In this document: in pieces, positions 1 to 64,000 of the stretch
Layout: each line of letters starts with the position of its first letter
Numbering within the stretch: the first letter of the stretch is position 1
Origin: Armatimonadetes bacterium DC
GTDB lineage: Bacteria > Armatimonadota > Fimbriimonadia > Fimbriimonadales > GBS-DC
Direction: 5' to 3'
Length of the DNA stretch: 64,000 nt
Assembly: GCA_001442985.1 (NCBI GenBank)
Contig: LDYB01000025.1
Span: forward strand, 124,001 to 188,000
The notes under the pieces: model-generated
Databases searched by the model: none
Told to the model about the DNA's origin: nothing
Seen by the model: the letters and a program-made list of their open reading frames with translations, nothing else
Translations under genes and position numbers: made by a program

Positions 1-1064
1 ATCGATTCGAAGTAATCCATCGCCTGTGCGGTTTTGCGGGCAATCTGTTCGGCGCGGGCACGGTCAACCCTGAGCTGATAGACCCGAATTAGCCGATTGG
101 AGTGTTGTGAGCGCACCTCCGCGCCCACCTGAAACGGTCCCGCCACCATCGAGAAGAAACACACAGGCAGGTCGTTCTGATAGGTGAAGACCGATTCTGA
201 GTCGGTACGGGTCTCTTTCTGCAGTTCGCCCTGACCAATTGCAATCCAGTCGGGGGGCGTGTGAACGGTAACGCGATGGCGAGCGGGCAGGCGCCCGATA
301 TGGGGGTACCAGTAGGAGCAGAGCAGGGCGTACTGCTCGCCAACCCGATCGTTGGGGAGGTACCAGATAGTCCCTTCATACTCGATCTCAACGGTGAAGG
401 CGTCAGGCAGCGGTTTGCTGTCCTGAATCCAGAGCAGACCGCCCACCCGCCCCGCCCAGAGCGTGTCGGGCAGGCGACTGTCTGGGCTGAATCGGGTTAT
501 CAGGGGGATGGGCGCCCCGTTGAACTTCACACTCTTGACCCGATAGGGAGCGTTCAGGCGCATCAGCAGCGCCTTCTCGTCTGGGGCAACCCGCTTTACC
601 GAGAAGCGATTGCGAAGACGCACAGAGCGCGCCTTCGGCTCCAGCCAGAGTTCGATATCGTGAAACTCAATCCGAAACGGCACCGCCACCGATTCAGGCA
701 CTTCGGGCGCGAGTTTGAGACCATTCGGGGTTTGCACAATCGGATGGGCGCGGTCGCAGAGCTCTTCCACCAGCTGGAATTTTGAAAACAGCAACCACCA
801 TTCGCCCGGTTTGCCATAGCCTTTCGGGGCGGGCAACAGGTCGGCGGACCAGTTGGGCAGGCGGTCATCCCCCGTGAGCCAGATGTGCCAGTGAATCACT
901 TCGGGCGTTTCGCCAAGCGCCCGAAGGGCGCGCACATCGTTCGTCGCGATGATGCGGCGCACTTCGGCAAGCAGGCTTTCGGGATCGGTATGCGTTTGCG
1001 GGCGGTTCGCCGTGAGGGTCAGCCCCAGCGTGAGCAATAGCAACAGAAAACCCGTCCAGCGCAT
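1..1064 (-). CDS. M1 aminopeptidase-like exported protein, C-terminus beyond the left edge
   Basis: The minus frame is open without a stop from an ATG at 1064 to base 1 (354 codons plus 2 bases), so the gene continues past the window. The protein opens with a signal-peptide-like MRWTGFLLLLLTLGLTLTAN, followed by a beta-rich region. Segments such as WYPHIGRLPARHRVTVHTPP, WIAIGQGEL and CFFSMVAGPFQVG resemble the N-terminal beta-domain of M1 (gluzincin) peptidases. The HExxH catalytic domain would lie outside the window, so peptidase activity cannot be confirmed. A GGTATAAT box ends 8 nt before the ATG, and no Shine-Dalgarno is present, suggesting a leaderless mRNA. Family assignment is by recalled motif resemblance only. 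Confidence 0.75.
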   Translation of the reverse strand, partial: MRWTGFLLLLLTLGLTLTANRPQTHTDPESLLAEVRRIIATNDVRALRALGETPEVIHWHIWLTGDDRLPNWSADLLPAPKGYGKPGEWWLLFSKFQLVEELCDRAHPIVQTPNGLKLAPEVPESVAVPFRIEFHDIELWLEPKARSVRLRNRFSVKRVAPDEKALLMRLNAPYRVKSVKFNGAPIPLITRFSPDSRLPDTLWAGRVGGLLWIQDSKPLPDAFTVEIEYEGTIWYLPNDRVGEQYALLCSYWYPHIGRLPARHRVTVHTPPDWIAIGQGELQKETRTDSESVFTYQNDLPVCFFSMVAGPFQVGAEVRSQHSNRLIRVYQLRVDRARAEQIARKTAQAMDYFES

Positions 1065-1072
1065 CACGGGGG

Positions 1073-1078
1073 ATTATA
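1073..1078 (-). promoter_or_regulatory. -10 box TATAAT, leaderless
   Basis: Reads GGTATAAT on the minus strand, 8 nt before the ATG at 1064. Confidence 0.6.
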
Positions 1079-1195
1079 CCATCTGTACCCGTAAAAATCA
1101 CAGAAAAAGCGGGAGCCATGCCCGGAGGGGGACGATGTTAACGATTCGCTAATGGTACAGCGTATTGGGTGGGTTATACTTTCTCTGGAGGTCCG

Positions 1196-2422
1196 ATGGT
1201 CATGAAAAAAGCAATGGGAGTCTTTGTGCTTGGGCTGAGTCTGCATGGCTGGCTGTATGGTCAGTCGCTTACCTTGCTTGGCTCTTACGGCACGCCCTAC
1301 GCGGAGGCGCATGGCGTCTCCGACGACGGCACGGTTGTGGTCGGGTGGGCAGGCATCAGTAGCCCCCATATCGCTTTTCGCTGGACGCCCAGCACGGGGA
1401 TGGTGAGTATCGGCTCACTGGCTTCGGGGCGCGATACGGAAGCGTGGGGGCTGTCGGCGAATGGTCAGGTGATTGTGGGGTACGGGTTCATCAGCGGCTC
1501 CATTTATCGCGGGTTCCGCTGGGAAAACGGCACTTTCACCCAGATTGGCACCTTCGGCGGGAACACCAGCTGGGCATGGGACGCCGACTATGACGGCTCG
1601 GTGATTGTGGGGGCGGCTCAGCTCAGCAACGGGTTCAATCGCGCCTTTCGGTGGGAGAACGGCACGATGGAGAATCTGGGCACGCTGCCGGGCGGCATCC
1701 GCAGTGTGGCGCGCGCCGTCTCGCACGATGGGAATGTGGTTGTCGGCTGGTCGGGCGATGGAAGCGGCATCCACCACGCCTTCCGCTGGACGCCAGCAGG
1801 GATGGTAGAGATTCACAACCCTGCTTGGGGTCAGAGCGAGGCGCTCGGCGTGTCGGGCGACGGCAATGTGGTGGTCGGCGCATGGGGCGACGCGAGCTTC
1901 ACGCCCGCGCGACCCTTCCGCTGGACCGAATCCACCGGCATGGTGGACCTGGGCACGCTGGGCGGTCAGTGGGGTGAAGCCTGGGACGCGAACTACGACG
2001 GCACCATTATCGTCGGCTGGTCCGACCGCGATCCTGGCGGAGCCTCGGAATGGGCAGCATTCCGCTGGAAGAACGGCGTGATGGAAGACCTGAATATCAC
2101 CTACGCTTCCCTGATCCCCGCTGGCGTGCGACTGGAGTGGGCGTCTGCCATCTCCTCCGATGGACGCTACATTGTGGGGAACGCTTACAACGCGAATACA
2201 GGCAAGTGGGAGGTCTTTCTGCTGGATACGGGACCGCAATGCACGGCGCATAACGGCGATGTGGATAGCAACAACTGCGTGGACGACGCCGATCTGCTTG
2301 CCGTGCTGTTCGCGTTTGGCAACAGCGGCTCCAATCTGGGACGCGTGGATGTCAACTGCGACGGTACCGTGGACGACGCCGACCTGCTGATGGTGCTGTT
2401 CAACTTTGGGAATGGGTGTTAA
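1196..2422 (+). CDS. HAF-repeat extracellular protein with C-terminal dockerin-like domain
   Basis: This is a 408-residue secreted protein. After a signal peptide (MKKAMGVFVLGLSLHGWLYG) come about seven repeats of the pattern 'A-F-R-W-[TE]...G-[TS]-L/F-G-G ... G-[NT]-[VI]-[VI]-V-G' typical of the HAF family of extracellular repeat proteins, which probably fold as a propeller. The last ~60 residues hold two copies of a calcium-binding D-x-[ND]-x-D motif (NGDVDSNNCVDDADLL and VDVNCDGTVDDADLL), the signature of a type I dockerin. Dockerins usually dock onto cohesins, but no cohesin or scaffoldin is seen here, so a surface or self-assembly role is inference. GGAGG at 1187-1191 precedes both possible starts, 1196 and 1202. 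A -10 TATACT lies at 1175-1180. Confidence 0.85.
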   Translation: MVMKKAMGVFVLGLSLHGWLYGQSLTLLGSYGTPYAEAHGVSDDGTVVVGWAGISSPHIAFRWTPSTGMVSIGSLASGRDTEAWGLSANGQVIVGYGFISGSIYRGFRWENGTFTQIGTFGGNTSWAWDADYDGSVIVGAAQLSNGFNRAFRWENGTMENLGTLPGGIRSVARAVSHDGNVVVGWSGDGSGIHHAFRWTPAGMVEIHNPAWGQSEALGVSGDGNVVVGAWGDASFTPARPFRWTESTGMVDLGTLGGQWGEAWDANYDGTIIVGWSDRDPGGASEWAAFRWKNGVMEDLNITYASLIPAGVRLEWASAISSDGRYIVGNAYNANTGKWEVFLLDTGPQCTAHNGDVDSNNCVDDADLLAVLFAFGNSGSNLGRVDVNCDGTVDDADLLMVLFNFGNGC

Positions 2423-2428
2423 GAAGGT

Positions 2429-2452
2429 TCTGGGAGGGGTATACCCCCCAGA
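2429..2452. promoter_or_regulatory. Palindrome over a TATAC box before the SARP gene
   Basis: The arms TCTGGG(A)GGGG and CCCC(C)CCAGA flank a central TATA, giving the perfect 12-mer GGGGTATACCCC at 2437-2448. It sits between the stop of the dockerin gene (2422) and the ATG at 2487. It could be a terminator stem, or an operator overlapping the -10 of the downstream regulator. Confidence 0.45.
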
Positions 2453-2486
2453 CCCTCACAGGAAAACGAGCCGGAGCCGAGAATCG

Positions 2487-5400
2487 ATGACTATTTCTCC
2501 CATTATCAGGGCGCGGTTGCTGGGTGGGTTCTCTGTGGAGGTGGCGGGGCAGCCTGTGGAGCGCTTTCGAACGCGCAAGACGGCGCTCTTGCTGGCTTAT
2601 CTATTGCGCTACCCCCAGCGCCATTCCCGGGAACATTTGCTCCACCTGTTCTGGAATGGGATGCCCGAGGAGTCGGCGCGAAATAACCTGCGTGTGGCGC
2701 TGGCAACCCTGCGCCCCCTGCTGGAGCCACCGGGCATCCCGGCAGGGAGCGTGCTTCAAAGCGGACGCCACTGGGTGGGTCTTAACCCCGAGGTCATCGA
2801 GACCGATGTGGCGCGCTTCGAGGAGACGCTTCGGCAAGCCGCCATTACGGCGGACCCGGAGGCGAAGCGTCGTTTGCTGGATCAGGCGTGCGCCCTGTAT
2901 CGGGGCGAGTTTCTAACAGGCTACGAGGCGCCGTGGGTGCAGACGGAACGCGAACGCCTTCAGCAGGCTTATGAGGCAGCCCGGCAACAGGTTCAAATCC
3001 CTCACCAAAAAATGCCCCCGGAGTTTCGTCCCCGCTCGCCTTCCGGGGACGCCCCTGCACCGCTTGGCGACGGACTGGGGATTGTGCTGGGGTTAGAGTG
3101 GCGCGATTCGGGTGGGGCGATTCTCTCCGCGACTCGCTCGGCGCTGGCGGTAACGCAAGGGGTTCTGATGGAAAGCACCCCCACAGGGCTACGCGCCTGC
3201 TTTCGCTCCGTAGAAAGCCTGCTGAAAGCGCTTGACGCGCTCCACCAGCAGTTCAGAGAGTGCCGCTTCGCGCTCGATATAGGGGAGTTGCGCTACTGGA
3301 TGGGACGCTATAGCGGCGTCCCCATCAACACGGTAAATGCGCTGTTGCGCGTGGGCTGGGACCACCAGATCCTCTGTACGGAGCGGGTCGCGCTCCTGAT
3401 CCCTCAAACGCGCGCTTCGCGCACGCTGAGCTTACGCCCGCTGGGTTTATATCGCCTGCCAGAGACAGGCGCCGCGGAGCAGATTTATCAACTGGATTTT
3501 TCTGGGCGCGAAAAGAGCTTTCCTCCGTTGCAGGCTCAGACCCCGCTGCGCCGATGGCTGATTCATGTCCCCACCTCGTTCGCGGGGCGCGAACGAGAGA
3601 TGGCGCAACTGCAGACCTTGCTTGAGTCGGCGGAGGGGCGCCTGATTACCATTGTCGGACCGCCCGGGGTCGGGAAGAGCCGCCTGGCGCTGGAAGCGGC
3701 ATGGCAAACGCTCCCACATTTCGGCGAGGCATGCTGGTGGGTTGTGTTGCACGAACCCCATGAATCCATCACCGAGTGGCTTGCCCGCCAACTGGGATGG
3801 GAGTGGCGGGGAAGCGAGGCGTTTGTGGAATCCCTGGAACGGGTTCTGGAAGGGCATCCTGCGCTCCTGGTGCTGGACCTGACACACGAGATTTCACCCG
3901 CCCAGAAATTTGAGTTGCTCGTTTTGCGCGAGCGACTACCGAACCTGCGCTGTCTCATCGCCGCTCCCAAACCTGTGGGGCTGGAGGCGGAGCATCTGGT
4001 GCAGCTGGAGCCTTTACCCGTTCCCCCGCCCTCTGAGGTGGAGCCGTCTCAGATGCTTCGGTACGCCTCGGTGCAGCTTCTGGTGGAGCGTGCGCGACGA
4101 GTCGTTCCCAATTTTGCCCTTACGGAGCGTAACGCGGCGGCGATTGGCGCCCTCTGCCGGCTTCTGGAAGGGTTGCCTTTAGCCATTGAACAGGCAAGCG
4201 CCCGCATAGCGAGCTGCCCTCTGAACGAGCTTGTCGAGCAGATTCAGCATTCCCTTAAATGGTTGAAGGAGCGCCCCACGGGGATGTTGCATCACTCGCT
4301 TTATGCCTCGCTTCTGGCGACCTATCGGAATCTTCCGCCCCCTGTGCAGCAGTTTTTCGCTCGTTTGAGTGTGTTTCGGGGGGCATTCACCTTCGCCGAT
4401 GCGCAGGCGCTGGCGCCTTCCGCACCGGTGGAGCAGGGGATGCAGGTGCTGTTGCGCTCTTCTCTTGTTCAGCAGGAAGGCGCCCAGTATCGCCTGCTGA
4501 ACCCGGTGCGCCTTTTTGCAGAGGAACAGCTCCGGGCGTGCCATCTGTGGGAAGCAACGAAAACCGCCCATGCCCATTACTTCACGAGGATAGCGATAGA
4601 GTGGGGTGGTCAGCCGATGCTCTGGCTTTCCATAGAGCGTGTTCGCCCCAATCTGGAAGCCGCTCTGGAGTGGCTCGCAGGGGTTCAGCCGGAGCGCGTG
4701 CTGGAATGTGCCCAGGCGCTCCTGCTGTTCTGGGAGCGGCGTGGGAGCAATCGCGGAGTCTACCACATTCTCTGCCAGCTGCCCACCCTGCTAAGCGATC
4801 CGCTCCAGCAACTGGAAGCCGCTCGCATCGCGGTGCGCCTCGCCACACGACGCGGCGATATCGACCAAGCCGCCCAGTTGCTGGAGCGATGGCTCCCCCT
4901 CGCGGAGCAGTTTCCCGGACGCCTTGAAGCGGCGCGGTTGTGGATTGCCGCTGGGTTTTATTACTGGATGCAGGGCAATTGTTCCCGGAGCCAGCAGTAC
5001 CTTGACCGCGCTTTGCAAACCCTCCAGAACCTGAACGCGCCGCTCGACATGGTGGAAGCTCAGAATCATCTTGCGGTTGTTCTGTGGATGCAGGGAGAGC
5101 TGGAAGCCTCCGCCTCGTTGCTGGAACAGGCGCTCGCTGTCGCGGATGCCCACTCGGCGCCATTCCATCGGATGCAGGTTCTGTCCAACCTTGCCAATGT
5201 GCGGTATCAACAGGGTCTGTGGGAAGCGGCGGAAGGCTGCTGCATGGAAACCCTGCAGTTAGCACGGCGCTGGGAAGATCGGCGCACCCTGGCGACCCAG
5301 CTCACGAATTGGGGCGCGTGGCTCAAGGATCGGGGCGAATACGCGCGAGCGCGGGAACTCAGCATGCAGGCATTCAGTCTCTGGCTGGAACTCAACGAAA

Positions 5401-5915
5401 GCGTCGGCGAGGCAGCGGTACTCGGCAATCTGGCAGAGATTGCCGCGGCGGAAGGGGACTACGAAACTGCCGACCATCTGTTTCGTCGGAGCCTGGAACG
5501 AATCGTGCAGGCTCGAATCAGGTGGTACCTCCCCCCGGTGCTGGAGAAATGGGCGGATCTGGCGGTAAAGCAGGGGAATTGGCGCGATGCCTATGAGCGC
5601 TTCTGTGCGTGCCTCTTTGCCAGCCTGACCGACACAGGCACGGAGACAGTAGGGACGGCGCTTCTTGAAAACCTGGCTCGGGTGGCGCTTGCTCTGGAGA
5701 ACCCCCCTATGGCGGCGCGCTGGCTCGCACGAACAGAACTGCTCACCGGTACGCCCTGCACCGATTCATGCTGGAATATGCTGTATGCTCACCTGAACGA
5801 AAACGAGTTAGCAAGTATCCGGGAAGAATCCTGCCGCACGACACGCGAGCAAATTTGCGAGGAGCTGCGCCCCGTCGCTGAGGCTGTTCTGAGCATGCTC
5901 ATGCTAAGGAAATAA
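2487..5915 (+). CDS. SARP/AfsR-like transcriptional regulator with BTAD, decayed cyclase domain, STAND ATPase and TPRs
   Basis: A cytoplasmic regulator of 1142 residues. Domains in order: a winged-helix OmpR-type DNA-binding domain (about 8-85, starting RARLLGGFSVEVAGQ), a BTAD helical domain (about 95-165), a region at about 180-330 that aligns by eye with class III nucleotidyl cyclases (GVPINTVNALL...QILCTERVALL...YQLDF) but lacks the metal-binding aspartates, then the junction TSFAGRERE leading into a NB-ARC/STAND ATPase with Walker A GPPGVGKSRLAL (about 390), and a long C-terminal TPR array (about 780-1050). The ATG at 2487 is chosen because the DNA-binding domain begins a few residues after it. 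In relatives, ATP-dependent oligomerisation drives activation; the target genes are unknown. The upstream palindrome at 2429-2452 may be autoregulatory. Confidence 0.85.
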   Translation: MTISPIIRARLLGGFSVEVAGQPVERFRTRKTALLLAYLLRYPQRHSREHLLHLFWNGMPEESARNNLRVALATLRPLLEPPGIPAGSVLQSGRHWVGLNPEVIETDVARFEETLRQAAITADPEAKRRLLDQACALYRGEFLTGYEAPWVQTERERLQQAYEAARQQVQIPHQKMPPEFRPRSPSGDAPAPLGDGLGIVLGLEWRDSGGAILSATRSALAVTQGVLMESTPTGLRACFRSVESLLKALDALHQQFRECRFALDIGELRYWMGRYSGVPINTVNALLRVGWDHQILCTERVALLIPQTRASRTLSLRPLGLYRLPETGAAEQIYQLDFSGREKSFPPLQAQTPLRRWLIHVPTSFAGREREMAQLQTLLESAEGRLITIVGPPGVGKSRLALEAAWQTLPHFGEACWWVVLHEPHESITEWLARQLGWEWRGSEAFVESLERVLEGHPALLVLDLTHEISPAQKFELLVLRERLPNLRCLIAAPKPVGLEAEHLVQLEPLPVPPPSEVEPSQMLRYASVQLLVERARRVVPNFALTERNAAAIGALCRLLEGLPLAIEQASARIASCPLNELVEQIQHSLKWLKERPTGMLHHSLYASLLATYRNLPPPVQQFFARLSVFRGAFTFADAQALAPSAPVEQGMQVLLRSSLVQQEGAQYRLLNPVRLFAEEQLRACHLWEATKTAHAHYFTRIAIEWGGQPMLWLSIERVRPNLEAALEWLAGVQPERVLECAQALLLFWERRGSNRGVYHILCQLPTLLSDPLQQLEAARIAVRLATRRGDIDQAAQLLERWLPLAEQFPGRLEAARLWIAAGFYYWMQGNCSRSQQYLDRALQTLQNLNAPLDMVEAQNHLAVVLWMQGELEASASLLEQALAVADAHSAPFHRMQVLSNLANVRYQQGLWEAAEGCCMETLQLARRWEDRRTLATQLTNWGAWLKDRGEYARARELSMQAFSLWLELNESVGEAAVLGNLAEIAAAEGDYETADHLFRRSLERIVQARIRWYLPPVLEKWADLAVKQGNWRDAYERFCACLFASLTDTGTETVGTALLENLARVALALENPPMAARWLARTELLTGTPCTDSCWNMLYAHLNENELASIREESCRTTREQICEELRPVAEAVLSMLMLRK

Positions 5916-5938
5916 CAATCTACAGAGCAAAACCGCTT

Positions 5939-8287
5939 CTACTCTGAAGCTGTGCTGCCTGCCGCCGCCAGCGCACGCAGCCAGCGCAGTGCTTCTTTTA
6001 TCGGGTCAGGAAGCGCATCGAGACGATAGGCTTTGACCTCAAGAAGCGGCTCAAAATCGCCCAGCGGGTATAGCATTATGCCCCCAACGGGCAATTGCAC
6101 GATGTGTCTGCCTGCAATCGCCACCTCCAGAGATGCGGGCTTGAAACGAACCGGCATGCCCTTGATCTCCTGCGCGACTCCATGGGTTTCATGCGCATTC
6201 AGCTGGTAAGCCAGCCGGGGCAAGCTGACGAATCCTCCCCAGACCCCTGCCTGCTGGTGGGAAAATATCCCATAGTGGGCTAATTCACGCACCCTGTCAG
6301 AGTCTGCGGCGCTTCTGGAAAGACGACTCAAAGACAAAAGCGTCCAGTCGAAGGACTTCATCTGGATTCGGGTCTCCATCGGTAAACCATCTGGGTAGTG
6401 GTAGTGTGGGAGCGAGATGCTGGCTTCCCGTGGGAGGAGCCAGTCGTCCTGCGGGCTGTCCGTTGCTTGTTGGGGGCGTGGAGAGGGCGCAGGCGTCAGG
6501 AACGCGGTTTTGTAATAGAGGTCGCGATGCAAGTTCTGCCTCTGGGCGGGTGTCAGGTCTGCAAGCCACATCGCCTCGCCCTGCTGCAGGCGTTGTATCT
6601 GGGCAGGCGTCAGCGAGCGCAGTAGAGCGAATCCTTCATAACTCATATACTGGAGCTCCCAGTCAGGCAAAATCAGGCGCGCGTAGAGGCGGGTTAGGGA
6701 GTTGAAGTGAGAACCTAACCGAAGAAGAGTGAGGTAGTCCCCCAAACGGGGGTACTGCCTTTGCAAAAGCTGATGAAGCCAGTCGGAAAGTGTTTCGCGA
6801 GAAACGCGCCGTCCCCATACATATGACGAATAAAGCGGTCGGACGCGAAGGACGCGCTCTTGCTCATCAAAGCGCATCGAGTGAACCGCCAAATCCAGAT
6901 ACGCGCGGAGCCTGCCTCGAGGGCGCCTTTGTGAATCAGAGGGATCCGATTCGTCCTCAACCGCGGGCGTGAACCAGCCGCACAGGCTATCCGGCAAAAG
7001 CGCCACGATCGAGCGGTTTCTGAAACGCGCGTAGGTAAGCAAGACATCGGTCGGTATCAGGCTCAACGGCTCGGTTCGTGCTGGGTCCAGCGTCTCGGGC
7101 AGAGGTGTCGATTCGCGCGCCCGCCTCAGCGAGTGGTAGGCGTCGAGAAACTGCTCTGTGCGCTGGCTCCACTCTACGGGCGTCTGCACAAGCTGAGTTA
7201 GCTGCTCAGGGGTCAGATTCAAAGCTTCTTGCAGGCGACTGCCATGCTCGCTGGAATCGAGCCAGCCAGAAAGGTACAAAAAGGCACTCTCTACATCGGC
7301 AGGCTGTCCTGGCGCGGACTCCGCCACGACAATAAGCTCAAACTTGAAACTGTCAATCGCACTGCGCTCAACCACCAGATACACCCCTTCATAGGGGCGT
7401 TGATACGGTTCTCGGAGAAAGTAAGAATCAAAGTGCATTCGTGTGCCATTCTCGCTCTTGAGATCCTCGTAAACTTGACGCAACAAAGATTTGTCGAGAC
7501 CCTCGTTGGGGTGATTGAGCAGGTGATACACCATCTGTCGCTCGCGCCAGTACTGCTCCAGAAGAGGCTGGAGGTTCATCTTCAGAGGCATCAGGTAGCG
7601 CCCGCGCCGATTGCTGAACACATACCGCTCACCGATGGACATCTCAAGCAGTGGCTCGATATCCATTTGCTGGAGGAGGCGATGGAGCAGACGATCCCCG
7701 ACGCGAAGAGGCTTCAAGGCATCTATGATGGCGTCGTGCAAAGGCGCGGAGTAGGTAACCAAAACCCCGCTTGGGAGAGGTGAAACATGCTGTTCCACTT
7801 CAGCCTCCGCTGGCTCATGACCGCAAAGGAGTTGCTGAACTTTTTCGCGCGCTGTGCGCACCGCGTCTTCGGTGAGAGGCGCAACCAGCGTCGTTTGGAG
7901 TTCCTGTTGAAGGGCGCGCTTGAGCGCCTGCGTGAGAAGCGCGTTATCTTCCCTGCGGCGCGCCTGAGCGATTCGCGTCGAGCGCGTTAGGCGGTAGCTC
8001 CCGTCGCGTTGACGAACCCACTCGGCATCCACTACGGCTGCAAGGTGGGTCATCAGGTCGCGGAGGGGCATGTCTCTCACGGAGACCAGCACAATCTCGG
8101 ATTCGATGGCGCTGGAGGCAAGCAGTTTTACCCCCGCCTGAGCGGAGAGAGATTGAAGCAGATGTTTGAGCGACTGAGCAGGCGCCTCAATCGTTACAGG
8201 CTGGCGCAATCGGTCTTGCTGAGCGACTGCACACAGAAGCGTTAACAGCCACACGCCCGTTGCCATGAGCCGCTTCCAGGGCTTCAT
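5939..8287 (-). CDS. Large exported protein with N-terminal STN-like domain
   Basis: A 782-residue protein with a signal peptide (MKPWKRLMATGVWLLTLLCAVAQ). Residues ~30-100 (VTIEAPAQSLKHLLQSLSAQ, then VSVRDMPLRDLMTHL...GSYRL) look like the STN/secretin N-terminal fold found in TonB receptors and secretins. The remainder (polar, charged, proline-containing, no clear transmembrane beta-signal) is not recognised; no secretin or plug domain is visible. It faces the SARP gene convergently, 23 bp apart. Its Shine-Dalgarno (AGAGGTG, 8295-8301) is buried in a 7 bp stem at 8296-8318. A role in envelope assembly or regulation is a guess. Confidence 0.7.
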   Translation of the reverse strand: MKPWKRLMATGVWLLTLLCAVAQQDRLRQPVTIEAPAQSLKHLLQSLSAQAGVKLLASSAIESEIVLVSVRDMPLRDLMTHLAAVVDAEWVRQRDGSYRLTRSTRIAQARRREDNALLTQALKRALQQELQTTLVAPLTEDAVRTAREKVQQLLCGHEPAEAEVEQHVSPLPSGVLVTYSAPLHDAIIDALKPLRVGDRLLHRLLQQMDIEPLLEMSIGERYVFSNRRGRYLMPLKMNLQPLLEQYWRERQMVYHLLNHPNEGLDKSLLRQVYEDLKSENGTRMHFDSYFLREPYQRPYEGVYLVVERSAIDSFKFELIVVAESAPGQPADVESAFLYLSGWLDSSEHGSRLQEALNLTPEQLTQLVQTPVEWSQRTEQFLDAYHSLRRARESTPLPETLDPARTEPLSLIPTDVLLTYARFRNRSIVALLPDSLCGWFTPAVEDESDPSDSQRRPRGRLRAYLDLAVHSMRFDEQERVLRVRPLYSSYVWGRRVSRETLSDWLHQLLQRQYPRLGDYLTLLRLGSHFNSLTRLYARLILPDWELQYMSYEGFALLRSLTPAQIQRLQQGEAMWLADLTPAQRQNLHRDLYYKTAFLTPAPSPRPQQATDSPQDDWLLPREASISLPHYHYPDGLPMETRIQMKSFDWTLLSLSRLSRSAADSDRVRELAHYGIFSHQQAGVWGGFVSLPRLAYQLNAHETHGVAQEIKGMPVRFKPASLEVAIAGRHIVQLPVGGIMLYPLGDFEPLLEVKAYRLDALPDPIKEALRWLRALAAAGSTASE

Positions 8288-8295
8288 CGCGCGAC

Positions 8296-8318
8296 ACCTC
8301 TATCTCACGGTTAGAGGT
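8296..8318 (-). promoter_or_regulatory. Hairpin sequestering the ribosome binding site
   Basis: On the minus strand ACCTCTA pairs with TAGAGGT across a 9 nt loop. The 3' arm contains the AGAGG ribosome binding site of the gene starting at 8287, so translation may depend on opening this stem. Confidence 0.4.
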
Positions 8319-8390
8319 TTCGCGGACAATTCCTGCCGCGAGTTCTCAGAGTCCAACTAACTTTGGGGGACGGGCGTGCTTAAAGAAGAA

Positions 8391-8468
8391 TGGTCGGGGC
8401 GCCCGGACTCGAACCGGGGACCTCCTGCACCCAAAGCAGGCGCGCTAACCATACTGCGCTACGCCCCG
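8391..8468 (-). tRNA. tRNA-Pro (anticodon TGG), CCA encoded
   Basis: The minus strand folds as a full cloverleaf: acceptor arms CGGGGCG and CGCCCCG, anticodon arm CCTGC-TTTGGGT-GCAGG giving anticodon TGG, T arm CCCGG-TTCGAGT-CCGGG, discriminator A and a genome-encoded CCA at 8391-8393. It reads proline codons CCA/CCN. The -10 box GGTATAAT ends 8 nt before the mature 5' end, so the transcript should start almost at nucleotide 1 of the tRNA. Confidence 0.97.
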
Positions 8469-8476
8469 ACACCAAG

Positions 8477-8482
8477 ATTATA
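8477..8482 (-). promoter_or_regulatory. -10 box of tRNA-Pro
   Basis: GGTATAAT on the minus strand, 8 nt upstream of the tRNA 5' end and directly after the stop of the SufT-like gene. It calibrates the distance between this -10 class and the transcription start. Confidence 0.65.
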
Positions 8483-8489
8483 CCTGAAC

Positions 8490-8810
8490 CTAAACGGGGA
8501 AGCCAAACGCTCGGAGCGCCTCGCGCCCCTCCTCCGAGATTCGCTCGGGAGTCCAGAGGGGGTCAAAGGTGAACTCCACCTGCACATCCTGCACCCCCGG
8601 CAGGCTCATCACCCGGTCGCGAATCTCGTCGGCGATCATGTCGCCCACGGGGCAGCCGGGCGCGGTGAGCGTCATGAGAATATGCACCTCGCCCTGGTCA
8701 GAGACCTGCAGGTCATAGATCAGCCCCAAATCCGCGATATTGAGCGGAATTTCGGGGTCGTACACATCGTGCAGGATTTCCCAGACCTGTTCGCGCAGAG
8801 TGTTGTTCAT
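8490..8810 (-). CDS. MIP18/SufT-like iron-sulfur assembly factor (DUF59)
   Basis: A complete 106-residue member of the MIP18/PaaD/DUF59 family. Diagnostic segments are [19 protein letters not shown] near the N-terminus and [17 protein letters not shown] with the conserved cysteine. These small proteins help load Fe-S clusters onto target proteins (SufT, PaaD, CIA2). The start codon overlaps the htpX stop as ATGA, so it is translationally coupled to that gene; no suf or isc genes are nearby. Confidence 0.9.
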
Positions 8811-9682
8811 AGAATCACTCCTTGCTGACGCGCCATCGCCTCCAGTCGGCGGATGCGCTCCTTGACGGGCGGGTGGGTGCTGAACAGCGCCATCAGCCCG
8901 CCGCCGCTAAGCGGGTTCACGATGTACATGTGCGCGGTGGCAGGCTCCGCATGATGCATGGGTATGCGCTGTGCCGCCAGTTCCAGCTTGCGCAGGGCGT
9001 TCGCCAGCCCAATCGGCGTGCCTGCAATCTCCGCGCCCACACGGTCCGCCTCATACTCTCGCGAGCGCGAGATGGCTAACTGAATAATCGTGGCGGCGAT
9101 CGGCGCCAGAATCAGCATCGCTAACGCGGCAATCGGGTTGCCGCCGCGCTCATCGCGGTTGCCTGCAAACAAGCTCGCGTAGTAGAACATGTGCGCCAGA
9201 TATGAAATCGCGCCCGCGATTGTCGCCGCGACCGCCATAATCAGCGTGTCGCGATTCTTGATGTGCGCCAGCTCGTGGGCAATTACACCCTCCACTTCCT
9301 GACGGTCCATCAGGCGCAGAAGCCCCTGCGTGATACCCACCGCGGCGTGATGCGGATCGCGCCCCGTCGCGAAAGCGTTCGGCTGCTCTTCAGGAATCAG
9401 ATAGAGCCGCGGCATCGGCAGGTTCGCACGCTGGCACAGCCGGCGCACCATCGCATAGAGCTCGGGCGCTTCCTGCTCGCTAATGGGCTGCGCGCCCGAC
9501 ATCGCCAGCACCAGCTTATCGCTGAACCAGTACGCCCCCAGATTCATAATCGCTGCCAGTACCAGCGCAATCAGCAGCCCCGTTTGCCCTCCCAGCATGT
9601 TGCCAATCGCAATCAGCAGCAGGGTCAAAGCGGTGAGGAGAATGCCTGTCTTCAACATGTTGAGCAACGCCATAGCGTCCAT
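8807..9682 (-). CDS. htpX: HtpX-type M48 membrane zinc protease
   Basis: A 291-residue integral membrane metalloprotease of the M48B family that degrades misfolded membrane proteins. Two transmembrane helices lie near residues 8-50 and two more around 145-205. The zinc motif [13 protein letters not shown] is present and the third ligand glutamate lies in [12 protein letters not shown]. Length matches the family. A GGAGG (9686-9690) lies 3 nt before the ATG, and a TATAAT box is at 9697-9702. It forms an operon with the downstream SufT-like gene. Confidence 0.95.
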
Positions 9683-9696
9683 ACACCTCCTGCGGA

Positions 9697-9702
9697 ATTA
9701 TA
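9697..9702 (-). promoter_or_regulatory. -10 box of htpX
   Basis: GGGTATAAT on the minus strand, followed after a short leader by GGAGG and the ATG at 9682. Confidence 0.55.
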
Positions 9703-9730
9703 CCCGTGCTTTGGGGCGCGAGTTCCGAAA

Positions 9731-9846
9731 ACTGGTAAAATCCGCAGGCAGGAAAGCCTCGCTTGACCGCGTAATTAGAGAGTAGGAACATCCGTGGAGG
9801 CGATCCCGTCCAACAGGGGTAGGTTCCGCTGAGGGGTGAATTTCCA
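9731..9846 (+). promoter_or_regulatory. Promoter and leader of the phosphodiester glycosidase gene
   Basis: TGGTAAAAT at about 9734-9742 is an extended -10 candidate. The ~100 nt leader contains short inverted repeats, including AGGAAC and GTTCC, but matches no riboswitch class I can name. AGGGGTG at about 9832-9838 is a Shine-Dalgarno for the GTG start at 9847. Confidence 0.3.
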
Positions 9847-10686
9847 GTGCGTTTGATGGTTCTTCTGTGTTTTCTGGCTGGTTCACTTGTGTATCAGAGC
9901 CGATGGCATGAGCCGGGGGTGTACGCTTCGCCAACGCCAAAGCGTGTGCAGACCAAGCCCACAAAGTCGGTTGTGATGGAGTATCGCAAGGTGGGGGGCG
10001 TGCCTGTTCAGGTAGTAACAGTGGACATGAACAATCCCTATGTACGGGTGAGTGTGGCGACTTCGGAGCGCATCGGGCGCGCCGAGTCGGTGTGGAACTT
10101 GCTGGCGCGTTCACGCCCCACGGCTGCGATTACGGGCACCTATTTCGGCTCCAACACCAAGATTCCTGTCGGTGATATTGTGATTGAGGGCGAGCGCGTT
10201 CACTTTGGCGGCGTCGGCACGGCGCTGTGCATCACCTACGATAATCGCGTGCGCTTTGTACGCCCGCCCCTTAACCGTCAGGTGTCGTGGAGCGACTATT
10301 ACACCGTGCTGGGTGCAGGACCGCGCCTGCTGGTGAACGGCAAGGTGTCGCTCTATCCGCGCGGAGAAGGGTTTCGCGACAGGCGCGTGTACGCCCGTAC
10401 GGCACGCACGGCGGTTGGGGTCACGAAGCACAACAAGCTGCTGATGGTGGCGTCGCGCCATCCGATGAGCCTGCGCCAGCTGGCGTGGGTCATGAAAGGG
10501 CTGGGCGCGAAGGAAGCGATTGCGCTGGATGGCGGCTCTTCCACATGCCTTTACTATCGGGGCGAGCTGAAAATCCCGCCGCGCCGACCGCTCACCAACC
10601 TGCTGGTGGTTTACGAGGACGCCCAGCAGTATGAGGCGCGAATTTCACGCCTCAAGCCCCAGCATCGGTTCGCAAAGCGCTACTAA
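9847..10686 (+). CDS. Exported phosphodiester glycosidase (NAGPA/DUF2233 family)
   Basis: A 279-residue protein starting at GTG 9847, chosen because AGGGGTG lies at a proper distance. It has an N-terminal hydrophobic signal (LMVLLCFLAGSLVYQ). The NAGPA fold is marked by TAAITGTYFGSNTKIPVGDI, the TVLGAGPRLLVNG segment, TARTAVGVTKHNKLLMV and the catalytic-site signature LGAKEAIALDGGSST. Family members remove GlcNAc from phosphodiester-linked glycans or act on exopolysaccharide; the substrate here is unknown. It ends overlapping by 3 nt the stop of the opposing TPR gene. Confidence 0.88.
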   Translation: MRLMVLLCFLAGSLVYQSRWHEPGVYASPTPKRVQTKPTKSVVMEYRKVGGVPVQVVTVDMNNPYVRVSVATSERIGRAESVWNLLARSRPTAAITGTYFGSNTKIPVGDIVIEGERVHFGGVGTALCITYDNRVRFVRPPLNRQVSWSDYYTVLGAGPRLLVNGKVSLYPRGEGFRDRRVYARTARTAVGVTKHNKLLMVASRHPMSLRQLAWVMKGLGAKEAIALDGGSSTCLYYRGELKIPPRRPLTNLLVVYEDAQQYEARISRLKPQHRFAKRY

Positions 10687-11411
10687 TCGGATGACGGCTC
10701 CGACTCAATCAGCAGGCGCAACCGCTCTTTGAGCAGGGGGCTTTCGCCCAGCATGCTCAAGGCTTGCTCCAGCATCTGGAGGGCGTCTTCGTGTGCGCCC
10801 AGCCACTCCAGCAGTCCTGCGGTGATGTCGTAGAGGTCTTCAAACACCGACTGGAGCGTGCGCACGCTGGGGGTATACGCCCACTCGGATTTCGCCAGCG
10901 TCTGCCAGGCGCGCAGCACATAGGGGTAGGCTCGGTCGGGATTGCCTTCCATCAGCGCCAGCTGCGCCATGCCCACCATCGCCTCGATGCTGTTGGGGTA
11001 ATGGCGCAGAATCTGCAGGTAGGTCGCCCACGCGGTGTGGAAGTCGTACAGTTCAAACTGGTAAATCTCCGCGCGGCGCATCAGGGGATAGAAGGCGTTC
11101 GGCTCAAGACGGAGCCACTGCTCCACATACTTCAGGGCGCGTGCTGGGTCGCCCTCCGCTGAGGCGCGCTCAATCAGCTCGTCCAGCGCGGCAATCGCAA
11201 TCTCGCGGGCACGCCATGCAATCACCGGGGTCTCCAGCAGCACCAGGGGGAGAGCCGTCTCTAACGCCAGCTCAGGGTCGCCGTCGATGAGGTACTGGTT
11301 CGCTGCGTCGCAGGTTGCCGCCGCCTCCAGAAGGGTTTGAACCCCCTCATGGTCGATGTGCTTCTTAAGGATGGACGCCATCCGATCGCTGGTGGTGATT
11401 TCGGATCGCAT
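10683..11411 (-). CDS. TPR-like tetratricopeptide protein
   Basis: A 242-residue soluble helical protein. The ATG at 11411 is chosen because a GGTATACT box (TATACT at 11424-11429) ends 12 nt upstream and the longer reading would invade the sco gene. TPR-like helix pairs are visible from about residue 85 to 215 (GDPARALKYVEQWLRLEPNA, YDFHTAWATYLQILRHYPNS, GNPDRAYPYVLRAWQTL, HEDALQMLEQALSMLGES). It follows the ctaB-coxC-sco genes on the same strand but has its own promoter. A scaffold role is likely; the partner is unknown. Confidence 0.75.
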   Translation of the reverse strand: MRSEITTSDRMASILKKHIDHEGVQTLLEAAATCDAANQYLIDGDPELALETALPLVLLETPVIAWRAREIAIAALDELIERASAEGDPARALKYVEQWLRLEPNAFYPLMRRAEIYQFELYDFHTAWATYLQILRHYPNSIEAMVGMAQLALMEGNPDRAYPYVLRAWQTLAKSEWAYTPSVRTLQSVFEDLYDITAGLLEWLGAHEDALQMLEQALSMLGESPLLKERLRLLIESEPSSD

Positions 11412-11423
11412 CGTTCTACCGAT

Positions 11424-11429
11424 AGTATA
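11424..11429 (-). promoter_or_regulatory. -10 box TATACT before the TPR gene
   Basis: GGGTATACT on the minus strand, 12 nt before the ATG at 11411; it overlaps the end of sco (11432). Confidence 0.5.
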
Positions 11430-11431
11430 CC

Positions 11432-12067
11432 CTATTGAGCCCCATTTTCCTGTAGCACGCGATAGACATCCTGCATGAGGCGTTGCACCTCGTTCTTGTC
11501 CACGCCGTTGTAATAGCCCCGAATTTGCCCTTTGCGGTCTACCAGCACGAACTTCTCGCTGTGAATAAAGTCGTGTTCGCCTCCCTGCTGTTCCGGGGGC
11601 GCGGGGCTGACCCCCAGCTTGAAGCTGTTGCGGGCGACGCGATAAATCACCTCCTTGTCGCCTGTGAGGTAGTGCCATTTACCCCGTTGCACGCCCCACT
11701 TTTCACCGTATCGGCGCAACACTTCGGGGGTGTCGGTTTTGGGGTCTACCGTAAAGCCCACAATCACCACATTCGGGTTTTTGGCGAACTCCAGTTGCAC
11801 ATCGGTCATGTTGCGGTTCATCACGGGGCAGATGGAGGGGCATGTGCTGAAAAAGAAATAAGCGATCCACACCTTGCCCTTCAGGTCGTCAAGGCTCACG
11901 GTCTCGCCCCACTGGTTCGTCAGGCGGAACGAGTCGGAGACCGTGCCGTACACGCTCAGCGGCTCTTCGGCAGGCTTCACCGCGCGGGTCAGCGCATAGA
12001 TGAAAAACGCTACCGAAGCCGTTAGTAGCAGCCACGAAAAGACCATCAGCAAGCGTGTCGGTCTCAT
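11432..12067 (-). CDS. SCO1/SenC copper chaperone for cytochrome oxidase
   Basis: A 211-residue membrane-anchored thioredoxin-like protein that delivers copper to the CuA site of cytochrome c oxidase. There is one N-terminal membrane segment (LLMVFSWLLLTASVAFFIYAL), the copper-binding CxxxC motif STCPSICPVMNRNM, and the conserved histidine in DFIHSEKFVLVD. The ATG at 12067 starts 2 nt after the coxC stop, so the genes are translationally linked. The order ctaB-coxC-sco fits haem-copper oxidase maturation; subunits I and II are not in the window. Confidence 0.93.
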   Translation of the reverse strand: MRPTRLLMVFSWLLLTASVAFFIYALTRAVKPAEEPLSVYGTVSDSFRLTNQWGETVSLDDLKGKVWIAYFFFSTCPSICPVMNRNMTDVQLEFAKNPNVVIVGFTVDPKTDTPEVLRRYGEKWGVQRGKWHYLTGDKEVIYRVARNSFKLGVSPAPPEQQGGEHDFIHSEKFVLVDRKGQIRGYYNGVDKNEVQRLMQDVYRVLQENGAQ

Positions 12068-12069
12068 GG

Positions 12070-12708
12070 TTATCGCACCAGCATCAGGGCGAAGAGAGCC
12101 GTCCACAGCACGCCCATGAAGTGCCAGTAGAGTGTGCCCATCTCAACTTTGAGAGCGTCGGGCACGGTTCGGCGCAGAGCCATGAAGAGTAAATAGCTCA
12201 GGAACACCAGCCCGCCCAGCAGGTGCGCCCCGTGCAACGCCGTGAACACATAAAACAGCCCCGTGAAGATGTTGTTGCCTGTTTGCTGGATTTGCTGAGC
12301 GAGCGCTACCCAGCTCACGCCCTGAAGACTCAAAAACAGCACGCCCAGCGCCAGCGTGAGCGTTAGCCCCACGCGAACGCCGTTCAGGCGATTCTGACGG
12401 GCGCTGTTGAGCGCATGCTGGCAAAAAATACTGCTAATGAGAATCACCGCCGTGCTGACCCAGCTCACGGGCGGCACGGTGAAGGGGAAATCATTGCGAA
12501 CGGGAAGGCGATAGAGAAAAATCGCGCCAATCGCCCCGAACATCATCAGAATCGCTGCCAGAAAGATATACATCCCCAGGCGCGCCGAGCTGGCAGGGTC
12601 GGGCATCGCCCCCCCCGAATCGCCCCCGCCGTAGCGGCGCAGGGGTACATCGGTGCCCGGTCCCTGAGAACCCGGATCGATTTTGGGGCGAACCTTCGTT
12701 CGAGCCAT
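12070..12708 (-). CDS. Cytochrome c oxidase subunit III
   Basis: A 212-residue polytopic membrane protein with five predicted helices, beginning ARLGMYIFLAAILMMFGAI. It carries the subunit III hallmarks LNGVRVGLTLTLALGVLFL, TGLFYVFTALHGAHLLGGL and a C-terminal YWHFMGVLWTALFALM. Subunit III stabilises the oxidase and its proton uptake. The ATG at 12708 is chosen over a TTG at 12717 because AGGAGG ends 9 nt before it. A 45-residue hydrophilic glycine/proline N-terminal extension precedes the first helix. Confidence 0.95.
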   Translation of the reverse strand: MARTKVRPKIDPGSQGPGTDVPLRRYGGGDSGGAMPDPASSARLGMYIFLAAILMMFGAIGAIFLYRLPVRNDFPFTVPPVSWVSTAVILISSIFCQHALNSARQNRLNGVRVGLTLTLALGVLFLSLQGVSWVALAQQIQQTGNNIFTGLFYVFTALHGAHLLGGLVFLSYLLFMALRRTVPDALKVEMGTLYWHFMGVLWTALFALMLVR

Positions 12709-12721
12709 TGTTTTCAACCTC

Positions 12722-13624
12722 CTATCGTGTCAGGATAGCTGTGAGCAATAGAACGGGCAGATACAACACCGAAGCCATCAACACGCCGCGTGCCGTCAGC
12801 CGTTCAGGATTCTGATAAAACTGCCAGGACAGGCGCAGATGCCACAGCCCCAGCAGCCCCGCAATCAGCAGGTAGAGCCACGGCTTTTGCACATAGAGCG
12901 CGAAGGTCAGGCTAAAAAGCGCCAGCGCCAGCGTATACCAGAGCGTTAGGCGTGCCGTCGCCTTGCCATCGGCGCCCGCATAGGGGAGCATCAGAAACCC
13001 TGCCGCGGCGTAGTCGTCGCGGTTCATCCACGCAATCGCCCAGAAGTGCGGGAACTGCCAGAGGTACTGAATCGTGAACAGGAGCAGCGCTTCAGGCGTA
13101 ATAACCCCCTGCGCGGCGACCCAGCCTGCCAGCGGCGGAATCGCCCCCGGAATGCCCCCTATCGCCGTACAGAGATGTGTGAGACGCTTGAGCGGTGTGT
13201 ATGCGAAGGCATACAGCCCTATAGAAACCGCTCCCAGCCACGCCACCAGACTGTTGACCCAGAGCGCCAGAATCGCCACGCCCGCGATACCCCAGATTGT
13301 TGCGATTAGCCAGCCCTCCAGCACGCTGACCTGCCCTGACGGGATGGGACGCGAAGCGGTGCGGCTCATACGCGCATCATATTCCCACTCGATAGCCTGA
13401 TTGTAAGCGTTCGCCGACGCCACCACCAGCCACGAGCCAATCAGGGTCGCCACGATTAGCCCCAGCGGCAGCGATTGCCCCCAACCCCCCAGTACCAGCC
13501 CTGCCAGCGTCGTGAGCCAGACCAGAATCGTCACGCGGGGCTTGCTCAGGAGCCAGTACGCGCGTAGTTTCTGAACAATCGTTTCAGCCCCAGCCGCTTC
13601 GGCTGGGCGAACCGCTGTTTTCAT
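12722..13624 (-). CDS. ctaB: Protohaem IX farnesyltransferase (haem O synthase)
   Basis: A 300-residue UbiA-superfamily enzyme that farnesylates haem B to haem O for the terminal oxidase. Visible motifs are LLSKPRVTILVWLTTLAG, the first Asp-rich site ASANAYNQAIEWEYDARMSRT with RPIPSG, and the second loop QFPHFWAIAWMNRDDYAAAG. About nine membrane helices are apparent. The ATG at 13624 has no proper Shine-Dalgarno (GGGGAG ends 1 nt before it) but TATACT ends 8 nt upstream, so a leaderless transcript is likely. First gene of the ctaB-coxC-sco operon. Confidence 0.96.
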   Translation of the reverse strand: MKTAVRPAEAAGAETIVQKLRAYWLLSKPRVTILVWLTTLAGLVLGGWGQSLPLGLIVATLIGSWLVVASANAYNQAIEWEYDARMSRTASRPIPSGQVSVLEGWLIATIWGIAGVAILALWVNSLVAWLGAVSIGLYAFAYTPLKRLTHLCTAIGGIPGAIPPLAGWVAAQGVITPEALLLFTIQYLWQFPHFWAIAWMNRDDYAAAGFLMLPYAGADGKATARLTLWYTLALALFSLTFALYVQKPWLYLLIAGLLGLWHLRLSWQFYQNPERLTARGVLMASVLYLPVLLLTAILTR

Positions 13625-13632
13625 CTCCCCAG

Positions 13633-13638
13633 AGTATA
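13633..13638 (-). promoter_or_regulatory. -10 box TATACT of the ctaB operon, leaderless
   Basis: GGTATACT on the minus strand ends 8 nt before the ctaB ATG. Confidence 0.6.
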
Positions 13639-13707
13639 CCCAATTCGCTCCGCTGAATCGGCAGGAAAATCCCTGATTTTCGTGAAATGGTTCACAAGGA
13701 GGCGACC

Positions 13708-14367
13708 ATGAGAACACTCTGGCTGATAATCGGGGCACTCGCGATTGTGAGCGTGCTGGGCACGCAGACAGGGGCACAGGAGAAACACCCAAAAGAGATT
13801 CCGCTTTTCAACGGCAAAGACCTCACAGGCTGGAAAGCGTTTCTCGCCGACCCGAATGTGAAACCCGAAGAGGTGTGGAGCGTTCAGGACGGGATTCTTA
13901 TCTGCAAGGGCACACCCCTGGGCTACATTTACACCGAGAAGGAGTATCGCGACTTTATTCTCAAACTGGAGTGGCGCTGGGCGCCCGACAAGAAGCCAGG
14001 CAACAGCGGCGTGCTGCTGCGCGTTCACGGCGAACATAAAATCTGGCCCCGCTCCATCGAGGCGCAGTTAATGTATATGAATTCGGGCGACTTCTGGCTC
14101 ATTGACGGATATCGCATGGACACCGACCCCCAGTATGTGGACAAAAACGCCCCGCGCCACCGCTGGCGCCACAAATCTGCCGAGAAGCCCCAGCCTGAGT
14201 GGAATGAGTACGAGATTATCGTCAAGGGCGACCGCGTCACGCTCAAAGTCAACGGCGAGGTTGTGAATGAGGGCTGGAATGCGGAAGTACGCGCCGGGCA
14301 TATCGCGCTTCAATCGGAAGGGGGCGAGATTCACTTCCGCAACATTCGGCTCATCCCGCTGGAGTAG
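13708..14367 (+). CDS. Secreted DUF1080 (3-keto-disaccharide hydrolase-like) protein
   Basis: A 219-residue exported protein with a signal peptide (LWLIIGALAIVSVLGTQTGA) and a concanavalin-like fold typical of DUF1080: IPLFNGKDLTGWKAF, ILKLEWRWAP...NSGVLLRV, and the final GHIALQSEGGEIHFRNIRL. DUF1080 proteins bind or hydrolyse 3-keto-glycosides. The ATG at 13708 follows AAGGAGG. The stop TAG is contained in the 11 bp direct repeat that flanks the downstream palindromic element. Confidence 0.92.
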   Translation: MRTLWLIIGALAIVSVLGTQTGAQEKHPKEIPLFNGKDLTGWKAFLADPNVKPEEVWSVQDGILICKGTPLGYIYTEKEYRDFILKLEWRWAPDKKPGNSGVLLRVHGEHKIWPRSIEAQLMYMNSGDFWLIDGYRMDTDPQYVDKNAPRHRWRHKSAEKPQPEWNEYEIIVKGDRVTLKVNGEVVNEGWNAEVRAGHIALQSEGGEIHFRNIRLIPLE

Positions 14368-14371
14368 GGGC
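14361..14371 (+). repeat. Direct repeat (left), candidate target-site duplication
   Basis: GGAGTAGGGGC, which includes the stop codon of the DUF1080 gene, is repeated exactly at 14584-14594 on the other side of the palindromic element. Confidence 0.5.
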
Positions 14372-14583
14372 CTCAAAGGGGTAGGTTTTTTCATGCCTCC
14401 CCGAAAGAGCGACGGCTAAAGCCGTTCCTACTAAACAAAGCCAGCCTTCGCTGGCTATTTTAGCCGACGCAGGTCGGCTTCGTCTTATAGGAACGGCTTC
14501 AGCCGTCAAGGCGGGGGCGTTCCCCAACATGTTGCGGGAGCGCATAAGCCGGCATCCCTCTCAAAAAAACCTACCCCTTTAAG
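14372..14583. mobile_element. ~210 bp palindromic MITE-like element, copy 1
   Basis: Terminal inverted repeats AAAGGGGTAGGTTTTTT (14375-14391) and AAAAAAACCTACCCCTTT (14563-14580) bound a unit with an internal arm pair GACGGCTAAAGCCGTTCCTA / TAGGAACGGCTTCAGCCGTC (one mismatch). Inside that arm pair are two small hairpins, AGCCAGCCTTCGCTGGCT and AGCCGACGCAGGTCGGCT. It is about 98% identical to the copy at 17557-17769 (four substitutions, two length changes in A/T runs). It encodes no protein. The 11 bp direct repeats on either side look like a target-site duplication. It lies between the DUF1080 stop and the gcvPB promoter. Confidence 0.75.
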
Positions 14584-14594
14584 GGAGTAGGGGC
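14584..14594 (+). repeat. Direct repeat (right), candidate target-site duplication
   Basis: Exact second copy of GGAGTAGGGGC (see 14361-14371), immediately before the gcvPB -10 box. Confidence 0.5.
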
Positions 14595-14599
14595 TGGGG

Positions 14600-14605
14600 T
14601 ATACT
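14600..14605 (+). promoter_or_regulatory. -10 box TATACT of gcvPB, leaderless
   Basis: GGGGTATACT, 9 nt before the ATG at 14615. Its -35 region falls within the palindromic element or its flanking repeat. Confidence 0.6.
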
Positions 14606-14614
14606 CTTGCCGTT

Positions 14615-16123
14615 ATGGGACGCCTGAGCGTGGATTTTCCTTTAATTTTTGAGCGGAGCGTGCCCGGTCGCTGGGGAGTGCGCCCGCCTGGATGTGATGT
14701 GCCCCGTCGCCCGCTTGCTGAGCTGCTTGGCGCTGAGAACCTGCGTGCCGAGCCGCCCCAGCTCCCCGAAGTCAGCGAGCTGGAGACCGTGCGCCACTAC
14801 ACTCGCCTGTCGCAACGCAACTATGGCATCGATATCGGCTTCTACCCGCTCGGCTCCTGCACGATGAAGTATAACCCGCGCATCAACGAAAAGGTCGCCA
14901 GCCTGCCCGGGTTCACGCACGCGCATCCCCTTCAGCCGGAATCGCTTTCACAGGGCGCGCTCCAGCTGATGTACGAGCTGCAGGAAGACCTCAAAGCCAT
15001 CACGGGGTTTGATGCGGTCAGCCTGCAGAATGTGGCGGGGGCGCATGGCGAGCTGCTGTGCCTGATGCTCATCAAGGCATATCACGAGTCGCGCGGGGAA
15101 GGGGACAAGCGCAAGGTTGTGCTGGTGCCCGACTCGGCGCACGGCACGAACCCCGCCTCTGCCGCGCTGTGCGGCTACACGGTGCGCTCGGTACCGACCG
15201 ATTCGCAGGGGAATACCGATCTCGCCGCGCTGGAGGCGGCGCTCAGCGACGAAGTGGCGGCGATGATGCTCACCAACCCCAGCACCCTGGGGCTGTTTGA
15301 CCAGAACGCGCCGCGCGCCTGCGAAATGCTCCATAATGCAGGCGCGCTGGTGTTTCTGGACGGCGCGAATATGAACGCGCTGGTGGGCGTGGTGCGCCCC
15401 GCCGATATCGGGTTTGACTGCATGCACCTGAACCTGCACAAGACTTTCTCTACCCCCCACGGGGGCGGCGGTCCAGGGGCGGGAGCCGTCGCGGTTGCCA
15501 GGCACCTGGAGCCGTTCCTGCCCGTGCCGCGCGTGGTGTATCGGGAGGGACGCTACGCACTGGACTACGATTACCCCCAGTCCATCGGGCGCGTGCATGC
15601 GTTTTATGGGAACTTTCTCAATCTCGTGCGTGCTTATGCCTACATCCGCGCTTACGGGGGCAAGGAACTGCGCCATATCGCCGAGTTCGCCGTGCTGAAC
15701 GCGAACTACCTGCTAACACGGATTCGGCACGCCTTCCCGCCCGCGGTGGATCGGCTCTGCATGCACGAGTGCGTGGTAACCGCCCAGCACTATAAGCAGC
15801 ATTATGGCGTACGCGCCTTTGATATCGCGAAGCGGCTGCTGGATTACGGCTTCCATTCGCCCACGATGTATTTCCCGCTGATTGTGCCAGAGTGCCTGAT
15901 GATTGAGCCGACCGAAACCGAGAGCAAGCAGACTGTAGATATGTTCGCGAACGCGCTGCTGGAGATCGCCCGTGAGGCGATGGAACAGCCTGAGTTGTTG
16001 AAGAACGCGCCGCACAGCACGCCCGTGCGCCGTCTGGACGAAGCGGGCGCGGCGAAGAATCTGGTGCTTCGATGGCAGGGGAAGGTCTTCTATCCCAGCG
16101 AGGTGCCCGCCTGCGCCTGCTGA
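14615..16123 (+). CDS. gcvPB: Glycine dehydrogenase (decarboxylating) subunit 2
   Basis: A 502-residue PLP-dependent P-protein C-terminal half of the two-subunit glycine cleavage system; it decarboxylates glycine and passes the aminomethyl group to lipoylated GcvH. Clear motifs are YPLGSCTMKYNPRINEKVAS near residue 90, TNPASAALCGYTVRSV, and the PLP lysine in HLNLHKTFSTPHGGGGPG. Length fits subunit 2. The partner gcvPA, gcvT and gcvH are not in the window. The 3' end overlaps the lipoate ligase gene by 52 nt. Confidence 0.97.
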   Translation: MGRLSVDFPLIFERSVPGRWGVRPPGCDVPRRPLAELLGAENLRAEPPQLPEVSELETVRHYTRLSQRNYGIDIGFYPLGSCTMKYNPRINEKVASLPGFTHAHPLQPESLSQGALQLMYELQEDLKAITGFDAVSLQNVAGAHGELLCLMLIKAYHESRGEGDKRKVVLVPDSAHGTNPASAALCGYTVRSVPTDSQGNTDLAALEAALSDEVAAMMLTNPSTLGLFDQNAPRACEMLHNAGALVFLDGANMNALVGVVRPADIGFDCMHLNLHKTFSTPHGGGGPGAGAVAVARHLEPFLPVPRVVYREGRYALDYDYPQSIGRVHAFYGNFLNLVRAYAYIRAYGGKELRHIAEFAVLNANYLLTRIRHAFPPAVDRLCMHECVVTAQHYKQHYGVRAFDIAKRLLDYGFHSPTMYFPLIVPECLMIEPTETESKQTVDMFANALLEIAREAMEQPELLKNAPHSTPVRRLDEAGAAKNLVLRWQGKVFYPSEVPACAC

Positions 16124-16764
16124 ACGAGGGCGTCTGTCCCCCTGAAGCGAACATGGCGCGGGATGAGGCGCTGCTGAACGCCTTCCTGCAGGGCGCCATC
16201 CCGCCGACCTTACGAGTTTACCAGTGGGCGTCGCCAGCCATCACCTACGGGGTTCATCAGCGCCTGCCCGAATCGCTGATTCACGAGGCGGAGCGGCTCG
16301 GTGTCCCACTTTTTCGGCGTCCGACAGGAGGGAAGGCAGTGCTTCACGGGCATGACCTGACGCTGGCGCTGGTGTGGCGTCCCCCTCTGGAGCGTCCCTA
16401 TCCGTTTGCTGTCTATCGCACGATTACACCTGCTTTCGTAGAGGCATTCGAGCAGCTGGGCGTGCCCGCACGGGTGGGGAGCGCACGCCCCGACTCGCCC
16501 CTCGCCTCTGCAGGGGATGGCGGCGACTGCTTTGCCAGCGCGACACCCGCCGATATGGTGCATGCCGAAACGGGGATCAAACTGATGGGGTGCGCCCTTC
16601 GGGTGTTTCCGGAAGCGACCCTGCTTCAGGCGTCTATCCCGATAGAGGCGCCGCGCGTGCCTGTGGAGCGGCTCTTCGGGCACGCCCACCCTGCGCCGCC
16701 CCCTTTGAACCCCGACTTGCTGATTGCGACGCTCTTCGAGTGTCTTCAGGAGGTGCTGGGGTAG
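16072..16764 (+). CDS. Lipoate-protein ligase A family protein
   Basis: A 230-residue LplA/LipM-type transferase. The family pattern is clear: NEGVCPPEANMARDEALL at the start, PLFRRPTGGKAVLHGHDLTL containing the RRxxGG(K)xVxH core, and the catalytic lysine in AETGIKLMGCALR. It would attach lipoate or octanoate to GcvH or 2-oxoacid dehydrogenase E2 proteins. The ATG at 16072 lies inside gcvPB because the first conserved residues map right at the gcvPB stop and no later ATG precedes them. The coupling matches the need of GcvP for lipoylated GcvH. A strong terminator follows at 16823. Confidence 0.9.
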   Translation: MAGEGLLSQRGARLRLLNEGVCPPEANMARDEALLNAFLQGAIPPTLRVYQWASPAITYGVHQRLPESLIHEAERLGVPLFRRPTGGKAVLHGHDLTLALVWRPPLERPYPFAVYRTITPAFVEAFEQLGVPARVGSARPDSPLASAGDGGDCFASATPADMVHAETGIKLMGCALRVFPEATLLQASIPIEAPRVPVERLFGHAHPAPPPLNPDLLIATLFECLQEVLG

Positions 16765-16822
16765 CCCTTTGGCACAAAAGTTGCTGTTGCATGGGGCAGT
16801 TCCTTGCACCTCCCTCTCTCCG

Positions 16823-16860
16823 TCGCGCTCTGGCATTCCCTCCCGCCAGAGCGCGATTTT
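16823..16860 (+). terminator. Intrinsic terminator of gcvPB-lplA
   Basis: Perfect 12 bp stem, TCGCGCTCTGGC (16823-16834) with GCCAGAGCGCGA (16845-16856), followed by TTTT. Confidence 0.85.
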
Positions 16861-16873
16861 CGTGAATATAGGG

Positions 16874-16879
16874 TATAAT
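16874..16879 (+). promoter_or_regulatory. -10 box TATAAT of the Rrf2 gene
   Basis: GGGTATAATT, followed by a 32 nt leader with the Shine-Dalgarno AGGTGA at 16900-16905 before the ATG at 16912. Confidence 0.6.
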
Positions 16880-16911
16880 TGTCTTCAGTAGACCAAATGA
16901 GGTGAACAGGC

Positions 16912-17376
16912 ATGATACGGCTACTGGATTTCGGGGCGAAGACCGAGTATGCCATCCGCTCGCTGGCGCGGTTGGCACAGCGGGGCGATGGCGCGATTGT
17001 AACCGTCAAAGACCTCGCGGCAGAGACGGGGATTTCGGTGCATTTTCTCTATAACATTTTTGATGCGCTGACGCGGGCAGGCATTGTGCGTCCTCATCGA
17101 GGTACGCAGAGGGGGTTTTCGCTGGCACGCCCTGCAGAGGAGATTAGTTTCTACGATATTCTCGTTGCGGTGGAGGGACCCATCGAGAAATATCACTGTC
17201 TGCTGGATCATCGGGTGGTGTGTAGCGCTGAAACGCCCTGTGCGGCGCACCACCTCTGGCAGAACCTGCGCGACAGAGCGGAACAGGCGCTGCGCTCAGT
17301 CAGCCTCGCCAAGATTGCCAAACAGAACCCGCCCTGGGAGCGACTGAAAGAAACGCTGCTGGTGGAGCAGGGGTGA
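16912..17376 (+). CDS. Rrf2-family Fe-S transcriptional regulator
   Basis: A 154-residue Rrf2/IscR/NsrR-type regulator. The winged helix spans about residues 9-80 (AKTEYAIRSLARLAQRGDG, LAAETGISVHFLYNIFDALT, GTQRGFSLARPAEEISFYDI). The cysteine trio is CLLDHRVVCSAETPC, i.e. CX7CX5C, close to the spacing of B. subtilis NsrR, so it probably senses nitric oxide, redox or cluster status through a bound Fe-S cluster. It is a single-gene transcript. Which genes it controls cannot be told from this window. Confidence 0.92.
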   Translation: MIRLLDFGAKTEYAIRSLARLAQRGDGAIVTVKDLAAETGISVHFLYNIFDALTRAGIVRPHRGTQRGFSLARPAEEISFYDILVAVEGPIEKYHCLLDHRVVCSAETPCAAHHLWQNLRDRAEQALRSVSLAKIAKQNPPWERLKETLLVEQG

Positions 17377-17399
17377 GGTGCAGAGTCTTGATTAGAGGC

Positions 17400-17442
17400 G
17401 GTTCAGCTTTCTCAAGGGGCGTTTGCGCCTGACGGCTGAACC
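17400..17442 (+). repeat. Stem-loop downstream of the Rrf2 gene
   Basis: GGTTCAGC (17400-17407) pairs with GCTGAACC (17435-17442), with an inner GGGGCG/GCGCC. It lacks a T tract, so it is a weak terminator at best. Its 3' arm runs into the 14 bp outer inverted repeat. Confidence 0.4.
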
Positions 17443-17481
17443 TGCTCTGTCGCCAAGATGCCCGATGGAACCCACGATGCC

Positions 17482-17545
17482 CCCGAAAGAGCGACGGCTA
17501 AAGCCGTTCCTAAGAAACAAAGCCAGCCGTCGCTGGCTATAGCCC
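17482..17545. repeat. Left half of an interrupted palindromic element (copy 3)
   Basis: It matches the left arm and first inner hairpin of the element (GACGGCTAAAGCCGTTCCTA, then AGCCAGCCGTCGCTGGCT), then breaks off at GCTATAGCCCCC. Confidence 0.65.
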
Positions 17546-17556
17546 CCTGTTTACGG

Positions 17557-17769
17557 CTTAAAGGGGTAGGTTTTTTTTCATGCCTCCCTGAAAGAGCGAC
17601 GGCTAAAGCCGTTCCTACTAAACAAAGCCAGCCTTCGCTGGCTATTTTAGCCGACGCAGGTCGGCTTCGTTTCATAGGAACGGCTTCAGCCGTCAAGGCG
17701 GGGGCGTTCCCCAACATGTTGCGGGAGCGCATAAGCCGGCGTCCCTCTCAAAAAACCTACCCCTTTAAG
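17557..17769. mobile_element. ~210 bp palindromic MITE-like element, copy 2
   Basis: A complete unit with terminal inverted repeats CTTAAAGGGGTAGGTTTTTT (from 17557) and AAAAAACCTACCCCTTTAAG (to 17769). It is nearly identical to copy 1 and has inserted between the two inner hairpins of copy 3. Confidence 0.75.
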
Positions 17770-17781
17770 GGTTGGGGGGCT

Positions 17782-17838
17782 GAGCCGACGCAGGTCGGCT
17801 TCGTTTCATAGGAACGGCTTCAGCCGTCAGGGCACAGG
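17782..17838. repeat. Right half of an interrupted palindromic element (copy 3)
   Basis: It contains the second inner hairpin AGCCGACGCAGGTCGGCT and the right arm TAGGAACGGCTTCAGCCGTC, in the same order as in the intact copies. Confidence 0.65.
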
Positions 17839-17989
17839 TTGAAATACGGCACGCCTGTCAAAAAGCCTCTCCCTAAGACCTGAAGGAAGGGGTCTCGGAA
17901 CGCTCGCGCCCCTATCCTTGCAACAGAGCAGGTTCACTTGTTATGTTCAGAGGCGATTTTTTTGAACGCCCTCTCAACAGGCTCTTATA

Positions 17990-18030
17990 GTGGTTGAAAA
18001 TCCGCCACTTAATGGCGGAATTTCAGCCAC
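17990..18030. promoter_or_regulatory. Long inverted repeat abutting the AAA ATPase promoter
   Basis: Arms at 17990-18007 and 18013-18030 match in 16 of 18 positions around a 5 nt centre; the inner part is TCCGCCA / TGGCGGA. It ends 8 nt before TATACT at 18039-18044. It could be an operator or a terminator of upstream transcription. Confidence 0.45.
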
Positions 18031-18038
18031 CTATGGGG

Positions 18039-18044
18039 TATACT
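18039..18044 (+). promoter_or_regulatory. -10 box TATACT of the AAA/DUF4143 gene, leaderless
   Basis: GGGGTATACT, 7 nt before a GTG (18052) and 10 nt before an ATG (18055). Confidence 0.6.
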
Positions 18045-18054
18045 CGTTGGCGTG

Positions 18055-19284
18055 ATGTTAGAGCGGTGGCTCACGGAGCGTGTGGTAAGTTTGATGAGCG
18101 TGTTCCCCGTCGTGATGTTGCAGGGGGCGCGTCAGGTTGGCAAGACCACACTGGCACAGCAGCTCATTACACGAGGCTATCTGAAACATTACTATAGCTT
18201 CGACGACCCCGCGACTCTGGAAGCCGCCACTTCAGACCCCGCAGGCTTCATCGAGACGCTACCCCCAGGCAGTGTGCTGGACGAGGTGCAGCGTGTTCCA
18301 GAGGTTTTGCTACCCCTTAAGGCGCGTATTGATCGAGAGCGCGAGGTGGGGCAGTTTGTGCTGACAGGTTCGGCGAACCCAATTGCGCGCTTTCGTATGG
18401 GCGAGCCGCTGGTAGGACGGATGGGAGCCGTTACGCTCTATCCACTTTCACAGGGCGAGCAGGTGGGCAAGCGTGAGCGATGGCTGGAGCAGGCTCTGCA
18501 GGGACAGATTCTGCATGTGGAAGCGGAACAGGACAATCTCTGGGAGCGCGTGGTGAAGGGCGGGTATCCGAACGCAGTGCTGGCACCCGCCCCTCCAGCC
18601 CGAACGGAATGGCTCAACGGGTATCTGGACACTCTTTTGACACGCGAAGTGCGCGAATTGGCGGAGGTTCAGCAGGTCAGCGAGCTGGTGTTGCTGACGC
18701 GCCTGCTGGCTGCCAATAGCGCCCAGTTGCTCAATCAGGCAAGCCTGTCGCGTGAGTGCGGAATTCCTCAGACGACGCTCCGCCGCTATGTAAGCCTGCT
18801 GGAGGCGATGTTCCTGCTCACGCGCGTGCCTGCATGGTACACGAACATCAGCCAGCGACTGCTGAAAACACCAAAGATCTTGTTGAACGACACGGGTATT
18901 ACCTGCGCGCTGCTGGATGTAGACGAAAATCGGCTGCTGCAAGACCCCTTGTTGCGGGGACGCATGCTGGAAAACTTCGTCGGGATGGAACTGCTCAAAC
19001 AGATTGAGTTCACAGGACAGCGCGTGCGTCTCTATCATTTCCGCACGGCTTCTGGGCACGAGGTAGACTTCGTGCTGGAAAAAGCTTCAGGAGAAGTCGT
19101 GGGGGTGGAGGTCAAAGCGAGCAGTCGCCTTGACGCGGACGATTTTCGTGGCTTACGGTTTCTGCAATCGGTTGTTCGCGAGCGCTGGCAGGTGGGCGTC
19201 GTGTTTTACACAGGCACGAAGACGCTCCCGTTCGGCGAGCGTTTGTGGGCGCAACCTGTGAGCGCGCTGTGGGAAACCGTGTAA
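18055..19284 (+). CDS. AAA (AAA_14) ATPase with C-terminal DUF4143
   Basis: A 409-residue protein of the widespread AAA_14-DUF4143 family. Walker A is LQGARQVGKTTLAQQL at about residue 25 and Walker B lies in GSVLDEVQRVPEVL. A middle winged-helix segment follows (SRECGIPQTTLRRYVSLLEA), and a C-terminal region GHEVDFVLEKAS...GVEVKAS has the D...ExK arrangement of PD-(D/E)xK nucleases. Function of the family is not settled; roles in DNA transactions or toxin-like activity have been suggested. It sits after the repeat cluster and 66 bp before a RecB-like nuclease gene on the same strand. Confidence 0.9.
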   Translation: MLERWLTERVVSLMSVFPVVMLQGARQVGKTTLAQQLITRGYLKHYYSFDDPATLEAATSDPAGFIETLPPGSVLDEVQRVPEVLLPLKARIDREREVGQFVLTGSANPIARFRMGEPLVGRMGAVTLYPLSQGEQVGKRERWLEQALQGQILHVEAEQDNLWERVVKGGYPNAVLAPAPPARTEWLNGYLDTLLTREVRELAEVQQVSELVLLTRLLAANSAQLLNQASLSRECGIPQTTLRRYVSLLEAMFLLTRVPAWYTNISQRLLKTPKILLNDTGITCALLDVDENRLLQDPLLRGRMLENFVGMELLKQIEFTGQRVRLYHFRTASGHEVDFVLEKASGEVVGVEVKASSRLDADDFRGLRFLQSVVRERWQVGVVFYTGTKTLPFGERLWAQPVSALWETV

Positions 19285-19350
19285 TCAATTCGGTTTCGCC
19301 AGCGCAAACCAGCAGGAGTGCTTTGCGCAGTGGAGTAATGTCAGCATGCT

Positions 19351-20058
19351 ATGCGTCAAAAGTGGAGAGAGATTAGCGCACGGACGCTCGGTGCACTCGC
19401 GCTGGATAACGCATGCGAGCGATGCTTCTGGCTCCATCAGAAGGTTGCCAGACCTGAGATACCTTTCCCGGGTATTTTCAGCAGTATTGACGCCTACTCG
19501 AAGAGAGTTGTGCAAGCTTCCCTGAGTCTCCACCAAGTCATGCCGCCATGGTTTGGCGAGTTCGGCATCAATGGAGAACCTTTGAAGTCGCCACACCACG
19601 CGTGGTTCAAAATCAGGTGCGGCGAATTGACCCTGCACGGCACGCCCGACGAGATTCTCAAAACGCCTGGCGGCAAGCTGATTATTATCGACTACAAGAC
19701 AGCACGCTACAAAGAAGCCGACTCGTTCCGCAAACTGTACGAGGTGCAGCTGAATGTGTACGCGCGAATCGCCGAGAACCTGTCGCCTCCGAGAGACCCG
19801 TTTCCAGGCAAGGTGCAAGCCATAGGATTAATGTATTATGACCCCATCACAGAAGTGGAACACCCAGACAAAATAGGGTCGCAGGGGTTTCTGATGGAGT
19901 TTCGTGCGTGCTGGGTTCCTGTTGAGAGGCAGGACAGCTTTCTGGATGAGCTGCTGGAGCGGGCGTGGGCGATTCTTTCGCGAGAGAAGCCGCCAGCATC
20001 CAACGGCAATTGCAAGACCTGTGAAGCATACGAAATGATTGCGAGCGTGCTACGCTGA
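19351..20058 (+). CDS. Stand-alone RecB/Cas4-like PD-(D/E)xK nuclease with paired CxxC motifs
   Basis: A 235-residue protein with the RecB-family nuclease core: GTPDEI with D100, then LIIIDYKTA giving D114-x-K116, and the QxxxY helix motif (Q133, Y137). CxxC pairs at residues 22/25 (ACERC) and 221/224 (NCKTC) bracket the core, as the cysteines of Cas4 and AddB-type nucleases do when they hold a 4Fe-4S cluster, although those have a 1+3 split. There is no cas gene, helicase domain or CRISPR array here. It is probably co-transcribed with the AAA/DUF4143 gene 66 bp upstream. DNA end-processing activity is inferred. Confidence 0.75.
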   Translation: MRQKWREISARTLGALALDNACERCFWLHQKVARPEIPFPGIFSSIDAYSKRVVQASLSLHQVMPPWFGEFGINGEPLKSPHHAWFKIRCGELTLHGTPDEILKTPGGKLIIIDYKTARYKEADSFRKLYEVQLNVYARIAENLSPPRDPFPGKVQAIGLMYYDPITEVEHPDKIGSQGFLMEFRACWVPVERQDSFLDELLERAWAILSREKPPASNGNCKTCEAYEMIASVLR

Positions 20059-20066
20059 GCAGTGTT

Positions 20067-20912
20067 TCATTTGCTGAGCAACATCTTCAGCGGTGGGTCG
20101 TCGGGGAAGCGCTCCAGCCCGCGTTGTGCCCAGAGGCGCATCTGGGCGCGATCGCCGTACTTATAGGCTTTGAGCGCGAGCCAGCGGTAAGCGTGCAACA
20201 GCCCCTCACGCTCGAACGGGTTTTCGGGCATCCAGTTCGCGCCGTTTTCAATCGCCCGCAATAAGTAGCGCTCTGCTAACTGGGGGTTGTTCTGGTGAAT
20301 CAGCGCGTACCGCCCCAGCTCGGTGAAGATGGCGATGGATTTCGGGTTGTTGCGGGCACCTTCCTGCAAAAAGGCGAGTGCCTCAGGCAGGTTGTTTTTG
20401 TTATCAAAAAGAATCATCTGCGCCCCCACCAGATAGCCCTGCACAAAGGTGGGGTCCGCCCAGGTCATCAGGCGATAAAGCGGCAGCACTTCGCGCACGG
20501 GGCGGTGGAAGTGGTGGCGCACATCAAAGTAAGGCTGGATGTGGCGCTCCAGATCGCCCCAGAGCCAGCGCGGGTCGCGTTCGGGTTCGGGGATGACGCC
20601 CGTCTCGTCAGGGTGGTCGTGTAGCCCATCGGCGCTGGAGGCGCGGTGAACCTTCTCTGATTGCTTCTCGCGCTCGGTCATCGGGCGCAGGCGCACGCCC
20701 CCATGCGTATACTCGTCGGTCTTGAGCCACAAATAGCCTGCCAGACTGCCCCGAAACTCGCCCATCACCGACACCATCGCGGAGCGGTCATAGAGCGTGA
20801 TGGCGTCCAGCGTTTCGGCGCGTTGTGTGTGGATGGGTAGCACGAGCCGCACGCAGGCGCCCGCAACTACCGCGCCCACACACAACCCCGGAATCAGCAG
20901 TACCGCTTTCAT
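20067..20912 (-). CDS. Membrane-anchored TPR-like protein of an ABC exporter operon
   Basis: A 281-residue protein with one N-terminal membrane segment (VLLIPGLCVGAVVAGACVRL), a charged middle region rich in His/Glu/Arg, and TPR-like repeats in the C-terminal half (LPEALAFLQEGARNNPKSIA, LAERYLLRAIENGANWMPEN, GDRAQMRLWAQRGLERFPDD). The ATG at 20912 overlaps the stop of the upstream ABC permease gene as ATGA, so the three genes form one unit. Its position suggests an accessory or substrate-handling role for the transporter. Confidence 0.8.
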   Translation of the reverse strand: MKAVLLIPGLCVGAVVAGACVRLVLPIHTQRAETLDAITLYDRSAMVSVMGEFRGSLAGYLWLKTDEYTHGGVRLRPMTEREKQSEKVHRASSADGLHDHPDETGVIPEPERDPRWLWGDLERHIQPYFDVRHHFHRPVREVLPLYRLMTWADPTFVQGYLVGAQMILFDNKNNLPEALAFLQEGARNNPKSIAIFTELGRYALIHQNNPQLAERYLLRAIENGANWMPENPFEREGLLHAYRWLALKAYKYGDRAQMRLWAQRGLERFPDDPPLKMLLSK

Positions 20913-21691
20913 CCCAGCACCTGCTTGCGAAACTTCAGCCAGCCCAGCAGCAGCCACAGCCCGCCGTTCAGCACAGCGTAGCCCCCCATCGCGCCCAGCA
21001 CCCACCACGGCACCATCGCCCAGTCGTAGACCACCTTTTTGCCCATGTCAAAAAAGTCCCAGTGGGGCAAGATGCCATAAAGCAGGTTGACCCATAATGC
21101 GTCCAGCCCCGACTCCCAGTGCGCCATCAGCAGCAAGCGATTGAAAAGCCCAGAGCCAAATGCAAGAATCAGCGACAAAGTGATACACGCTGGCGGCGTC
21201 AGGTAGACCGAAAGCGCAATCACCATCGCGCACAGCCAGCCGATGCCCAGCAGTTTGAGCAAGAGGTACTGTATAAAAATTGGCTTTAAACCTATACTTA
21301 GCGTCGCGATCAAGCCTGCCGTGAGTAAAGCCAGCACGAGGAAGCAGAACCCTGCGGTGAAGGTCGCCGTTGCCCATTTAGCGAACAGCAGCTGCCCCCG
21401 CGAGATGGGGCGCGCCAGCAGTGGGTAAATCGTGCGCCGCTGAATTTCGTCGGGAATCTGGCGTGCGGTGATAAACACGGTCAGCACGGTGGTCAGCACG
21501 CCAATCGCGGTGAAGGCGACATCTTTGATAAAAATCTCCAGTCCGCGCACGCCGAAGAAGTGGAAGGTGTAGGCGCCCAGCACCATCAGAACCGCCAGAA
21601 TCGCAATCACATAGAGCTCTTTGCGGCGGAGGGTTTCCAACGTGCCTGCGGTCAGCATCGCGCGGGTGATTTGCCAGGTGCGTGCGCTCAT
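20909..21691 (-). CDS. ABC-2 type transporter permease
   Basis: A 260-residue integral membrane protein with about six helices (e.g. YVIAILAVLMVLGAYTF, AIGVLTTVLTVFITARQIP, FCFLVLALLTAGLIATLSIG). The cytoplasmic loop RQIPDEIQRRTIYPLLARPI is the coupling region typical of ABC-2 permeases of the NatB/CcmB-like type. It overlaps the ATPase gene upstream and the TPR gene downstream by 4 nt each, and GGAGG precedes the start inside the ATPase gene. Substrate unknown. Confidence 0.9.
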   Translation of the reverse strand: MSARTWQITRAMLTAGTLETLRRKELYVIAILAVLMVLGAYTFHFFGVRGLEIFIKDVAFTAIGVLTTVLTVFITARQIPDEIQRRTIYPLLARPISRGQLLFAKWATATFTAGFCFLVLALLTAGLIATLSIGLKPIFIQYLLLKLLGIGWLCAMVIALSVYLTPPACITLSLILAFGSGLFNRLLLMAHWESGLDALWVNLLYGILPHWDFFDMGKKVVYDWAMVPWWVLGAMGGYAVLNGGLWLLLGWLKFRKQVLG

Positions 21692-22446
21692 GCGGCTACC
21701 TCCTTCAAGAGGGCGTCGCGCCCCGATTGAACCGTCGCCACGAAGTAATCCTCCAGTGAGCCTGGATAGCCCGCCAGCTCACTCAGTGTGTGTTCGGCAA
21801 TCAGTCGCCCCTGATGGAGAATCAGGATGCGGTCGCAGATGGTGGCGACCTCGTTCAGGTCGTGCGAGGAGAAAAAGATGGTGACGCCGCGCGCTTGCTG
21901 GACTTTGAGCAAATCGCGCAGTTCCCGCCTGCCGATGGGGTCTAACCCTGAGGATACTTCGTCCAGCACCAGCAGTTTTGGGTCGCCCAGCAGCGCCTGC
22001 GCAATCCCCACGCGCTGGAGCATGCCTTTGGAGAGGTGTTTGTTGAGCGTGTGGGCTTTGTGGTCTATCTTCAACGCCTCCAGAAGCGCTTCCACCTGCG
22101 CCTTGAGGGCGTGCCCACGCAACCCATGCAGCTCGCCGTAGAGGCGCAGGGTCTCATAGGGTGTGAGGTACGGCGAGTAGAGCGCGGTTTCGGGCAGGAA
22201 CCCCACCTGCTGGCGCGCTCGCGGGTCCGTGGCAGACAGCCCAAACAGGCGTATGGAACCTGAAGTGGGCGGCTGGAAGCCCATGATTGCCTTGATAGTG
22301 CTGGTCTTGCCCGCGCCGTTGACCCCCAGAAAGCCCACAATCTCACCCTCGCGCACCTCAAACGAGAGGTTGTCCACCGCACGCAGGGGTGGACGAAACA
22401 GGCGGCGATACTCAATCACCAGATTGCGCACCTCGACGACTGCCAT
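21688..22446 (-). CDS. ABC transporter ATP-binding protein
   Basis: A 252-residue exporter-type ATPase. Walker A is LGVNGAGKTSTIKAIMG, the signature is LSKGMLQRVGIAQALLG, Walker B is LLVLDEVSSGLDPIGRRELR and the switch histidine is in FFSSHDLNEV. The C-terminal ~45 residues are the short tail common in the CcmA/NatA class. First gene of a three-gene operon with the permease and TPR protein. GATAAT (22456-22461) ends 9 nt before the ATG, so the mRNA may be leaderless. Confidence 0.96.
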   Translation of the reverse strand: MAVVEVRNLVIEYRRLFRPPLRAVDNLSFEVREGEIVGFLGVNGAGKTSTIKAIMGFQPPTSGSIRLFGLSATDPRARQQVGFLPETALYSPYLTPYETLRLYGELHGLRGHALKAQVEALLEALKIDHKAHTLNKHLSKGMLQRVGIAQALLGDPKLLVLDEVSSGLDPIGRRELRDLLKVQQARGVTIFFSSHDLNEVATICDRILILHQGRLIAEHTLSELAGYPGSLEDYFVATVQSGRDALLKEVAA

Positions 22447-22477
22447 CGAGGGGCAATTATCGGCAGTTCCGCGCGAG

Positions 22478-24259
22478 CTATGGAGCGGTTTGCGCCCACC
22501 ACTCGTTGAAGAGCGCCTCTTCTGCTTCGCGTGTCCAGTAGCGTCCCGATTCCAGATGGCGACGTACGGGTTCGCTCAGCGCGGTGATGGCTTGCAGGGG
22601 CAAACGAGGCAGATGCGGGTAAAGCACCACCTTACCGAGATAGCGATGTTCCTGCACTGCGGTGAGTGCCTCAGGCAGGGTGTTCAGCCCGCCGACGGCA
22701 GTTAGCACCTTGCGCGTGGGCAAAGCACCCGAAGCGGTTTTGTCGAGGCACTCACGAATGTCGTCCATCGTGGAGCCGCTGCTGCCCATCAGACGCATGT
22801 GGCGCGTCGCGAGCAGGGTCAGGTCCAGCGGAGTCTTTTGCCCGCGCGGAATGCCCGCAAAGAGGTTCAGAATCCCCCCATCGGTAAGCAGGCTGTACGC
22901 AAGGGGCACGGCGTCGGGCGACGAGGCGAGCAACATCACCTGATCGAACCCGTGGGGCGCGAGCTCGCGCAGGCGCGCGAACTGTTCTTCGGGGCTGGCG
23001 CCCGCGTTGCAGTAAAACTGGAGTGTGATTCCGCGTTCGCTTGCCAGCGGCTCGCCCAGCGCACGCAACGGCTCCAGCCGTTCGGGGTGGCGGTCTACCA
23101 CCACCACCTGCGCAGGGGGCGGCTCGTGGCTCAGCGCGTAATGCAGATGCATCTGCCCCATCGAGCCGCCTGCGCCAAACAGCAATAGACGGTCGCCTTT
23201 GCGCAGGGCGGTGGAGCGCGTCAGGCTCAGCGCGTCGGTGATGTCCCAGCTGCTGGTTGCCACAATCATCAGGCGGTCGTAGTGGAGGCGTCCCGCGTCC
23301 ACAGGCACGGGCGCGAGGCGGCGATGGCAGGTGAAGCTGAGGTAGCCCCCATAAACGAGCGAATCGATAACCGCCTCCAGAAACGGCGCGGGCGCGTCGC
23401 CAAACACCAGCGCGTGCCGAAAGCCTCCACCCTGCGCATAGGCGAGGGCGTCCTGCAGAGTGGCGGGGTCGTACAGATTTTCTGGCGAGCAGGGGATGGC
23501 AACCACTGGCTTGCCCAGATGCGCGGCGACTTCTTGAAACGCCTCACTGAGGGGCGCGCCGCGTGTATCCTGAAGAATCACCACGGCACCTGACGGGCGG
23601 TGGGGCGGCGAAAGCGCAAGCAGTTTCTGGAGCGCGCTACAACGATACTGCACCGCAGGGGCGTGTGGCAACACCACGAGCCAGTCGCCGTCAGGGGCGG
23701 GATGGAGGGGCGCAGGTGCAATCCGATAGCTGGCGACCACGCACGCCCACGGTTCCACCAGCGCGGCTTCGGCGTAGCTGAGGTGATTCGGGCAGGGCAA
23801 CAGGTAGCACCCGGCATCGCCGTTCAGCACAGGTTCGGTCATCAGCGCGTACTGGGTGTAGCCCCCTTCCAGCGCGTAGCCCACTGCCTGCACGCGCCCG
23901 CCCACATACACATCCGCCTGCACGATATAGCGCTCGCCCACATGGAAGCGGTCGGTAAGTGCGCTCCCCACCTGTGCCACTGTGCAGGCAATTTCGTGTC
24001 CCATCACCACAGGATGCGTGCTTAAATCGCGGGCGATTTTGGGGTGCGCGCCGCCCAGCCGCAGAATCTTGAGGTCGCTGAAGCAGATGCCCACCGCGTC
24101 AATTCGCACCAGCAGCTGGGTGTCGGTGGGCACTGGGGTGGGGAGATACTCTGGCGCGCCGTTGCGCCCTAAGTTTTCCAGCCCTGCCCCGTAGAGATTC
24201 CACCGCCAGTGGCGGGGCGGAACCTCTACGGTTTGCTGGTAGCGTTCATAGGCGTTCAT
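22478..24259 (-). CDS. Oversized zinc-type alcohol dehydrogenase (MDR) with duplicated Rossmann domain
   Basis: A 593-residue medium-chain dehydrogenase relative, about 1.7 times the usual length. The N-terminal GroES-like part holds the catalytic-zinc residues (GICFSDLK, PVVMGHEIACTV) but not the four-cysteine structural zinc lobe. Two Rossmann-like regions follow. The first (~190-345) lacks a GxGxxG and ends GGYLSFTC...RLMIVATSSWDITDAL; the second (~355-540) has FGAGGSMGQMHLHYAL and ends GGILNLFAG...MRLMGSSGSTMDDI. These matching ends suggest tandem duplication with loss of NAD(P) binding in the first copy. The start overlaps the HtrA stop by 4 nt. Substrate unknown. Confidence 0.8.
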   Translation of the reverse strand: MNAYERYQQTVEVPPRHWRWNLYGAGLENLGRNGAPEYLPTPVPTDTQLLVRIDAVGICFSDLKILRLGGAHPKIARDLSTHPVVMGHEIACTVAQVGSALTDRFHVGERYIVQADVYVGGRVQAVGYALEGGYTQYALMTEPVLNGDAGCYLLPCPNHLSYAEAALVEPWACVVASYRIAPAPLHPAPDGDWLVVLPHAPAVQYRCSALQKLLALSPPHRPSGAVVILQDTRGAPLSEAFQEVAAHLGKPVVAIPCSPENLYDPATLQDALAYAQGGGFRHALVFGDAPAPFLEAVIDSLVYGGYLSFTCHRRLAPVPVDAGRLHYDRLMIVATSSWDITDALSLTRSTALRKGDRLLLFGAGGSMGQMHLHYALSHEPPPAQVVVVDRHPERLEPLRALGEPLASERGITLQFYCNAGASPEEQFARLRELAPHGFDQVMLLASSPDAVPLAYSLLTDGGILNLFAGIPRGQKTPLDLTLLATRHMRLMGSSGSTMDDIRECLDKTASGALPTRKVLTAVGGLNTLPEALTAVQEHRYLGKVVLYPHLPRLPLQAITALSEPVRRHLESGRYWTREAEEALFNEWWAQTAP

Positions 24260-25419
24260 AGACCTTCAGGTCGCACGCCCAGCGTGAGTTCCACGGTGAA
24301 GGTGCGCCCTTCGCGCCATACCTTGAGGGTGATTTTCTGACCAGGACGCGAGCGGCGAATCAGTTCCTGAACCTGATCGGTGCTTCGGATGGGGCGCTGA
24401 TTGATTTCGGTAATCACATCGCCGGGCTGGATGCCCGCCGCCGCAGCTGGGGAGTTCAGGCTCACATCGCCAATAAAGATGCCGTTTCGGGGGAACTGGA
24501 CGCCAGGGAACTCCTGGGCGAGTATCTGACGCAGTGCAGGGTCGTTGATGTCGCCATAGGAGATTCCCATCCACGCCTGCCCGATGGAGCCGTGTTCCAG
24601 AATCTCGCGGATAATCGCGCGGACCCGATTGATGGGGATGGCAAAGCCAATCCCCACATTCGCGCCGACAGGGGAGAAGATGGCAGTGTTAATACCCACC
24701 AGCCGCCCGCGTGAGTCGGCTAACGCCCCGCCCGAGTTGCCCTGATTGATGGCGGCGTCGGTCTGGATCAGCCCGCTGGGGAGTCGCGCGTCTTCCACCT
24801 GGCGATTGATGGCGCTCACAATCCCTGCTGTCACCGTGTTGCCCAAGCCGAACGGGTTGCCGACGGCAATCACCCAGTCGCCCACCCGAAGTTGGTCGGA
24901 GTCGCCCAGTGTCGCGGCGGGCAGGTTGCGGGCATTAATCTTCAGCAGAGCAATATCGTTTTGAGAGTCGGTGCCCAGCACGCTGGCGCGGAAGCGACGC
25001 CCGTCCGCAAGAGTTACCGTAATCTCGCGCGCCACCTCGCGTCCGATTCGCACGACATGGTTGTTGGTGACCACATAGCCATCGGAGCTGATAATCACCC
25101 CGGAGCCTTTGCCTGCCACCTCGCGGCGCATGTCGCCAAAGAACGGGTTGCGAATACGCACCTCGCCCGTGATGTCCACATTCACCACAGCAGGCGAGAT
25201 GCGGGCGGCGGCAGTACGCAACATGGTTTCAAACGAGGTGGGCGGCGGCTCTGCAGGGGCAGGACTTTCTATGGTACGCAGCAGGGCTGTGCGTGAGGGG
25301 TCTTGCTCCGAGACCACAGGGGGCGCGGCGTGTTGCGGACGAAAGTAGGTCTGAAACACATACGCACCTGCGAAAAAGCCCAGACCGAACAGCACCAGAA
25401 ACACCAGAACCTTTCGCAT
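24256..25419 (-). CDS. HtrA/DegP-type periplasmic serine protease
   Basis: A 387-residue membrane-anchored trypsin-like protease with one PDZ domain. A single hydrophobic segment (VLVFLVLFGLGFFAGAYVF) is followed by the catalytic triad in VVTNNHVV (His), NDIALLKINA (Asp) and QGNSGGALADSRG (Ser), then a C-terminal PDZ domain with AAGIQPGDVITEINQRPI. It degrades misfolded envelope proteins. The ATG at 25419 is preceded by GGGAG (25428-25432) and TACACT (25441-25446). It is co-transcribed with the dehydrogenase downstream. Confidence 0.95.
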   Translation of the reverse strand: MRKVLVFLVLFGLGFFAGAYVFQTYFRPQHAAPPVVSEQDPSRTALLRTIESPAPAEPPPTSFETMLRTAAARISPAVVNVDITGEVRIRNPFFGDMRREVAGKGSGVIISSDGYVVTNNHVVRIGREVAREITVTLADGRRFRASVLGTDSQNDIALLKINARNLPAATLGDSDQLRVGDWVIAVGNPFGLGNTVTAGIVSAINRQVEDARLPSGLIQTDAAINQGNSGGALADSRGRLVGINTAIFSPVGANVGIGFAIPINRVRAIIREILEHGSIGQAWMGISYGDINDPALRQILAQEFPGVQFPRNGIFIGDVSLNSPAAAAGIQPGDVITEINQRPIRSTDQVQELIRRSRPGQKITLKVWREGRTFTVELTLGVRPEGL

Positions 25420-25451
25420 ACGGAACACTCCCTGTGATGTAGTGTACCCCA

Positions 25452-27371
25452 TCAACTGCGCTTGAAGCGGCGCTCCAGCTCGCCCCACGAGATGGTGAGC
25501 GTGATCGGGCGCCCGTGCGGACACAGGTAGGGGTTTTCGGTTTTCGCGAGGTCTTCTATCAGTTTCTGCATTTCGGGCATGCTCAGTGGGTCGCCCGCCT
25601 TGACCGCCAGCTTGCAGGCGGTGGTGATCCACACCTGTTCGCGGGCGACGGGCAGGCGCTTGCTGACCGAAAGCTCCACCAGCTCGTCCACAATATCGCG
25701 CAGGGTCTGGATGGGGTCGCGGTTTTTGAGAGCGGCGGGCACGCCCCGAACCAGAAACGAATCGGCGCCGAACGGCTCCAGCTCGAAGCCTATCGCCTGC
25801 AGTTCGGGCAGTTTCTCCTGAAGCAGAATCGCGTCGCGTCGGGAGAGGGTGAGCGGCTCTGGGGTCAGCAGGCGCTGCACGGGCACAGGCGTTGCGCCGC
25901 GCCCCTGCAGAAACTGCTCATACAGCACGCGCTCGTGCGCCACATGCTGGTCAATAATCACCAGCCCGTGCCGGGTGGACGCCACGATGAAGGTGTTCTG
26001 CACCTGTCCCAGAATCTGCAGGTCGTCCAGCAGGTGGGCGAAGGGCAGGTGTGCCGTCTGGGGCGGCGGCTCGATCGCGGGGGAAGTCGCTGGCTCCAGC
26101 AGGCTGGGTTGGGGCGACTCGGCTGGCTCTGGAGAGGGCGGCGCCACAGGGCGCGGGCGCACGCGCCCCCGAAACGGGTCGGGATGTGGCTCGGCTGGTG
26201 GCGCAGGTTCGGGCGCAGGCGGCGCGTCAGGCAAGCCCGCGCGCTGGAGCAGAATTCGGTGAAGCGTTTCGGCATCGGGCGGAGATTCGGTCTCCATCGG
26301 TGCAGGGGCAGGTGCAGGCACGGGCGACGCCTCGCGCTGGGGCGGCAGGGCAGAGGGAATCATCCCATGCTCCAGCAGGCTCCGCCGTATCGCCTCGTAC
26401 ACCGCCTCGAACACCACATGCTCTTTCTGGAAGCGCACCTCAATCTTGGCGGGATGCACATTCACATCCACGAGGCGTGGGTTAATATCCACCAGCAGCA
26501 CGCAGGCGGGGTAGCGCTTTTCGGGCGTGAGGCTTTTGTACGCCTCGTCCAGCGCGGCGGTGAGCGTCTTGTTGCGCACGGGGCGCAGGTTCACATAAAA
26601 ATATTGATGCTGGCGCGTGGGGCGTGTGTGGTGGGGTGGGGCAATCAAGCCGCGTACCCGAACGCCCTCATGAGTCCAGTCCACGCTGACCATGCCGCGC
26701 ACCATCTCGCGTCCCCACACGCTGGCGACTGCCGCGAGCAGGTCGCCCGTGCCAGGGGTGAACAGCAGCTCCTGACGCTCGTGAATCAGCCGAAACGACA
26801 CATCGGGGTAGGCGAAGCAATAGCGGGTCATGGTCTCCACAATATGCCCCAGCTCGGTGGCGACGGTTTTGAGGAACTTGAGCCGCGCGGGCACATTGTA
26901 AAACAGCTCGCGCACGGTTACGGTGGTACCAATCGGCGCGCCAACTTCCTCCACCGTGCGCACCTCGCCTCCCTCCACCACGATTCGCGTGCCAATCGGC
27001 TCTTCGAAGGCGCGGGTAATCAGCTCCAGTTTGCTCACGGAGGCGATGCTGGGCAGTGCTTCTCCTCGGAACCCCAGCGTTTGAATCTGGAGCAGGTCGG
27101 CGTCGGAGGCGATTTTAGAGGTGGCGTGTCGCTCCAGGGCGCGGAGCGCGTCGTCGCGGGTCATGCCGATGCCGTCGTCGCGCACGCGAATGAGCTTGCG
27201 TCCCCCCATCTCCACTTCCACTTCGATTCGGGTCGCACCAGCGTCCAGCGCGTTCTCCACCAGCTCCTTGACCGCCGAAGCGGGGCGCTCCACCACCTCC
27301 CCCGCGGCGATGCGATTCACGACGGTTTCGTCTAACGGCTGAACAGGACGGCGTTCCGGGCGTTGTCGCAT
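25452..27371 (-). CDS. mutL: DNA mismatch repair protein MutL with endonuclease motif
   Basis: A 639-residue MutL. The GHKL ATPase region shows [28 protein letters not shown] and [13 protein letters not shown] ~150-residue proline-rich linker separates it from the dimerisation domain. That domain carries [12 protein letters not shown], matching the DQHA(X)2E(X)4E endonuclease motif with one A-to-V change, plus CPHGRP at the end. It therefore belongs to the nicking MutL type found where MutH is absent. The ATG at 27371 follows TACAAT by 10 nt without a Shine-Dalgarno. It diverges from thrC. Confidence 0.97.
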
Positions 27372-27381
27372 TGGTGAGAAG

Positions 27382-27387
27382 ATTGTA
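27382..27387 (-). promoter_or_regulatory. -10 box TACAAT of mutL, leaderless
   Basis: GGGTACAAT on the minus strand, 10 nt before the mutL ATG; back to back with the thrC promoter 13 bp away. Confidence 0.55.
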
Positions 27388-27399
27388 CCCGAATCGAGG

Positions 27400-27405
27400 T
27401 ATACT
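27400..27405 (+). promoter_or_regulatory. -10 box TATACT of thrC
   Basis: AGGTATACT, 12 nt before the thrC ATG at 27418. Confidence 0.55.
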
Positions 27406-27417
27406 GCCTGTGGAGCG

Positions 27418-28479
27418 ATGTTTTGCGGTGTCATTGCACGCTATCGCGCGTACCTGCCTGTGAGCGAGCGGACGCCTGTCGTTACGCTGAACGAGGGCAA
27501 CACGCCGCTGATCGAGGCGCCGCGCCTCGCCAGCCTCATTCACCCAGAAGCGCGACTCTATTTGAAGTTTGAGGGCGCGAACCCGACAGGCTCGTTCAAG
27601 GATCGGGGCATGACGCTTGCCATCTCCAAAGCGCTGGAAGAGGGGGCGCAGGCGGTGATTTGCGCGTCCACGGGCAACACCTCCGCGTCGGCGGCGGCGT
27701 ATGCGGCGCGGGCGGGGATGCGATGCTTTGTGCTGCTTCCGCAGGGCAAGGTCGCGCTGGGCAAACTCACGCAGGCGCTGATGCACGGCGCACAGGTGCT
27801 GCAGGTAGAGGGCAACTTCGACGACGCGCTCCGACTGGTGCGCGCCATCAGCGAGCAGTTCCCCATCACGATTGTGAACTCGGTGAACCCCTATCGGGCG
27901 GAAGGGCAGAAGACCGCCGCGTTTGAGATTTGCGACGATCTGGGCGACGCGCCCGATTATCACGCAATTCCCGTTGGCAACGCCCGCAATATCGCGTCCT
28001 ACTGGATGGGCTATCGGGAGTATTATGCGCTGGGCAAGACGACGCGCCTGCCCAAAATGCTCGGCTTTCAGGCGGTGGGCGCCGCGCCGTTTATTCACGG
28101 ACATCCTATCGAGAAGCCCGAAACGATTGCAACCGCCATCCGTATCGGCAACCCCGCAGGCTGGAACGAGGCGATTCAAGCCCAGCGGGAGTCAGGCGGG
28201 CTGTTCTGCGCCGTGAGCGATGAGGAGATTCTGGACGCCTATCGCCTGCTGGCGCGGCTGGAGGGGGTATTCGCCGAGCCTGCCAGCGTCGCCCCCATTG
28301 CAGGACTGCTCAAACTGGCGCAGGAAGGCTACTTCCAGCAGCCTTGCACGATTGCCGTGACGCTCACGGGGCATGGTCTCAAAGACCCTGACACGGCACT
28401 CCTGGCCAGCGCATGCGAGCCGCTGAGCGTGCCTGTGGATTACGACGCCGTTGTGCGGGCGATGGGGCTGAAGGGCTAA
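27418..28479 (+). CDS. thrC: Threonine synthase
   Basis: A 353-residue PLP enzyme that converts O-phosphohomoserine to threonine. The N-terminal [12 protein letters not shown]...[10 protein letters not shown] is diagnostic, the PLP lysine is in [14 protein letters not shown] and the phosphate-binding loop in [19 protein letters not shown]. Length is normal for the compact bacterial class. No other threonine-pathway gene is adjacent. The stop overlaps that of the opposing dehydrogenase gene by 4 nt. Confidence 0.97.
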
Positions 28480-29489
28480 CGCATCTGCACAATCGGCTTG
28501 TAAACCTTCTTCGCTTCGGCGTCCGCGAATGCCTGCTCAATCGCGTCAAACGGGTAGGTCTGGGTCAGCCCGTCAAAGCGCAGTTTGCGCTGAGCGACCA
28601 GCGTCAGGCTGTGTTCCCATGCGTGATTGCTGGAGCGCGAGCCAATCACCGTGAGCTCCTTCACGAGAATCTGGTACCAGTCCACCTGCACGGGTTCGGG
28701 GCGGTAGCCGAACACGATAATGCGCCCCGCCTTGCTGGCAAGCTCAACACAGGTCTGGGCGGCGGTTGGGGAGCCTGCGGCATCAACCACCACGCTGGCG
28801 CCGCGCCCGTCGGTGTGTGCAAGTATCAGTTCACGCGCTTCCTCCGGGGTGGCGGTATGTGCCTGCGTATGCTGGCTCGCCAGTTCGCGCCGATGGGGCA
28901 GGGGGTCAATCCCGAAAAGGGTCTGAACGCCCCACAGCCGCGCCAGTTGCAGGTAGATTTGCCCGAAGAAGCCCAGCCCCACCACCGCCACGGGCTCGTC
29001 GGGGCGCGGGTTGGCAAGGTTCATGCCTGCCACACAGGTTGCCACTGGCTCCACCAGCGCGAACTCGTGCAGGGGCAAATCGCCTTCGGGCACGCGATAG
29101 AGATTACGAGGGGGCACGGCGATATAGTCCGCGAAGCCTCCGTCGGTGCTGATGCCGATATGCTCCAGACGCTCGCACAGGTTCAGTCGCCCACGCCGAC
29201 AGAAGTAGCACGCGCCGCACACAATCTGGGGGTCTATCACCACAGGGTCGCTCACCTGAAGCGCGCCTCTGTAGTCAGCGGGCAGGTGGGCGATGCGCCC
29301 CACAATCTCGTGCCCCAGCGTGAGGGGGTTGCCGCGCCACGCACCGTGTCCCAGATTTTTCAGGTGCAGGTCCGTGCCGCAGACCCCGCATGCCAGCACT
29401 TCCACCAGCGCCTCGTTGGGCTGGGGCGCGGGGTCGGGCAGTTCCACACGCTGGACGGTGTGCGGCGCAACCAGTCGGAACGCGCGCAT
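28476..29489 (-). CDS. Zinc-containing alcohol/polyol dehydrogenase (MDR family)
   Basis: A 337-residue medium-chain dehydrogenase. Catalytic zinc residues lie in [10 protein letters not shown] and LTLGHEIVG, the structural zinc lobe is [15 protein letters not shown], and the NAD-binding loop is [17 protein letters not shown]. It resembles sorbitol, threonine or galactitol dehydrogenases; the substrate cannot be fixed by reading. The start lies 3 nt after the argJ stop, so both are on one mRNA. Confidence 0.93.
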
Positions 29490-29492
29490 GGC

Positions 29493-30692
29493 TTATGTGC
29501 GGTAGTGGGCGTTGATCTTCACATACTCGGCGGTCAGGTCGCTGCTCCAGAAGGTGGCGCTGGCGTCGCCCTGATTCAGCTCCAGCAGCAGCTCAACGGT
29601 GTCCGACTGGAGCCGCTGAATCAGGTCGCGTTCGTCGTACTGGGTGGGTTGACCGTTCTCAAAGACTCGCACACCCTGCATCGTGAGCGCCATCTGGTTC
29701 ACATCGATTGGCACGCCCGCGCGTCCCGCCGCGGCGATCACCCGTCCCCAGTTCGGGTCGCCGCCGTGGATTGCCGTCTTGACCAGCAGCGATTCGGCAA
29801 TCGTGCGGGCGATTTTGCGTGCCGATTCGCGCGAATCGGCGCCCACCACCTTGACCTCAAACAGTTTGGTGGCGCCTTCGCCATCCCGCACGATACGCTT
29901 CGCGAGGTACTCGCACACCTGATAGAGCGCCTCTTCAAACGCCCCAGGGCTTGCCTCGCTGAGGCGAACCCCCGACGCACCGTTGGCGAGCATAATCACC
30001 GAGTCGTTGGTGCTGGTGTCGCCGTCCACGGTGATGGAGTTGAAGGTGGCGTCCACCACCCGCGCCAGAATGGGCTGGAGCTGGGCGTGAGGAATCTCCG
30101 CATCGGTGGTGATGAAGGCGAGCATGGTCGCCATGTTGGGGGCAATCATCCCTGCGCCTTTGGCGATGGCGCCGATGCGCACTGTGCCATCGGGTGTGGA
30201 CACTTCGATGCTGGCGCGTTTGGGGAAGGTGTCGGTGGTCAGAATGGCGTCGGCGGTGGCGCGGTCGTCGCCGTCGCTGAGGCGCTCAAAGAGCTGGGCA
30301 ATCCCCGCTTCAATCGCGTTCATCGGCAGGGGCACGCCAATCACGCCTGTGGAGGCGACGGCGACCTGCGTGGGTTCGCAACCGAGCCGTTGCGCCACCA
30401 GTTGCGCCATCCGCTCGGCGTCGCGCTCGCCCTGCGCCCCCGTCAGGCAGTTCGCGTTCCCACTGTTGGCGACAATCGCCCACGCCTGACCGCCCTGCAC
30501 CACCTTACGCGACCAGCGCACGGGCGCCGCGCACGCCTGATTCGTGGTGAACACGCCCGCCACAGTCGCCAGCCTGTCAGACACAATCAGAGCCAGGTCC
30601 AGCAGCCCCGGTTTTTTGATCCCGCAGTAGACGCCTGCGCTTTTGAACCCTTTCGGGAAGTTGACGCCCAGTTGGGTGTTGAGGGTACTCAT
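29493..30692 (-). CDS. argJ: Bifunctional glutamate N-acetyltransferase / amino-acid acetyltransferase
   Basis: A 399-residue ArgJ, catalysing transacetylation from N-acetylornithine to glutamate (the fifth step) and possibly the first step of arginine synthesis. The self-cleavage site is in KGAGMIAPNMATMLAFITTD, where the Thr of AT-M is the new N-terminal nucleophile; SSDLTAEYVKINAHY is the typical C-terminus. The ATG at 30692 follows TACAAT by 8 nt. No other arg genes are seen nearby. Confidence 0.97.
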   Translation of the reverse strand: MSTLNTQLGVNFPKGFKSAGVYCGIKKPGLLDLALIVSDRLATVAGVFTTNQACAAPVRWSRKVVQGGQAWAIVANSGNANCLTGAQGERDAERMAQLVAQRLGCEPTQVAVASTGVIGVPLPMNAIEAGIAQLFERLSDGDDRATADAILTTDTFPKRASIEVSTPDGTVRIGAIAKGAGMIAPNMATMLAFITTDAEIPHAQLQPILARVVDATFNSITVDGDTSTNDSVIMLANGASGVRLSEASPGAFEEALYQVCEYLAKRIVRDGEGATKLFEVKVVGADSRESARKIARTIAESLLVKTAIHGGDPNWGRVIAAAGRAGVPIDVNQMALTMQGVRVFENGQPTQYDERDLIQRLQSDTVELLLELNQGDASATFWSSDLTAEYVKINAHYRT

Positions 30693-30700
30693 GGCGTGCA

Positions 30701-30706
30701 ATTGTA
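30701..30706 (-). promoter_or_regulatory. -10 box TACAAT of argJ, leaderless
   Basis: GGGTACAAT on the minus strand, 8 nt before the argJ ATG. Confidence 0.6.
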
Positions 30707-30712
30707 CCCCAC

Positions 30713-32377
30713 TTAGCGTTCCTCGCGGCGGCGCTCGCCCTCGCCTTCATTCAGTTCGAACTGGCGCCGCTGGGGACCGCTGAACGGCGGCTTCAGCACT
30801 TTGTCGCCCTCGCGCAGCCCTTCCAGAATCTCGGCGTGGCGGGTATTCCGCAAGCCGACCTTGATGAACACTTTTTCGGTTCTCGGTGCGCCGTCGGCTG
30901 TGTTGCCCACAATCTTCAACACATAGTCGCGCCCGTTTTCGGTGCCGATGGCTTCCAGCGGGAGGCGCAACACATTCTGTTTGCGGGCGGTGAGAATACG
31001 GCAGCGTGCGGTCATGCCAGGGCGCAGGGCAGGGTCCGAGCCGTCCAGATAGACCTCTACAGGGAACTTGACCACACTGAGCGCGGAGACCTGTCCTGTT
31101 GTCGACTGCTGTGAGGCGGGCGCAATCTTGCGCACCGTGCCCCTGAATTTGCGGTTGGGCAGGGCATCTACGGTGATTTCAACCGGCATGCCGAGTTTGA
31201 CTTTGGCGACATCCAGTTCGTTGAGGTTCAGGCGCACGCGCATCTGGGCGAGGTCTGCCACCTGCATGATGGGCGTGCCTTCGCCGAAGCCTGTGGTGCC
31301 CGACATCACCAGCTCGCCGACCTCGCGGTAGCGTCGGGTCACGACGCCGCGAATGGGGCTGCGCACATCGGTCTCGTTGAACTGGATCATGAGGTTCTGA
31401 TACTGGCTGAGCGCCTGCTTTTCGCTGGCTTGCGCCTGTCGCAGCTCCGCCTGACGCATTTCGATGGTGCGCAGCTGGGCGCGGGCGCTTTCCAGTTCGG
31501 CAAGGGCGGATTCCAGTTGCTTGCGTTTGATTTCGTCCTGCACGGCGCTGGCGCGGGCGCGTTCCAGGTCAGCGCGCGCCGATTCGAGCCGTGCGCGGGC
31601 TTCTTCCAGCTCGATGCGCTGTTGTTCGGCAAGTTGTTGCTGGCGCTGTTCGGCGGCGCGGAGCTGGCTCTGAGCGAGCGTGAGGGCGGTCTCCGCACTG
31701 TCCAGTTGCTGGCGCGAGACATAGCCCTTCTCGTGAAGTCTGGTGAGGCGTTCGTAGTTGCGCTGGGCTTCCTGCAGGCGCGCCTGCGCGTCGCGGACGG
31801 CGTTCGCCACCTCGGTACGCTCCTGCGGGTGCTTCACGGTTTCCAGCAGGCGCAGGTTCTCCTGAGCGCTTTTGTAAGCCGCCTCTGCTGACTGGAGGCT
31901 CGCCTGCGTAATCTGGGGCTGTGATTCTGCCTCGCGTTTGAGTTGCTCGTAGCGCAGTTCTGCCTGACGCACGCGGATTCGCGCCTGTTGCGCCTCAATT
32001 TCCAGCGCGAGTCGGGCGCGCTCGGCATTCGCTTTCGCCGACTCGACCTGCGCACTGCCCTGCTCCACCTGCTGGCGAATCTCGCGAGGATCAATTCGCG
32101 CCAGCAGTTGACCCTGTTCCACGAGCGCGCCCTCGTCCACGAACAGCGCCTCGATGCGTCCGGGCACGCGGGATTTAATTTCCACCACGCGCACGGGTTC
32201 AATCGCGCCCGATTCGCTGACTTCCACGCTCACCTCACCGCGCTCGACGGTGTAGATGCGCCCGTTTGTCCCCTCGGTGTTCGCACGAACACTTTTACCG
32301 CCCAGAATCCACAAAACGCCCCCGACCATCACCAGCAGTACGAGGGCGATCCCACATCCGACCAGTCCCTTTCGCAT
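30713..32377 (-). CDS. Efflux transporter periplasmic adaptor (HlyD/RND type)
   Basis: A 554-residue membrane fusion protein. One N-terminal membrane helix (IALVLLVMVGGVLWILGG), then the biotinyl-lipoyl half motif VSESGAIEPVRVVEIKSRVPG, a very long coiled coil (~90-335, dominated by A/R/E/Q/L heptads), the returning lipoyl half (TDVRSPIRGVVTRRYREVGE) and a beta-barrel/membrane-proximal part. Such adaptors link an inner-membrane MacB or RND pump to an outer channel. The MacB-like permease at 42.5 kb is a possible partner; no ATPase or TolC homolog is adjacent. GGGGAG (32388-32393) and TATACT (32399-32404) precede the ATG. Confidence 0.9.
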   Translation of the reverse strand: MRKGLVGCGIALVLLVMVGGVLWILGGKSVRANTEGTNGRIYTVERGEVSVEVSESGAIEPVRVVEIKSRVPGRIEALFVDEGALVEQGQLLARIDPREIRQQVEQGSAQVESAKANAERARLALEIEAQQARIRVRQAELRYEQLKREAESQPQITQASLQSAEAAYKSAQENLRLLETVKHPQERTEVANAVRDAQARLQEAQRNYERLTRLHEKGYVSRQQLDSAETALTLAQSQLRAAEQRQQQLAEQQRIELEEARARLESARADLERARASAVQDEIKRKQLESALAELESARAQLRTIEMRQAELRQAQASEKQALSQYQNLMIQFNETDVRSPIRGVVTRRYREVGELVMSGTTGFGEGTPIMQVADLAQMRVRLNLNELDVAKVKLGMPVEITVDALPNRKFRGTVRKIAPASQQSTTGQVSALSVVKFPVEVYLDGSDPALRPGMTARCRILTARKQNVLRLPLEAIGTENGRDYVLKIVGNTADGAPRTEKVFIKVGLRNTRHAEILEGLREGDKVLKPPFSGPQRRQFELNEGEGERRREER

Positions 32378-32398
32378 CGTTCGGTTTCTCCCCGCGAA

Positions 32399-32404
32399 AG
32401 TATA
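32399..32404 (-). promoter_or_regulatory. -10 box TATACT of the adaptor gene
   Basis: AGGTATACT on the minus strand, with a 21 nt leader containing GGGGAG. Confidence 0.5.
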
Positions 32405-32449
32405 CCTTTCACGGGGGTGTTGAGTTCCCGCTAAGGGGGGAAAGAGGGC

Positions 32450-32478
32450 AAAACGCCCCCAGAATCTCAGGGGCGTTT
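32450..32478 (-). terminator. Intrinsic terminator of the WD40-lipoprotein operon
   Basis: A 9 bp stem AAACGCCCC / GGGGCGTTT with a 10 nt loop, followed on the minus strand by TTTT, 22 bp past the lipoprotein stop. Confidence 0.7.
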
Positions 32479-32499
32479 CGTTTGCGTGCTATGTTCGCA

Positions 32500-32925
32500 T
32501 TAAAAGGGCGGCGAGGGCGGGTTGCCCGCGAGGCGCACAGTTTTGGTATCGGAAGCACGATTGCCCGCGCCATCCACCGCCCGGAGCTCCACGCGCAAAT
32601 CGCCTGAAATGCCACTCCAGTTCGCGGTGAAGCTGCCCTGATAGGTCGTGCCCGATAGGGTGAGCGCCACACTGACCTGCCTGTTGTCAGGGTAGGTCAA
32701 CACTGCGAGGACGCTCTGCACGCCAGAGCCTGCGTCGGAGACAGTCGCGCTAATCTGAGCGGAATCGCCGACGGTGAGCAGGCTGGGCGAGACGCCCCAG
32801 CTGCCAATCGTGGGCGGTGTGGAGTCGGTTTGCGTGCCGCCTCCGCCGCCTCCACCACCCCCTCCGCCGCAGGCGAGGGTGAAAAGCACTGCGATCAGTC
32901 CCAGAACCATCACAAGCGTGCGCAT
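32500..32925 (-). CDS. Lipoprotein with poly-glycine linker and Ig-like domain
   Basis: A 141-residue exported lipoprotein. The signal peptide ends in the lipobox LFTLAC, and the lipidated cysteine is followed by eleven glycines and TQTDSTPP, a flexible tether. The rest (about 40-135) is a beta-sandwich-like domain with SVSPSLLTVGDSA-type and VELRAVDGAGNRAS motifs seen in bacterial Ig-like folds. GGAGG lies 5 nt before the ATG, and the gene starts 15 bp after the stop of the giant WD40 protein, so they are probably co-transcribed. Function unknown. Confidence 0.85.
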   Translation of the reverse strand: MRTLVMVLGLIAVLFTLACGGGGGGGGGGGTQTDSTPPTIGSWGVSPSLLTVGDSAQISATVSDAGSGVQSVLAVLTYPDNRQVSVALTLSGTTYQGSFTANWSGISGDLRVELRAVDGAGNRASDTKTVRLAGNPPSPPF

Positions 32926-32940
32926 ACGAGCCTCCTTCGG

Positions 32941-35900
32941 TTAGCGTGTGCTGACGAGCGGTACAACCGCGCGTGCCACCTGACCCTCCTCGCTAATTGC
33001 TGTGATTTCCACGAGATACTGCCCCGGCGGCAGAGCGCGCCCTGAGTTGTCGCGTCCGTCCCAGACCAGCTGGTGGGTGCCCCCACTGCGCGACGCCTGC
33101 GCCTCCAGCGTGCGCACGACCTGACCTGCCGTGCGAATTTGCACCTGAACACGCGCCTCGCCTGTGAGGGTGAAGCTGATCTGATAGCGCCCACCCTGTC
33201 CGCGTCCGCCCTGAACCGCAGGGTTGAGGATTCGCAGGAAGGCGCGTGCGCTTACAGGCTCAATACGGAACTGGTACCTGCCTCCTTCAGGCGGCGCGGT
33301 GAAGGTGTAGCGGGGTGCGCCGCGCAGGGGGATGCGCTTGCCAGTCTGCTCGTCAATCAGGGCGAGGTTCGTGTTGTGCGGCAGGTGGTGCGCCCCGCGT
33401 GCGGTGAGGGTGATGACCTGGGCGCTTCCAGCGGGGGGCACGATGACCTCTACCTGCCAGCGGGGCGCGCGCGTGCCTGCTTCCCTGATGTCCGCACTGA
33501 AGGCGCCTTCAGGTCGCACGATGCGTACCGTTGGAGCGCCCTGCTGGTCAGGGGCGTCGGGTGGCGTGCTGGCACGCAGCGCGCGTCCCACGCCGAGAAC
33601 CGCCTCCGATTGCCCGTTCGCGCCGATCGCCTGAAGCGCCAGCGTCCAGCCGTTGGGTTTGGGCGTCAGGCTCCGGCTTCGGCTGGGCGGGTTGAACACC
33701 AGCGTACACGCCTCGCGCGCCAGAATCCAGTAGGCTTGCCACGGCTCCAGCGCGCCCTCCGCATTCGGCAGCAGCTGGGGGTCGTAAACAAGGTGATACC
33801 GCCCGCGCGTGGGGTCGTTCGGGTCCTGGCGCCATGTCCACAGGTAGTCTTCCAGCCAGCCTGCGGCGCGCGCCTCGCGCAAACTCAGCGTCGTGCCGTT
33901 GCGCTGAACCTGAATCGCGTCCAGATTCCAGATAACAGGCAGCAGGTAGGGGTTCGCAATCAGGTTCCAGCCGGGCTGGAGGTCAATCGTGAAAGTGCCG
34001 TTGACGGGTTCGCCCGTGAGGTCCAGGCGCGTGGTGGTATTGACTTTCAGGAAATAGCCCTCACCGGGGCGCAAGGTGGTAACCGACTCGTAGTTGCCGC
34101 TCTGGGCGTTCCAGCGCATCAGGCGTGCCGTGTTCAGCCCCAGCCTGTCGGGCGTGGCGTTCGGGATATTCAGGTTCAGAGCGAAGTCGGTCATGCCGAT
34201 GACTTCGGGCGTGATTTCGTTCATGGCGTGGAAGGTCTGTGCGGCGCTCCATGCACCCCATGTGCCCAGAGAATCCTGTGCGCGCGCCCGCCATGTAATC
34301 TGCCCCGCGTTCAGCGGACTTGCTTCGGGGATGGGGTAGGGCACAACGGCTCCGCTGGGCACCGAGTCGGTGGTGTAGCGCCATGTGTGTGAGCCGTCGC
34401 TCAGCTCGATCTCGATCAGCACGGCGTCGCCTTCGGGGTCCTCGGCGCGCACACGCAGGATGGGCGTGCGCGAGGTGAAGGCGTTCGGCGCAGGGCTAAT
34501 CAGGGTGGGAGCGTTCGGGGCGCGGTTGATGCTGAAACTGCGCGGCTGGCTCCAGTCGCTCTGGGCGTTGCGGGCGTCTATTGCGCGCGCCTGCCATTCA
34601 TAGTCGCCCGACCCCAGCGCCTGAGTGTTCGGCACGGTAAAGTTCACGGTTTGACCGCTGGCGACCGCGCCCGTCTGGAACTCGGCAGACCAGCCGTCCG
34701 TGCGGCTGATTCGGATCACGGCGTGAACCTGCTCGTTATCGGGGTCAGAGAGTTGCAGTCGGAAAGTGGGTGTGGGGGTTGTGAGGGTAGCGCCGTCTGC
34801 AGGCTCCAGCAAGGTGGGCGGGCTGGGCGGCTGGTTGCTCTGGGCGACAGTGAACTGCCACTGGTCGGTCCAGTCGCTCCAGTCGCCGACGCTATCGCGG
34901 GCGCGGGCACGCCACAGATAGGTTCCTTCCACCAGTGGCTCCGAGTCGGGGATGGTGAAACTCACCTCGCTGCCCGAGCTGACCTCTACGGTCTGATAGA
35001 GCCGCTGGGCGCCCAGAGCGCTGACAATCTCAATCTCGGCGCGGACAGTGTTGCTGTCGGGGTCGCTCAGGCGCAGGCGGAAGGTGGGCGTGGCGCCTGT
35101 TGTGGAGCCGTTCGAGGGGCTTATGCGCACGGGTATATCGGGCGGGCGGTTCGCTCCCGCGACAGTGAAGGTGCGATTGGCTGTCCAGTCGCTTCGAGCG
35201 CCGTAGGCGTCTTCGGCGCGGGTGCGCCACTGGTAGGTGCCCGGTGGCAAAGCGTCCGCCTCAGGCACGGTGAACGTCACTTCCTGCCCGTTCGCCACAA
35301 GGTCTGTCTCGTAGGCGTGGAGCGTGGTGGAACCCTGCAGAATCTCGATATGCGCTTTCACGCGGTCGCCGTCGGGGTCGTTCAGGCGCAATCGGAAGGT
35401 GGGTGTGGCGCTCACCTGCGCGTTATCGCCCGGCTCCAGAATGGTGGGCTTGCCCGGCGCGCTATTGCTCACCGTGAAGGTGCGCCATTCGCTGGGCGCA
35501 CTCGTGGCGCCGTGAACATCTTCTGCGCGGGCGCGCCACTGGTATGCGCCCGGCGTCAGCGGCTGATTGGCTGGAATGCTCACCGACACCGAACCGCCCG
35601 CTGTCCAGCCTGTTTGGAGCAGACGGCTCTGGTTCTGAGAATCGACAATCTCAATCGTGGCACGAACCTGATCCCCATCGGGGTCGCTCAGTTGCACTTC
35701 AAAGGTAGGCGTGCGGGAAACGCTCGCGCCACTAACAGGGTTGATCAGCGTCGGGATGTTGGGCGGCTGGTTGGGCGGTCCTGCGGTGTAGAGCATCACC
35801 AGCCCGTCCGTGCCGCCAGAGAGGGTGTATGCGCCGTCGGCGGAGAGCGCGAGCGCGCGCGCCTCGCCCGCATGCACGCTGGTCTGACGCACTAAATCGC

Positions 35901-37587
35901 CCGTGCTGGCATCCCACAGGCGCAGGGCGCCGCTGTAGTCGCTGGCGATGATTTGCGCTCCGTCGGGCGTATAAGCCACCGCCGCCATAATGAACCCATC
36001 CCCCGTGAGCGTGCGGAAGGGGGTGTAGGTCGCCAGATCCCAGATTCGCACAGTGCCGTCGGTGCTACAGGAGGCGAGATGGCTCCCCGTGGGGCGGAAG
36101 GCGAGTCCCGTGATCGATTCGTTGTGGGCGTTAATCGTTGTCAGCAAGGTTCCATCCAGATTCCAGATTCGAATCGCACCGCTGGAGTCGCCTGTAGCGA
36201 GCTGGGTGCCGTCGGGCGAGAAGGCGACGGCGTTCACCGTGCCCGTATGCCCCCCAAAGGTGCGCAGGAGCGTGCCGCCCGGCAGTTGCCAGAGCTTCGC
36301 CGTGCCATCAAAACTGGCGGTGGCGAGCAGTTGCCCGTTCGGCGAGAACGCGAGCGCCAGAACCTCTTCACTGTGGGCAGACCATGTGGCGAGGGTAGCG
36401 CCTGTGGGCATCGCGCGCAGGCTGACCGTGCCCGTAAAATCGCCAATCGCCGCGAGCGTGCCGTCGGGCGAGGCGGCGAGGGTCAACACAGGGTTCGCAT
36501 GCGGTGCAAGGTTGGGTCCTGGATTGCCGTTGCTGGCGTTCCACAGGCGCAGAATCCCCTGCTCATCCCCCGAAAGCGCGTACCCCCCACTGACAAACGC
36601 CACACCCCGAACGGCGCCTGCGTGTCCCTGAATCGTGGCGGTCGTGTTGCCTGTGGAAATCTGCCAGAAGCGCGCCGTGCGGTCTTCGGCTGTCGAAACT
36701 AACTGGGTGCTGCCGAGAACCCCCACGCCCCGTATGATGCCCGTGTGCCCATTGAAAGTGCGCACTTCCGTGCCGCTTATGGGGTCCCATTGCCGAATCG
36801 TGGCGTCTGCGCTGGCGGAAAAGAGCGCGGCGCTATCGGCAGAAAAAGCAAGCGCGTTAACCGAGTCGGTGTGCGCCGTCAGCGTGCGCTCCAGCACCCA
36901 TGTGCCCGCTGTCCACAGGCGCACGCGCGTATCGCTGCTGCCGCTTGCCAGCCACGCGCCGTTGGGCGACCACACCAGCGCGTTAATCGCATCCCAGTGC
37001 GCGCCCGTCTCGGTGTGAACGAGAGAGCCGTCGGCGGGGTTCCAGATTCGCAGTTCGCCAATCCAGTCGCCGCTTGCCAGATACGCCCCGTTCGGCGAGA
37101 AAGCAAGCGCCGAGACCGCGCTCCCGTGCCCTGTGAGCGTGCGCAACGGCGCGCCGTTTGTGGCGTTCCAGAGAACGATACGCTGGTTCGTGCCCCCGGT
37201 GGCAATTGTGCTTCCGTCGGGCGCGAAGGCAAGGCTAATCTCCGTGCCCGAAGCATCGACGCTCCAGACCAGCGTGCCTGTGTCCACATTCCACAGGCGC
37301 AGGTTGCCAAAATCGTCCAGTGAGGCGAGCCGCTGGCTGTTGGGCGCAAACGCCAGCGCCTGAACCGAACCCGCGTGCCCCGACAGCAACCGTACCAGCT
37401 GGCGGTCGGAGACCCGATAGAGCGCAATCTGCCCGCCTTCGGCGGCGAGCGCCAGCAGCTGCCCGTTCGGCGAAAGCGCCATCGCCCGACCCGAAAGCAA
37501 CGGCTGACGCCAGATAATCCCACTTGACTGCGCCAGCACGACACTCACCAAGCCACACAATCCCAGCAAAAGAGCCAGCCTTCGCAT
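32941..37587 (-). CDS. Giant exported WD40-repeat protein with Ig-like repeats and FlgD-like C-terminus
   Basis: A 1548-residue secreted protein. After the signal peptide (LALLLGLCGLVSVVLAQ) come about 14 WD40 repeats (~30-600), each with the GH...VxxLAFSPDG...LASG...IRxW pattern, enough for two seven-bladed propellers. Residues ~610-1130 hold five ~100-residue Ig/FnIII-like modules with the recurring P...P-T-F-R-L-R-L-S-D-P-D...YQWRARA pattern. A spacer domain follows, then a final FlgD-Ig-like repeat (LVWDGRDNSGRALPPGQYLVE). The ATG at 37587 is 9 nt after GATAAT. It diverges from the RNase HI-restriction fusion across 56 bp. A surface scaffold or adhesion role is inferred. Confidence 0.9.
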   Translation of the reverse strand: MRRLALLLGLCGLVSVVLAQSSGIIWRQPLLSGRAMALSPNGQLLALAAEGGQIALYRVSDRQLVRLLSGHAGSVQALAFAPNSQRLASLDDFGNLRLWNVDTGTLVWSVDASGTEISLAFAPDGSTIATGGTNQRIVLWNATNGAPLRTLTGHGSAVSALAFSPNGAYLASGDWIGELRIWNPADGSLVHTETGAHWDAINALVWSPNGAWLASGSSDTRVRLWTAGTWVLERTLTAHTDSVNALAFSADSAALFSASADATIRQWDPISGTEVRTFNGHTGIIRGVGVLGSTQLVSTAEDRTARFWQISTGNTTATIQGHAGAVRGVAFVSGGYALSGDEQGILRLWNASNGNPGPNLAPHANPVLTLAASPDGTLAAIGDFTGTVSLRAMPTGATLATWSAHSEEVLALAFSPNGQLLATASFDGTAKLWQLPGGTLLRTFGGHTGTVNAVAFSPDGTQLATGDSSGAIRIWNLDGTLLTTINAHNESITGLAFRPTGSHLASCSTDGTVRIWDLATYTPFRTLTGDGFIMAAVAYTPDGAQIIASDYSGALRLWDASTGDLVRQTSVHAGEARALALSADGAYTLSGGTDGLVMLYTAGPPNQPPNIPTLINPVSGASVSRTPTFEVQLSDPDGDQVRATIEIVDSQNQSRLLQTGWTAGGSVSVSIPANQPLTPGAYQWRARAEDVHGATSAPSEWRTFTVSNSAPGKPTILEPGDNAQVSATPTFRLRLNDPDGDRVKAHIEILQGSTTLHAYETDLVANGQEVTFTVPEADALPPGTYQWRTRAEDAYGARSDWTANRTFTVAGANRPPDIPVRISPSNGSTTGATPTFRLRLSDPDSNTVRAEIEIVSALGAQRLYQTVEVSSGSEVSFTIPDSEPLVEGTYLWRARARDSVGDWSDWTDQWQFTVAQSNQPPSPPTLLEPADGATLTTPTPTFRLQLSDPDNEQVHAVIRISRTDGWSAEFQTGAVASGQTVNFTVPNTQALGSGDYEWQARAIDARNAQSDWSQPRSFSINRAPNAPTLISPAPNAFTSRTPILRVRAEDPEGDAVLIEIELSDGSHTWRYTTDSVPSGAVVPYPIPEASPLNAGQITWRARAQDSLGTWGAWSAAQTFHAMNEITPEVIGMTDFALNLNIPNATPDRLGLNTARLMRWNAQSGNYESVTTLRPGEGYFLKVNTTTRLDLTGEPVNGTFTIDLQPGWNLIANPYLLPVIWNLDAIQVQRNGTTLSLREARAAGWLEDYLWTWRQDPNDPTRGRYHLVYDPQLLPNAEGALEPWQAYWILAREACTLVFNPPSRSRSLTPKPNGWTLALQAIGANGQSEAVLGVGRALRASTPPDAPDQQGAPTVRIVRPEGAFSADIREAGTRAPRWQVEVIVPPAGSAQVITLTARGAHHLPHNTNLALIDEQTGKRIPLRGAPRYTFTAPPEGGRYQFRIEPVSARAFLRILNPAVQGGRGQGGRYQISFTLTGEARVQVQIRTAGQVVRTLEAQASRSGGTHQLVWDGRDNSGRALPPGQYLVEITAISEEGQVARAVVPLVSTR

Positions 37588-37596
37588 GCCATGCTG

Positions 37597-37602
37597 ATTA
37601 TC
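37597..37602 (-). promoter_or_regulatory. -10 box GATAAT of the giant WD40 gene, leaderless
   Basis: CCGATAAT on the minus strand, 9 nt before the ATG at 37587. Confidence 0.45.
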
Positions 37603-37629
37603 GGCAGGTGCCCCCGTGTTTTTAATGGG

Positions 37630-37635
37630 GTATGC
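37630..37635 (+). promoter_or_regulatory. -10 box TATGCT of the RNase HI-restriction fusion, leaderless
   Basis: GGGGTATGCT, 8 nt before the ATG at 37644. An in-frame ATG at 37632 lies inside the box and cannot be the start if this promoter is used. Confidence 0.5.
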
Positions 37636-37643
37636 TATCACGC

Positions 37644-40600
37644 ATGCCAAAGCGTGCAATCCTCTACACCGATGGCGCGTCGTTCGGGAACCCCGGACCT
37701 GCGGGGATTGGCGTTGTGCTGACCGATGAGTCGGGGAATGTGCTGGAGCGCCTTTCCGAGCCGATTGGCTACGCCACCAACAACGAGGCGGAATATCGCG
37801 CCCTGATTCGCGGGCTGGAGCGTGCGGTGGCGCTGGGCGTGGAAGAGCTCACATGGTACGCCGACAGCGAGCTGGTGGTGCGCCAGTGGACGGGGCAATA
37901 TCGGGTGAAGCAGCCCCATCTGGCGCAATTACTGGCTCAGGCGCGCACGCTGGCGCAAAAAATCCCGCGCTTTGTGGCACGCCACACCCTGCGCGGCGGC
38001 AACACCGAAGCAGACGCGCTCGCCAAACAGGGCGCCCGAATGGCGGAAAAACAGCAGACCCCAAACGCCCCCTCTCAGAACCCGCAGGCTTCGGCACGCA
38101 CGAGCGCCACACCGACGCCCCATCAAGCGGTGGAGCGCTACCTTCACCAGATTCGCACGGTAGCGCAATCGCCCCACACCACGAACGAGCTGTCCTATCA
38201 CGGCGCACTGCAAACGCTTTTGCAGGCACTCCTCCCCCAGTTGCAGATCGTTCACGAGCCGACACGCACCGTCGCCGGGCGACCCGATTTCGTGCTACTG
38301 CAAAACGGCACGCCCGTCGGCTATGTGGAAGCCGAGGCGTATGGAGCCGACCTGGACAACCTGCCCCCGCACGCCAGAGCGCAAAACGAGGCGTTTCAAC
38401 AGCATCTGGAAAACTTCCTGCTGACCAGCTTTCTGGAGTTTCGGCTCTATCGCGCGGGGCAAGAGGTGATGCGCGCCCGACTGCCTCAGCCCCCGCCACA
38501 GGGCAAAATCAGCCTGCCCGCCCAGAACACGCAGGAACTGATAGACCTGCTTCGGGCGTTTGGGAGCCACTTGCCTGCGCCTGTCGCCGACGCCCGTACC
38601 TTAGCCCAGCATCTGGCGCAACGCGCACGCCTGCTGAAAACCATCGTGGAGCAGAGCCTGCACGCGCAACTCAAGCAACCTCCCGACGCCCCGCTGGAAC
38701 TGCGCAACCTCTATCGCGCCCTGCAAAGCGCGCTGCTGCCCGACCTCGCCCCCAGCGAGTTCGCCGACCTCTATGCGCAAACCATCGCCTACGGACTGTT
38801 CGCCGCCCGATGCTACGCCCCGCAGGCACGCTTCACACGCCACGACGCCGCGCGAGTCATCCCCGACACCATCCCCTTCCTGAAACGCCTGCTCGGCACG
38901 CTCACCATGCACGAACTGGAACCCGAACTGGCTTGGCTAATGGACGACCTCGCCAGCCTGCTGGCACGCGCCGACATCCACGCCATCCTGCAGGACTTCG
39001 GCAGGCGCGAGGGACGCGAAGACCCCGTGGTGCATTTCTATGAAGACTTCTTAACCGCCTACGACCCCAACCAGCGCGAGGTGCGCGGCGTCTACTACAC
39101 GCCCGAACCCGTCGTGCAGTTCATCGTGCGGGCGGTGGACGCCGTGCTACGCCACGAGTTCGGCTTCACCCAGGGACTGATGGAGCCAAACGCGCTGATT
39201 TTAGACCCCGCCTGCGGCACGGGCAGCTTTCTGTATGAAATTGTGCATCAGGTGCATGCGCAGGTGGTGCGCTCGCTGGGGGCAGGGCAGTGGGCAGACT
39301 ACGCCCGCGAGCATCTGGTGCCACGCCTGTTCGGTTTTGAGTTGCTGATGGCGCCCTACACGATTGCCCACCTCAAACTCACGCTGGAGTTGCACCATCT
39401 GGGCGCGCCGCCCACCGAACGCCTGCGAATCTATCTCACAAACGCGCTGGACCCCGCTGTCAAGCCTGCCGAACTGCTGCTGGGCGAATTTATTACCCGC
39501 GAAGCCAGCGAGGCTGCCGAAGTCAAACGCGACAAGCCCATCCTCGTCGTGCTGGGCAACCCCCCCTACAGCGGACACTCCGCCAATCGGAGCGTAATAG
39601 AGATTCGCGAAAAAGTCAACGGGCGCACGCGCACACGCAAACAGCTCACATGGATTGGCAAACTGGTGGAGGAATACAAGCAGGTAAACGGACAGCCCCT
39701 GGAAGAGAAAAACCCCAAATGGCTGCAGGACGATTATGTGAAGTTTCTGCGCTTCGCAGAGTGGCGCATTCAGCAGACGGGGCAGGGCGTCGTGGCGTTC
39801 ATCACCAACCACGCCTATCTGGACAACCCCACCTTTCGGGGTATGCGGGCGCACCTGTTGAAGAATTTCCAGAAACTTTATATTGTGAACTTGCACGGCA
39901 ACGCGCGGCGCAAAGAGCGCGCCCCCGACGGAAACCCCGATGAGAATGTGTTCGACATCCAGCAGGGCGTCGCGATTCTGATTGCAATTCGCCACCCCGA
40001 GGCGGAGCCGACCGACGCGCCCGTGCGCTACTACGATGTGTGGGGTTCACGCGAGGCGAAATATCAGTTTCTGCGCGAGGCGACGCTGGACGCCATCCCC
40101 TGGACGCCGCTGACCCCCCGCGCCCCGATGTATCTTTTCGTGCCGCAGGATACCGCGCGGGAAGAAGAGTATCTGCAAGGCTGGCGCATCGCCGACATCT
40201 TCCCCGTGCATAGCGTGGGGATTGTAACGGCGCGTGACTCGCTGACCATCCACCGCACGCCTGAGGCAGTGTGGAAGACGGTGTGTGAGTTTGTTTCGCT
40301 GGAGCCTGAAACGGCGCGGGAGCGGTTTCGGCTGGGCAAGGATGTGCGCGACTGGTCGGTTGCACGCGCCCAGCAAGACCTGCGCGACGCCGGCGTGCCC
40401 AACGAGAGCGCGAAGCAGTATATCGTGCCGATCCTCTATCGCCCCTTTGATGTGCGCTATACCTTCTACACGGGCAGGTCGCGCGGCTTTCACTGCATGC
40501 CCCGCCCCGAAGTGATGCGCCACCTGCTCACAGGGGAGAATCTGGCGCTGGTGGTGGGGCGAGCAGGGTCGGCAACGGGCGATGAGGAGTGGAATATCGT

Positions 40601-41276
40601 GTTTGTCGCCGCCCATCCTGTGGACCTGAACATCTTTCGGCGTGGCGGCGGCGAGGTGTTCCCGCTTCGCCTGCTTGCAGAAACGCGCCGTGCCCAGGAA
40701 GTGCTTTTCTCCGATTCGGGACATCGTGTGAACCTGCGGAAAGAGTTTATGGATGCGCTGGCTCGTGTGCTGGGCAGGTCGCCTGCGCCCGAGGCGGTGC
40801 TGGGCTATCTTTATGCGGTTCTGCACAGTCCCACCTATCGGACGCGCTATGCGGAGTTTCTCAAGCGCGACTTCCCGCGCGTGCCCCTGCCGCCCGACGC
40901 CGCGACTTTTGACGCGCTGGCGCAACACGGCATGGCGCTTATGGACCTCCACCTGCTGCGCGACCCCCGCCTGCAAGAACCTCTGTGCAAATATCCCGTC
41001 GGGGGCGACCACCGCGTGGAGCGCGTCGAGTATAACGCCGCCTCCCAGCGCGTGTGGGTTAACGCCAGCCAGTATTTTGAACCCGTGCCGCCAGAAGTGT
41101 GGGCGTTTCGGGTGGGCGGCTATCAAGTGTGTGAAAAGTGGCTGCAGGAGCGCAAAGGCACCCCGCTCTCGCTGGACGAACGCCTGACCTATCAGAAAAT
41201 GGTGACCGCGATTGCGCACACGCTTACCGCGCAACAGCAGATAGACACCCTCGTGCGCCAGGCGTGGGGGTGGTGA
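37644..41276 (+). CDS. RNase HI fused to a type IIG/ISP-like restriction endonuclease-methyltransferase
   Basis: A single 1210-residue frame. Residues 1-130 are a complete RNase HI domain (LYTDGASFGNPGPAG, NNEAEYRAL, WYADSELVV, GGNTEADALAKQ) with D10, E50, D74, D124 and H114 all present. A ~30-residue Gln/Pro/Ala linker leads to a PD-(D/E)xK-like domain (GRPDFVL, D215; VGYVEAEAYGADLD, E229-A-E231, where relatives read EAK). A helical connector precedes an N6-adenine methyltransferase with VRGVYYTPEPVVQFIV, DPACGTGSFLYE (D521) and NPPYSG (N639), then a C-terminal target-recognition region (~850-1210). No helicase motifs are seen. Restriction plus self-protecting methylation is known for the family; the RNase HI fusion is unfamiliar to me. 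The gene stands alone. Confidence 0.9.
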   Translation: MPKRAILYTDGASFGNPGPAGIGVVLTDESGNVLERLSEPIGYATNNEAEYRALIRGLERAVALGVEELTWYADSELVVRQWTGQYRVKQPHLAQLLAQARTLAQKIPRFVARHTLRGGNTEADALAKQGARMAEKQQTPNAPSQNPQASARTSATPTPHQAVERYLHQIRTVAQSPHTTNELSYHGALQTLLQALLPQLQIVHEPTRTVAGRPDFVLLQNGTPVGYVEAEAYGADLDNLPPHARAQNEAFQQHLENFLLTSFLEFRLYRAGQEVMRARLPQPPPQGKISLPAQNTQELIDLLRAFGSHLPAPVADARTLAQHLAQRARLLKTIVEQSLHAQLKQPPDAPLELRNLYRALQSALLPDLAPSEFADLYAQTIAYGLFAARCYAPQARFTRHDAARVIPDTIPFLKRLLGTLTMHELEPELAWLMDDLASLLARADIHAILQDFGRREGREDPVVHFYEDFLTAYDPNQREVRGVYYTPEPVVQFIVRAVDAVLRHEFGFTQGLMEPNALILDPACGTGSFLYEIVHQVHAQVVRSLGAGQWADYAREHLVPRLFGFELLMAPYTIAHLKLTLELHHLGAPPTERLRIYLTNALDPAVKPAELLLGEFITREASEAAEVKRDKPILVVLGNPPYSGHSANRSVIEIREKVNGRTRTRKQLTWIGKLVEEYKQVNGQPLEEKNPKWLQDDYVKFLRFAEWRIQQTGQGVVAFITNHAYLDNPTFRGMRAHLLKNFQKLYIVNLHGNARRKERAPDGNPDENVFDIQQGVAILIAIRHPEAEPTDAPVRYYDVWGSREAKYQFLREATLDAIPWTPLTPRAPMYLFVPQDTAREEEYLQGWRIADIFPVHSVGIVTARDSLTIHRTPEAVWKTVCEFVSLEPETARERFRLGKDVRDWSVARAQQDLRDAGVPNESAKQYIVPILYRPFDVRYTFYTGRSRGFHCMPRPEVMRHLLTGENLALVVGRAGSATGDEEWNIVFVAAHPVDLNIFRRGGGEVFPLRLLAETRRAQEVLFSDSGHRVNLRKEFMDALARVLGRSPAPEAVLGYLYAVLHSPTYRTRYAEFLKRDFPRVPLPPDAATFDALAQHGMALMDLHLLRDPRLQEPLCKYPVGGDHRVERVEYNAASQRVWVNASQYFEPVPPEVWAFRVGGYQVCEKWLQERKGTPLSLDERLTYQKMVTAIAHTLTAQQQIDTLVRQAWGW

Positions 41277-41376
41277 GGAAAGAGGAGGTTGTGGGTGTTG
41301 ATTTTTGGAAAGTTCGCCGGCGCAAACGCTAACGCCTGGTGAAACCGTTCCTCGCGTTGCCCTCCGAAGCTGGGGT

Positions 41377-42462
41377 CTACACATTCAACGACTCCAGCTT
41401 CTTCGCCTGCTCTTCGGCAATCAGGGCGTCAATAAAGGGCTGGATGTCGCCATCCAGAACGCCTTCCAGATCGTGCAGGGTCAGCCCGATACGGTGATCT
41501 GTAACACGGCGGTCGGGGAAGTTATAGGTGCGAATCTTTTCACTGCGTTCGCCTGTGCCAATCTGGGTGCGGCGCTGCTGGTCGCGTTCCTGACGGAGGC
41601 GTTCCTGTTCCATCTCGTAAAGGCGCGTGCGCAGGATTCGCATCGCCCGCTCGCGGTTCTGCAACTGAGAGCGCTCATCCTGACAGGAAACGGTCAGCCC
41701 TGTGGGCTTATGAATGATACGCACGGCGGTCTCGTTTTTCTGCATATGCTGTCCACCCGGACCTGACGAGCGGAAGGTCTCGATAATCAAATCCTGCGGG
41801 TTAATCTGGATATCCACCTCTTCGGCTTCGGGTAGCACGGCGACGGTGGCGGTGGAGGTGTGGATGCGCCCGCCGCTTTCGGTAACGGGCACGCGCTGCA
41901 CGCGATGCACGCCCGACTCGTGCTTGAGCTGGCTGTATGCGCCCTCGCCCTGAATGCTGAACACCACATATTTGTAGCCGCCCAGATCGCTCGGCTCGGC
42001 GTCCAGCACCTCGTATTTCCAGCCCTTGCGCTCGGCGAAGCGGGTATACATGCGGAATAGATCCGCGGCAAAGAGCGCCGCCTCTTCGCCCCCCGCGGCG
42101 GGGCGGATTTCAATAATTACATTTTTCTCGTCGTTGGGGTCGCGTGGCAGCAGTTTCAGCGTCAGAATGCGCCCATACTGCTCCAGTTGCTTGAGGGCGT
42201 TTTCGCGCTCCTCGCGGGCTAACGCCACGAGGTCGGGGTCGTCGCTCTGTTCAATCAGCTCTTCCGCCTCGTGAAGCGTTTTTTCTGCCTGAAAGTAGCG
42301 GGTGTAGAGCTCTTTGAGTTCACTCAGCTCGGTGTGTTGCTTGCCGAGCCGCTGGAGCGCGCTGGGGTCCGACAGCACTTCGGGGTCCGCCAGCTGCGCC
42401 TCAATCTCGGGCAGTTTCGCGAGGGTCTCCTCCAGTCGCGTGCGCAATTTGTCAGGAAGCAT
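41377..42462 (-). CDS. prfA: Peptide chain release factor 1
   Basis: A 361-residue class I release factor recognising UAA/UAG. The peptide anticodon is PVT in RVPVTESGGRIHTSTATVAV, identifying RF1 rather than RF2 (SPF), and the catalytic GGQ lies in RSSGPGGQHMQKNETAVRI. The usual RF1 neighbour prmC is absent. The ATG at 42462 follows TACAAT by 8 nt with no Shine-Dalgarno. Confidence 0.97.
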   Translation of the reverse strand: MLPDKLRTRLEETLAKLPEIEAQLADPEVLSDPSALQRLGKQHTELSELKELYTRYFQAEKTLHEAEELIEQSDDPDLVALAREERENALKQLEQYGRILTLKLLPRDPNDEKNVIIEIRPAAGGEEAALFAADLFRMYTRFAERKGWKYEVLDAEPSDLGGYKYVVFSIQGEGAYSQLKHESGVHRVQRVPVTESGGRIHTSTATVAVLPEAEEVDIQINPQDLIIETFRSSGPGGQHMQKNETAVRIIHKPTGLTVSCQDERSQLQNRERAMRILRTRLYEMEQERLRQERDQQRRTQIGTGERSEKIRTYNFPDRRVTDHRIGLTLHDLEGVLDGDIQPFIDALIAEEQAKKLESLNV

Positions 42463-42470
42463 CAACTGTA

Positions 42471-42476
42471 ATTGTA
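42471..42476 (-). promoter_or_regulatory. -10 box TACAAT of prfA, leaderless
   Basis: GGGTACAAT on the minus strand, 8 nt before the prfA ATG; 34 bp away from the divergent permease promoter. Confidence 0.6.
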
Positions 42477-42509
42477 CCCGTCGCGGGAACTGAGGGGGCA
42501 CAGGAGAGG

Positions 42510-42515
42510 TATACT
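42510..42515 (+). promoter_or_regulatory. -10 box TATACT of the MacB-like permease
   Basis: AGGTATACT, followed by a 22 nt leader to the ATG at 42538. Confidence 0.5.
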
Positions 42516-42537
42516 TACGCGAGGGACGGGTAGGACG

Positions 42538-43767
42538 ATGGGAATCTGGGAATCGTTTCGGGTAGCGCTGGAGACTCTGCGAGCGCATAAGCTGCGCTCG
42601 CTGTTGACGATGCTGGGCGTGATTTTCGGCGTGATGGCGGTCGTGGTGATGGTGGCGATGATTGAGGGGGCGCGCGCCAGTGTCGTGCAGGAGTTTGAGA
42701 AACTCGGCTCGGATGTGATTATCGTCGCGTTTGACCCCACCGAGCGCATCCGCCGTGAAGAGCGCGGCGGCACCGTCGAAGGCTTGCAGATGAGCGATTT
42801 AGAAGCCATCCGTGCCCTGCCCGAACTGCGAGTCGTTACGGCAGAGCGGGGGCTGGGACAGAAAGAAGTGGTCTATCAGGGCGAAAAGCTCTCGGTCACG
42901 GTTACGGGCGTTGGCGAGGACTACCTCACCGTGCGGGCGCTGAACATCGCGCAGGGGCGTTTCTTTGAGCCGTATGAGTTTGAGACAGGCGAAAAGGTGG
43001 CGGTGCTGGGCTATGAGACCGCACAAAAGCTGTTCGGCAAGCAGGACCCCATCGGCAAGGATATTTTGCTGGATGGCACGCAGGTGCGGGTGATTGGCGT
43101 GCTGGAGAAGCGCGGGCGCACCTTCGGTGAGAATCAGGACGAGGTGGTCTACATCCCCCTCACGGCGGCGCTCAAGCGCTGGGCGGGCGACGAGCAGCTG
43201 AGCGTGATTCTGGCGATGCCCCACTCGCGGGAGCAGACCCCCCAGGCGCTGGACGCCATCTGGGAGACGCTGATGCGCCTGCACAACAACCAGCCCGATT
43301 TTCGTGTGGACACGCTGGAGAGCATCCTGAACGCCATCTCGCGGGTGATTTCGATGTTTGGTGTGTTGCTGGGCGGGATAGCAGGGCTGGCGCTGCTGGT
43401 GGGTGGGATTGGCATTATGAACATTATGCTGGTCTCGGTTACCGAGCGCACGCGCGAGATTGGGCTGCGCAAGGCGGTCGGGGCGCAGAAGTGGCACATT
43501 CTGGTGCAGTTTCTGATTGAGTCAGCCACGCTGGCGACGATTGGCGGGCTGATTGGCATGGCGCTGGGGTGGGGCTTCGGCGAGGCGATTGAGTGGCTCA
43601 CGCGCCAGTCGGAGGCGTTTGGCGAGAACGGGCTGAACTTCTACTTCCCCATCTGGGCGGGGATCGGCGCGTTTCTGTTTTCGGCGTCGGTGGGCGTTGT
43701 GTTCGGCTTGTACCCTGCGTGGCGCGCGGCGAATCTAGACCCAATTGTCGCGTTGCGGTATGAGTAG
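42538..43767 (+). CDS. MacB/FtsX-family ABC transporter permease
   Basis: A 409-residue permease with the MacB layout: helix 1 (RSLLTMLGVIFGVMAVVVMV), a large periplasmic MacB-PCD domain (~50-270) and three C-terminal helices of the FtsX domain including GIGIMNIMLVSVTERTREIGLRKAVGA. Members without a fused ATPase pair with a separate LolD-like ATPase and an HlyD adaptor; neither is adjacent, though an HlyD adaptor is encoded at 30.7 kb. It ends in a stem-loop shared with the convergent prepilin gene. Confidence 0.93.
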   Translation: MGIWESFRVALETLRAHKLRSLLTMLGVIFGVMAVVVMVAMIEGARASVVQEFEKLGSDVIIVAFDPTERIRREERGGTVEGLQMSDLEAIRALPELRVVTAERGLGQKEVVYQGEKLSVTVTGVGEDYLTVRALNIAQGRFFEPYEFETGEKVAVLGYETAQKLFGKQDPIGKDILLDGTQVRVIGVLEKRGRTFGENQDEVVYIPLTAALKRWAGDEQLSVILAMPHSREQTPQALDAIWETLMRLHNNQPDFRVDTLESILNAISRVISMFGVLLGGIAGLALLVGGIGIMNIMLVSVTERTREIGLRKAVGAQKWHILVQFLIESATLATIGGLIGMALGWGFGEAIEWLTRQSEAFGENGLNFYFPIWAGIGAFLFSASVGVVFGLYPAWRAANLDPIVALRYE

Positions 43768-43795
43768 GGGCAGAGCCATCCCGTTGCCCCTACTC
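43762..43795. terminator. Stem-loop between convergent genes
   Basis: Perfect 11 bp stem GAGTAGGGGCA / TGCCCCTACTC with a 12 nt loop, containing the permease stop codon. There is no T tract on either side, so it is a possible bidirectional or 3'-end-protecting structure. Confidence 0.45.
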
Positions 43796-43803
43796 GACGG
43801 GTG

Positions 43804-44688
43804 CTATCGCCACTCCTCGCAATAGTTGGTGCGGGCGTAGCAGCGCAGGAGCATCCGCTCGGGCTCGTCGGGGTGGGGGCGGCTGGGCCAGCCAAAGAAA
43901 CTCCAGCGCCCGCCGTACACCCGATGTCCCTGAATCTCCCAGTAGGGCGGCTGCTGACCGTCTATGGTGATACGGCGTGCCACGACGGTGTAGACATCGC
44001 CACGCCGATAAAAATCGGGTTTGAGACGGGCTGGGTAGCCCTTCGCGTGCCCGTCCACAAAGGCAACCTGCACCCGACCCTGGTAAAGGTTCTCCTGACC
44101 CACATAAACCCGCGGCGGTGCCTGGCTTCGATGCCCATGCACAGGGGTAATCAGGCTGTACGGCTCGAAGCGCGCCCCATCGGCAGAGAGCAGGTTTCCA
44201 TCAAACCAGAAACCTGTCTCCGTAGGGTAGGGAATCTCGGCGAGCGCGACAGGCGGCACATCGGGATAGGTGAAGCGGTTCACCATCAGGCACCAGTTGG
44301 GCATGAGCGCCGCCGTGTGCGGTTCACCCCCACACAGGGGCGTTATGATGGGGTCGGCGTCGCGCAGAGCGGTCAGGTCGGTCGGCTGCAGGTTCGCAGG
44401 ACACAGGTAGAGGGCGTCATGCTTCACATAGGGCGACACCATCCCCCACACAGACCGCAAGCAGACCGTCTCCCCCGCCACGCGATAAAAGGCGAGCGGA
44501 AACTGCTCGTCATGGTCGTTCAGATACATCAGTGTCGCCGACGCCAGCTGGCGCAGGTTTGCCACACAGACACGGGCACGCGATTGGTGGCGCGCGCTCA
44601 CAAAAGCGGGCATCAGCAGCGCCACCAGCACCGCAATGATGGCAATCACAATCAGCAACTCTATCAAAGTAAAGGCTCTGATTCGCAT
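43804..44688 (-). CDS. Type II/IV prepilin-like protein (H-X9-DG class)
   Basis: A 294-residue protein with a class III leader: MRIRAF then [20 protein letters not shown], the prepilin peptidase site and hydrophobic helix with the conserved glutamate at +5 (cleavage before the F of FTLIE). The globular part contains [10 protein letters not shown], the motif of the H-X9-DG prepilin group that is numerous in Planctomycetes and Armatimonadota. The ATG at 44688 is chosen because the short basic leader begins there. Such pseudopilins belong to type II secretion-like surface systems. Confidence 0.92.
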
Positions 44689-44704
44689 AGGCAGCCCCCA
44701 ATAG

Positions 44705-44758
44705 ACGAAAGCCCACTCCCCGATGCGCAAAGGCATCACAGGTGAAGTGGGCTTTCGT
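44705..44758 (-). terminator. Nested stem-loop between the crcB operon and the prepilin gene
   Basis: A perfect 13 bp stem ACGAAAGCCCACT / AGTGGGCTTTCGT encloses a second hairpin GATGC/GCATC. It lies 66 bp after the DUF190 stop and 16 bp before the prepilin ATG; it may end the upstream operon or act in the prepilin leader. Confidence 0.55.
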
Positions 44759-44824
44759 TGGAATGATGAAAAAGCACCTGCCAATTATTGTGGGTGTTCC
44801 GCGCCGAATCTGGAGTCGGTTCTG

Positions 44825-45172
44825 TTATGCCGATGGCGAAGCGTTCGCGGCGTACTTGACCACCTCCGCATCCCACCACACCACCAGCCCTTCCTGCACC
44901 ATCTCATCGACCACCAAGAGGAAATGCTCGATTTTCTCCTGAGAATCTACAATCTCAATCACAATTGGCAGGTCTTCCGAGAGGCGGAGGATGTTGGCGG
45001 TGTGGATGCGGCTGTTGGCGCCGTAGCCTGCTATCCCGCGAAGGATGGTACCGCCCGCCAGCCCCATCTCCCGCGCCTTGAGCAGAATCGCCATATAGAG
45101 CGGCTGCCCATGCCACTTATCCGATTCGCCGATATAAATGCGCAAAACGCGCGCTTTGCCTGTGATTTTCAT
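44825..45172 (-). CDS. DUF190 protein, PII-like partner of CrcB
   Basis: A 115-residue DUF190 protein with the ferredoxin-like/PII-like fold: KARVLRIYIGESDKWHGQPL, AILLKAREMGLAGGTILRGI, GYGANSRIHTANILRLSEDL and PIVIEIVDSQEKIEHFL. DUF190 genes commonly accompany crcB, and the protein probably modulates fluoride export. The ATG at 45172 overlaps the crcB stop as ATGA. The C-terminal tail is short. Confidence 0.92.
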   Translation of the reverse strand: MKITGKARVLRIYIGESDKWHGQPLYMAILLKAREMGLAGGTILRGIAGYGANSRIHTANILRLSEDLPIVIEIVDSQEKIEHFLLVVDEMVQEGLVVWWDAEVVKYAANASPSA

Positions 45173-45561
45173 GGTTCTACACCTCCAATCAGCCAGCGTG
45201 CGACCACCACGCCCAGAAACACCGCAATCAAACCCAGCACCAGACTGCCGAACAGGTTCAGACACGCCTTGAGCCAGGAACCTTCCAGAATCAGGCGCAG
45301 GCTCTCATACTCATAGGTGGAATAGGTGGTGAACGAACCGATGAAGCCGATGGCAATCAGCTGCCGCCATTCAGGCGACCAGGGGAAATGGAGCGCGAGC
45401 GTCATAAACAGCCCCAGCAAGAAGGAGCCTGAGACATTGATGAGCATCGTCTCGATAGGGAAGAGCAGCCCGAAACGCCCGGCAATCCATCCCCCCAGCC
45501 AGTAGCGCAGATTCGCGCCCAGAAAGCCACCGAGACCTACAATCAGCACCGTTTTCCACAT
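45169..45561 (-). CDS. crcB: Fluoride ion channel CrcB/Fluc
   Basis: A 130-residue four-helix fluoride channel subunit that works as a dual-topology dimer. Key segments are GGFLGANLRYWLGGWI at the N-terminus, TMLINVSGSFLLGLFM with the pore asparagine, and FIGSFTTYSTYEYESLRLI containing the Phe box and the central Na+-site threonines. It starts immediately after the histidine kinase stop (45562). No crcB-type fluoride riboswitch is recognisable upstream of it or of the operon. Confidence 0.95.
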   Translation of the reverse strand: MWKTVLIVGLGGFLGANLRYWLGGWIAGRFGLLFPIETMLINVSGSFLLGLFMTLALHFPWSPEWRQLIAIGFIGSFTTYSTYEYESLRLILEGSWLKACLNLFGSLVLGLIAVFLGVVVARWLIGGVEP

Positions 45562-47139
45562 CTAACTGCCCTCCGGTTTCCGAAACTCGCGCGGCAAGAA
45601 GACCCTGAAAGTGGTGCCTTTGCCGACGGCGGTGTCCACCTCGATGCGCCCGCCCATCTGATCCACAATCCCCCGCACGGCAGCCAGCCCCATCCCCGTG
45701 CCCTGTCCGACGGGTTTTGTGGTGAAAAACGGCTCGAAGATGTAGGGGAGTATCTCCTGAGGGATGCCCATGCCCGTGTCGGAAACCTCAAGCACCACAT
45801 GGTCGGGCGTTTTCGGGGGGCTATAGACACGGACTGTTAGCACGCCGCCTGCAGGCATGGCGTCGCGTGCGTTCACCGCGAGGTTCAGCAAGATTTGGGT
45901 CAGCTGGTCGGGGTCCGCCGTCATGGAGCCGATATCGGGTTGAATTTCCAGCTCAAGGCGCACGGATTCGGGGATCAGGCGCGCAAGCAGAGTCCTGGTA
46001 TCATCAAGCCACTCTGGCAGGGAGACCAGATGAGGCTGGCTCACCTGTTTGCGGGCATAAGCCAGCAGCTGGCGGGTAAGTCCTGCCGCGCGCTGGGCGG
46101 CTTTCTGCACGCCTTCCAGATAGCGCCGGAGCGTTTCGTCAGTGGCGCGTTCCAGTGCCATCTCGGTGTAGCCCAGAATCGCGGTCAGCACATTATTGAA
46201 GTCGTGCGCGACTCCGCCTGCCAGCCGCCCGATGCTCTCCAGCCGATAGGCTTGCTCCAGCTCTTTCTGCAGGCGTCGCAGCTCGGTGATGTCAATCTGC
46301 ACGCCCCACGCCCGCACCAGAGAGCCGTTCTCCACAACGCCGACGACGCTGTTGAGAATATAGCGCTCTTTGCCCTCGTGGTCGCGGTCCACCGATTCCA
46401 CCAGCTCCATCCGATACCCGTTGCGGATGAAAAAGCGCAACATTTCGCGATTTTGCGGGTTATCAGAAATGACGCGCTCGCCCAGCTTCTTACCGACAAG
46501 CTCTTCCGGGTTGTCGTAGCCGTACATGCGGGCATAGGCAGGGTTGCATTCTGCCAGATAGCCGCGCGTGAACATGAGCTCGATCTGTTCCTCTTCGGGC
46601 AGGTCAATAGGGATAGGTTCCGCGGCTTCGTAGCACCAGATGCCCTCGTTGGCAAGTTGCATGAAAGTGCGGTATCGCTGTTCGCTGGCTTCCAGTTCGC
46701 GCATCAGGCGGTTGCGCTCTGTTACATCGTTCAGGATGGCGTGAATCACCTCACGCCCCCGGAAACGGATAACGCTGTAATGCGCCTCTAACTCGCGCAC
46801 TTCTCCAGAGGCGGTGCGATGGAGCGCAGGCTCGGTTCCGTAACGGCTCTGGAGAACACGCTGAACCAGTTCCGTGTTCCAGCAGTGTTCCTGAGCGCTT
46901 AATTCGGAGCAGCGTTTGCCAATCAGCTCCGGGAGGGGGTAGCCGTAAAAACGCGCTGCGGCGGGGTTCGCAGCCAGGATGGCGCCCGTCTCTACCTCCA
47001 GCAGCAACTGAGGGAGCGTGCTTTCCGTGAAGAGTTGCGCCCCCCACTCATGCACTTCCTGCGCGTGTTCCAGCTCCGCCACGCGACGCTTGAGACGCTC
47101 AATCTCCAGAATATAAGCCTCTAACTCCGCTCCAGACAT
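45562..47139 (-). CDS. PAS/PAS sensor histidine kinase in a crcB operon
   Basis: A 525-residue soluble kinase without transmembrane segments. A short coiled coil is followed by two PAS domains (about 30-150 and 155-285; each ends in a PAC-like stretch), then HisKA with the phospho-acceptor in GGVAHDFNNVLTAILGYTE, and a HATPase with NLAVNARDAM, VSDTGMGIP, and QGTGMGLAAVRGIVDQMGG. The AHDFNN type is the HisKA class common in hybrid or NtrB-like kinases. No receiver or response regulator is adjacent. It is the first gene of the kinase-crcB-DUF190 operon. Confidence 0.93.
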   Translation of the reverse strand: MSGAELEAYILEIERLKRRVAELEHAQEVHEWGAQLFTESTLPQLLLEVETGAILAANPAAARFYGYPLPELIGKRCSELSAQEHCWNTELVQRVLQSRYGTEPALHRTASGEVRELEAHYSVIRFRGREVIHAILNDVTERNRLMRELEASEQRYRTFMQLANEGIWCYEAAEPIPIDLPEEEQIELMFTRGYLAECNPAYARMYGYDNPEELVGKKLGERVISDNPQNREMLRFFIRNGYRMELVESVDRDHEGKERYILNSVVGVVENGSLVRAWGVQIDITELRRLQKELEQAYRLESIGRLAGGVAHDFNNVLTAILGYTEMALERATDETLRRYLEGVQKAAQRAAGLTRQLLAYARKQVSQPHLVSLPEWLDDTRTLLARLIPESVRLELEIQPDIGSMTADPDQLTQILLNLAVNARDAMPAGGVLTVRVYSPPKTPDHVVLEVSDTGMGIPQEILPYIFEPFFTTKPVGQGTGMGLAAVRGIVDQMGGRIEVDTAVGKGTTFRVFLPREFRKPEGS

Positions 47140-47149
47140 GCTGGGAATT

Positions 47150-47182
47150 AGTTTACCCGCAGGTGATGTTTTTCCTGCGGGT
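47150..47182 (-). promoter_or_regulatory. -10 box TAAACT and adjoining inverted repeat of the kinase-crcB operon
   Basis: GGGTAAACT on the minus strand (47150-47155) is 10 nt from the ATG. It touches a perfect 9 bp inverted repeat, ACCCGCAGG / CCTGCGGGT (47155-47163, 47174-47182), which could be an operator or a terminator stem for upstream transcription. Confidence 0.45.
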
Positions 47183-47205
47183 TTGAGGCTAACGATTAAG
47201 GAACG

Positions 47206-47231
47206 GTTCCCCCCGCCCTTGCAGGGGGAAC
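47206..47231 (-). terminator. Stem-loop after the DsrE-like gene
   Basis: GTTCCCCC / GGGGGAAC, 8 bp, 10 bp after the stop at 47241. The following T content is weak. Confidence 0.45.
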
Positions 47232-47240
47232 TGAGGGGGT

Positions 47241-47837
47241 TCAGATAAACAGGGTGGCTTTTGAGCGAGTGGCGTCGCCGAGGAAGGTCGCCACGCCGCC
47301 GACCTCGATGCCGTCGATAAGCTCCTCTTTGCGGATGCCCATCACATCCATCGACATCTGGCAGGCGACGATGCGCACGCCGAGATCGCGCGCCATTTGC
47401 GCCATCTCTTCGGGCTGGGGCACGCCCTGCTGCTTCATCATCGCGCGAAGCATTTTGGCGCCAATCCCCCCGAAGTTCATCTTCGAAACGCCCAGCCTGC
47501 GCAGCCCGACGGGCGTCATCCAGCCCATGAGCTTCTGGAAGAGCGTCTTGCCTGCCGACTGGCGCTTCTGACGCAGTGCGGTCAGCCCCCAGAAGGTGAA
47601 GAACATCGAGACCTCCATCCCACTGGCTGCCGCGCCCGACGCAATCACAAACGCCGCCAGCACTCTATCCAGATCGCCCGAAAACACCACCATCGCGAGG
47701 CGGTTGTCGGGCATCTGCGAGCGCATCGCCTCCACCTGCGTCTGGAGCTGCTGAATCTGCTCCTGCAGGCGCGCCAGATCGGGGAGGGGCATCTCCGAAA
47801 CGGCGCGGTCGTTGAGGGCTACCTGTCCGTTCGTCAT
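47241..47837 (-). CDS. DsrE/DsrF/DrsH-family sulfur-relay protein
   Basis: A 198-residue DsrE-like protein. An N-terminal coiled coil (~18-40, LARLQEQIQQLQTQVEAM) precedes the DsrE fold: LAMVVFSGDLDRVLAAFVIA, SGMEVSMFFTFWGLTALRQ and the cysteine in GVRIVACQMSMDVMGIR, the probable persulfide carrier. It ends in the GVATFLGDATRSKATLFI typical of this subfamily. It lies 9 bp after a TusA-like gene, so the two probably hand sulfur between them. Confidence 0.92.
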   Translation of the reverse strand: MTNGQVALNDRAVSEMPLPDLARLQEQIQQLQTQVEAMRSQMPDNRLAMVVFSGDLDRVLAAFVIASGAAASGMEVSMFFTFWGLTALRQKRQSAGKTLFQKLMGWMTPVGLRRLGVSKMNFGGIGAKMLRAMMKQQGVPQPEEMAQMARDLGVRIVACQMSMDVMGIRKEELIDGIEVGGVATFLGDATRSKATLFI

Positions 47838-47846
47838 GGTCTCACC

Positions 47847-48098
47847 TCACTTCTTGCGTACATAGTGAACATAGACTGTCTTGCCGTCCATCTCGGTGGT
47901 TTCCTGCGAGACCAGTTCCGCGTCGGAGACCATCTTGACCCAGCCCTGGAAGTCGTTCACCGAGCCGGGGTCCGTCGCCAGCACGCGAAGTACCTGACCC
48001 GACTGCAGATTCTGGAACGCCTTGCGAGCGTTCACAATCGGCATCGGGCACTGAAGCCCACGCGCGTCCACCTCAACATCATAAGTGATTTGCGTCAT
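47847..48098 (-). CDS. TusA/SirA-family sulfur carrier
   Basis: An 83-residue TusA-like protein with the CPxP motif in VDARGLQCPMPIVNARKAFQ, the conserved cysteine being the persulfide carrier, and the second conserved block VLRVLATDPGSVNDFQGWVK. GGAGG precedes the start. Paired with the DsrE-like gene, it suggests a cytoplasmic sulfur-transfer relay for cofactor or tRNA thiolation or for sulfur metabolism; no Dsr or Sox genes are present. Confidence 0.95.
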   Translation of the reverse strand: MTQITYDVEVDARGLQCPMPIVNARKAFQNLQSGQVLRVLATDPGSVNDFQGWVKMVSDAELVSQETTEMDGKTVYVHYVRKK

Positions 48099-48160
48099 CG
48101 TTTTCTACCTCCTTGTTCAGGGTGTTCGCTTTGTTAGAGGCAGGCAGGGCGCAAAAGGAT

Positions 48161-49021
48161 TCATGGAGTGCGCATGAGCTGATCGATGGCGGCGCGCTGT
48201 TCGGGGTCTAATTCGGTCAGGGGCGGGCGCACGGGGCTAAGCGGAAAGCCGTAGTGGGTCAGCGCGTACTTGAAGTTCGCAGGGGCGGGGAAGGCATCAA
48301 TCGCATCGGCGAACGCATCCACCTGTGCCTGCGTGCCCTCGCAGACCTCGCCTGCATTGAAACGCGCCACAATCTGTACCAGAGGCTGCGGGCGCACATT
48401 CGCCAGCCCGCTGATGGTGCCCGCGCCACCACCCTGCAGGCATTTCAGCAAAAACTTCTCTTCGCCCACCCACACCCGCAGTCGCGGCACATAGCGCAGA
48501 TATTGCTCCAGTTGCGCCAGGTCGCCTGAGCTATCTTTGATGCCAATCAGATGAGGATAACCCAGCAGCGCTTCTATCAGGGCAGGGAGGATGGGCACGC
48601 GCGTGCGCTGGGGAATGTTGTAGAGAATCACGGGAAGCGAGGTCGTCTCCAGAATTGCCCGAAAATAGGCAATCAACCCTTCCAGGGGGGCAGGGAAGTA
48701 GAAGGGGGGCGCAATCATCAGGGCGTCGCAGCTGAGCTTCTGGGCTTTCTGACATAGAAACTGGGCTTCGGTGAGGCTGCTGGTCAGCACGCCGGCGATA
48801 ATCTGGAGCCGCCCGCGCCCCTGAACCGCCAGCTCGTAAAGGCGCCCTTTTTCGGGCGCGCTCAGCGAAGCGCCCTCGCCTGTGGAACCCGCGACCACGA
48901 CGCCGTTCACCCCCGCCGCCTCCTGAAACGCCAGCAAGCGCAGGAACAGCCCTTCGTCTATCGTACCCCCCTCCGTGAAGGGAGTCAGGATCGCCGTGTA
49001 GACACTTCGCTCGGGTAGCAT
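48161..49021 (-). CDS. DapA/NAL-superfamily lyase (dihydrodipicolinate synthase family)
   Basis: A 286-residue class I aldolase of the DHDPS/N-acetylneuraminate lyase family. The Schiff-base lysine is in LIGIKDSSGDL, the catalytic tyrosine in PVILYNIPQRTR and the substrate-carboxylate loop in GSTGEGASLSAPEK. Several paralogs of this family act on sugar acids rather than aspartate semialdehyde, so lysine synthesis is likely but not proven. It follows the zinc-ribbon gene by 3 nt and is near no other lysine gene. Confidence 0.9.
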   Translation of the reverse strand: MLPERSVYTAILTPFTEGGTIDEGLFLRLLAFQEAAGVNGVVVAGSTGEGASLSAPEKGRLYELAVQGRGRLQIIAGVLTSSLTEAQFLCQKAQKLSCDALMIAPPFYFPAPLEGLIAYFRAILETTSLPVILYNIPQRTRVPILPALIEALLGYPHLIGIKDSSGDLAQLEQYLRYVPRLRVWVGEEKFLLKCLQGGGAGTISGLANVRPQPLVQIVARFNAGEVCEGTQAQVDAFADAIDAFPAPANFKYALTHYGFPLSPVRPPLTELDPEQRAAIDQLMRTP

Positions 49022-49024
49022 GGC

Positions 49025-49522
49025 TCAGAAAGGGAATCGGGGGCGCGCCCGCATGAAGTTGAACAGCCCCAGCCAGAACTCCTTACGGGCGACTTCTTCC
49101 TTATGCTCCGCTTCAATCTTTGCCAGCTCCACCTGCGCTTTCGCTTCGGGAGGGATTTCCATCGCTTTGGCGTCGCGCAGTACCTGCTCCATCTTCTCCA
49201 GCTCGCCGTTGTCCACCCATGTGCCCCCGCACTTGTCGCATGCGTCCAGCACGATGGGCGAGGTATAGAGGTAGTTATACCGATAGAGCGGCTCCCGGCA
49301 CACGGGGCAGAGCCGCTCCCATGGGGGGTCGTAGCGCTCCACCAGCGGCTGGTACTGATGGTCGAGTCGGGGCAGGATTTCGGGGTCCAGATTGTGCAGG
49401 CGCGTCAACTCGTCGGCGTCGAACCAGATGCCCGCACAGGTGGGGCAGACATCGATCGTGATGCCCAGATGCGTTTGGGGTACCAGCGCCACCTGACACA
49501 CGGGGCAGAGTCGTTCTCTCAT
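49025..49522 (-). CDS. Double zinc-ribbon (zf-TFIIB) protein
   Basis: A 165-residue protein with two copies of a TFIIB-type zinc finger: CPVCQVAL...VCPTCAGIWFDADELTRL (4-45) and CPVCREPL...ACDKCGGTWVDNGELEKM (71-113). A charged amphipathic helix (~115-150) follows. Such proteins are common but uncharacterised; nucleic acid or protein binding is plausible. It overlaps the membrane-protein gene upstream by 4 nt and abuts the DapA-family gene. Confidence 0.88.
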   Translation of the reverse strand: MRERLCPVCQVALVPQTHLGITIDVCPTCAGIWFDADELTRLHNLDPEILPRLDHQYQPLVERYDPPWERLCPVCREPLYRYNYLYTSPIVLDACDKCGGTWVDNGELEKMEQVLRDAKAMEIPPEAKAQVELAKIEAEHKEEVARKEFWLGLFNFMRARPRFPF

Positions 49523-50244
49523 TGTGTTTTCCCCTCCTCTGCAGGGTGTCCTTTCAGCTCCAGCGTGGTGTGTGCCTGAAGGCTGCCCGCAGACATAAGT
49601 AGTTTACCATGAATCGCGCGCGTCCATTTGCGCTTAGCGTCCAGATAGACCGTAATCTCGCCCTGAATCTGGGGCAGGGAGTCGGGCATCGGTTCCGCGC
49701 GGGCGACGATTTTATAACACGGAGCGCCTTCCACTCTCTCCCAACCCGTGAGCCGACACCGGTAGCGGGTCTTCATGCTACCGACGGTATGCAGTTTTTC
49801 CCACTGTTCGCCGACGCGAACGGCGCGATGGGGGTAGGCGTAGGGCACGCTGGTGAGCAACATGGCAGTGTTCTCCAGAGGGATTTCTTCCCCTTCGGGC
49901 GTGAAGCGCAGGCGCATGCGTTCGCGCAGCTCGCCGAAAGGAAGCATATACTCTCGCAACGCCCGAATGGCTTCAGGATCGCCCTCGAGAGTACGCTCCA
50001 CAATCGCGCTGCCGTCGGGCTGAACCGTTTTCACCGTGTCGGTGATACGCAGCTCCAGCTGGGCGCTCTGATCTTTGAGCTGAAAGGTTTGCACGAGGGT
50101 ATAGCGCCACTGTTCGCCGGGGCGCATCTGGCGCGTGATGGCAACAGGGCGTCCGCAAAAATTGGGAACAATGATGAGGTAAAGCACCGCGCCCAGCAAC
50201 AGTAACCCCACCACGAGACGCCAGTTGCGCTTGAGCCAGCCCAT
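49519..50244 (-). CDS. Membrane-anchored protein of unknown function
   Basis: A ~241-residue protein with one N-terminal helix (LVVGLLLLGAVLYLIIVPNF) and an extracytoplasmic beta-rich domain (MRPGEQWRYTLVQTFQLKDQ, VRVGEQWEKLH, GEITVYLDAKRKWTRAIHG) reminiscent of DUF6263-like lipid-binding or lipoprotein folds; this resemblance is weak. Three ATGs exist (50253, 50247, 50244). The TACACT box at 50255-50260 fits the third (10 nt away), so that start is given. It lies between hslV and the zinc-ribbon gene on the same strand. Confidence 0.7.
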   Translation of the reverse strand: MGWLKRNWRLVVGLLLLGAVLYLIIVPNFCGRPVAITRQMRPGEQWRYTLVQTFQLKDQSAQLELRITDTVKTVQPDGSAIVERTLEGDPEAIRALREYMLPFGELRERMRLRFTPEGEEIPLENTAMLLTSVPYAYPHRAVRVGEQWEKLHTVGSMKTRYRCRLTGWERVEGAPCYKIVARAEPMPDSLPQIQGEITVYLDAKRKWTRAIHGKLLMSAGSLQAHTTLELKGHPAEEGKTQ

Positions 50245-50254
50245 CATCGCCATG

Positions 50255-50260
50255 AGTGTA
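50255..50260 (-). promoter_or_regulatory. Internal -10 box TACACT
   Basis: GGTACACT on the minus strand, between hslV and the membrane-protein gene; it would give the downstream genes their own leaderless transcript. Confidence 0.4.
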
Positions 50261-50265
50261 CCTGA

Positions 50266-50799
50266 CTACCCGGTTTCCAGCACTTCGAGCGTGATATGGT
50301 CGTTGGTATAGATGCAGAGCTGGCTGGCGATTCGGAGCGCCTCTTCGGCGATTTCGCGAGCCGAGAGGGCGGTATGTCGCAGCAGTGCCTGCGCGGCTGC
50401 CTGCGCATACGCCCCGCCGGAGCCGATGCCAATCACATCCTCATCGGGTTCCAGCACATTGCCGTCGCCCGCCACCACCAGCATCGTCTCTTTGTCTGCC
50501 ACCACCATGAGGGCGTTCAGCTGACGCAGGATGCGGTCGGTGCGCCAGTCTTTGGCGAACTCGACGGCGGCGCGGCGCAGGTTGCCCCCTGTGGCTTCCA
50601 GCTTAGCTTCGAAGCGGTCCAGCAGCGCCTGCGCATCCGCCGCGGCGCCCGCGATTCCCGCCAGCACACGGTTATGATAGAGCCAGCGCACTTTTCGGGC
50701 GGTGTGCTTAATCACCACCTCGCCCATCGTAATCTGACCATCGGAAGCAAAGGCAATCTGGTTCCCGCGCCGAACGGCTAAAACGGTAGTGCCGTGCAT
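50266..50799 (-). CDS. hslV: ATP-dependent protease subunit HslV
   Basis: A 177-residue proteasome-like peptidase. Processing after MHG would expose the catalytic threonine of TTVLAVRRGNQIAFASDGQ; the lysine in HTARKVRWL and the core GIGSGGAYAQAAAQAL are conserved. It normally forms HslUV with the AAA+ unfoldase HslU, but no hslU gene lies beside it; the downstream gene is a membrane protein. TATCCT (50807-50812) ends 7 nt before the ATG. Confidence 0.95.
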   Translation of the reverse strand: MHGTTVLAVRRGNQIAFASDGQITMGEVVIKHTARKVRWLYHNRVLAGIAGAAADAQALLDRFEAKLEATGGNLRRAAVEFAKDWRTDRILRQLNALMVVADKETMLVVAGDGNVLEPDEDVIGIGSGGAYAQAAAQALLRHTALSAREIAEEALRIASQLCIYTNDHITLEVLETG

Positions 50800-50892
50800 A
50801 GTCAGTAGGATACCTGAAAAATCGCCGTGCGCACTGGCAGGAACGGCAGGTTTACTGGTGTATTTAAGTCTATCCCTGTTAGGAGGTAGCAG

Positions 50893-52149
50893 ATGAGTCG
50901 GATGCGATGGTTATTTGGGATTGCGCTCCTCTGGAGCGTGTGGGCGATAAGCGTTGCCCAAGTGGCTGAAGAGCCTGTAGATGTCGCGTCGTGGCTGGAC
51001 GACCCGAAGGCAGAATATGTTCCCAACGAGCTGATTGTTGGGGTGGACCTGGAGAAGGGCGTTGCCTTAGCGCAGGTGGCGATGGAATTGGTGGGCACGG
51101 TGCAGGATTATAACGCCAGTATCGGCGCGTATGTGGTGCGTCTGGCGCCGCATATCTCTATGAAGGACGCCTACGAGTTTCTGCGAAACCTGCCTGGCGT
51201 GAGCTATGTGGAGCCAAACTACATCTACCACGCGATTGCGACCCCCAACGACCCCTATTATGCCCAGCAGTGGGCTTTGCCGAAGATTCAGGCGAACTGG
51301 GCATGGGACCTCTGGACGCCGCGCGCAGTGGTGTACATTGCGATTATTGATACGGGCGTGGATTATAACCACTCGGATTTAATCAATAAGTTCCGTCGGA
51401 CTTCCAGCGGCGCGGTTTATGGCTGGAACACCCTGCGCAATAACAGCAACGCGAACGACGATAACGGGCACGGCACCCATGTGGCGGGGATTGCCGCGGC
51501 TCAGATTAACAACGGCGTGGGTGTGGCTGGCGTCGCGGCGTGGAACCCTGCAGTGTCGGGCTACAATGCCTATGTGCAGATCATGCCGGTGAAAGTGTTG
51601 GGCGCGTCGGGTTCAGGCTCCCTGAGCAGTATCGCGAACGGCATCACCTGGGCGGTCAATAACGGCGCGGATGTGTTGAACCTGAGTCTGGGTGGAAGCA
51701 GTGGCTCGCAGACGCTGGCGAACGCCGTCGCGTATGCGTGGAACGCGGGCTGCCTGATTGTGGCGGCAGCGGGCAACAGCGGTAGCTCCACCCCTCAATA
51801 CCCTGCCTACTACACGAACTGCATCGCCGTTGCCGCGACCGACTCCAGCGACCGGCTGGCGTCGTTCTCCCAGTATGGCTCGTGGGTAGACATCGCCGCG
51901 CCTGGGGTGAGCATCCTCTCCACCTATTATCGCAATCGGTATGCGTACATGGATGGCACCTCGATGGCGTGTCCGCATGTGGCGGGGGCAGCGGCGCTTG
52001 TCTGGTCGAACAGCCCGTGGCTGACCAACCAGCAGCTGCGCTCCATTCTGGAGACGAATGTGGACCCCTACTCTCCTTATGGAACCCGCACAATTGCGCC
52101 GGGTGCGGGGCGCCTGAATGTGTATCGGGCGCTTCAGGCAGCGAACTAA
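50893..52149 (+). CDS. Secreted subtilisin-family serine protease (S8)
   Basis: A 418-residue preproprotease. A signal peptide ([19 protein letters not shown]) and an I9-like propeptide (~35-110, [13 protein letters not shown]...[11 protein letters not shown]) precede a thermitase-like catalytic domain with D153 ([15 protein letters not shown]), H193 ([12 protein letters not shown]) and S357 ([17 protein letters not shown]). There is no C-terminal sorting domain. AGGAGG (50881-50886) lies 6 nt before the ATG. It is divergent from hslV and meets dut tail to tail with a 4 nt overlap. Confidence 0.96.
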
Positions 52150-52595
52150 ACCCCGGTATGCCCAAAGCCTCCTTCCCCGCGCTCCGTGGGGGGGAGGCTT
52201 TCTTCAATTTGCCACTCAATACGGGCGACGGGCGCGACCACCAGCTGGGCGATTCGGTCGCCCCGCCGAATGGTGAACGGTTCCTGACCCCAGTTAATCA
52301 GAATCACCGCAATCTCGCCGCGATAGTCGCTATCGATGGTGCCGGGGCTGTTGACCATGCCGATTCCATATTTAAGCGCCAGTCCGCTTCGGGGGCGAAT
52401 CTGTGCCTCATAGCCGGGGGGCAGGGCGATTCGGATGCCGGTGGGGATGAGCGCGCGCTCGCCGGGCTGGAGCGTGATGGGGTCTTTAATATTCGCATAG
52501 AGATCAACCCCCGCCGAGCCTTCGGTCTGATAGCCCGGCAGGGGCAAGTCCAGCGCGGAAGGATCGCGCCAGAGAGAGACACGCACCCGACTCAT
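52146..52595 (-). CDS. dut: Deoxyuridine 5'-triphosphate nucleotidohydrolase
   Basis: A 149-residue trimeric dUTPase. Its five motifs are present: [47 protein letters not shown] and the C-terminal glycine-rich [10 protein letters not shown] arm. It removes dUTP and supplies dUMP. The start overlaps the stop of the GAF/PAS kinase gene by 4 nt, an unusual partner for dut. Confidence 0.97.
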
Positions 52596-54325
52596 TTCTC
52601 AACCTGCTCTTTGCCTTCCTTGACGGCGGGCGGCACTTTCGGCAGGCGCACATAGAAGGTGGAGCCGACACCCACTTCGCTCTCCACCCAGATTTGCCCG
52701 CCGTGAATGACCTCCACCAGGTGCTTGACCAGATACAAGCCCAGTCCTGTGCCGTACTGTTTGCGGGTGTCGGTATTGTCCACCCGGTGGAACTTCTCGA
52801 ACACCTTGGTCAGGTGTTCCTTGGGGATGCCCATCCCCTGGTCGGACACATAGAAGATGATGTGGTCGGGGTCTTCTTCCCACGCCTTGACGCGGATTTC
52901 GCCCCCGTTCGGCGAGTATTTGATGGCGTTGCTGAGCAGGTTGGTCAGAATCTGGTCTACCTTGTCTTCGTCGGCGATAATCTTGGGCAGGTCGGGGGGC
53001 ACATCGTGGATAATCGTGTGCTTGTTGGTCGCCTGACGCTGGATCATGACCACCTTCTGCGAGAGGCGGTAGAAGTCCACTTCCTTGAACACAGGCTTGA
53101 GCGACTCGCCCGCCTCGATACGCGCGATGTTGAGCAGGTCGTTAATCAGGCGTGTCAGGCGGTCGGTTTCCTGATCAATGATGGAGTAGAATTCGCGACG
53201 CTCTTCGGGTGAGAAGGCGTCTTCGGAGTCCATCAGCAGGGTCGAGATGAAGCCCTTGATGGCAGTGAGGGGCGTGCGCAGCTCGTGCGAGACGGTCGCC
53301 ACGAACGCCGACTTCATGCGCTCAAGGTTGCGAATGTCGGTGATGTCGTTGAAAATCATCACTGTGCCCATCGGCTTCTGGTCCTCGCCGCGCACGATGG
53401 CGTTCTGCACCTGATAGATATGCTCCTTATTGTCGTAGTGAACCGTGATTTCCACCAGTTCGCCCTCTTTCTCTTCTTCCAGCGCTTGGCGGATCATGTT
53501 ACGAATCACATCGATGGAGATGACCTCCTGATAGGGCTTGCCCAGCACATCAGGACCCAGCCCGAAGACGCGGCGTGCCGCGGCGTTCATCTGGTTGATG
53601 CGCCCGTTCTGGTTGACGAGCAGCAGCCCTGCCCGCAGGCTCTCGATGGTGTGAACCAGTTCTTCCTTCTCTTCAAGAATTGCCTGATAGAGTCGCATGC
53701 CGGCAATCACGGCGGCGGCGTTGCGCGACATGCGCTCCAGCAGGCGCACATCCTCGTCGATGAAGTGCCCGCCGCGCTGTTTGTTGAAAGCGTGCAGCAC
53801 GCCAATCGTCTGGCGATCAATTACGCGGTTTTCCTCGTCGCGCTTTTCCAGCACGAGTGGCACACACACCAGATTGCGCACATGGAGCATCGCCACCAGC
53901 TCTTTGGTGGTGCGGGGGTCGCTGATGGCGTCGTGGACGATAATGGGCTTGCCCTCGCGGAAGACCTCGCCCGAGACGCCCTGTGTGGCGCGCACGCGGA
54001 GCATTTTGATTTCGTCGTCAGTCAGTCCGAAAGCGGGCGGATAGGCGCGCAGCTCGCCCTCTTCCGGGTCATAAAGCATGAACACGACTTTTTCCGCCTG
54101 CACGATGGCGCCAATCTGGCGCACGAGGCGTTTGAGGGTCGCTTCGTAGTTGGCAGGGTTCGCCACTTCCGCCGTCACCACTTCGGGCGTGCCCGAGGCA
54201 GCCCCTTTGGCACCGTTCTTGGACTGCGCCTCCAGCTCCCGCAAACGCTCCAGAGTGCGCTCGTATTCCGTTTTAACCTGGTTGTATTGCTTCAGTAACT
54301 CCCGATAGGCTTGTTCCCAGTTCAT
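52592..54325 (-). CDS. GAF-PAS sensor histidine kinase
   Basis: A 577-residue cytoplasmic kinase. A coiled coil (~1-35) is followed by a GAF domain (~58-215), a PAS domain (~225-335; [20 protein letters not shown]), HisKA with [20 protein letters not shown] and a HATPase with [28 protein letters not shown] and [14 protein letters not shown]. No receiver or regulator gene adjoins it. A true leadered promoter lies upstream (TATAAT at 54389-54394, AGGAG before the ATG). Confidence 0.95.
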
Positions 54326-54388
54326 GGTTTCTCCTCACAAACTCGATAAGTGCTTTGCACGCCCGCATGGGGGGCGTTCCTTAAGTAG

Positions 54389-54394
54389 ATTATA
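54389..54394 (-). promoter_or_regulatory. -10 box TATAAT of the GAF-PAS kinase
   Basis: GCTATAAT on the minus strand with a ~60 nt leader that contains an ACGCCC/GGGCGT hairpin and AGGAG before the ATG at 54325. Confidence 0.5.
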
Positions 54395-54430
54395 GCACAT
54401 CGAAGGTTCCCAGAGTCTCTGGTAAAGTTC

Positions 54431-55222
54431 TTAGCCTTTAGACGATTCGGCGTCGGTTTTGTCCTGCAGGAACGGGCGCATCAGTTCAATCGGGATGGGG
54501 AACACAACGGTGGAGTTGCGCTCCGCCGCAATCTCGGCTAAGGTTTGCAGATAGCGCAGTTGCAGGGCAGAGGGTTGCTGGGCAATCATGTGGGCAGCCT
54601 GCACCAGCTTTTCCGCCGCCTGAAATTCCCCTTCGGCGGCAATCACTTTGGCGCGGCGTTCGCGCTCGCTTTCCGCCTGACGCGCCAGCGCCCGCTTCAT
54701 CTCCTCCGGCAAAATCACGTCCCGAATCTCCACGCTGGTCACTTTGACGCCAAACGCTTCGGTCTGTTCATCGATAATCGTCTGGAGCTGCTGGTTGATA
54801 CGGTCGCGCCGCGCCAGCAGGTCGTCCAGCTCCACCTGACCAATCACACTGCGCAGGGTGGTCTGGGCAATCAGGCTCGCCGTCTGAATGTAGTCGGTAA
54901 TCTGTACCACCGCGTCTTTGGGTTCCATCACCTTGAAAAGCACCACCGCGTCCACACTCACCGACACATTATCGCGGGTGATGGCTTCCTGACGGGGCAC
55001 ATTCATCGTGACGATACGGGTGTCCACGATTCGCGCCGTGTCGATGATGGGAATCAGGAAGATAATGCCCGGTCCTTTGACCGCCTGAAAGCGTCCCAAT
55101 CGCAGCACCACGGCACGCTCCCATTCGGGCAACACCCGGAGCGATGCCCGCAAAATCACGATGAAAAAGATGAGGGCTGTGAGCACCGCTACGCTCCGCG
55201 GGTCCTGCAACAATTCTTCCAT
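54431..55222 (-). CDS. SPFH/band 7 (stomatin-slipin) protein
   Basis: A 263-residue membrane-bound slipin. One N-terminal hydrophobic segment (SVAVLTALIFFIVILRASL) leads into the SPFH domain: RVLPEWERAVVLRLGRFQAV, GPGIIFLIPIIDTARIVDTR, LFKVMEPKDAVVQITDY and the coiled-coil part VTSVEIRDVILPEEMKRALA. It probably forms oligomers organising membrane microdomains or proteases. No NfeD gene is adjacent, although slipins are often paired with it. GGGAGG and TATACT (55241-55246) precede the start. Confidence 0.95.
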   Translation of the reverse strand: MEELLQDPRSVAVLTALIFFIVILRASLRVLPEWERAVVLRLGRFQAVKGPGIIFLIPIIDTARIVDTRIVTMNVPRQEAITRDNVSVSVDAVVLFKVMEPKDAVVQITDYIQTASLIAQTTLRSVIGQVELDDLLARRDRINQQLQTIIDEQTEAFGVKVTSVEIRDVILPEEMKRALARQAESERERRAKVIAAEGEFQAAEKLVQAAHMIAQQPSALQLRYLQTLAEIAAERNSTVVFPIPIELMRPFLQDKTDAESSKG

Positions 55223-55310
55223 AGGAACCTCCCTGGAAGTAGTATACCCATTTGGCTACTTATGGCGCATAGCGGTCATACAAGTGTTCTCTCAAGGTTC
55301 AGGAAGAAGG

Positions 55311-55316
55311 TATAAT
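55311..55316 (+). promoter_or_regulatory. -10 box TATAAT of the toxin-antitoxin pair, leaderless
   Basis: AGGTATAAT, 9 nt before the antitoxin ATG at 55326. Confidence 0.6.
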
Positions 55317-55325
55317 ATTGCTGCG

Positions 55326-55553
55326 ATGGGGGTTATTGTGGAGCGCATATGTGAAGTGGTTGCAGGTTTGCCCGAGCCGCTGCAGCAGCAAGTGCTGGAG
55401 TATGCCCAGCAACTGAGTGAGCGCGTCGCCCTGAGGGGGATTCCCCTCGCGGATTTACAAGCACGCGGGAAGCTCTTGAGCGACGAGGACGCGGACGCGA
55501 TTCTGCACGCTGTAGAAACGGGCTGCGAGCAGGTAAATCCCGATGAATGGTAG
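55326..55553 (+). CDS. Putative antitoxin (DUF2281-like), partner of a PIN toxin
   Basis: A 75-residue acidic protein whose start GVIVERICEVVAGLPEPLQQ followed by QVLEYAQQL resembles the DUF2281 antitoxin helix pair ('LPE.LQ.EVLDF'). The acidic C-terminal half (LSDEDADAILHAVETG) probably wraps the toxin. It overlaps the toxin gene by 11 nt, the usual antitoxin-first order. It would neutralise VapC and repress the operon. Confidence 0.75.
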   Translation: MGVIVERICEVVAGLPEPLQQQVLEYAQQLSERVALRGIPLADLQARGKLLSDEDADAILHAVETGCEQVNPDEW

Positions 55554-55932
55554 GTATCTGGTAGACACGAGCGTGCTTGTGGAGCTGCTTCGGGGCACCA
55601 CAAGGCTCACGCTTCCCACTGAAGCCGAATTTATCGTTTGTGTGATTGCGTTGGGGGAACTTTACTACGGAGCGCTTGCGGCAAGACGCCCCGATCATCA
55701 GCTCCAGCAGCTAATACAGTTCTTGTCGGGCTATTCCATCCTGCACACCAGTGATGCGGTAGCCATCGCCTATTCGGAGCTGAAGTGCGCCCTCAAGGAA
55801 CAGGGTACACCAATCCCCGAAAACGATATCTGGATAGCAGCGTTTGCAAAGACTTACCAGATGCCGCTCCTCACACGCGATATGCACTTCCAGCATGTTA
55901 CGGCGCTGGGTGTGGAGGTCGTTTTTGTTTGA
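55543..55932 (+). CDS. VapC-family PIN-domain ribonuclease toxin
   Basis: A 129-residue PIN-domain protein with the four acidic residues of the active site: RYLVDTSVLVELL (Asp), VIALGELYYGA (Glu), IPENDIWIAAFA (Asp), and the final PLLTRDMHFQHV (Asp). Such toxins cleave tRNA or rRNA. It is co-translated with the antitoxin upstream. Confidence 0.92.
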   Translation: MNGRYLVDTSVLVELLRGTTRLTLPTEAEFIVCVIALGELYYGALAARRPDHQLQQLIQFLSGYSILHTSDAVAIAYSELKCALKEQGTPIPENDIWIAAFAKTYQMPLLTRDMHFQHVTALGVEVVFV

Positions 55933-55961
55933 GGAAGCCAGTCTGGCCGAAGTGATGCTTT

Positions 55962-56888
55962 TCAGTTCCCCAAGTCCGACGGGGGCTTCATGCGTCCCAG
56001 AAAGCCCATGAGCGCAATCACGGTGAGCAGATAAGGGAGCATCAGCAGCAGGTCGGTGGGGAGTTGCACGCCGAACAGGGGCTGTCCCTGCAGGCGCATC
56101 TGGAGCGCCTCGAAAAATCCGAAGGCGAAGGCTGCCAGCGCCGCGCCAATCGGATGCCACCGCCCGAAAATCAGCGCCGCGAGCGCAATAAATCCGCGCC
56201 CCGCGCTCATGTTCTCACGGAACTGGTCAGCCGACGCCAGCGTCAGGAACGCGCCCGCCATCCCCGCAAAGGCGCCCGACAGCAACACGCCCAGATAGCG
56301 CAGACGCTTCACCGGCACGCCCATCGTGCGCGATTTGACCGAATCGTTGCCCACTGCATACACCCGTAAACCCCAGCGCGTCGTGCGCAACAGATACCAG
56401 AGTGCTATCGGCAGCAGAAATGCAAACACCACCAGCCATGTCTGATCCGTCAGCAGCGCTCCCAGAATCGGCACTTCGCTCAGCCAGCCCACCCGAATCG
56501 GCGCAAAACCCTGCACGACAGAAGACTTGCCCTGTTCTTCCAGGGGCACGATAATCTGGCGGAACAGGTAGGTGCTTAAGCCCAGCGCGAGCAGGTTGAT
56601 GGCGACTCCACTCACGATGTGGTCTGTGCGCAGCTCCTGCGTGGCGACGGCGTGAATCAGGGCGAAGGTCAACCCCACCAGAATGGCGCATACCAGCCCG
56701 ATCCATGGCGAACCCGTGAAGAGCGCGCCTAATGCGCCCGCGAACGCGCCCATCAGAATCTTGCCTTCCAAGCCGATGTTGACGACGCCCACGCGCTCGC
56801 TCATCAGCCCGCCCAGCGCCGCCAGAATCAGCGGCGTGGACTGGCGCATCGCGGTGTTAATCAGCTGCAGGTCAAACACTTCACCCAT
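55962..56888 (-). CDS. Nucleoside-type ABC transporter permease (second subunit)
   Basis: A 308-residue BPD_transp_2 family permease with about eight helices, similar to NupQ/YufQ of nucleoside importers: LGGLMSERVGVVNIGLEGKI near the N-terminus, RYLGVLLSGAFAGMAGAFLT and RGFIALAALIFGRWHPIGAA. It starts directly after the stop of the first permease. The ATPase and BmpA-like binding protein that complete such an importer are not adjacent. Confidence 0.93.
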   Translation of the reverse strand: MGEVFDLQLINTAMRQSTPLILAALGGLMSERVGVVNIGLEGKILMGAFAGALGALFTGSPWIGLVCAILVGLTFALIHAVATQELRTDHIVSGVAINLLALGLSTYLFRQIIVPLEEQGKSSVVQGFAPIRVGWLSEVPILGALLTDQTWLVVFAFLLPIALWYLLRTTRWGLRVYAVGNDSVKSRTMGVPVKRLRYLGVLLSGAFAGMAGAFLTLASADQFRENMSAGRGFIALAALIFGRWHPIGAALAAFAFGFFEALQMRLQGQPLFGVQLPTDLLLMLPYLLTVIALMGFLGRMKPPSDLGN

Positions 56889-57926
56889 TCAGGAACCCTC
56901 CACACGCTGTTTGCGCAGGTAGACCGCTGCCACATAGAGGATCAGCACCGCCTGCACAATCACGGCAATCTCTTTGGGCGCGCCCGTTTCGCTGTGCAGG
57001 TTGTAGGTGCCGCTGCGAAGCGCGCTCATGACCCACGCGGAGAGCAGAATCAGCATGGGATTGTTCGCGCCCAGCAGGGCGACAGCGATGCCGTCAAAAC
57101 CGTAGTCGGTGGGGAAGCCCTCAAAGAAGCGCCCAGAGGCGCCGCACACCTCTATTGCGCCTGCCAGCCCCGCGAACGCGCCTGCCAGTAGCATCGATTC
57201 CATCATGCGACGGCGTGTGGGCGCGCCGCCTGCTTCTGCCGCGTCGCGGTTCGCGCCCGTCGCCCGCAACTCGTAGCCCCACACCGTGCGGTACAGCACC
57301 AGCCAGAAGCCGAGCGCCATCGCCACTGCCAGCACAAAGCCCCAGGTGGTGGAAAGGAACGCGCCCAGCGGCGCCAGCTGAGCCGTTTCCAGCACGGGCG
57401 CGGTCTGCGGTGCATCGCCTGCGGGGTCTTTCAGATACTCTATCACCAGCCAGTGGGTCAGGTAAAGCGCGATATAGTTGAACATGATGGTGGAAATCAC
57501 CTCGTGTGCGCCGCGCCAGACTTTCAGCAGGGCAGGTATTAAACCCCAGAGCGCGCCTGCCAGCGCCCCCGCGCCCAGTGTCAGCGGGAGATGAACGGGC
57601 GCAGGGATGCCCTGCTGCACGCCTACCCACGAGGCGACCATCGCGCCCATCAACAGTTGCCCCGCCGCGCCGATGTTAAAAAGCCCCGCCTGCAACGCCA
57701 CCGCCACCGACAGCCCTGTCAGCAGGACGAGGGTCATGTCGTGGAGTACGCTGTCCCACGCATCGAGGGGCGTGAGCGTCTCCGAGGGCGGCCAGCCCAG
57801 CGCGCCCTGCAGAATCTTCACATAGCCGACGCTGAGCGGCTGACCCGAAAGCACAATCAGGAGGCTCAGCACGCCCAGCACAATCAGTGCGCCCAGCACC
57901 GCCTGCCCTAACCACTTGCGATCCAT
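56889..57926 (-). CDS. Nucleoside-type ABC transporter permease (first subunit)
   Basis: A 345-residue BPD_transp_2 permease of the NupP/YufP type, with FNIGAAGQLLMGAMVASWVG, GAHEVISTIMFNYIALYLTH and ELRATGANRDAAEAGG. It precedes its partner permease with no gap. The upstream gene is a large exported protein (stop at 57968) rather than the expected ATPase. Confidence 0.93.
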   Translation of the reverse strand: MDRKWLGQAVLGALIVLGVLSLLIVLSGQPLSVGYVKILQGALGWPPSETLTPLDAWDSVLHDMTLVLLTGLSVAVALQAGLFNIGAAGQLLMGAMVASWVGVQQGIPAPVHLPLTLGAGALAGALWGLIPALLKVWRGAHEVISTIMFNYIALYLTHWLVIEYLKDPAGDAPQTAPVLETAQLAPLGAFLSTTWGFVLAVAMALGFWLVLYRTVWGYELRATGANRDAAEAGGAPTRRRMMESMLLAGAFAGLAGAIEVCGASGRFFEGFPTDYGFDGIAVALLGANNPMLILLSAWVMSALRSGTYNLHSETGAPKEIAVIVQAVLILYVAAVYLRKQRVEGS

Positions 57927-57967
57927 CGGTTCCTGCCGATGATTCGGCGGGTCGGCGCGTTTTCCTG

Positions 57968-60541
57968 TCAGCGTGGGAGGCGTACCCGAATCTCGTACAC
58001 CCGCTGTTTGCCGCTGTAGCCGCCGATAAAGGCGAGTGTGCCCACAACCGCCTGCGGGTTCGGGTCGCGCGCCCAGAGGATGGGCTTGCCATCAAACAGC
58101 GCCCACACCCAGCCGTTGCGTCGGGAGAGCTGGAGCGTGTGGACGCCGGGCGTCATGCGCACCTCACTGTCGCCAACCTCCATGCCAAACAAGCGCAGGC
58201 GCGTGCGTGTGTTCAGATAGCCACCCACGAACACGATGTAATCGCGTCCTGCGTTCATCTCGGTCGTGGTGGGCAGAAACGCGCCCAGTATGCCGTCCTG
58301 CTGTGCCTCGAACCGCACCCAGAGGTCAAACTCGGTGGCGGTGAGGTTGGGGATTCGCAGGTGCGATTCCTCGTGCTCGTCGTAAACCCATGCGTCGTTT
58401 TCCACACGCCAGCCTGCGCCAATCACCAGCCCATTTGACTGAGTGGGGGTGAAGCGCATGGTGGCAGCCCCGGCGCTCAGCTCGGCGGGCGCGTCGGCAG
58501 GAGGCGGCAGCACACCAACAAGCTCCATCATGCGGCAATAGAAGAGGCTATACGGCTCGTACACCGAGTAGCCCGTGCCCGAAGCGGTGTAGAGGTCTAT
58601 GGAGACTCCAATCTCGCGCCCGCCGCCCATCCAGAACCACGGGCTGTTGCCCCCGTTGGGGACGCTGATTTCCACGACCGCGCTTCCGTCAGGCTGGCGC
58701 GAGGCTTTCCACTGCAAGCCCTCCGCTTTGCCAGAAGCGACGCGCACAGTGGGCGGCTCGCCGTTGCGGATGTCCAGCCAGAAAGTCCCTTCGCCTGAAA
58801 AGATGCCTTTGCCCTCGCCGTCGTAGCCGACATGCAGGTGCGCCCACTCGCCGCGCACGAGAAACAGAGCGTAGTAGGCATCTCCGTCGTGGGCGTGCTT
58901 GAAAATCAACTGGCGCCCATCCTGATTCAGCGCGCCTGCAGGGGGGATGGCGTCCCAATCATCGCCGTTGCCGTCCACCTGCACGCGCATGTAGGGGATA
59001 AGAGGCGTCCAGGGGTAGAGGGGGTAGGGGTCTGCTCCGTCGGGGATGCCGTCGCCATCGCTGTCGGGGTTGCGTGGGTTGGGGCGTTTAGACTGAAAGG
59101 CAGGTTTGACGAAGGTGTTCTGGAGCGGGGCAGGCGCCCATGTGCTGAGCATCGCTTTTTGCAGGTCGCTGATCTGTCCGTCGGTTCGGGGTTTGCGCGG
59201 GTCGGAGCCGAAGCGTTTTTCGTCTAAGGGCAGGCGCGGGTCGTCGTCAGGGAAGCCGTCGCCGTCAGCGTCGCGCACGGTGATGGCTTCCCCAAAATAG
59301 AATCGGAGCCACTGGACATCGGTGAGCGTGCGGTCCCAGTACGCCATCACATTCCAGTGTTCGCCGTGGCGTCCTGCAGTGTTCCAGGCGTTCTGGCTGG
59401 TGGAGCCGTCGGGGTTCGTGCGCCGATAGCGGGGTTCGGGGTGATTGAACACAATTCGCTCATCTTCTCGGTTCGCCAGCGAAAACGCGCCGTAGGATTC
59501 CATCTGGTGGTGAAACTCGTGCGTGACGAGCCATGCGGTGTCGCCCCCGCCGAGGAACTGGCTCCGTGCAGGGATGCCGTCGGGGAAGCCGTCCACGCCG
59601 AGAGTACCGCCGCCGCTGTTGTAAAACTCCCACTGGCGGCTCTGAGGATTCCATCGGCGCGGGAACGCCTGCTCAATCTGCCCAGAGTAGGGTTTCTCCT
59701 CATAGACGGGTTCCAGATTCGTGCGCAGGGGGTCTTTCGTGTCTAAGATGGTAAACGCGCCTCCGCCGGGTGGAGCGAAATCCACACCGGCGTAGGCACG
59801 GCTGAGCGGTAGCCCTTTATAGAAGCCCTGCGCATTCTCCGGTTCGGGTCCCCAGCGTTGCCAGCGATCGTCTATGAAGATATGGAAGTCCACCCACAGG
59901 CGCATGCCCGAATTAACCCAGAAGTAGCGGGCGGCGATGGCGTATTCTTCTTTAATGCGGGCAATTTGTTGCGGGGTGAGAGCAGGGGGCGGTGGGGCGG
60001 GGTTGGCAGGGTCAGCATACGCCGACTGCACATTCACCACATTCGGCATAATCAGCACTTTGACGGGCAGGCGAATAATCGTCTTATAGCCTTGCGGGGC
60101 GAGCGTGGCGAAGGCGTATTCGCGCCGCCATGGCGGGCTGGCGCCCCACCGGCGCTCTTCAGCCGTGGGGCGATAGGCGGGGTCATACACCCGATAGTAG
60201 TAGCGCGTGCCCGGTTTCAGCCCCGTGAGGCGGATTCGGTGATAGAGGCGTTTGCCGGGCGCGCCGCGTACTTCGCGCACGGTGGGCGCGCTCCAGAGGT
60301 CTTTTTTGAGATTGGGCGGGCGCCACGCGGTGGCGGGCAGGTTACTCTCGCGCAACTGCACGCGCGTTTCGCAGGGTGCGGCGGTGTAATATTGCAACAC
60401 AGCATAGTCGCGCCCCAGCTCCATCACGGGGCGTGTGGGGTCATAAAGCGGGGGTGTGTCGGCGCGGGGGGACGCCCATGCACTTAGCAGCGAAACACCA
60501 ATCCCCAGCTGGCAGAGGAAAGACTTCCCGAATCCATTCAT
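57968..60541 (-). CDS. Large exported protein with HExxH motif and calcium-binding repeats
   Basis: An 857-residue secreted protein. A signal region (SFLCQLGIGVSLLSAWA) is followed by an FnIII-like domain (~30-150, RLTGLKPGTRYYYRVYDPAY), a middle domain containing WLVTHEFHHQMESYG, whose HEFHH fits the HExxH zinc motif of zincin peptidases, two thrombospondin type 3-like segments (DADGDGFPDDDP and DSDGDGIPDGADP), a DOMON/CBM-like domain (~545-680, VQVDGNGDDWDAIPPAG) and a C-terminal concanavalin-like domain. A secreted metalloprotease or glycan-binding protein is possible; the third zinc ligand is not certain. Confidence 0.78.
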   Translation of the reverse strand: MNGFGKSFLCQLGIGVSLLSAWASPRADTPPLYDPTRPVMELGRDYAVLQYYTAAPCETRVQLRESNLPATAWRPPNLKKDLWSAPTVREVRGAPGKRLYHRIRLTGLKPGTRYYYRVYDPAYRPTAEERRWGASPPWRREYAFATLAPQGYKTIIRLPVKVLIMPNVVNVQSAYADPANPAPPPPALTPQQIARIKEEYAIAARYFWVNSGMRLWVDFHIFIDDRWQRWGPEPENAQGFYKGLPLSRAYAGVDFAPPGGGAFTILDTKDPLRTNLEPVYEEKPYSGQIEQAFPRRWNPQSRQWEFYNSGGGTLGVDGFPDGIPARSQFLGGGDTAWLVTHEFHHQMESYGAFSLANREDERIVFNHPEPRYRRTNPDGSTSQNAWNTAGRHGEHWNVMAYWDRTLTDVQWLRFYFGEAITVRDADGDGFPDDDPRLPLDEKRFGSDPRKPRTDGQISDLQKAMLSTWAPAPLQNTFVKPAFQSKRPNPRNPDSDGDGIPDGADPYPLYPWTPLIPYMRVQVDGNGDDWDAIPPAGALNQDGRQLIFKHAHDGDAYYALFLVRGEWAHLHVGYDGEGKGIFSGEGTFWLDIRNGEPPTVRVASGKAEGLQWKASRQPDGSAVVEISVPNGGNSPWFWMGGGREIGVSIDLYTASGTGYSVYEPYSLFYCRMMELVGVLPPPADAPAELSAGAATMRFTPTQSNGLVIGAGWRVENDAWVYDEHEESHLRIPNLTATEFDLWVRFEAQQDGILGAFLPTTTEMNAGRDYIVFVGGYLNTRTRLRLFGMEVGDSEVRMTPGVHTLQLSRRNGWVWALFDGKPILWARDPNPQAVVGTLAFIGGYSGKQRVYEIRVRLPR

Positions 60542-60600
60542 AAGGATTTTGTTGGGCGAGCGAGGCCTATTTCCTGCTGAGGGGCTGTCTGGGAGTTGTG

Positions 60601-60786
60601 ATGCTATTTGTGGACGATGTGGCGCGGGCGCGGGAACGGGTGGCGATTCTGCGCCGATGTGGGGTGGACGCTTACCCTGCGCTGGCAGGCGAGGGCATCA
60701 CGCCCGAAGCACAGGAGCTGGTTAGCCGCTCTGGCATCCTCACGCTGCTGGATGGGGCGGCATTGAGCCGAGGGCTGGGTGTGTGA
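60601..60786 (+). CDS. Small protein of unknown function
   Basis: A 61-residue protein with no family I recognise, MLFVDDVARARERVAILRRC at the start and GILTLLDGAALSRGLGV at the end; an alternating helix/strand pattern is likely and there is one cysteine. GGGAG lies 5 nt before the ATG, a good Shine-Dalgarno, which supports expression. It stands alone between the exported 857-residue protein and the PEP-CTERM gene. It could be a remnant of a larger gene. Confidence 0.5.
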   Translation: MLFVDDVARARERVAILRRCGVDAYPALAGEGITPEAQELVSRSGILTLLDGAALSRGLGV

Positions 60787-60837
60787 GGAACCGTCAAGCC
60801 AGTGAGCCTCCTGTACACCGGATTGTTCCCCTCCGAA

Positions 60838-60880
60838 CAACGGGGCAGTTTGCCCCCTGTTGACCCTGAAAACTCAGGGT
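60838..60880. repeat. Twin hairpins after the small gene
   Basis: CAACGGGGCA/TGCCCC-CTGTTG (60838-60862) is followed directly by ACCCTGA/TCAGGGT (60863-60880). There is no clear T tract; they may end the small gene's transcript or be part of a small RNA. The rest of 60787-61039 holds only the PEP-CTERM promoter and leader. Confidence 0.45.
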
Positions 60881-60931
60881 GCCGCCACAAAAACTGTCAT
60901 TTTTACGAGGCACACTCCGCCCAGAATTGAG

Positions 60932-60937
60932 TTATAC
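60932..60937 (+). promoter_or_regulatory. -10 box TATACT of the PEP-CTERM transcript
   Basis: AGTTATACT; an ATG opening a 25-codon frame (60943) starts 5 nt later, and the main ATG is at 61040. Confidence 0.5.
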
Positions 60938-60942
60938 TCTTT

Positions 60943-61020
60943 ATGCGGATTGCGAAAGGAGTGAATCACGCCTTTTCCGCCCCAGGGCTGTCCGCTTTTG
61001 GACAGCTTTGGAGTCATTAA
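60943..61020 (+). CDS. Possible leader peptide (25 codons)
   Basis: ATG at 60943, TAA at 61018-61020, product beginning MRIAKGVNHAFSAP. It starts at the likely transcription start and ends 19 nt before the PEP-CTERM ATG, overlapping a hairpin with arms GCTGTCC/GGACAGC. It may be translated as a leader or be chance. Confidence 0.3.
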   Translation: MRIAKGVNHAFSAPGLSAFGQLWSH

Positions 61021-61039
61021 GTGACAGGAGGGCAAAGCG

Positions 61040-61666
61040 ATGAAACGGCAGATAGCAGTTCTTGGCTTGTTCAGCGCGTTAGCGCTGTCGGCATTTGCGA
61101 ATGTGTTCGATTACGACAACGACCCTGGAGGCGGGTATCAGTTCTACTTCCCAGGAAACGTCAACCGCCTTGTGCTGGATGACATCGTGCGCGCCACGGA
61201 CCTGCCTGTGAAACAGATTAATGTGGTGGTCTTCAACAACTCCGGAGCCGCACAGAGCATCGATGTGGTCGTCTACGATGCGGACCCGGTTACAGGCGCG
61301 GTTGGCAACCTGCTTGCCACTGCAAACTTCGCGAGCGTGCCCACCGGTTTGTCGCAGCTGCAAGTGGCGGGCGGTCCTGGGTTCCTCGCGGGTAAGCAGA
61401 ACCTCTGGATCGGCGTGCGTGCGCCTGTGAACCTCTTCGGCATGGTGATGTCGCCGAACCCGTATCCGACAATCGGCTCCAGCCAGGATTTGTTTGCTTG
61501 GGATCAGAACGGAGACGGCACGATTGGGAGCGCTGAGTATTTCTGGTTTGGCGGCAATCCCGTTGCCAACTTCGCGATAGAGGTGATGGTGCCCGAGCCT
61601 GCCAGCATGATTGCACTGGGTACGGGTTTGGCGAGCCTGCTGGCGTTGCGCCGCCGCAAACGCTAA
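61040..61666 (+). CDS. PEP-CTERM-anchored secreted protein
   Basis: A 208-residue exported protein with a signal peptide (IAVLGLFSALALSAFA), a beta-sandwich body and a calcium-like loop (DQNGDGTIGSAEYF). The C-terminus VPEPASMIALGTGLASLLAL plus RRRKR is a complete PEP-CTERM sorting signal, so the protein should be processed by an exosortase/archaeosortase encoded elsewhere. AGGAGGG precedes the ATG. A strong terminator follows at 61690. Confidence 0.93.
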   Translation: MKRQIAVLGLFSALALSAFANVFDYDNDPGGGYQFYFPGNVNRLVLDDIVRATDLPVKQINVVVFNNSGAAQSIDVVVYDADPVTGAVGNLLATANFASVPTGLSQLQVAGGPGFLAGKQNLWIGVRAPVNLFGMVMSPNPYPTIGSSQDLFAWDQNGDGTIGSAEYFWFGGNPVANFAIEVMVPEPASMIALGTGLASLLALRRRKR

Positions 61667-61689
61667 ACACGCGCCTGAATCGAACTGAA

Positions 61690-61726
61690 ACCGCCCCTGT
61701 GCCTGAAACAGGGGCGGTTTTGCTTT
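61690..61726 (+). terminator. Intrinsic terminator after the PEP-CTERM gene
   Basis: Perfect 11 bp stem ACCGCCCCTGT / ACAGGGGCGGT with a 7 nt loop, followed by TTTGCTTT. Confidence 0.9.
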
Positions 61727-61732
61727 ATCGGG

Positions 61733-61738
61733 TACAAT
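61733..61738 (+). promoter_or_regulatory. -10 box TACAAT of the MFS gene, leaderless
   Basis: GGGTACAAT lies just after the upstream terminator and 11 nt before the GTG start at 61750. Confidence 0.55.
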
Positions 61739-61749
61739 ACCCGCTTAGC

Positions 61750-62991
61750 GTGAAGGGATCGCCAGCGTTCTGGGCGTTAGTGGTGATGGCGGGCTTCGCG
61801 GAGTTGGGGTATGTAACACTCAACATCTCGGCGATGCCCGTCTATTTGCGGGAGGTGGTGGGGCTGGGGGAGTCCACCATCACGGCGGTCGGCTCGGTGT
61901 TCCTGCTGACGGAGGCGTTGTTTCGTGCGCCGATGGGTATGCTCAGCGACCGATTGGGACGCCGACGGCTGATGATGCTGGGTCCCTTAATCACCGTGGG
62001 CACGGCGCTGGCGACGCTGTTTGCGAAGCATCCGATTCATTTTTTATTCTTGCGTGCGCTGGACGGGCTGGGGGCGGCGATGCTCTGGCCCGCCGCCTAC
62101 GCCGCGATTGGCGACACGGTGCCCGCGGAGCGCCGCGGGTGGGCAATGAGTTTTCTGAATATGACTTATATGTCAGGAGTGGCGCTGGGACCCTTAGCAG
62201 GCGGGCTGGCGAACGACCTCACAGGCACAAAACGCGCCTCGTTTTATCTGGTCGCCTGCCTGTTCGCGCTGGCGACCCTGATTGTGTGGCGGTTCTACCC
62301 GCATGACGGCAAAACAAACCCCCATCCGCATGGGCACGCCGAATTGGGGGAGAGCAGTTTCTCGCTTCGGGCGTTCTGGAGCGCCATCCGCCGGGCGCCG
62401 GGACACATGCTGCTGGCGTTCGTGGTCTTTTTCGGCATGGGGCTGATTATGCTGCTGGTGAAGCTTTATGCGATGGACGAGTTTCAGATTAGCGAGACAG
62501 TGTTCGGGCTGGGGCTGGTATTGCCTGCGCTGTTGATTGCGGGCTTAAGCGTGCCGCTGGGCAGGTTGAGCGACCGCATCGGGCGCGTGCGGAGCATTCG
62601 GCTGGGGCTGATGAGCGCGGCGCTGGTGTTGTGGACCGTGGTGCTGCCGGGCAAGCCGCCCATTCTGCTGGTGCTGCTGGCGACGGGTGTGGGCGCGCTG
62701 AGCTTTGTGCTGACCTTCGCGGCGTGGATGGCGGAACTGAGCGAGATAGACCCCGAACGGCGCGGGGTGATTCTGGGCGCGGCGGGCACAGCGCAGGGGT
62801 TGGGCAGTATTCTGGGCGCGCTGCTGGGTGGTGTGCTGTATGAGCATGCCCAGATAACACTGGGCGATTGGGTCATCCCTGCCCATCGCACGCCGTTTAT
62901 CGGTTGTGCCCTGATGCTGACGCTGGGCAGCCTGCTGAGCTGGTGGGTGCTCCACCCGCGCGAGGCAAAAAGTCAAGTCGGGGTCTCGTGA
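61750..62991 (+). CDS. Major facilitator superfamily transporter
   Basis: A 413-residue, 12-helix MFS protein. The loop 2-3 motif is GMLSDRLGRRRLMMLGPLIT and its equivalent in the second half is PLGRLSDRIGRVRSIRLGLM. The GTG at 61750 is used because the TACAAT box ends 11 nt before it and helix 1 begins a few residues later; longer readings would cross the terminator and promoter. It is of the drug-efflux-like type; substrate unknown. Confidence 0.93.
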   Translation: MKGSPAFWALVVMAGFAELGYVTLNISAMPVYLREVVGLGESTITAVGSVFLLTEALFRAPMGMLSDRLGRRRLMMLGPLITVGTALATLFAKHPIHFLFLRALDGLGAAMLWPAAYAAIGDTVPAERRGWAMSFLNMTYMSGVALGPLAGGLANDLTGTKRASFYLVACLFALATLIVWRFYPHDGKTNPHPHGHAELGESSFSLRAFWSAIRRAPGHMLLAFVVFFGMGLIMLLVKLYAMDEFQISETVFGLGLVLPALLIAGLSVPLGRLSDRIGRVRSIRLGLMSAALVLWTVVLPGKPPILLVLLATGVGALSFVLTFAAWMAELSEIDPERRGVILGAAGTAQGLGSILGALLGGVLYEHAQITLGDWVIPAHRTPFIGCALMLTLGSLLSWWVLHPREAKSQVGVS

Positions 62992-63006
62992 AAAAAACGC
63001 AAGAGG

Positions 63007-63012
63007 TATACT
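63007..63012 (+). promoter_or_regulatory. -10 box TATACT of the beta-lactamase-family gene, leaderless
   Basis: AGGTATACT, 9 nt before the ATG at 63022. Confidence 0.6.
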
Positions 63013-63021
63013 ATCGCCTGC

Positions 63022-64000
63022 ATGGAACGCACAATAGACGCGCTGATGCAGGAGGCGATAGAGCAGAAGATTTTCCCGGGCGCGGTCTGTGCCGTGCTGA
63101 TGGGCGGGCGCGTCCGATTTCAGGGGGCATGGGGGCAGCCCCATCCGAAAGCCAAAGCGCCCACCAGCGCCAGCACCGTCTACGATCTCGCCTCGCTGAC
63201 CAAGCCGATTGCAACCACCACCTTGAGCCTGCTGGCAATTGAGGAAGGGCGCTTCAACCTCGAGACGCCTGTTAATCGCTATTTCCCGAACGCACGGCAC
63301 CTCAAAGGGGTTGTGATAAAACACCTGCTCACCCACACGGCAGGGTTGCCCGCGTGGAAGCCTTTCTTCAAGCAGGCGCAGGGGCGCGACGCCGTGCTAC
63401 AGGCGGTGCTGGAAACGCCGCTTGAGCGCCAGCCAGGCAGGGGCTACACTTACAGCGACCTCGGCTACATCCTGATGGGCGCGCTGCTGGAGATGGTCTA
63501 CGAACGCTCCCTCGCCGAACTCTTCCAGAAAAAGGTTGCCGAGCCGCTGGGCTTGCAAAGCACGGGCTACCTGCCGCCAGATGACTGGAAAGAGCGAATC
63601 GCGCCTACAGCGAACTCCGAGTCGCGCAACGGCAAAATCCTCACGGGCGAGGTGCATGACGAAAACGCGCACGCGATGGGCGGTGTCGCGGGGCATGCAG
63701 GGCTGTTCGGCTCGCTGGACGACCTGATTCGCTTCGCCCGGATGATTCTGGGCGGCGGGCGTCCGCTCCTCTCGTACTATTCGGTGCAGGCGTTTTTGAC
63801 GCCGCAGGCAATAAACTCCTCTCAAAAGCCGCCGATGCACACGCTGGGGCTATTCGCACACCCGAACCCGCTGCTACCGCGGGGCGACCTGTTCCCCACG
63901 CGCTGTGTGGGGCATTCGGGCTTTACGGGCACGCTGATTCTGTTTGACCCGCAGGTGGAGATGGCAGCGATTTTCCTCAGCAACCATGTTTACTACAGCC
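63022..64000 (+). CDS. Serine hydrolase of the class C beta-lactamase/penicillin-binding family, cut by the right edge
   Basis: The frame is open from ATG 63022 through the last base (326 codons), so the C-terminus is missing. The nucleophile motif SxxK is in DLASLTKPIATTT, the second motif is YSD in GYTYSDLGYILMGALLE (the usual Y-x-N with an acidic change), and the third is HSG in CVGHSGFTGTLILFDP. No signal peptide is seen, so it may be a cytoplasmic esterase or peptidase of the family rather than a beta-lactamase. Confidence 0.9.
   Translation, partial: MERTIDALMQEAIEQKIFPGAVCAVLMGGRVRFQGAWGQPHPKAKAPTSASTVYDLASLTKPIATTTLSLLAIEEGRFNLETPVNRYFPNARHLKGVVIKHLLTHTAGLPAWKPFFKQAQGRDAVLQAVLETPLERQPGRGYTYSDLGYILMGALLEMVYERSLAELFQKKVAEPLGLQSTGYLPPDDWKERIAPTANSESRNGKILTGEVHDENAHAMGGVAGHAGLFGSLDDLIRFARMILGGGRPLLSYYSVQAFLTPQAINSSQKPPMHTLGLFAHPNPLLPRGDLFPTRCVGHSGFTGTLILFDPQVEMAAIFLSNHVYYS

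Follow-up and report, generated by a model that had tools for sequence, protein, structure and literature searches.

A single-frame fusion of RNase HI to a Type IIG restriction-modification enzyme in an Armatimonadetes genome

The locus and the integrity of its frame

The window, that is, the whole 64-kb stretch of DNA analyzed here, carries on its forward strand a single frame, from 37644 to 41276, that translates through 1,210 codons without a stop, just as an earlier sequence-only reading had maintained. The frame encodes, in this order, an RNase HI domain (residues 1–135), a linker of 24 residues, and a complete Type IIG enzyme (residues 160–1210); for its start there is an alternative in-frame ATG upstream, at 37632. 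The host assembly comprises 2.85 Mb in 26 contigs, and the join between the two enzymes is internal to a contig of 235 kb, away from its edges. No convincing repeats or target-site duplications were found at the fusion point. The fusion of RNase HI and Type IIG enzyme in one frame is confirmed as a real observation.

A sequence or assembly error, by which the stop codon of rnhA or a frameshift was lost from what are truly two adjacent genes, is in our judgment improbable. The fusion is known from one genome of the genus, in assembly-level sequence, and its junction is short and of low complexity, all of which would suit such an error, but the join lies well inside its contig with no repeat across it, and the flanking domains are both intact and in the same frame. 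Moreover, of the two other frames of the linker, one runs without a stop through all the sequence read, and the second has only a stop that falls inside the restriction part, so that a single frame error in the linker would not simply split the genes.

The divergent neighbor (32941–37659, reverse strand) is a 1,572-codon frame of WD40 β-propeller repeats, matched by many Pfam propeller models with eukaryotic names. Further along, at 44825–45561 on the reverse strand, a DUF190 protein overlaps a CrcB-like membrane protein, a pair that, from its sequence, looks like a fluoride export system. Between 28413 and 50253, the real genes are shadowed by numerous long open frames on the opposite strand (e.g., 33073–34392 and 40047–41384); these are to be expected in GC-rich DNA and should not be read as genes.

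Two complete enzymes and the linker between them

The RNase HI domain occupies residues 1–135 (37644–38048, forward strand), as judged from Pfam, PDB matches, and catalytic residues. At residues 3–131, Pfam returned both RVT_3 (E = 1e-23, residues 9–129) and RNase_H (1.8e-13), and in the PDB this half matched RNase HI 3u3g (9e-27) and Rv2228c (4e-25). The catalytic codons all lie on the forward strand, D10 at 37671–37673, E50 at 37791–37793, and D74 at 37863–37865, followed on the C-terminal side by H114 at 37983–37985 and D124 at 38013–38015. The four acidic residues do not vary in an alignment of 10 RNase HI proteins, and the fused protein also has H114. The half thus combines the RNase H fold with the D10/E50/D74/D124 set and the histidine that mark an RNase HI, and the domain is complete, as had been proposed.

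In a tree of 36 proteins, the fused domain clustered with stand-alone RNase HI proteins of the same family (support 97/89), its nearest relatives being about 60% identical, and in sister genomes RNase HI stands alone. Besides the fused copy, the host's RNase H complement consists of a divergent RNase HI paralogue (45%) and an RNase HII, and nothing else. Given the tree grouping and this short complement, the fused domain is probably the regular RNase HI of the host, of native family. The paralogue (G000:C14:173841-174185; loci L002 and L045) forms, with a copy in a related genome, G004 (locus L040), a long-branched clade of its own (99/94). The G004 copy has Gly in place of the first catalytic Asp and so looks degenerate.

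The linker, at about residues 136–159 (38049–38120, forward strand), is of low complexity, rich in Gln, Pro, Ala, Ser, and Thr, and falls outside both domain matches. It has no homologue in relatives of the restriction enzyme, while comparable low-complexity tails were found on sister RNase HI proteins. Derivation of the linker from the region upstream of the closest restriction orthologue was considered and rejected, since no nucleotide match was found in that region.

Just ahead of the linker is an in-frame ATG, M133 (38040–38042, forward strand), a possible internal start for a separate restriction-modification protein of 1,078 amino acids. We therefore weighed the reading that two proteins come from the one frame, with the restriction enzyme made mainly by initiation at this ATG and the fusion largely nominal. 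The Shine-Dalgarno-like duplex at M133 (−3.1 kcal/mol) resembles the corresponding start duplexes of relatives that stand alone (−3.8 and −2.4 kcal/mol), but it is also near the background median of −2.5 kcal/mol, and ribosomes starting from the ATG at M1, where the duplex reaches −6.0 kcal/mol, would meet no stop before 41276. On balance, we hold this reading to be unlikely, though not negligible.

Residues 160–1210 (38121–41276, forward strand) make up a complete solitary Type IIG enzyme of the DrdV-like kind, as indicated by PADLOC, by orthologues, and by purifying selection. The PADLOC model REase_MTase_IIG aligned at residues 164–1193 to profile positions 3–1061 of 1,096 (E = 6e-268), a match to nearly the whole profile, which indicates that, beyond the linker, the protein is a single, complete Type IIG enzyme of the ordinary kind. 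The single chain of nuclease, methylase, and target-recognition domain that had been proposed to follow the linker is thereby borne out. The nuclease had, however, been sought at residues 500–720, a region that turns out to be methylase; its PD-(D/E)XK core lies at about residues 160–282 (38121–38490, forward strand), with the motif G212-x-P-D215...E229-x-E231. In a 49-sequence alignment, D215 and E229 are invariant, and the third residue is K in 43 sequences and E in 6 (E231 here and five others). BamHI is an active enzyme that carries Glu at this position. The nuclease domain alone was folded with AlphaFold2 from the same alignment, giving a model with a pLDDT of 92.5, and its top eight Foldseek matches were all DrdV chains (best 2e-8). 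The half thus has a PD-(D/E)XK active site of the kind expected of Type IIG enzymes, with E231 as its third residue.

Downstream of the nuclease, Pfam N6_Mtase matched residues 460–676. Methylase motif I, DPACGTG (residues 521–527; 39204–39224, forward strand), is nearly invariant in the alignment of relatives, and motif IV, NPPY (residues 639–642; 39558–39569, forward strand), which is of the N6-adenine type, is invariant in 21 sequences. The target-recognition domain, of Type ISP class, spans residues 851–1184 (40194–41195, forward strand; Pfam Type_ISP_C, 8e-88) and is the most diverged part relative to the closest orthologue (71% amino acid identity). Nuclease, gamma-class N6-adenine methylase, and target-recognition domain are accordingly present in one chain, as in Type IIG enzymes, and DNA cleavage and adenine methylation are the activities predicted for this half. 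The C-terminal specificity domain is that of Type ISP, but neither Pfam nor PADLOC matched a helicase, and the superfamily 2 helicase-like motor of that type is missing; in its absence, the half is not a Type ISP enzyme in the strict sense. Of the original label "type IIG/ISP-like," the Type IIG part and the ISP-class recognition domain therefore hold, and a strict Type ISP assignment does not. The same genome also carries a stand-alone Type IIG relative (G000:C19:131472-134579; L046:6952-10098) that is 48% identical and has the usual nuclease Lys. Beside it lie two genes in tandem, which we take to be Uma2-like.

Among characterized enzymes, the single-chain Type IIG/IIL enzyme DrdV (PDB 7lo5, 7lvv) is matched by a profile of 21 relatives over nearly its full length (5e-94 for 7lo5). 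Like residues 160–1210, it has the order nuclease, helical region, methylase, recognition domain, the same nuclease fold, and no helicase; unlike the fused protein, it has no RNase HI domain, overall identity is low, and the Glu at the third nuclease residue of the fused protein is a further difference. The Thermus Type IIC/IIG enzymes TaqII and TaqIII are chains of about 1,100 amino acids with PD-(D/E)XK, helical, and gamma-methylase parts and a recognition domain similar to that of Type ISP, whose cleavage mechanism the TaqII-type enzymes lack (PMC5587805). We liken them to the fused protein by description, not by sequence, and no RNase HI is described for them. The Type ISP enzymes LlaBIII and LlaGI are homologous in methylase and recognition domain, and the profile match is limited to those parts; in the PDB comparison, the match to LlaBIII (7e-39) starts only at its residue 836. 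In Type ISP enzymes, nuclease and coupler are separated by a helicase-like motor of superfamily 2 (PMC4666363), and it is this motor that is absent from the fused protein.

Distribution of the fusion and selection on its parts

Residues 1–1210 were matched in this genome only, in searches of 61 near relatives and then of 291 genomes of the same phylum. In the related genome G004, an orthologue of the restriction half that is 80% identical has its own ATG where the fused protein has H160, is flanked by a ribonucleotide reductase-like gene and an MlaE-like gene, and has no RNase HI; another orthologue, in genome G185 and 76% identical, is likewise without it. Twenty homologues begin at or near residue 160, so that the restriction half corresponds to the full length of a stand-alone family. 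Among the matches listed, full-length restriction matches in other genomes start near residues 117–200, and the remaining N-terminal matches in relatives, in the same-phylum search, are RNase HI alone. RNase HI-type matches occurred in 141 of the 291 same-phylum genomes, where the next longest frame among the matches listed has 557 codons. None of the plasmid matches, again among those listed, begins before residue 147, and phage sequences gave no match covering 80% of the query.

We also assembled homologues from the relatives together with 80 loci from many phyla and viral contigs, which gave 141 distinct frames with the N-terminal part. In none of these was RNase HI found in frame or nearby, the loci having a median length of 8.4 kb, and across the same-phylum genomes the linkage was seen in 1 of 291. 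The same architecture, which the sequence-only reading had proposed to look for in relatives, is thus not repeated among the 141. N-terminal extensions in other homologues were considered as candidates; four of the long frames checked carry no Pfam domain and are probably mere open frames. In the relatives, the order of the RNase HI, restriction, and prfA genes is not kept, and an ancestral empty site was not found. The two closest restriction homologues sit in different taxonomic families, and the restriction family is patchy among relatives, a spread that fits what is expected of a mobile gene.

Compared pairwise with its two orthologues, the restriction half gave dN/dS values of 0.26 and 0.22. 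Within it, the methylase had the lowest value (0.18) and the recognition domain the highest (0.37). For the RNase HI half, dN/dS was about 0.2–0.3 against sister genes, near saturation. These sequence comparisons indicate that both parts have been functional, but the values do not speak to selection on the fused form. Most of the time that pairwise values cover precedes the fusion. The fused form may itself be under some selection, as the host has no other close copy of this RNase HI.

Origin and meaning of the fusion

We put at about three in four the probability that, in this lineage, a native housekeeping rnhA was joined into a single reading frame with a solitary Type IIG gene that moves horizontally, the domains keeping their own jobs. 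In the simplest history, which takes one change, the restriction gene would have landed just downstream of rnhA, codirectional and in phase, and loss of the rnhA stop codon would have made one frame; the order of these events is conjecture. A spacer this short would often be free of stops where the DNA is GC-rich. The product would be a single polypeptide that does both ancestral jobs, its halves joined by a flexible linker, and the two activities are likely to be independent of each other. Its N-terminal part would act on the RNA of RNA:DNA hybrids, the ordinary work of RNase HI. Like DrdV and TaqII, its C-terminal part would recognize an asymmetric DNA site, methylate one adenine on self DNA, and cleave DNA that lacks the modification at a set distance from the site. 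The ATG at M133 may yield some restriction enzyme without RNase HI.

A different proposal, made from the sequence at the outset, was that the locus encodes an undescribed defense system, an integrated enzyme whose RNase HI part would steer or license restriction at R-loops, at the primers of replication, or at the products of reverse transcription, with adenine methylation marking self. Both catalytic sites are indeed intact in a single polypeptide with a flexible linker, and R-loop-directed restriction has been proposed elsewhere, for the pPIWI-RE/DinG systems (PMC3702460). Nevertheless, the linkage is conserved in none of the homologues, an outcome that had been named at the outset as refuting the proposal, the two orthologues lack RNase HI while the RNase HI of sister genomes stands alone, the restriction part is complete without RNase HI, and RNase HI is by phylogeny the host's ordinary gene. 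The neighbors, moreover, are the WD40-repeat protein, prfA, and a MacB-type permease, with no accessory defense genes alongside. For action on R-loops, primers, or reverse transcripts, we found no positive support, and we consider the integrated enzyme very improbable. The more specific scheme, in which an active RNase HI would tether a Type IIG nuclease that methylates self to RNA:DNA hybrids, or license it there, and so focus restriction on transcribed or replicating foreign DNA, appears to us highly improbable. The locus seems to represent a gene fusion that happened once, and not a new defense system.

A close precedent is the RNase HI–CobC protein MSMEG_4305. With Rv2228c and SCO2299, it shares the arrangement of an N-terminal RNase HI, a variable linker, and an unrelated enzyme, and in vivo its domains are functionally dissociated, or largely independent, the fusion having been judged by its authors to be fixed by drift (PMC7466739). 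The RNase HI–CobC fusions differ in having a phosphatase as partner and in being conserved across Actinomycetales, whereas the RNase HI–Type IIG fusion was encountered a single time. Restriction endonucleases naturally fused to regulatory proteins, with an extra domain that is dually functional, are also on record (PMC3850674); there the addition is a regulatory protein rather than RNase HI.

No described fusion of RNase HI with a restriction enzyme turned up in the literature searched, in agreement with the initial remark that none to a restriction-methylase was known, and with none among about 140 homologues either, this one has apparently been noticed here for the first time. The case also shows that two domains unexpectedly found together in a single genome count for little as evidence of a new system. 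What the locus does offer is a clean natural case of how a mobile restriction gene can be bound physically to one of the host's core genes. Should the fused copy be the host's main RNase HI, a cell that lost the entire gene would be left without that RNase HI, and the tie could, speculatively, stabilize the restriction system.
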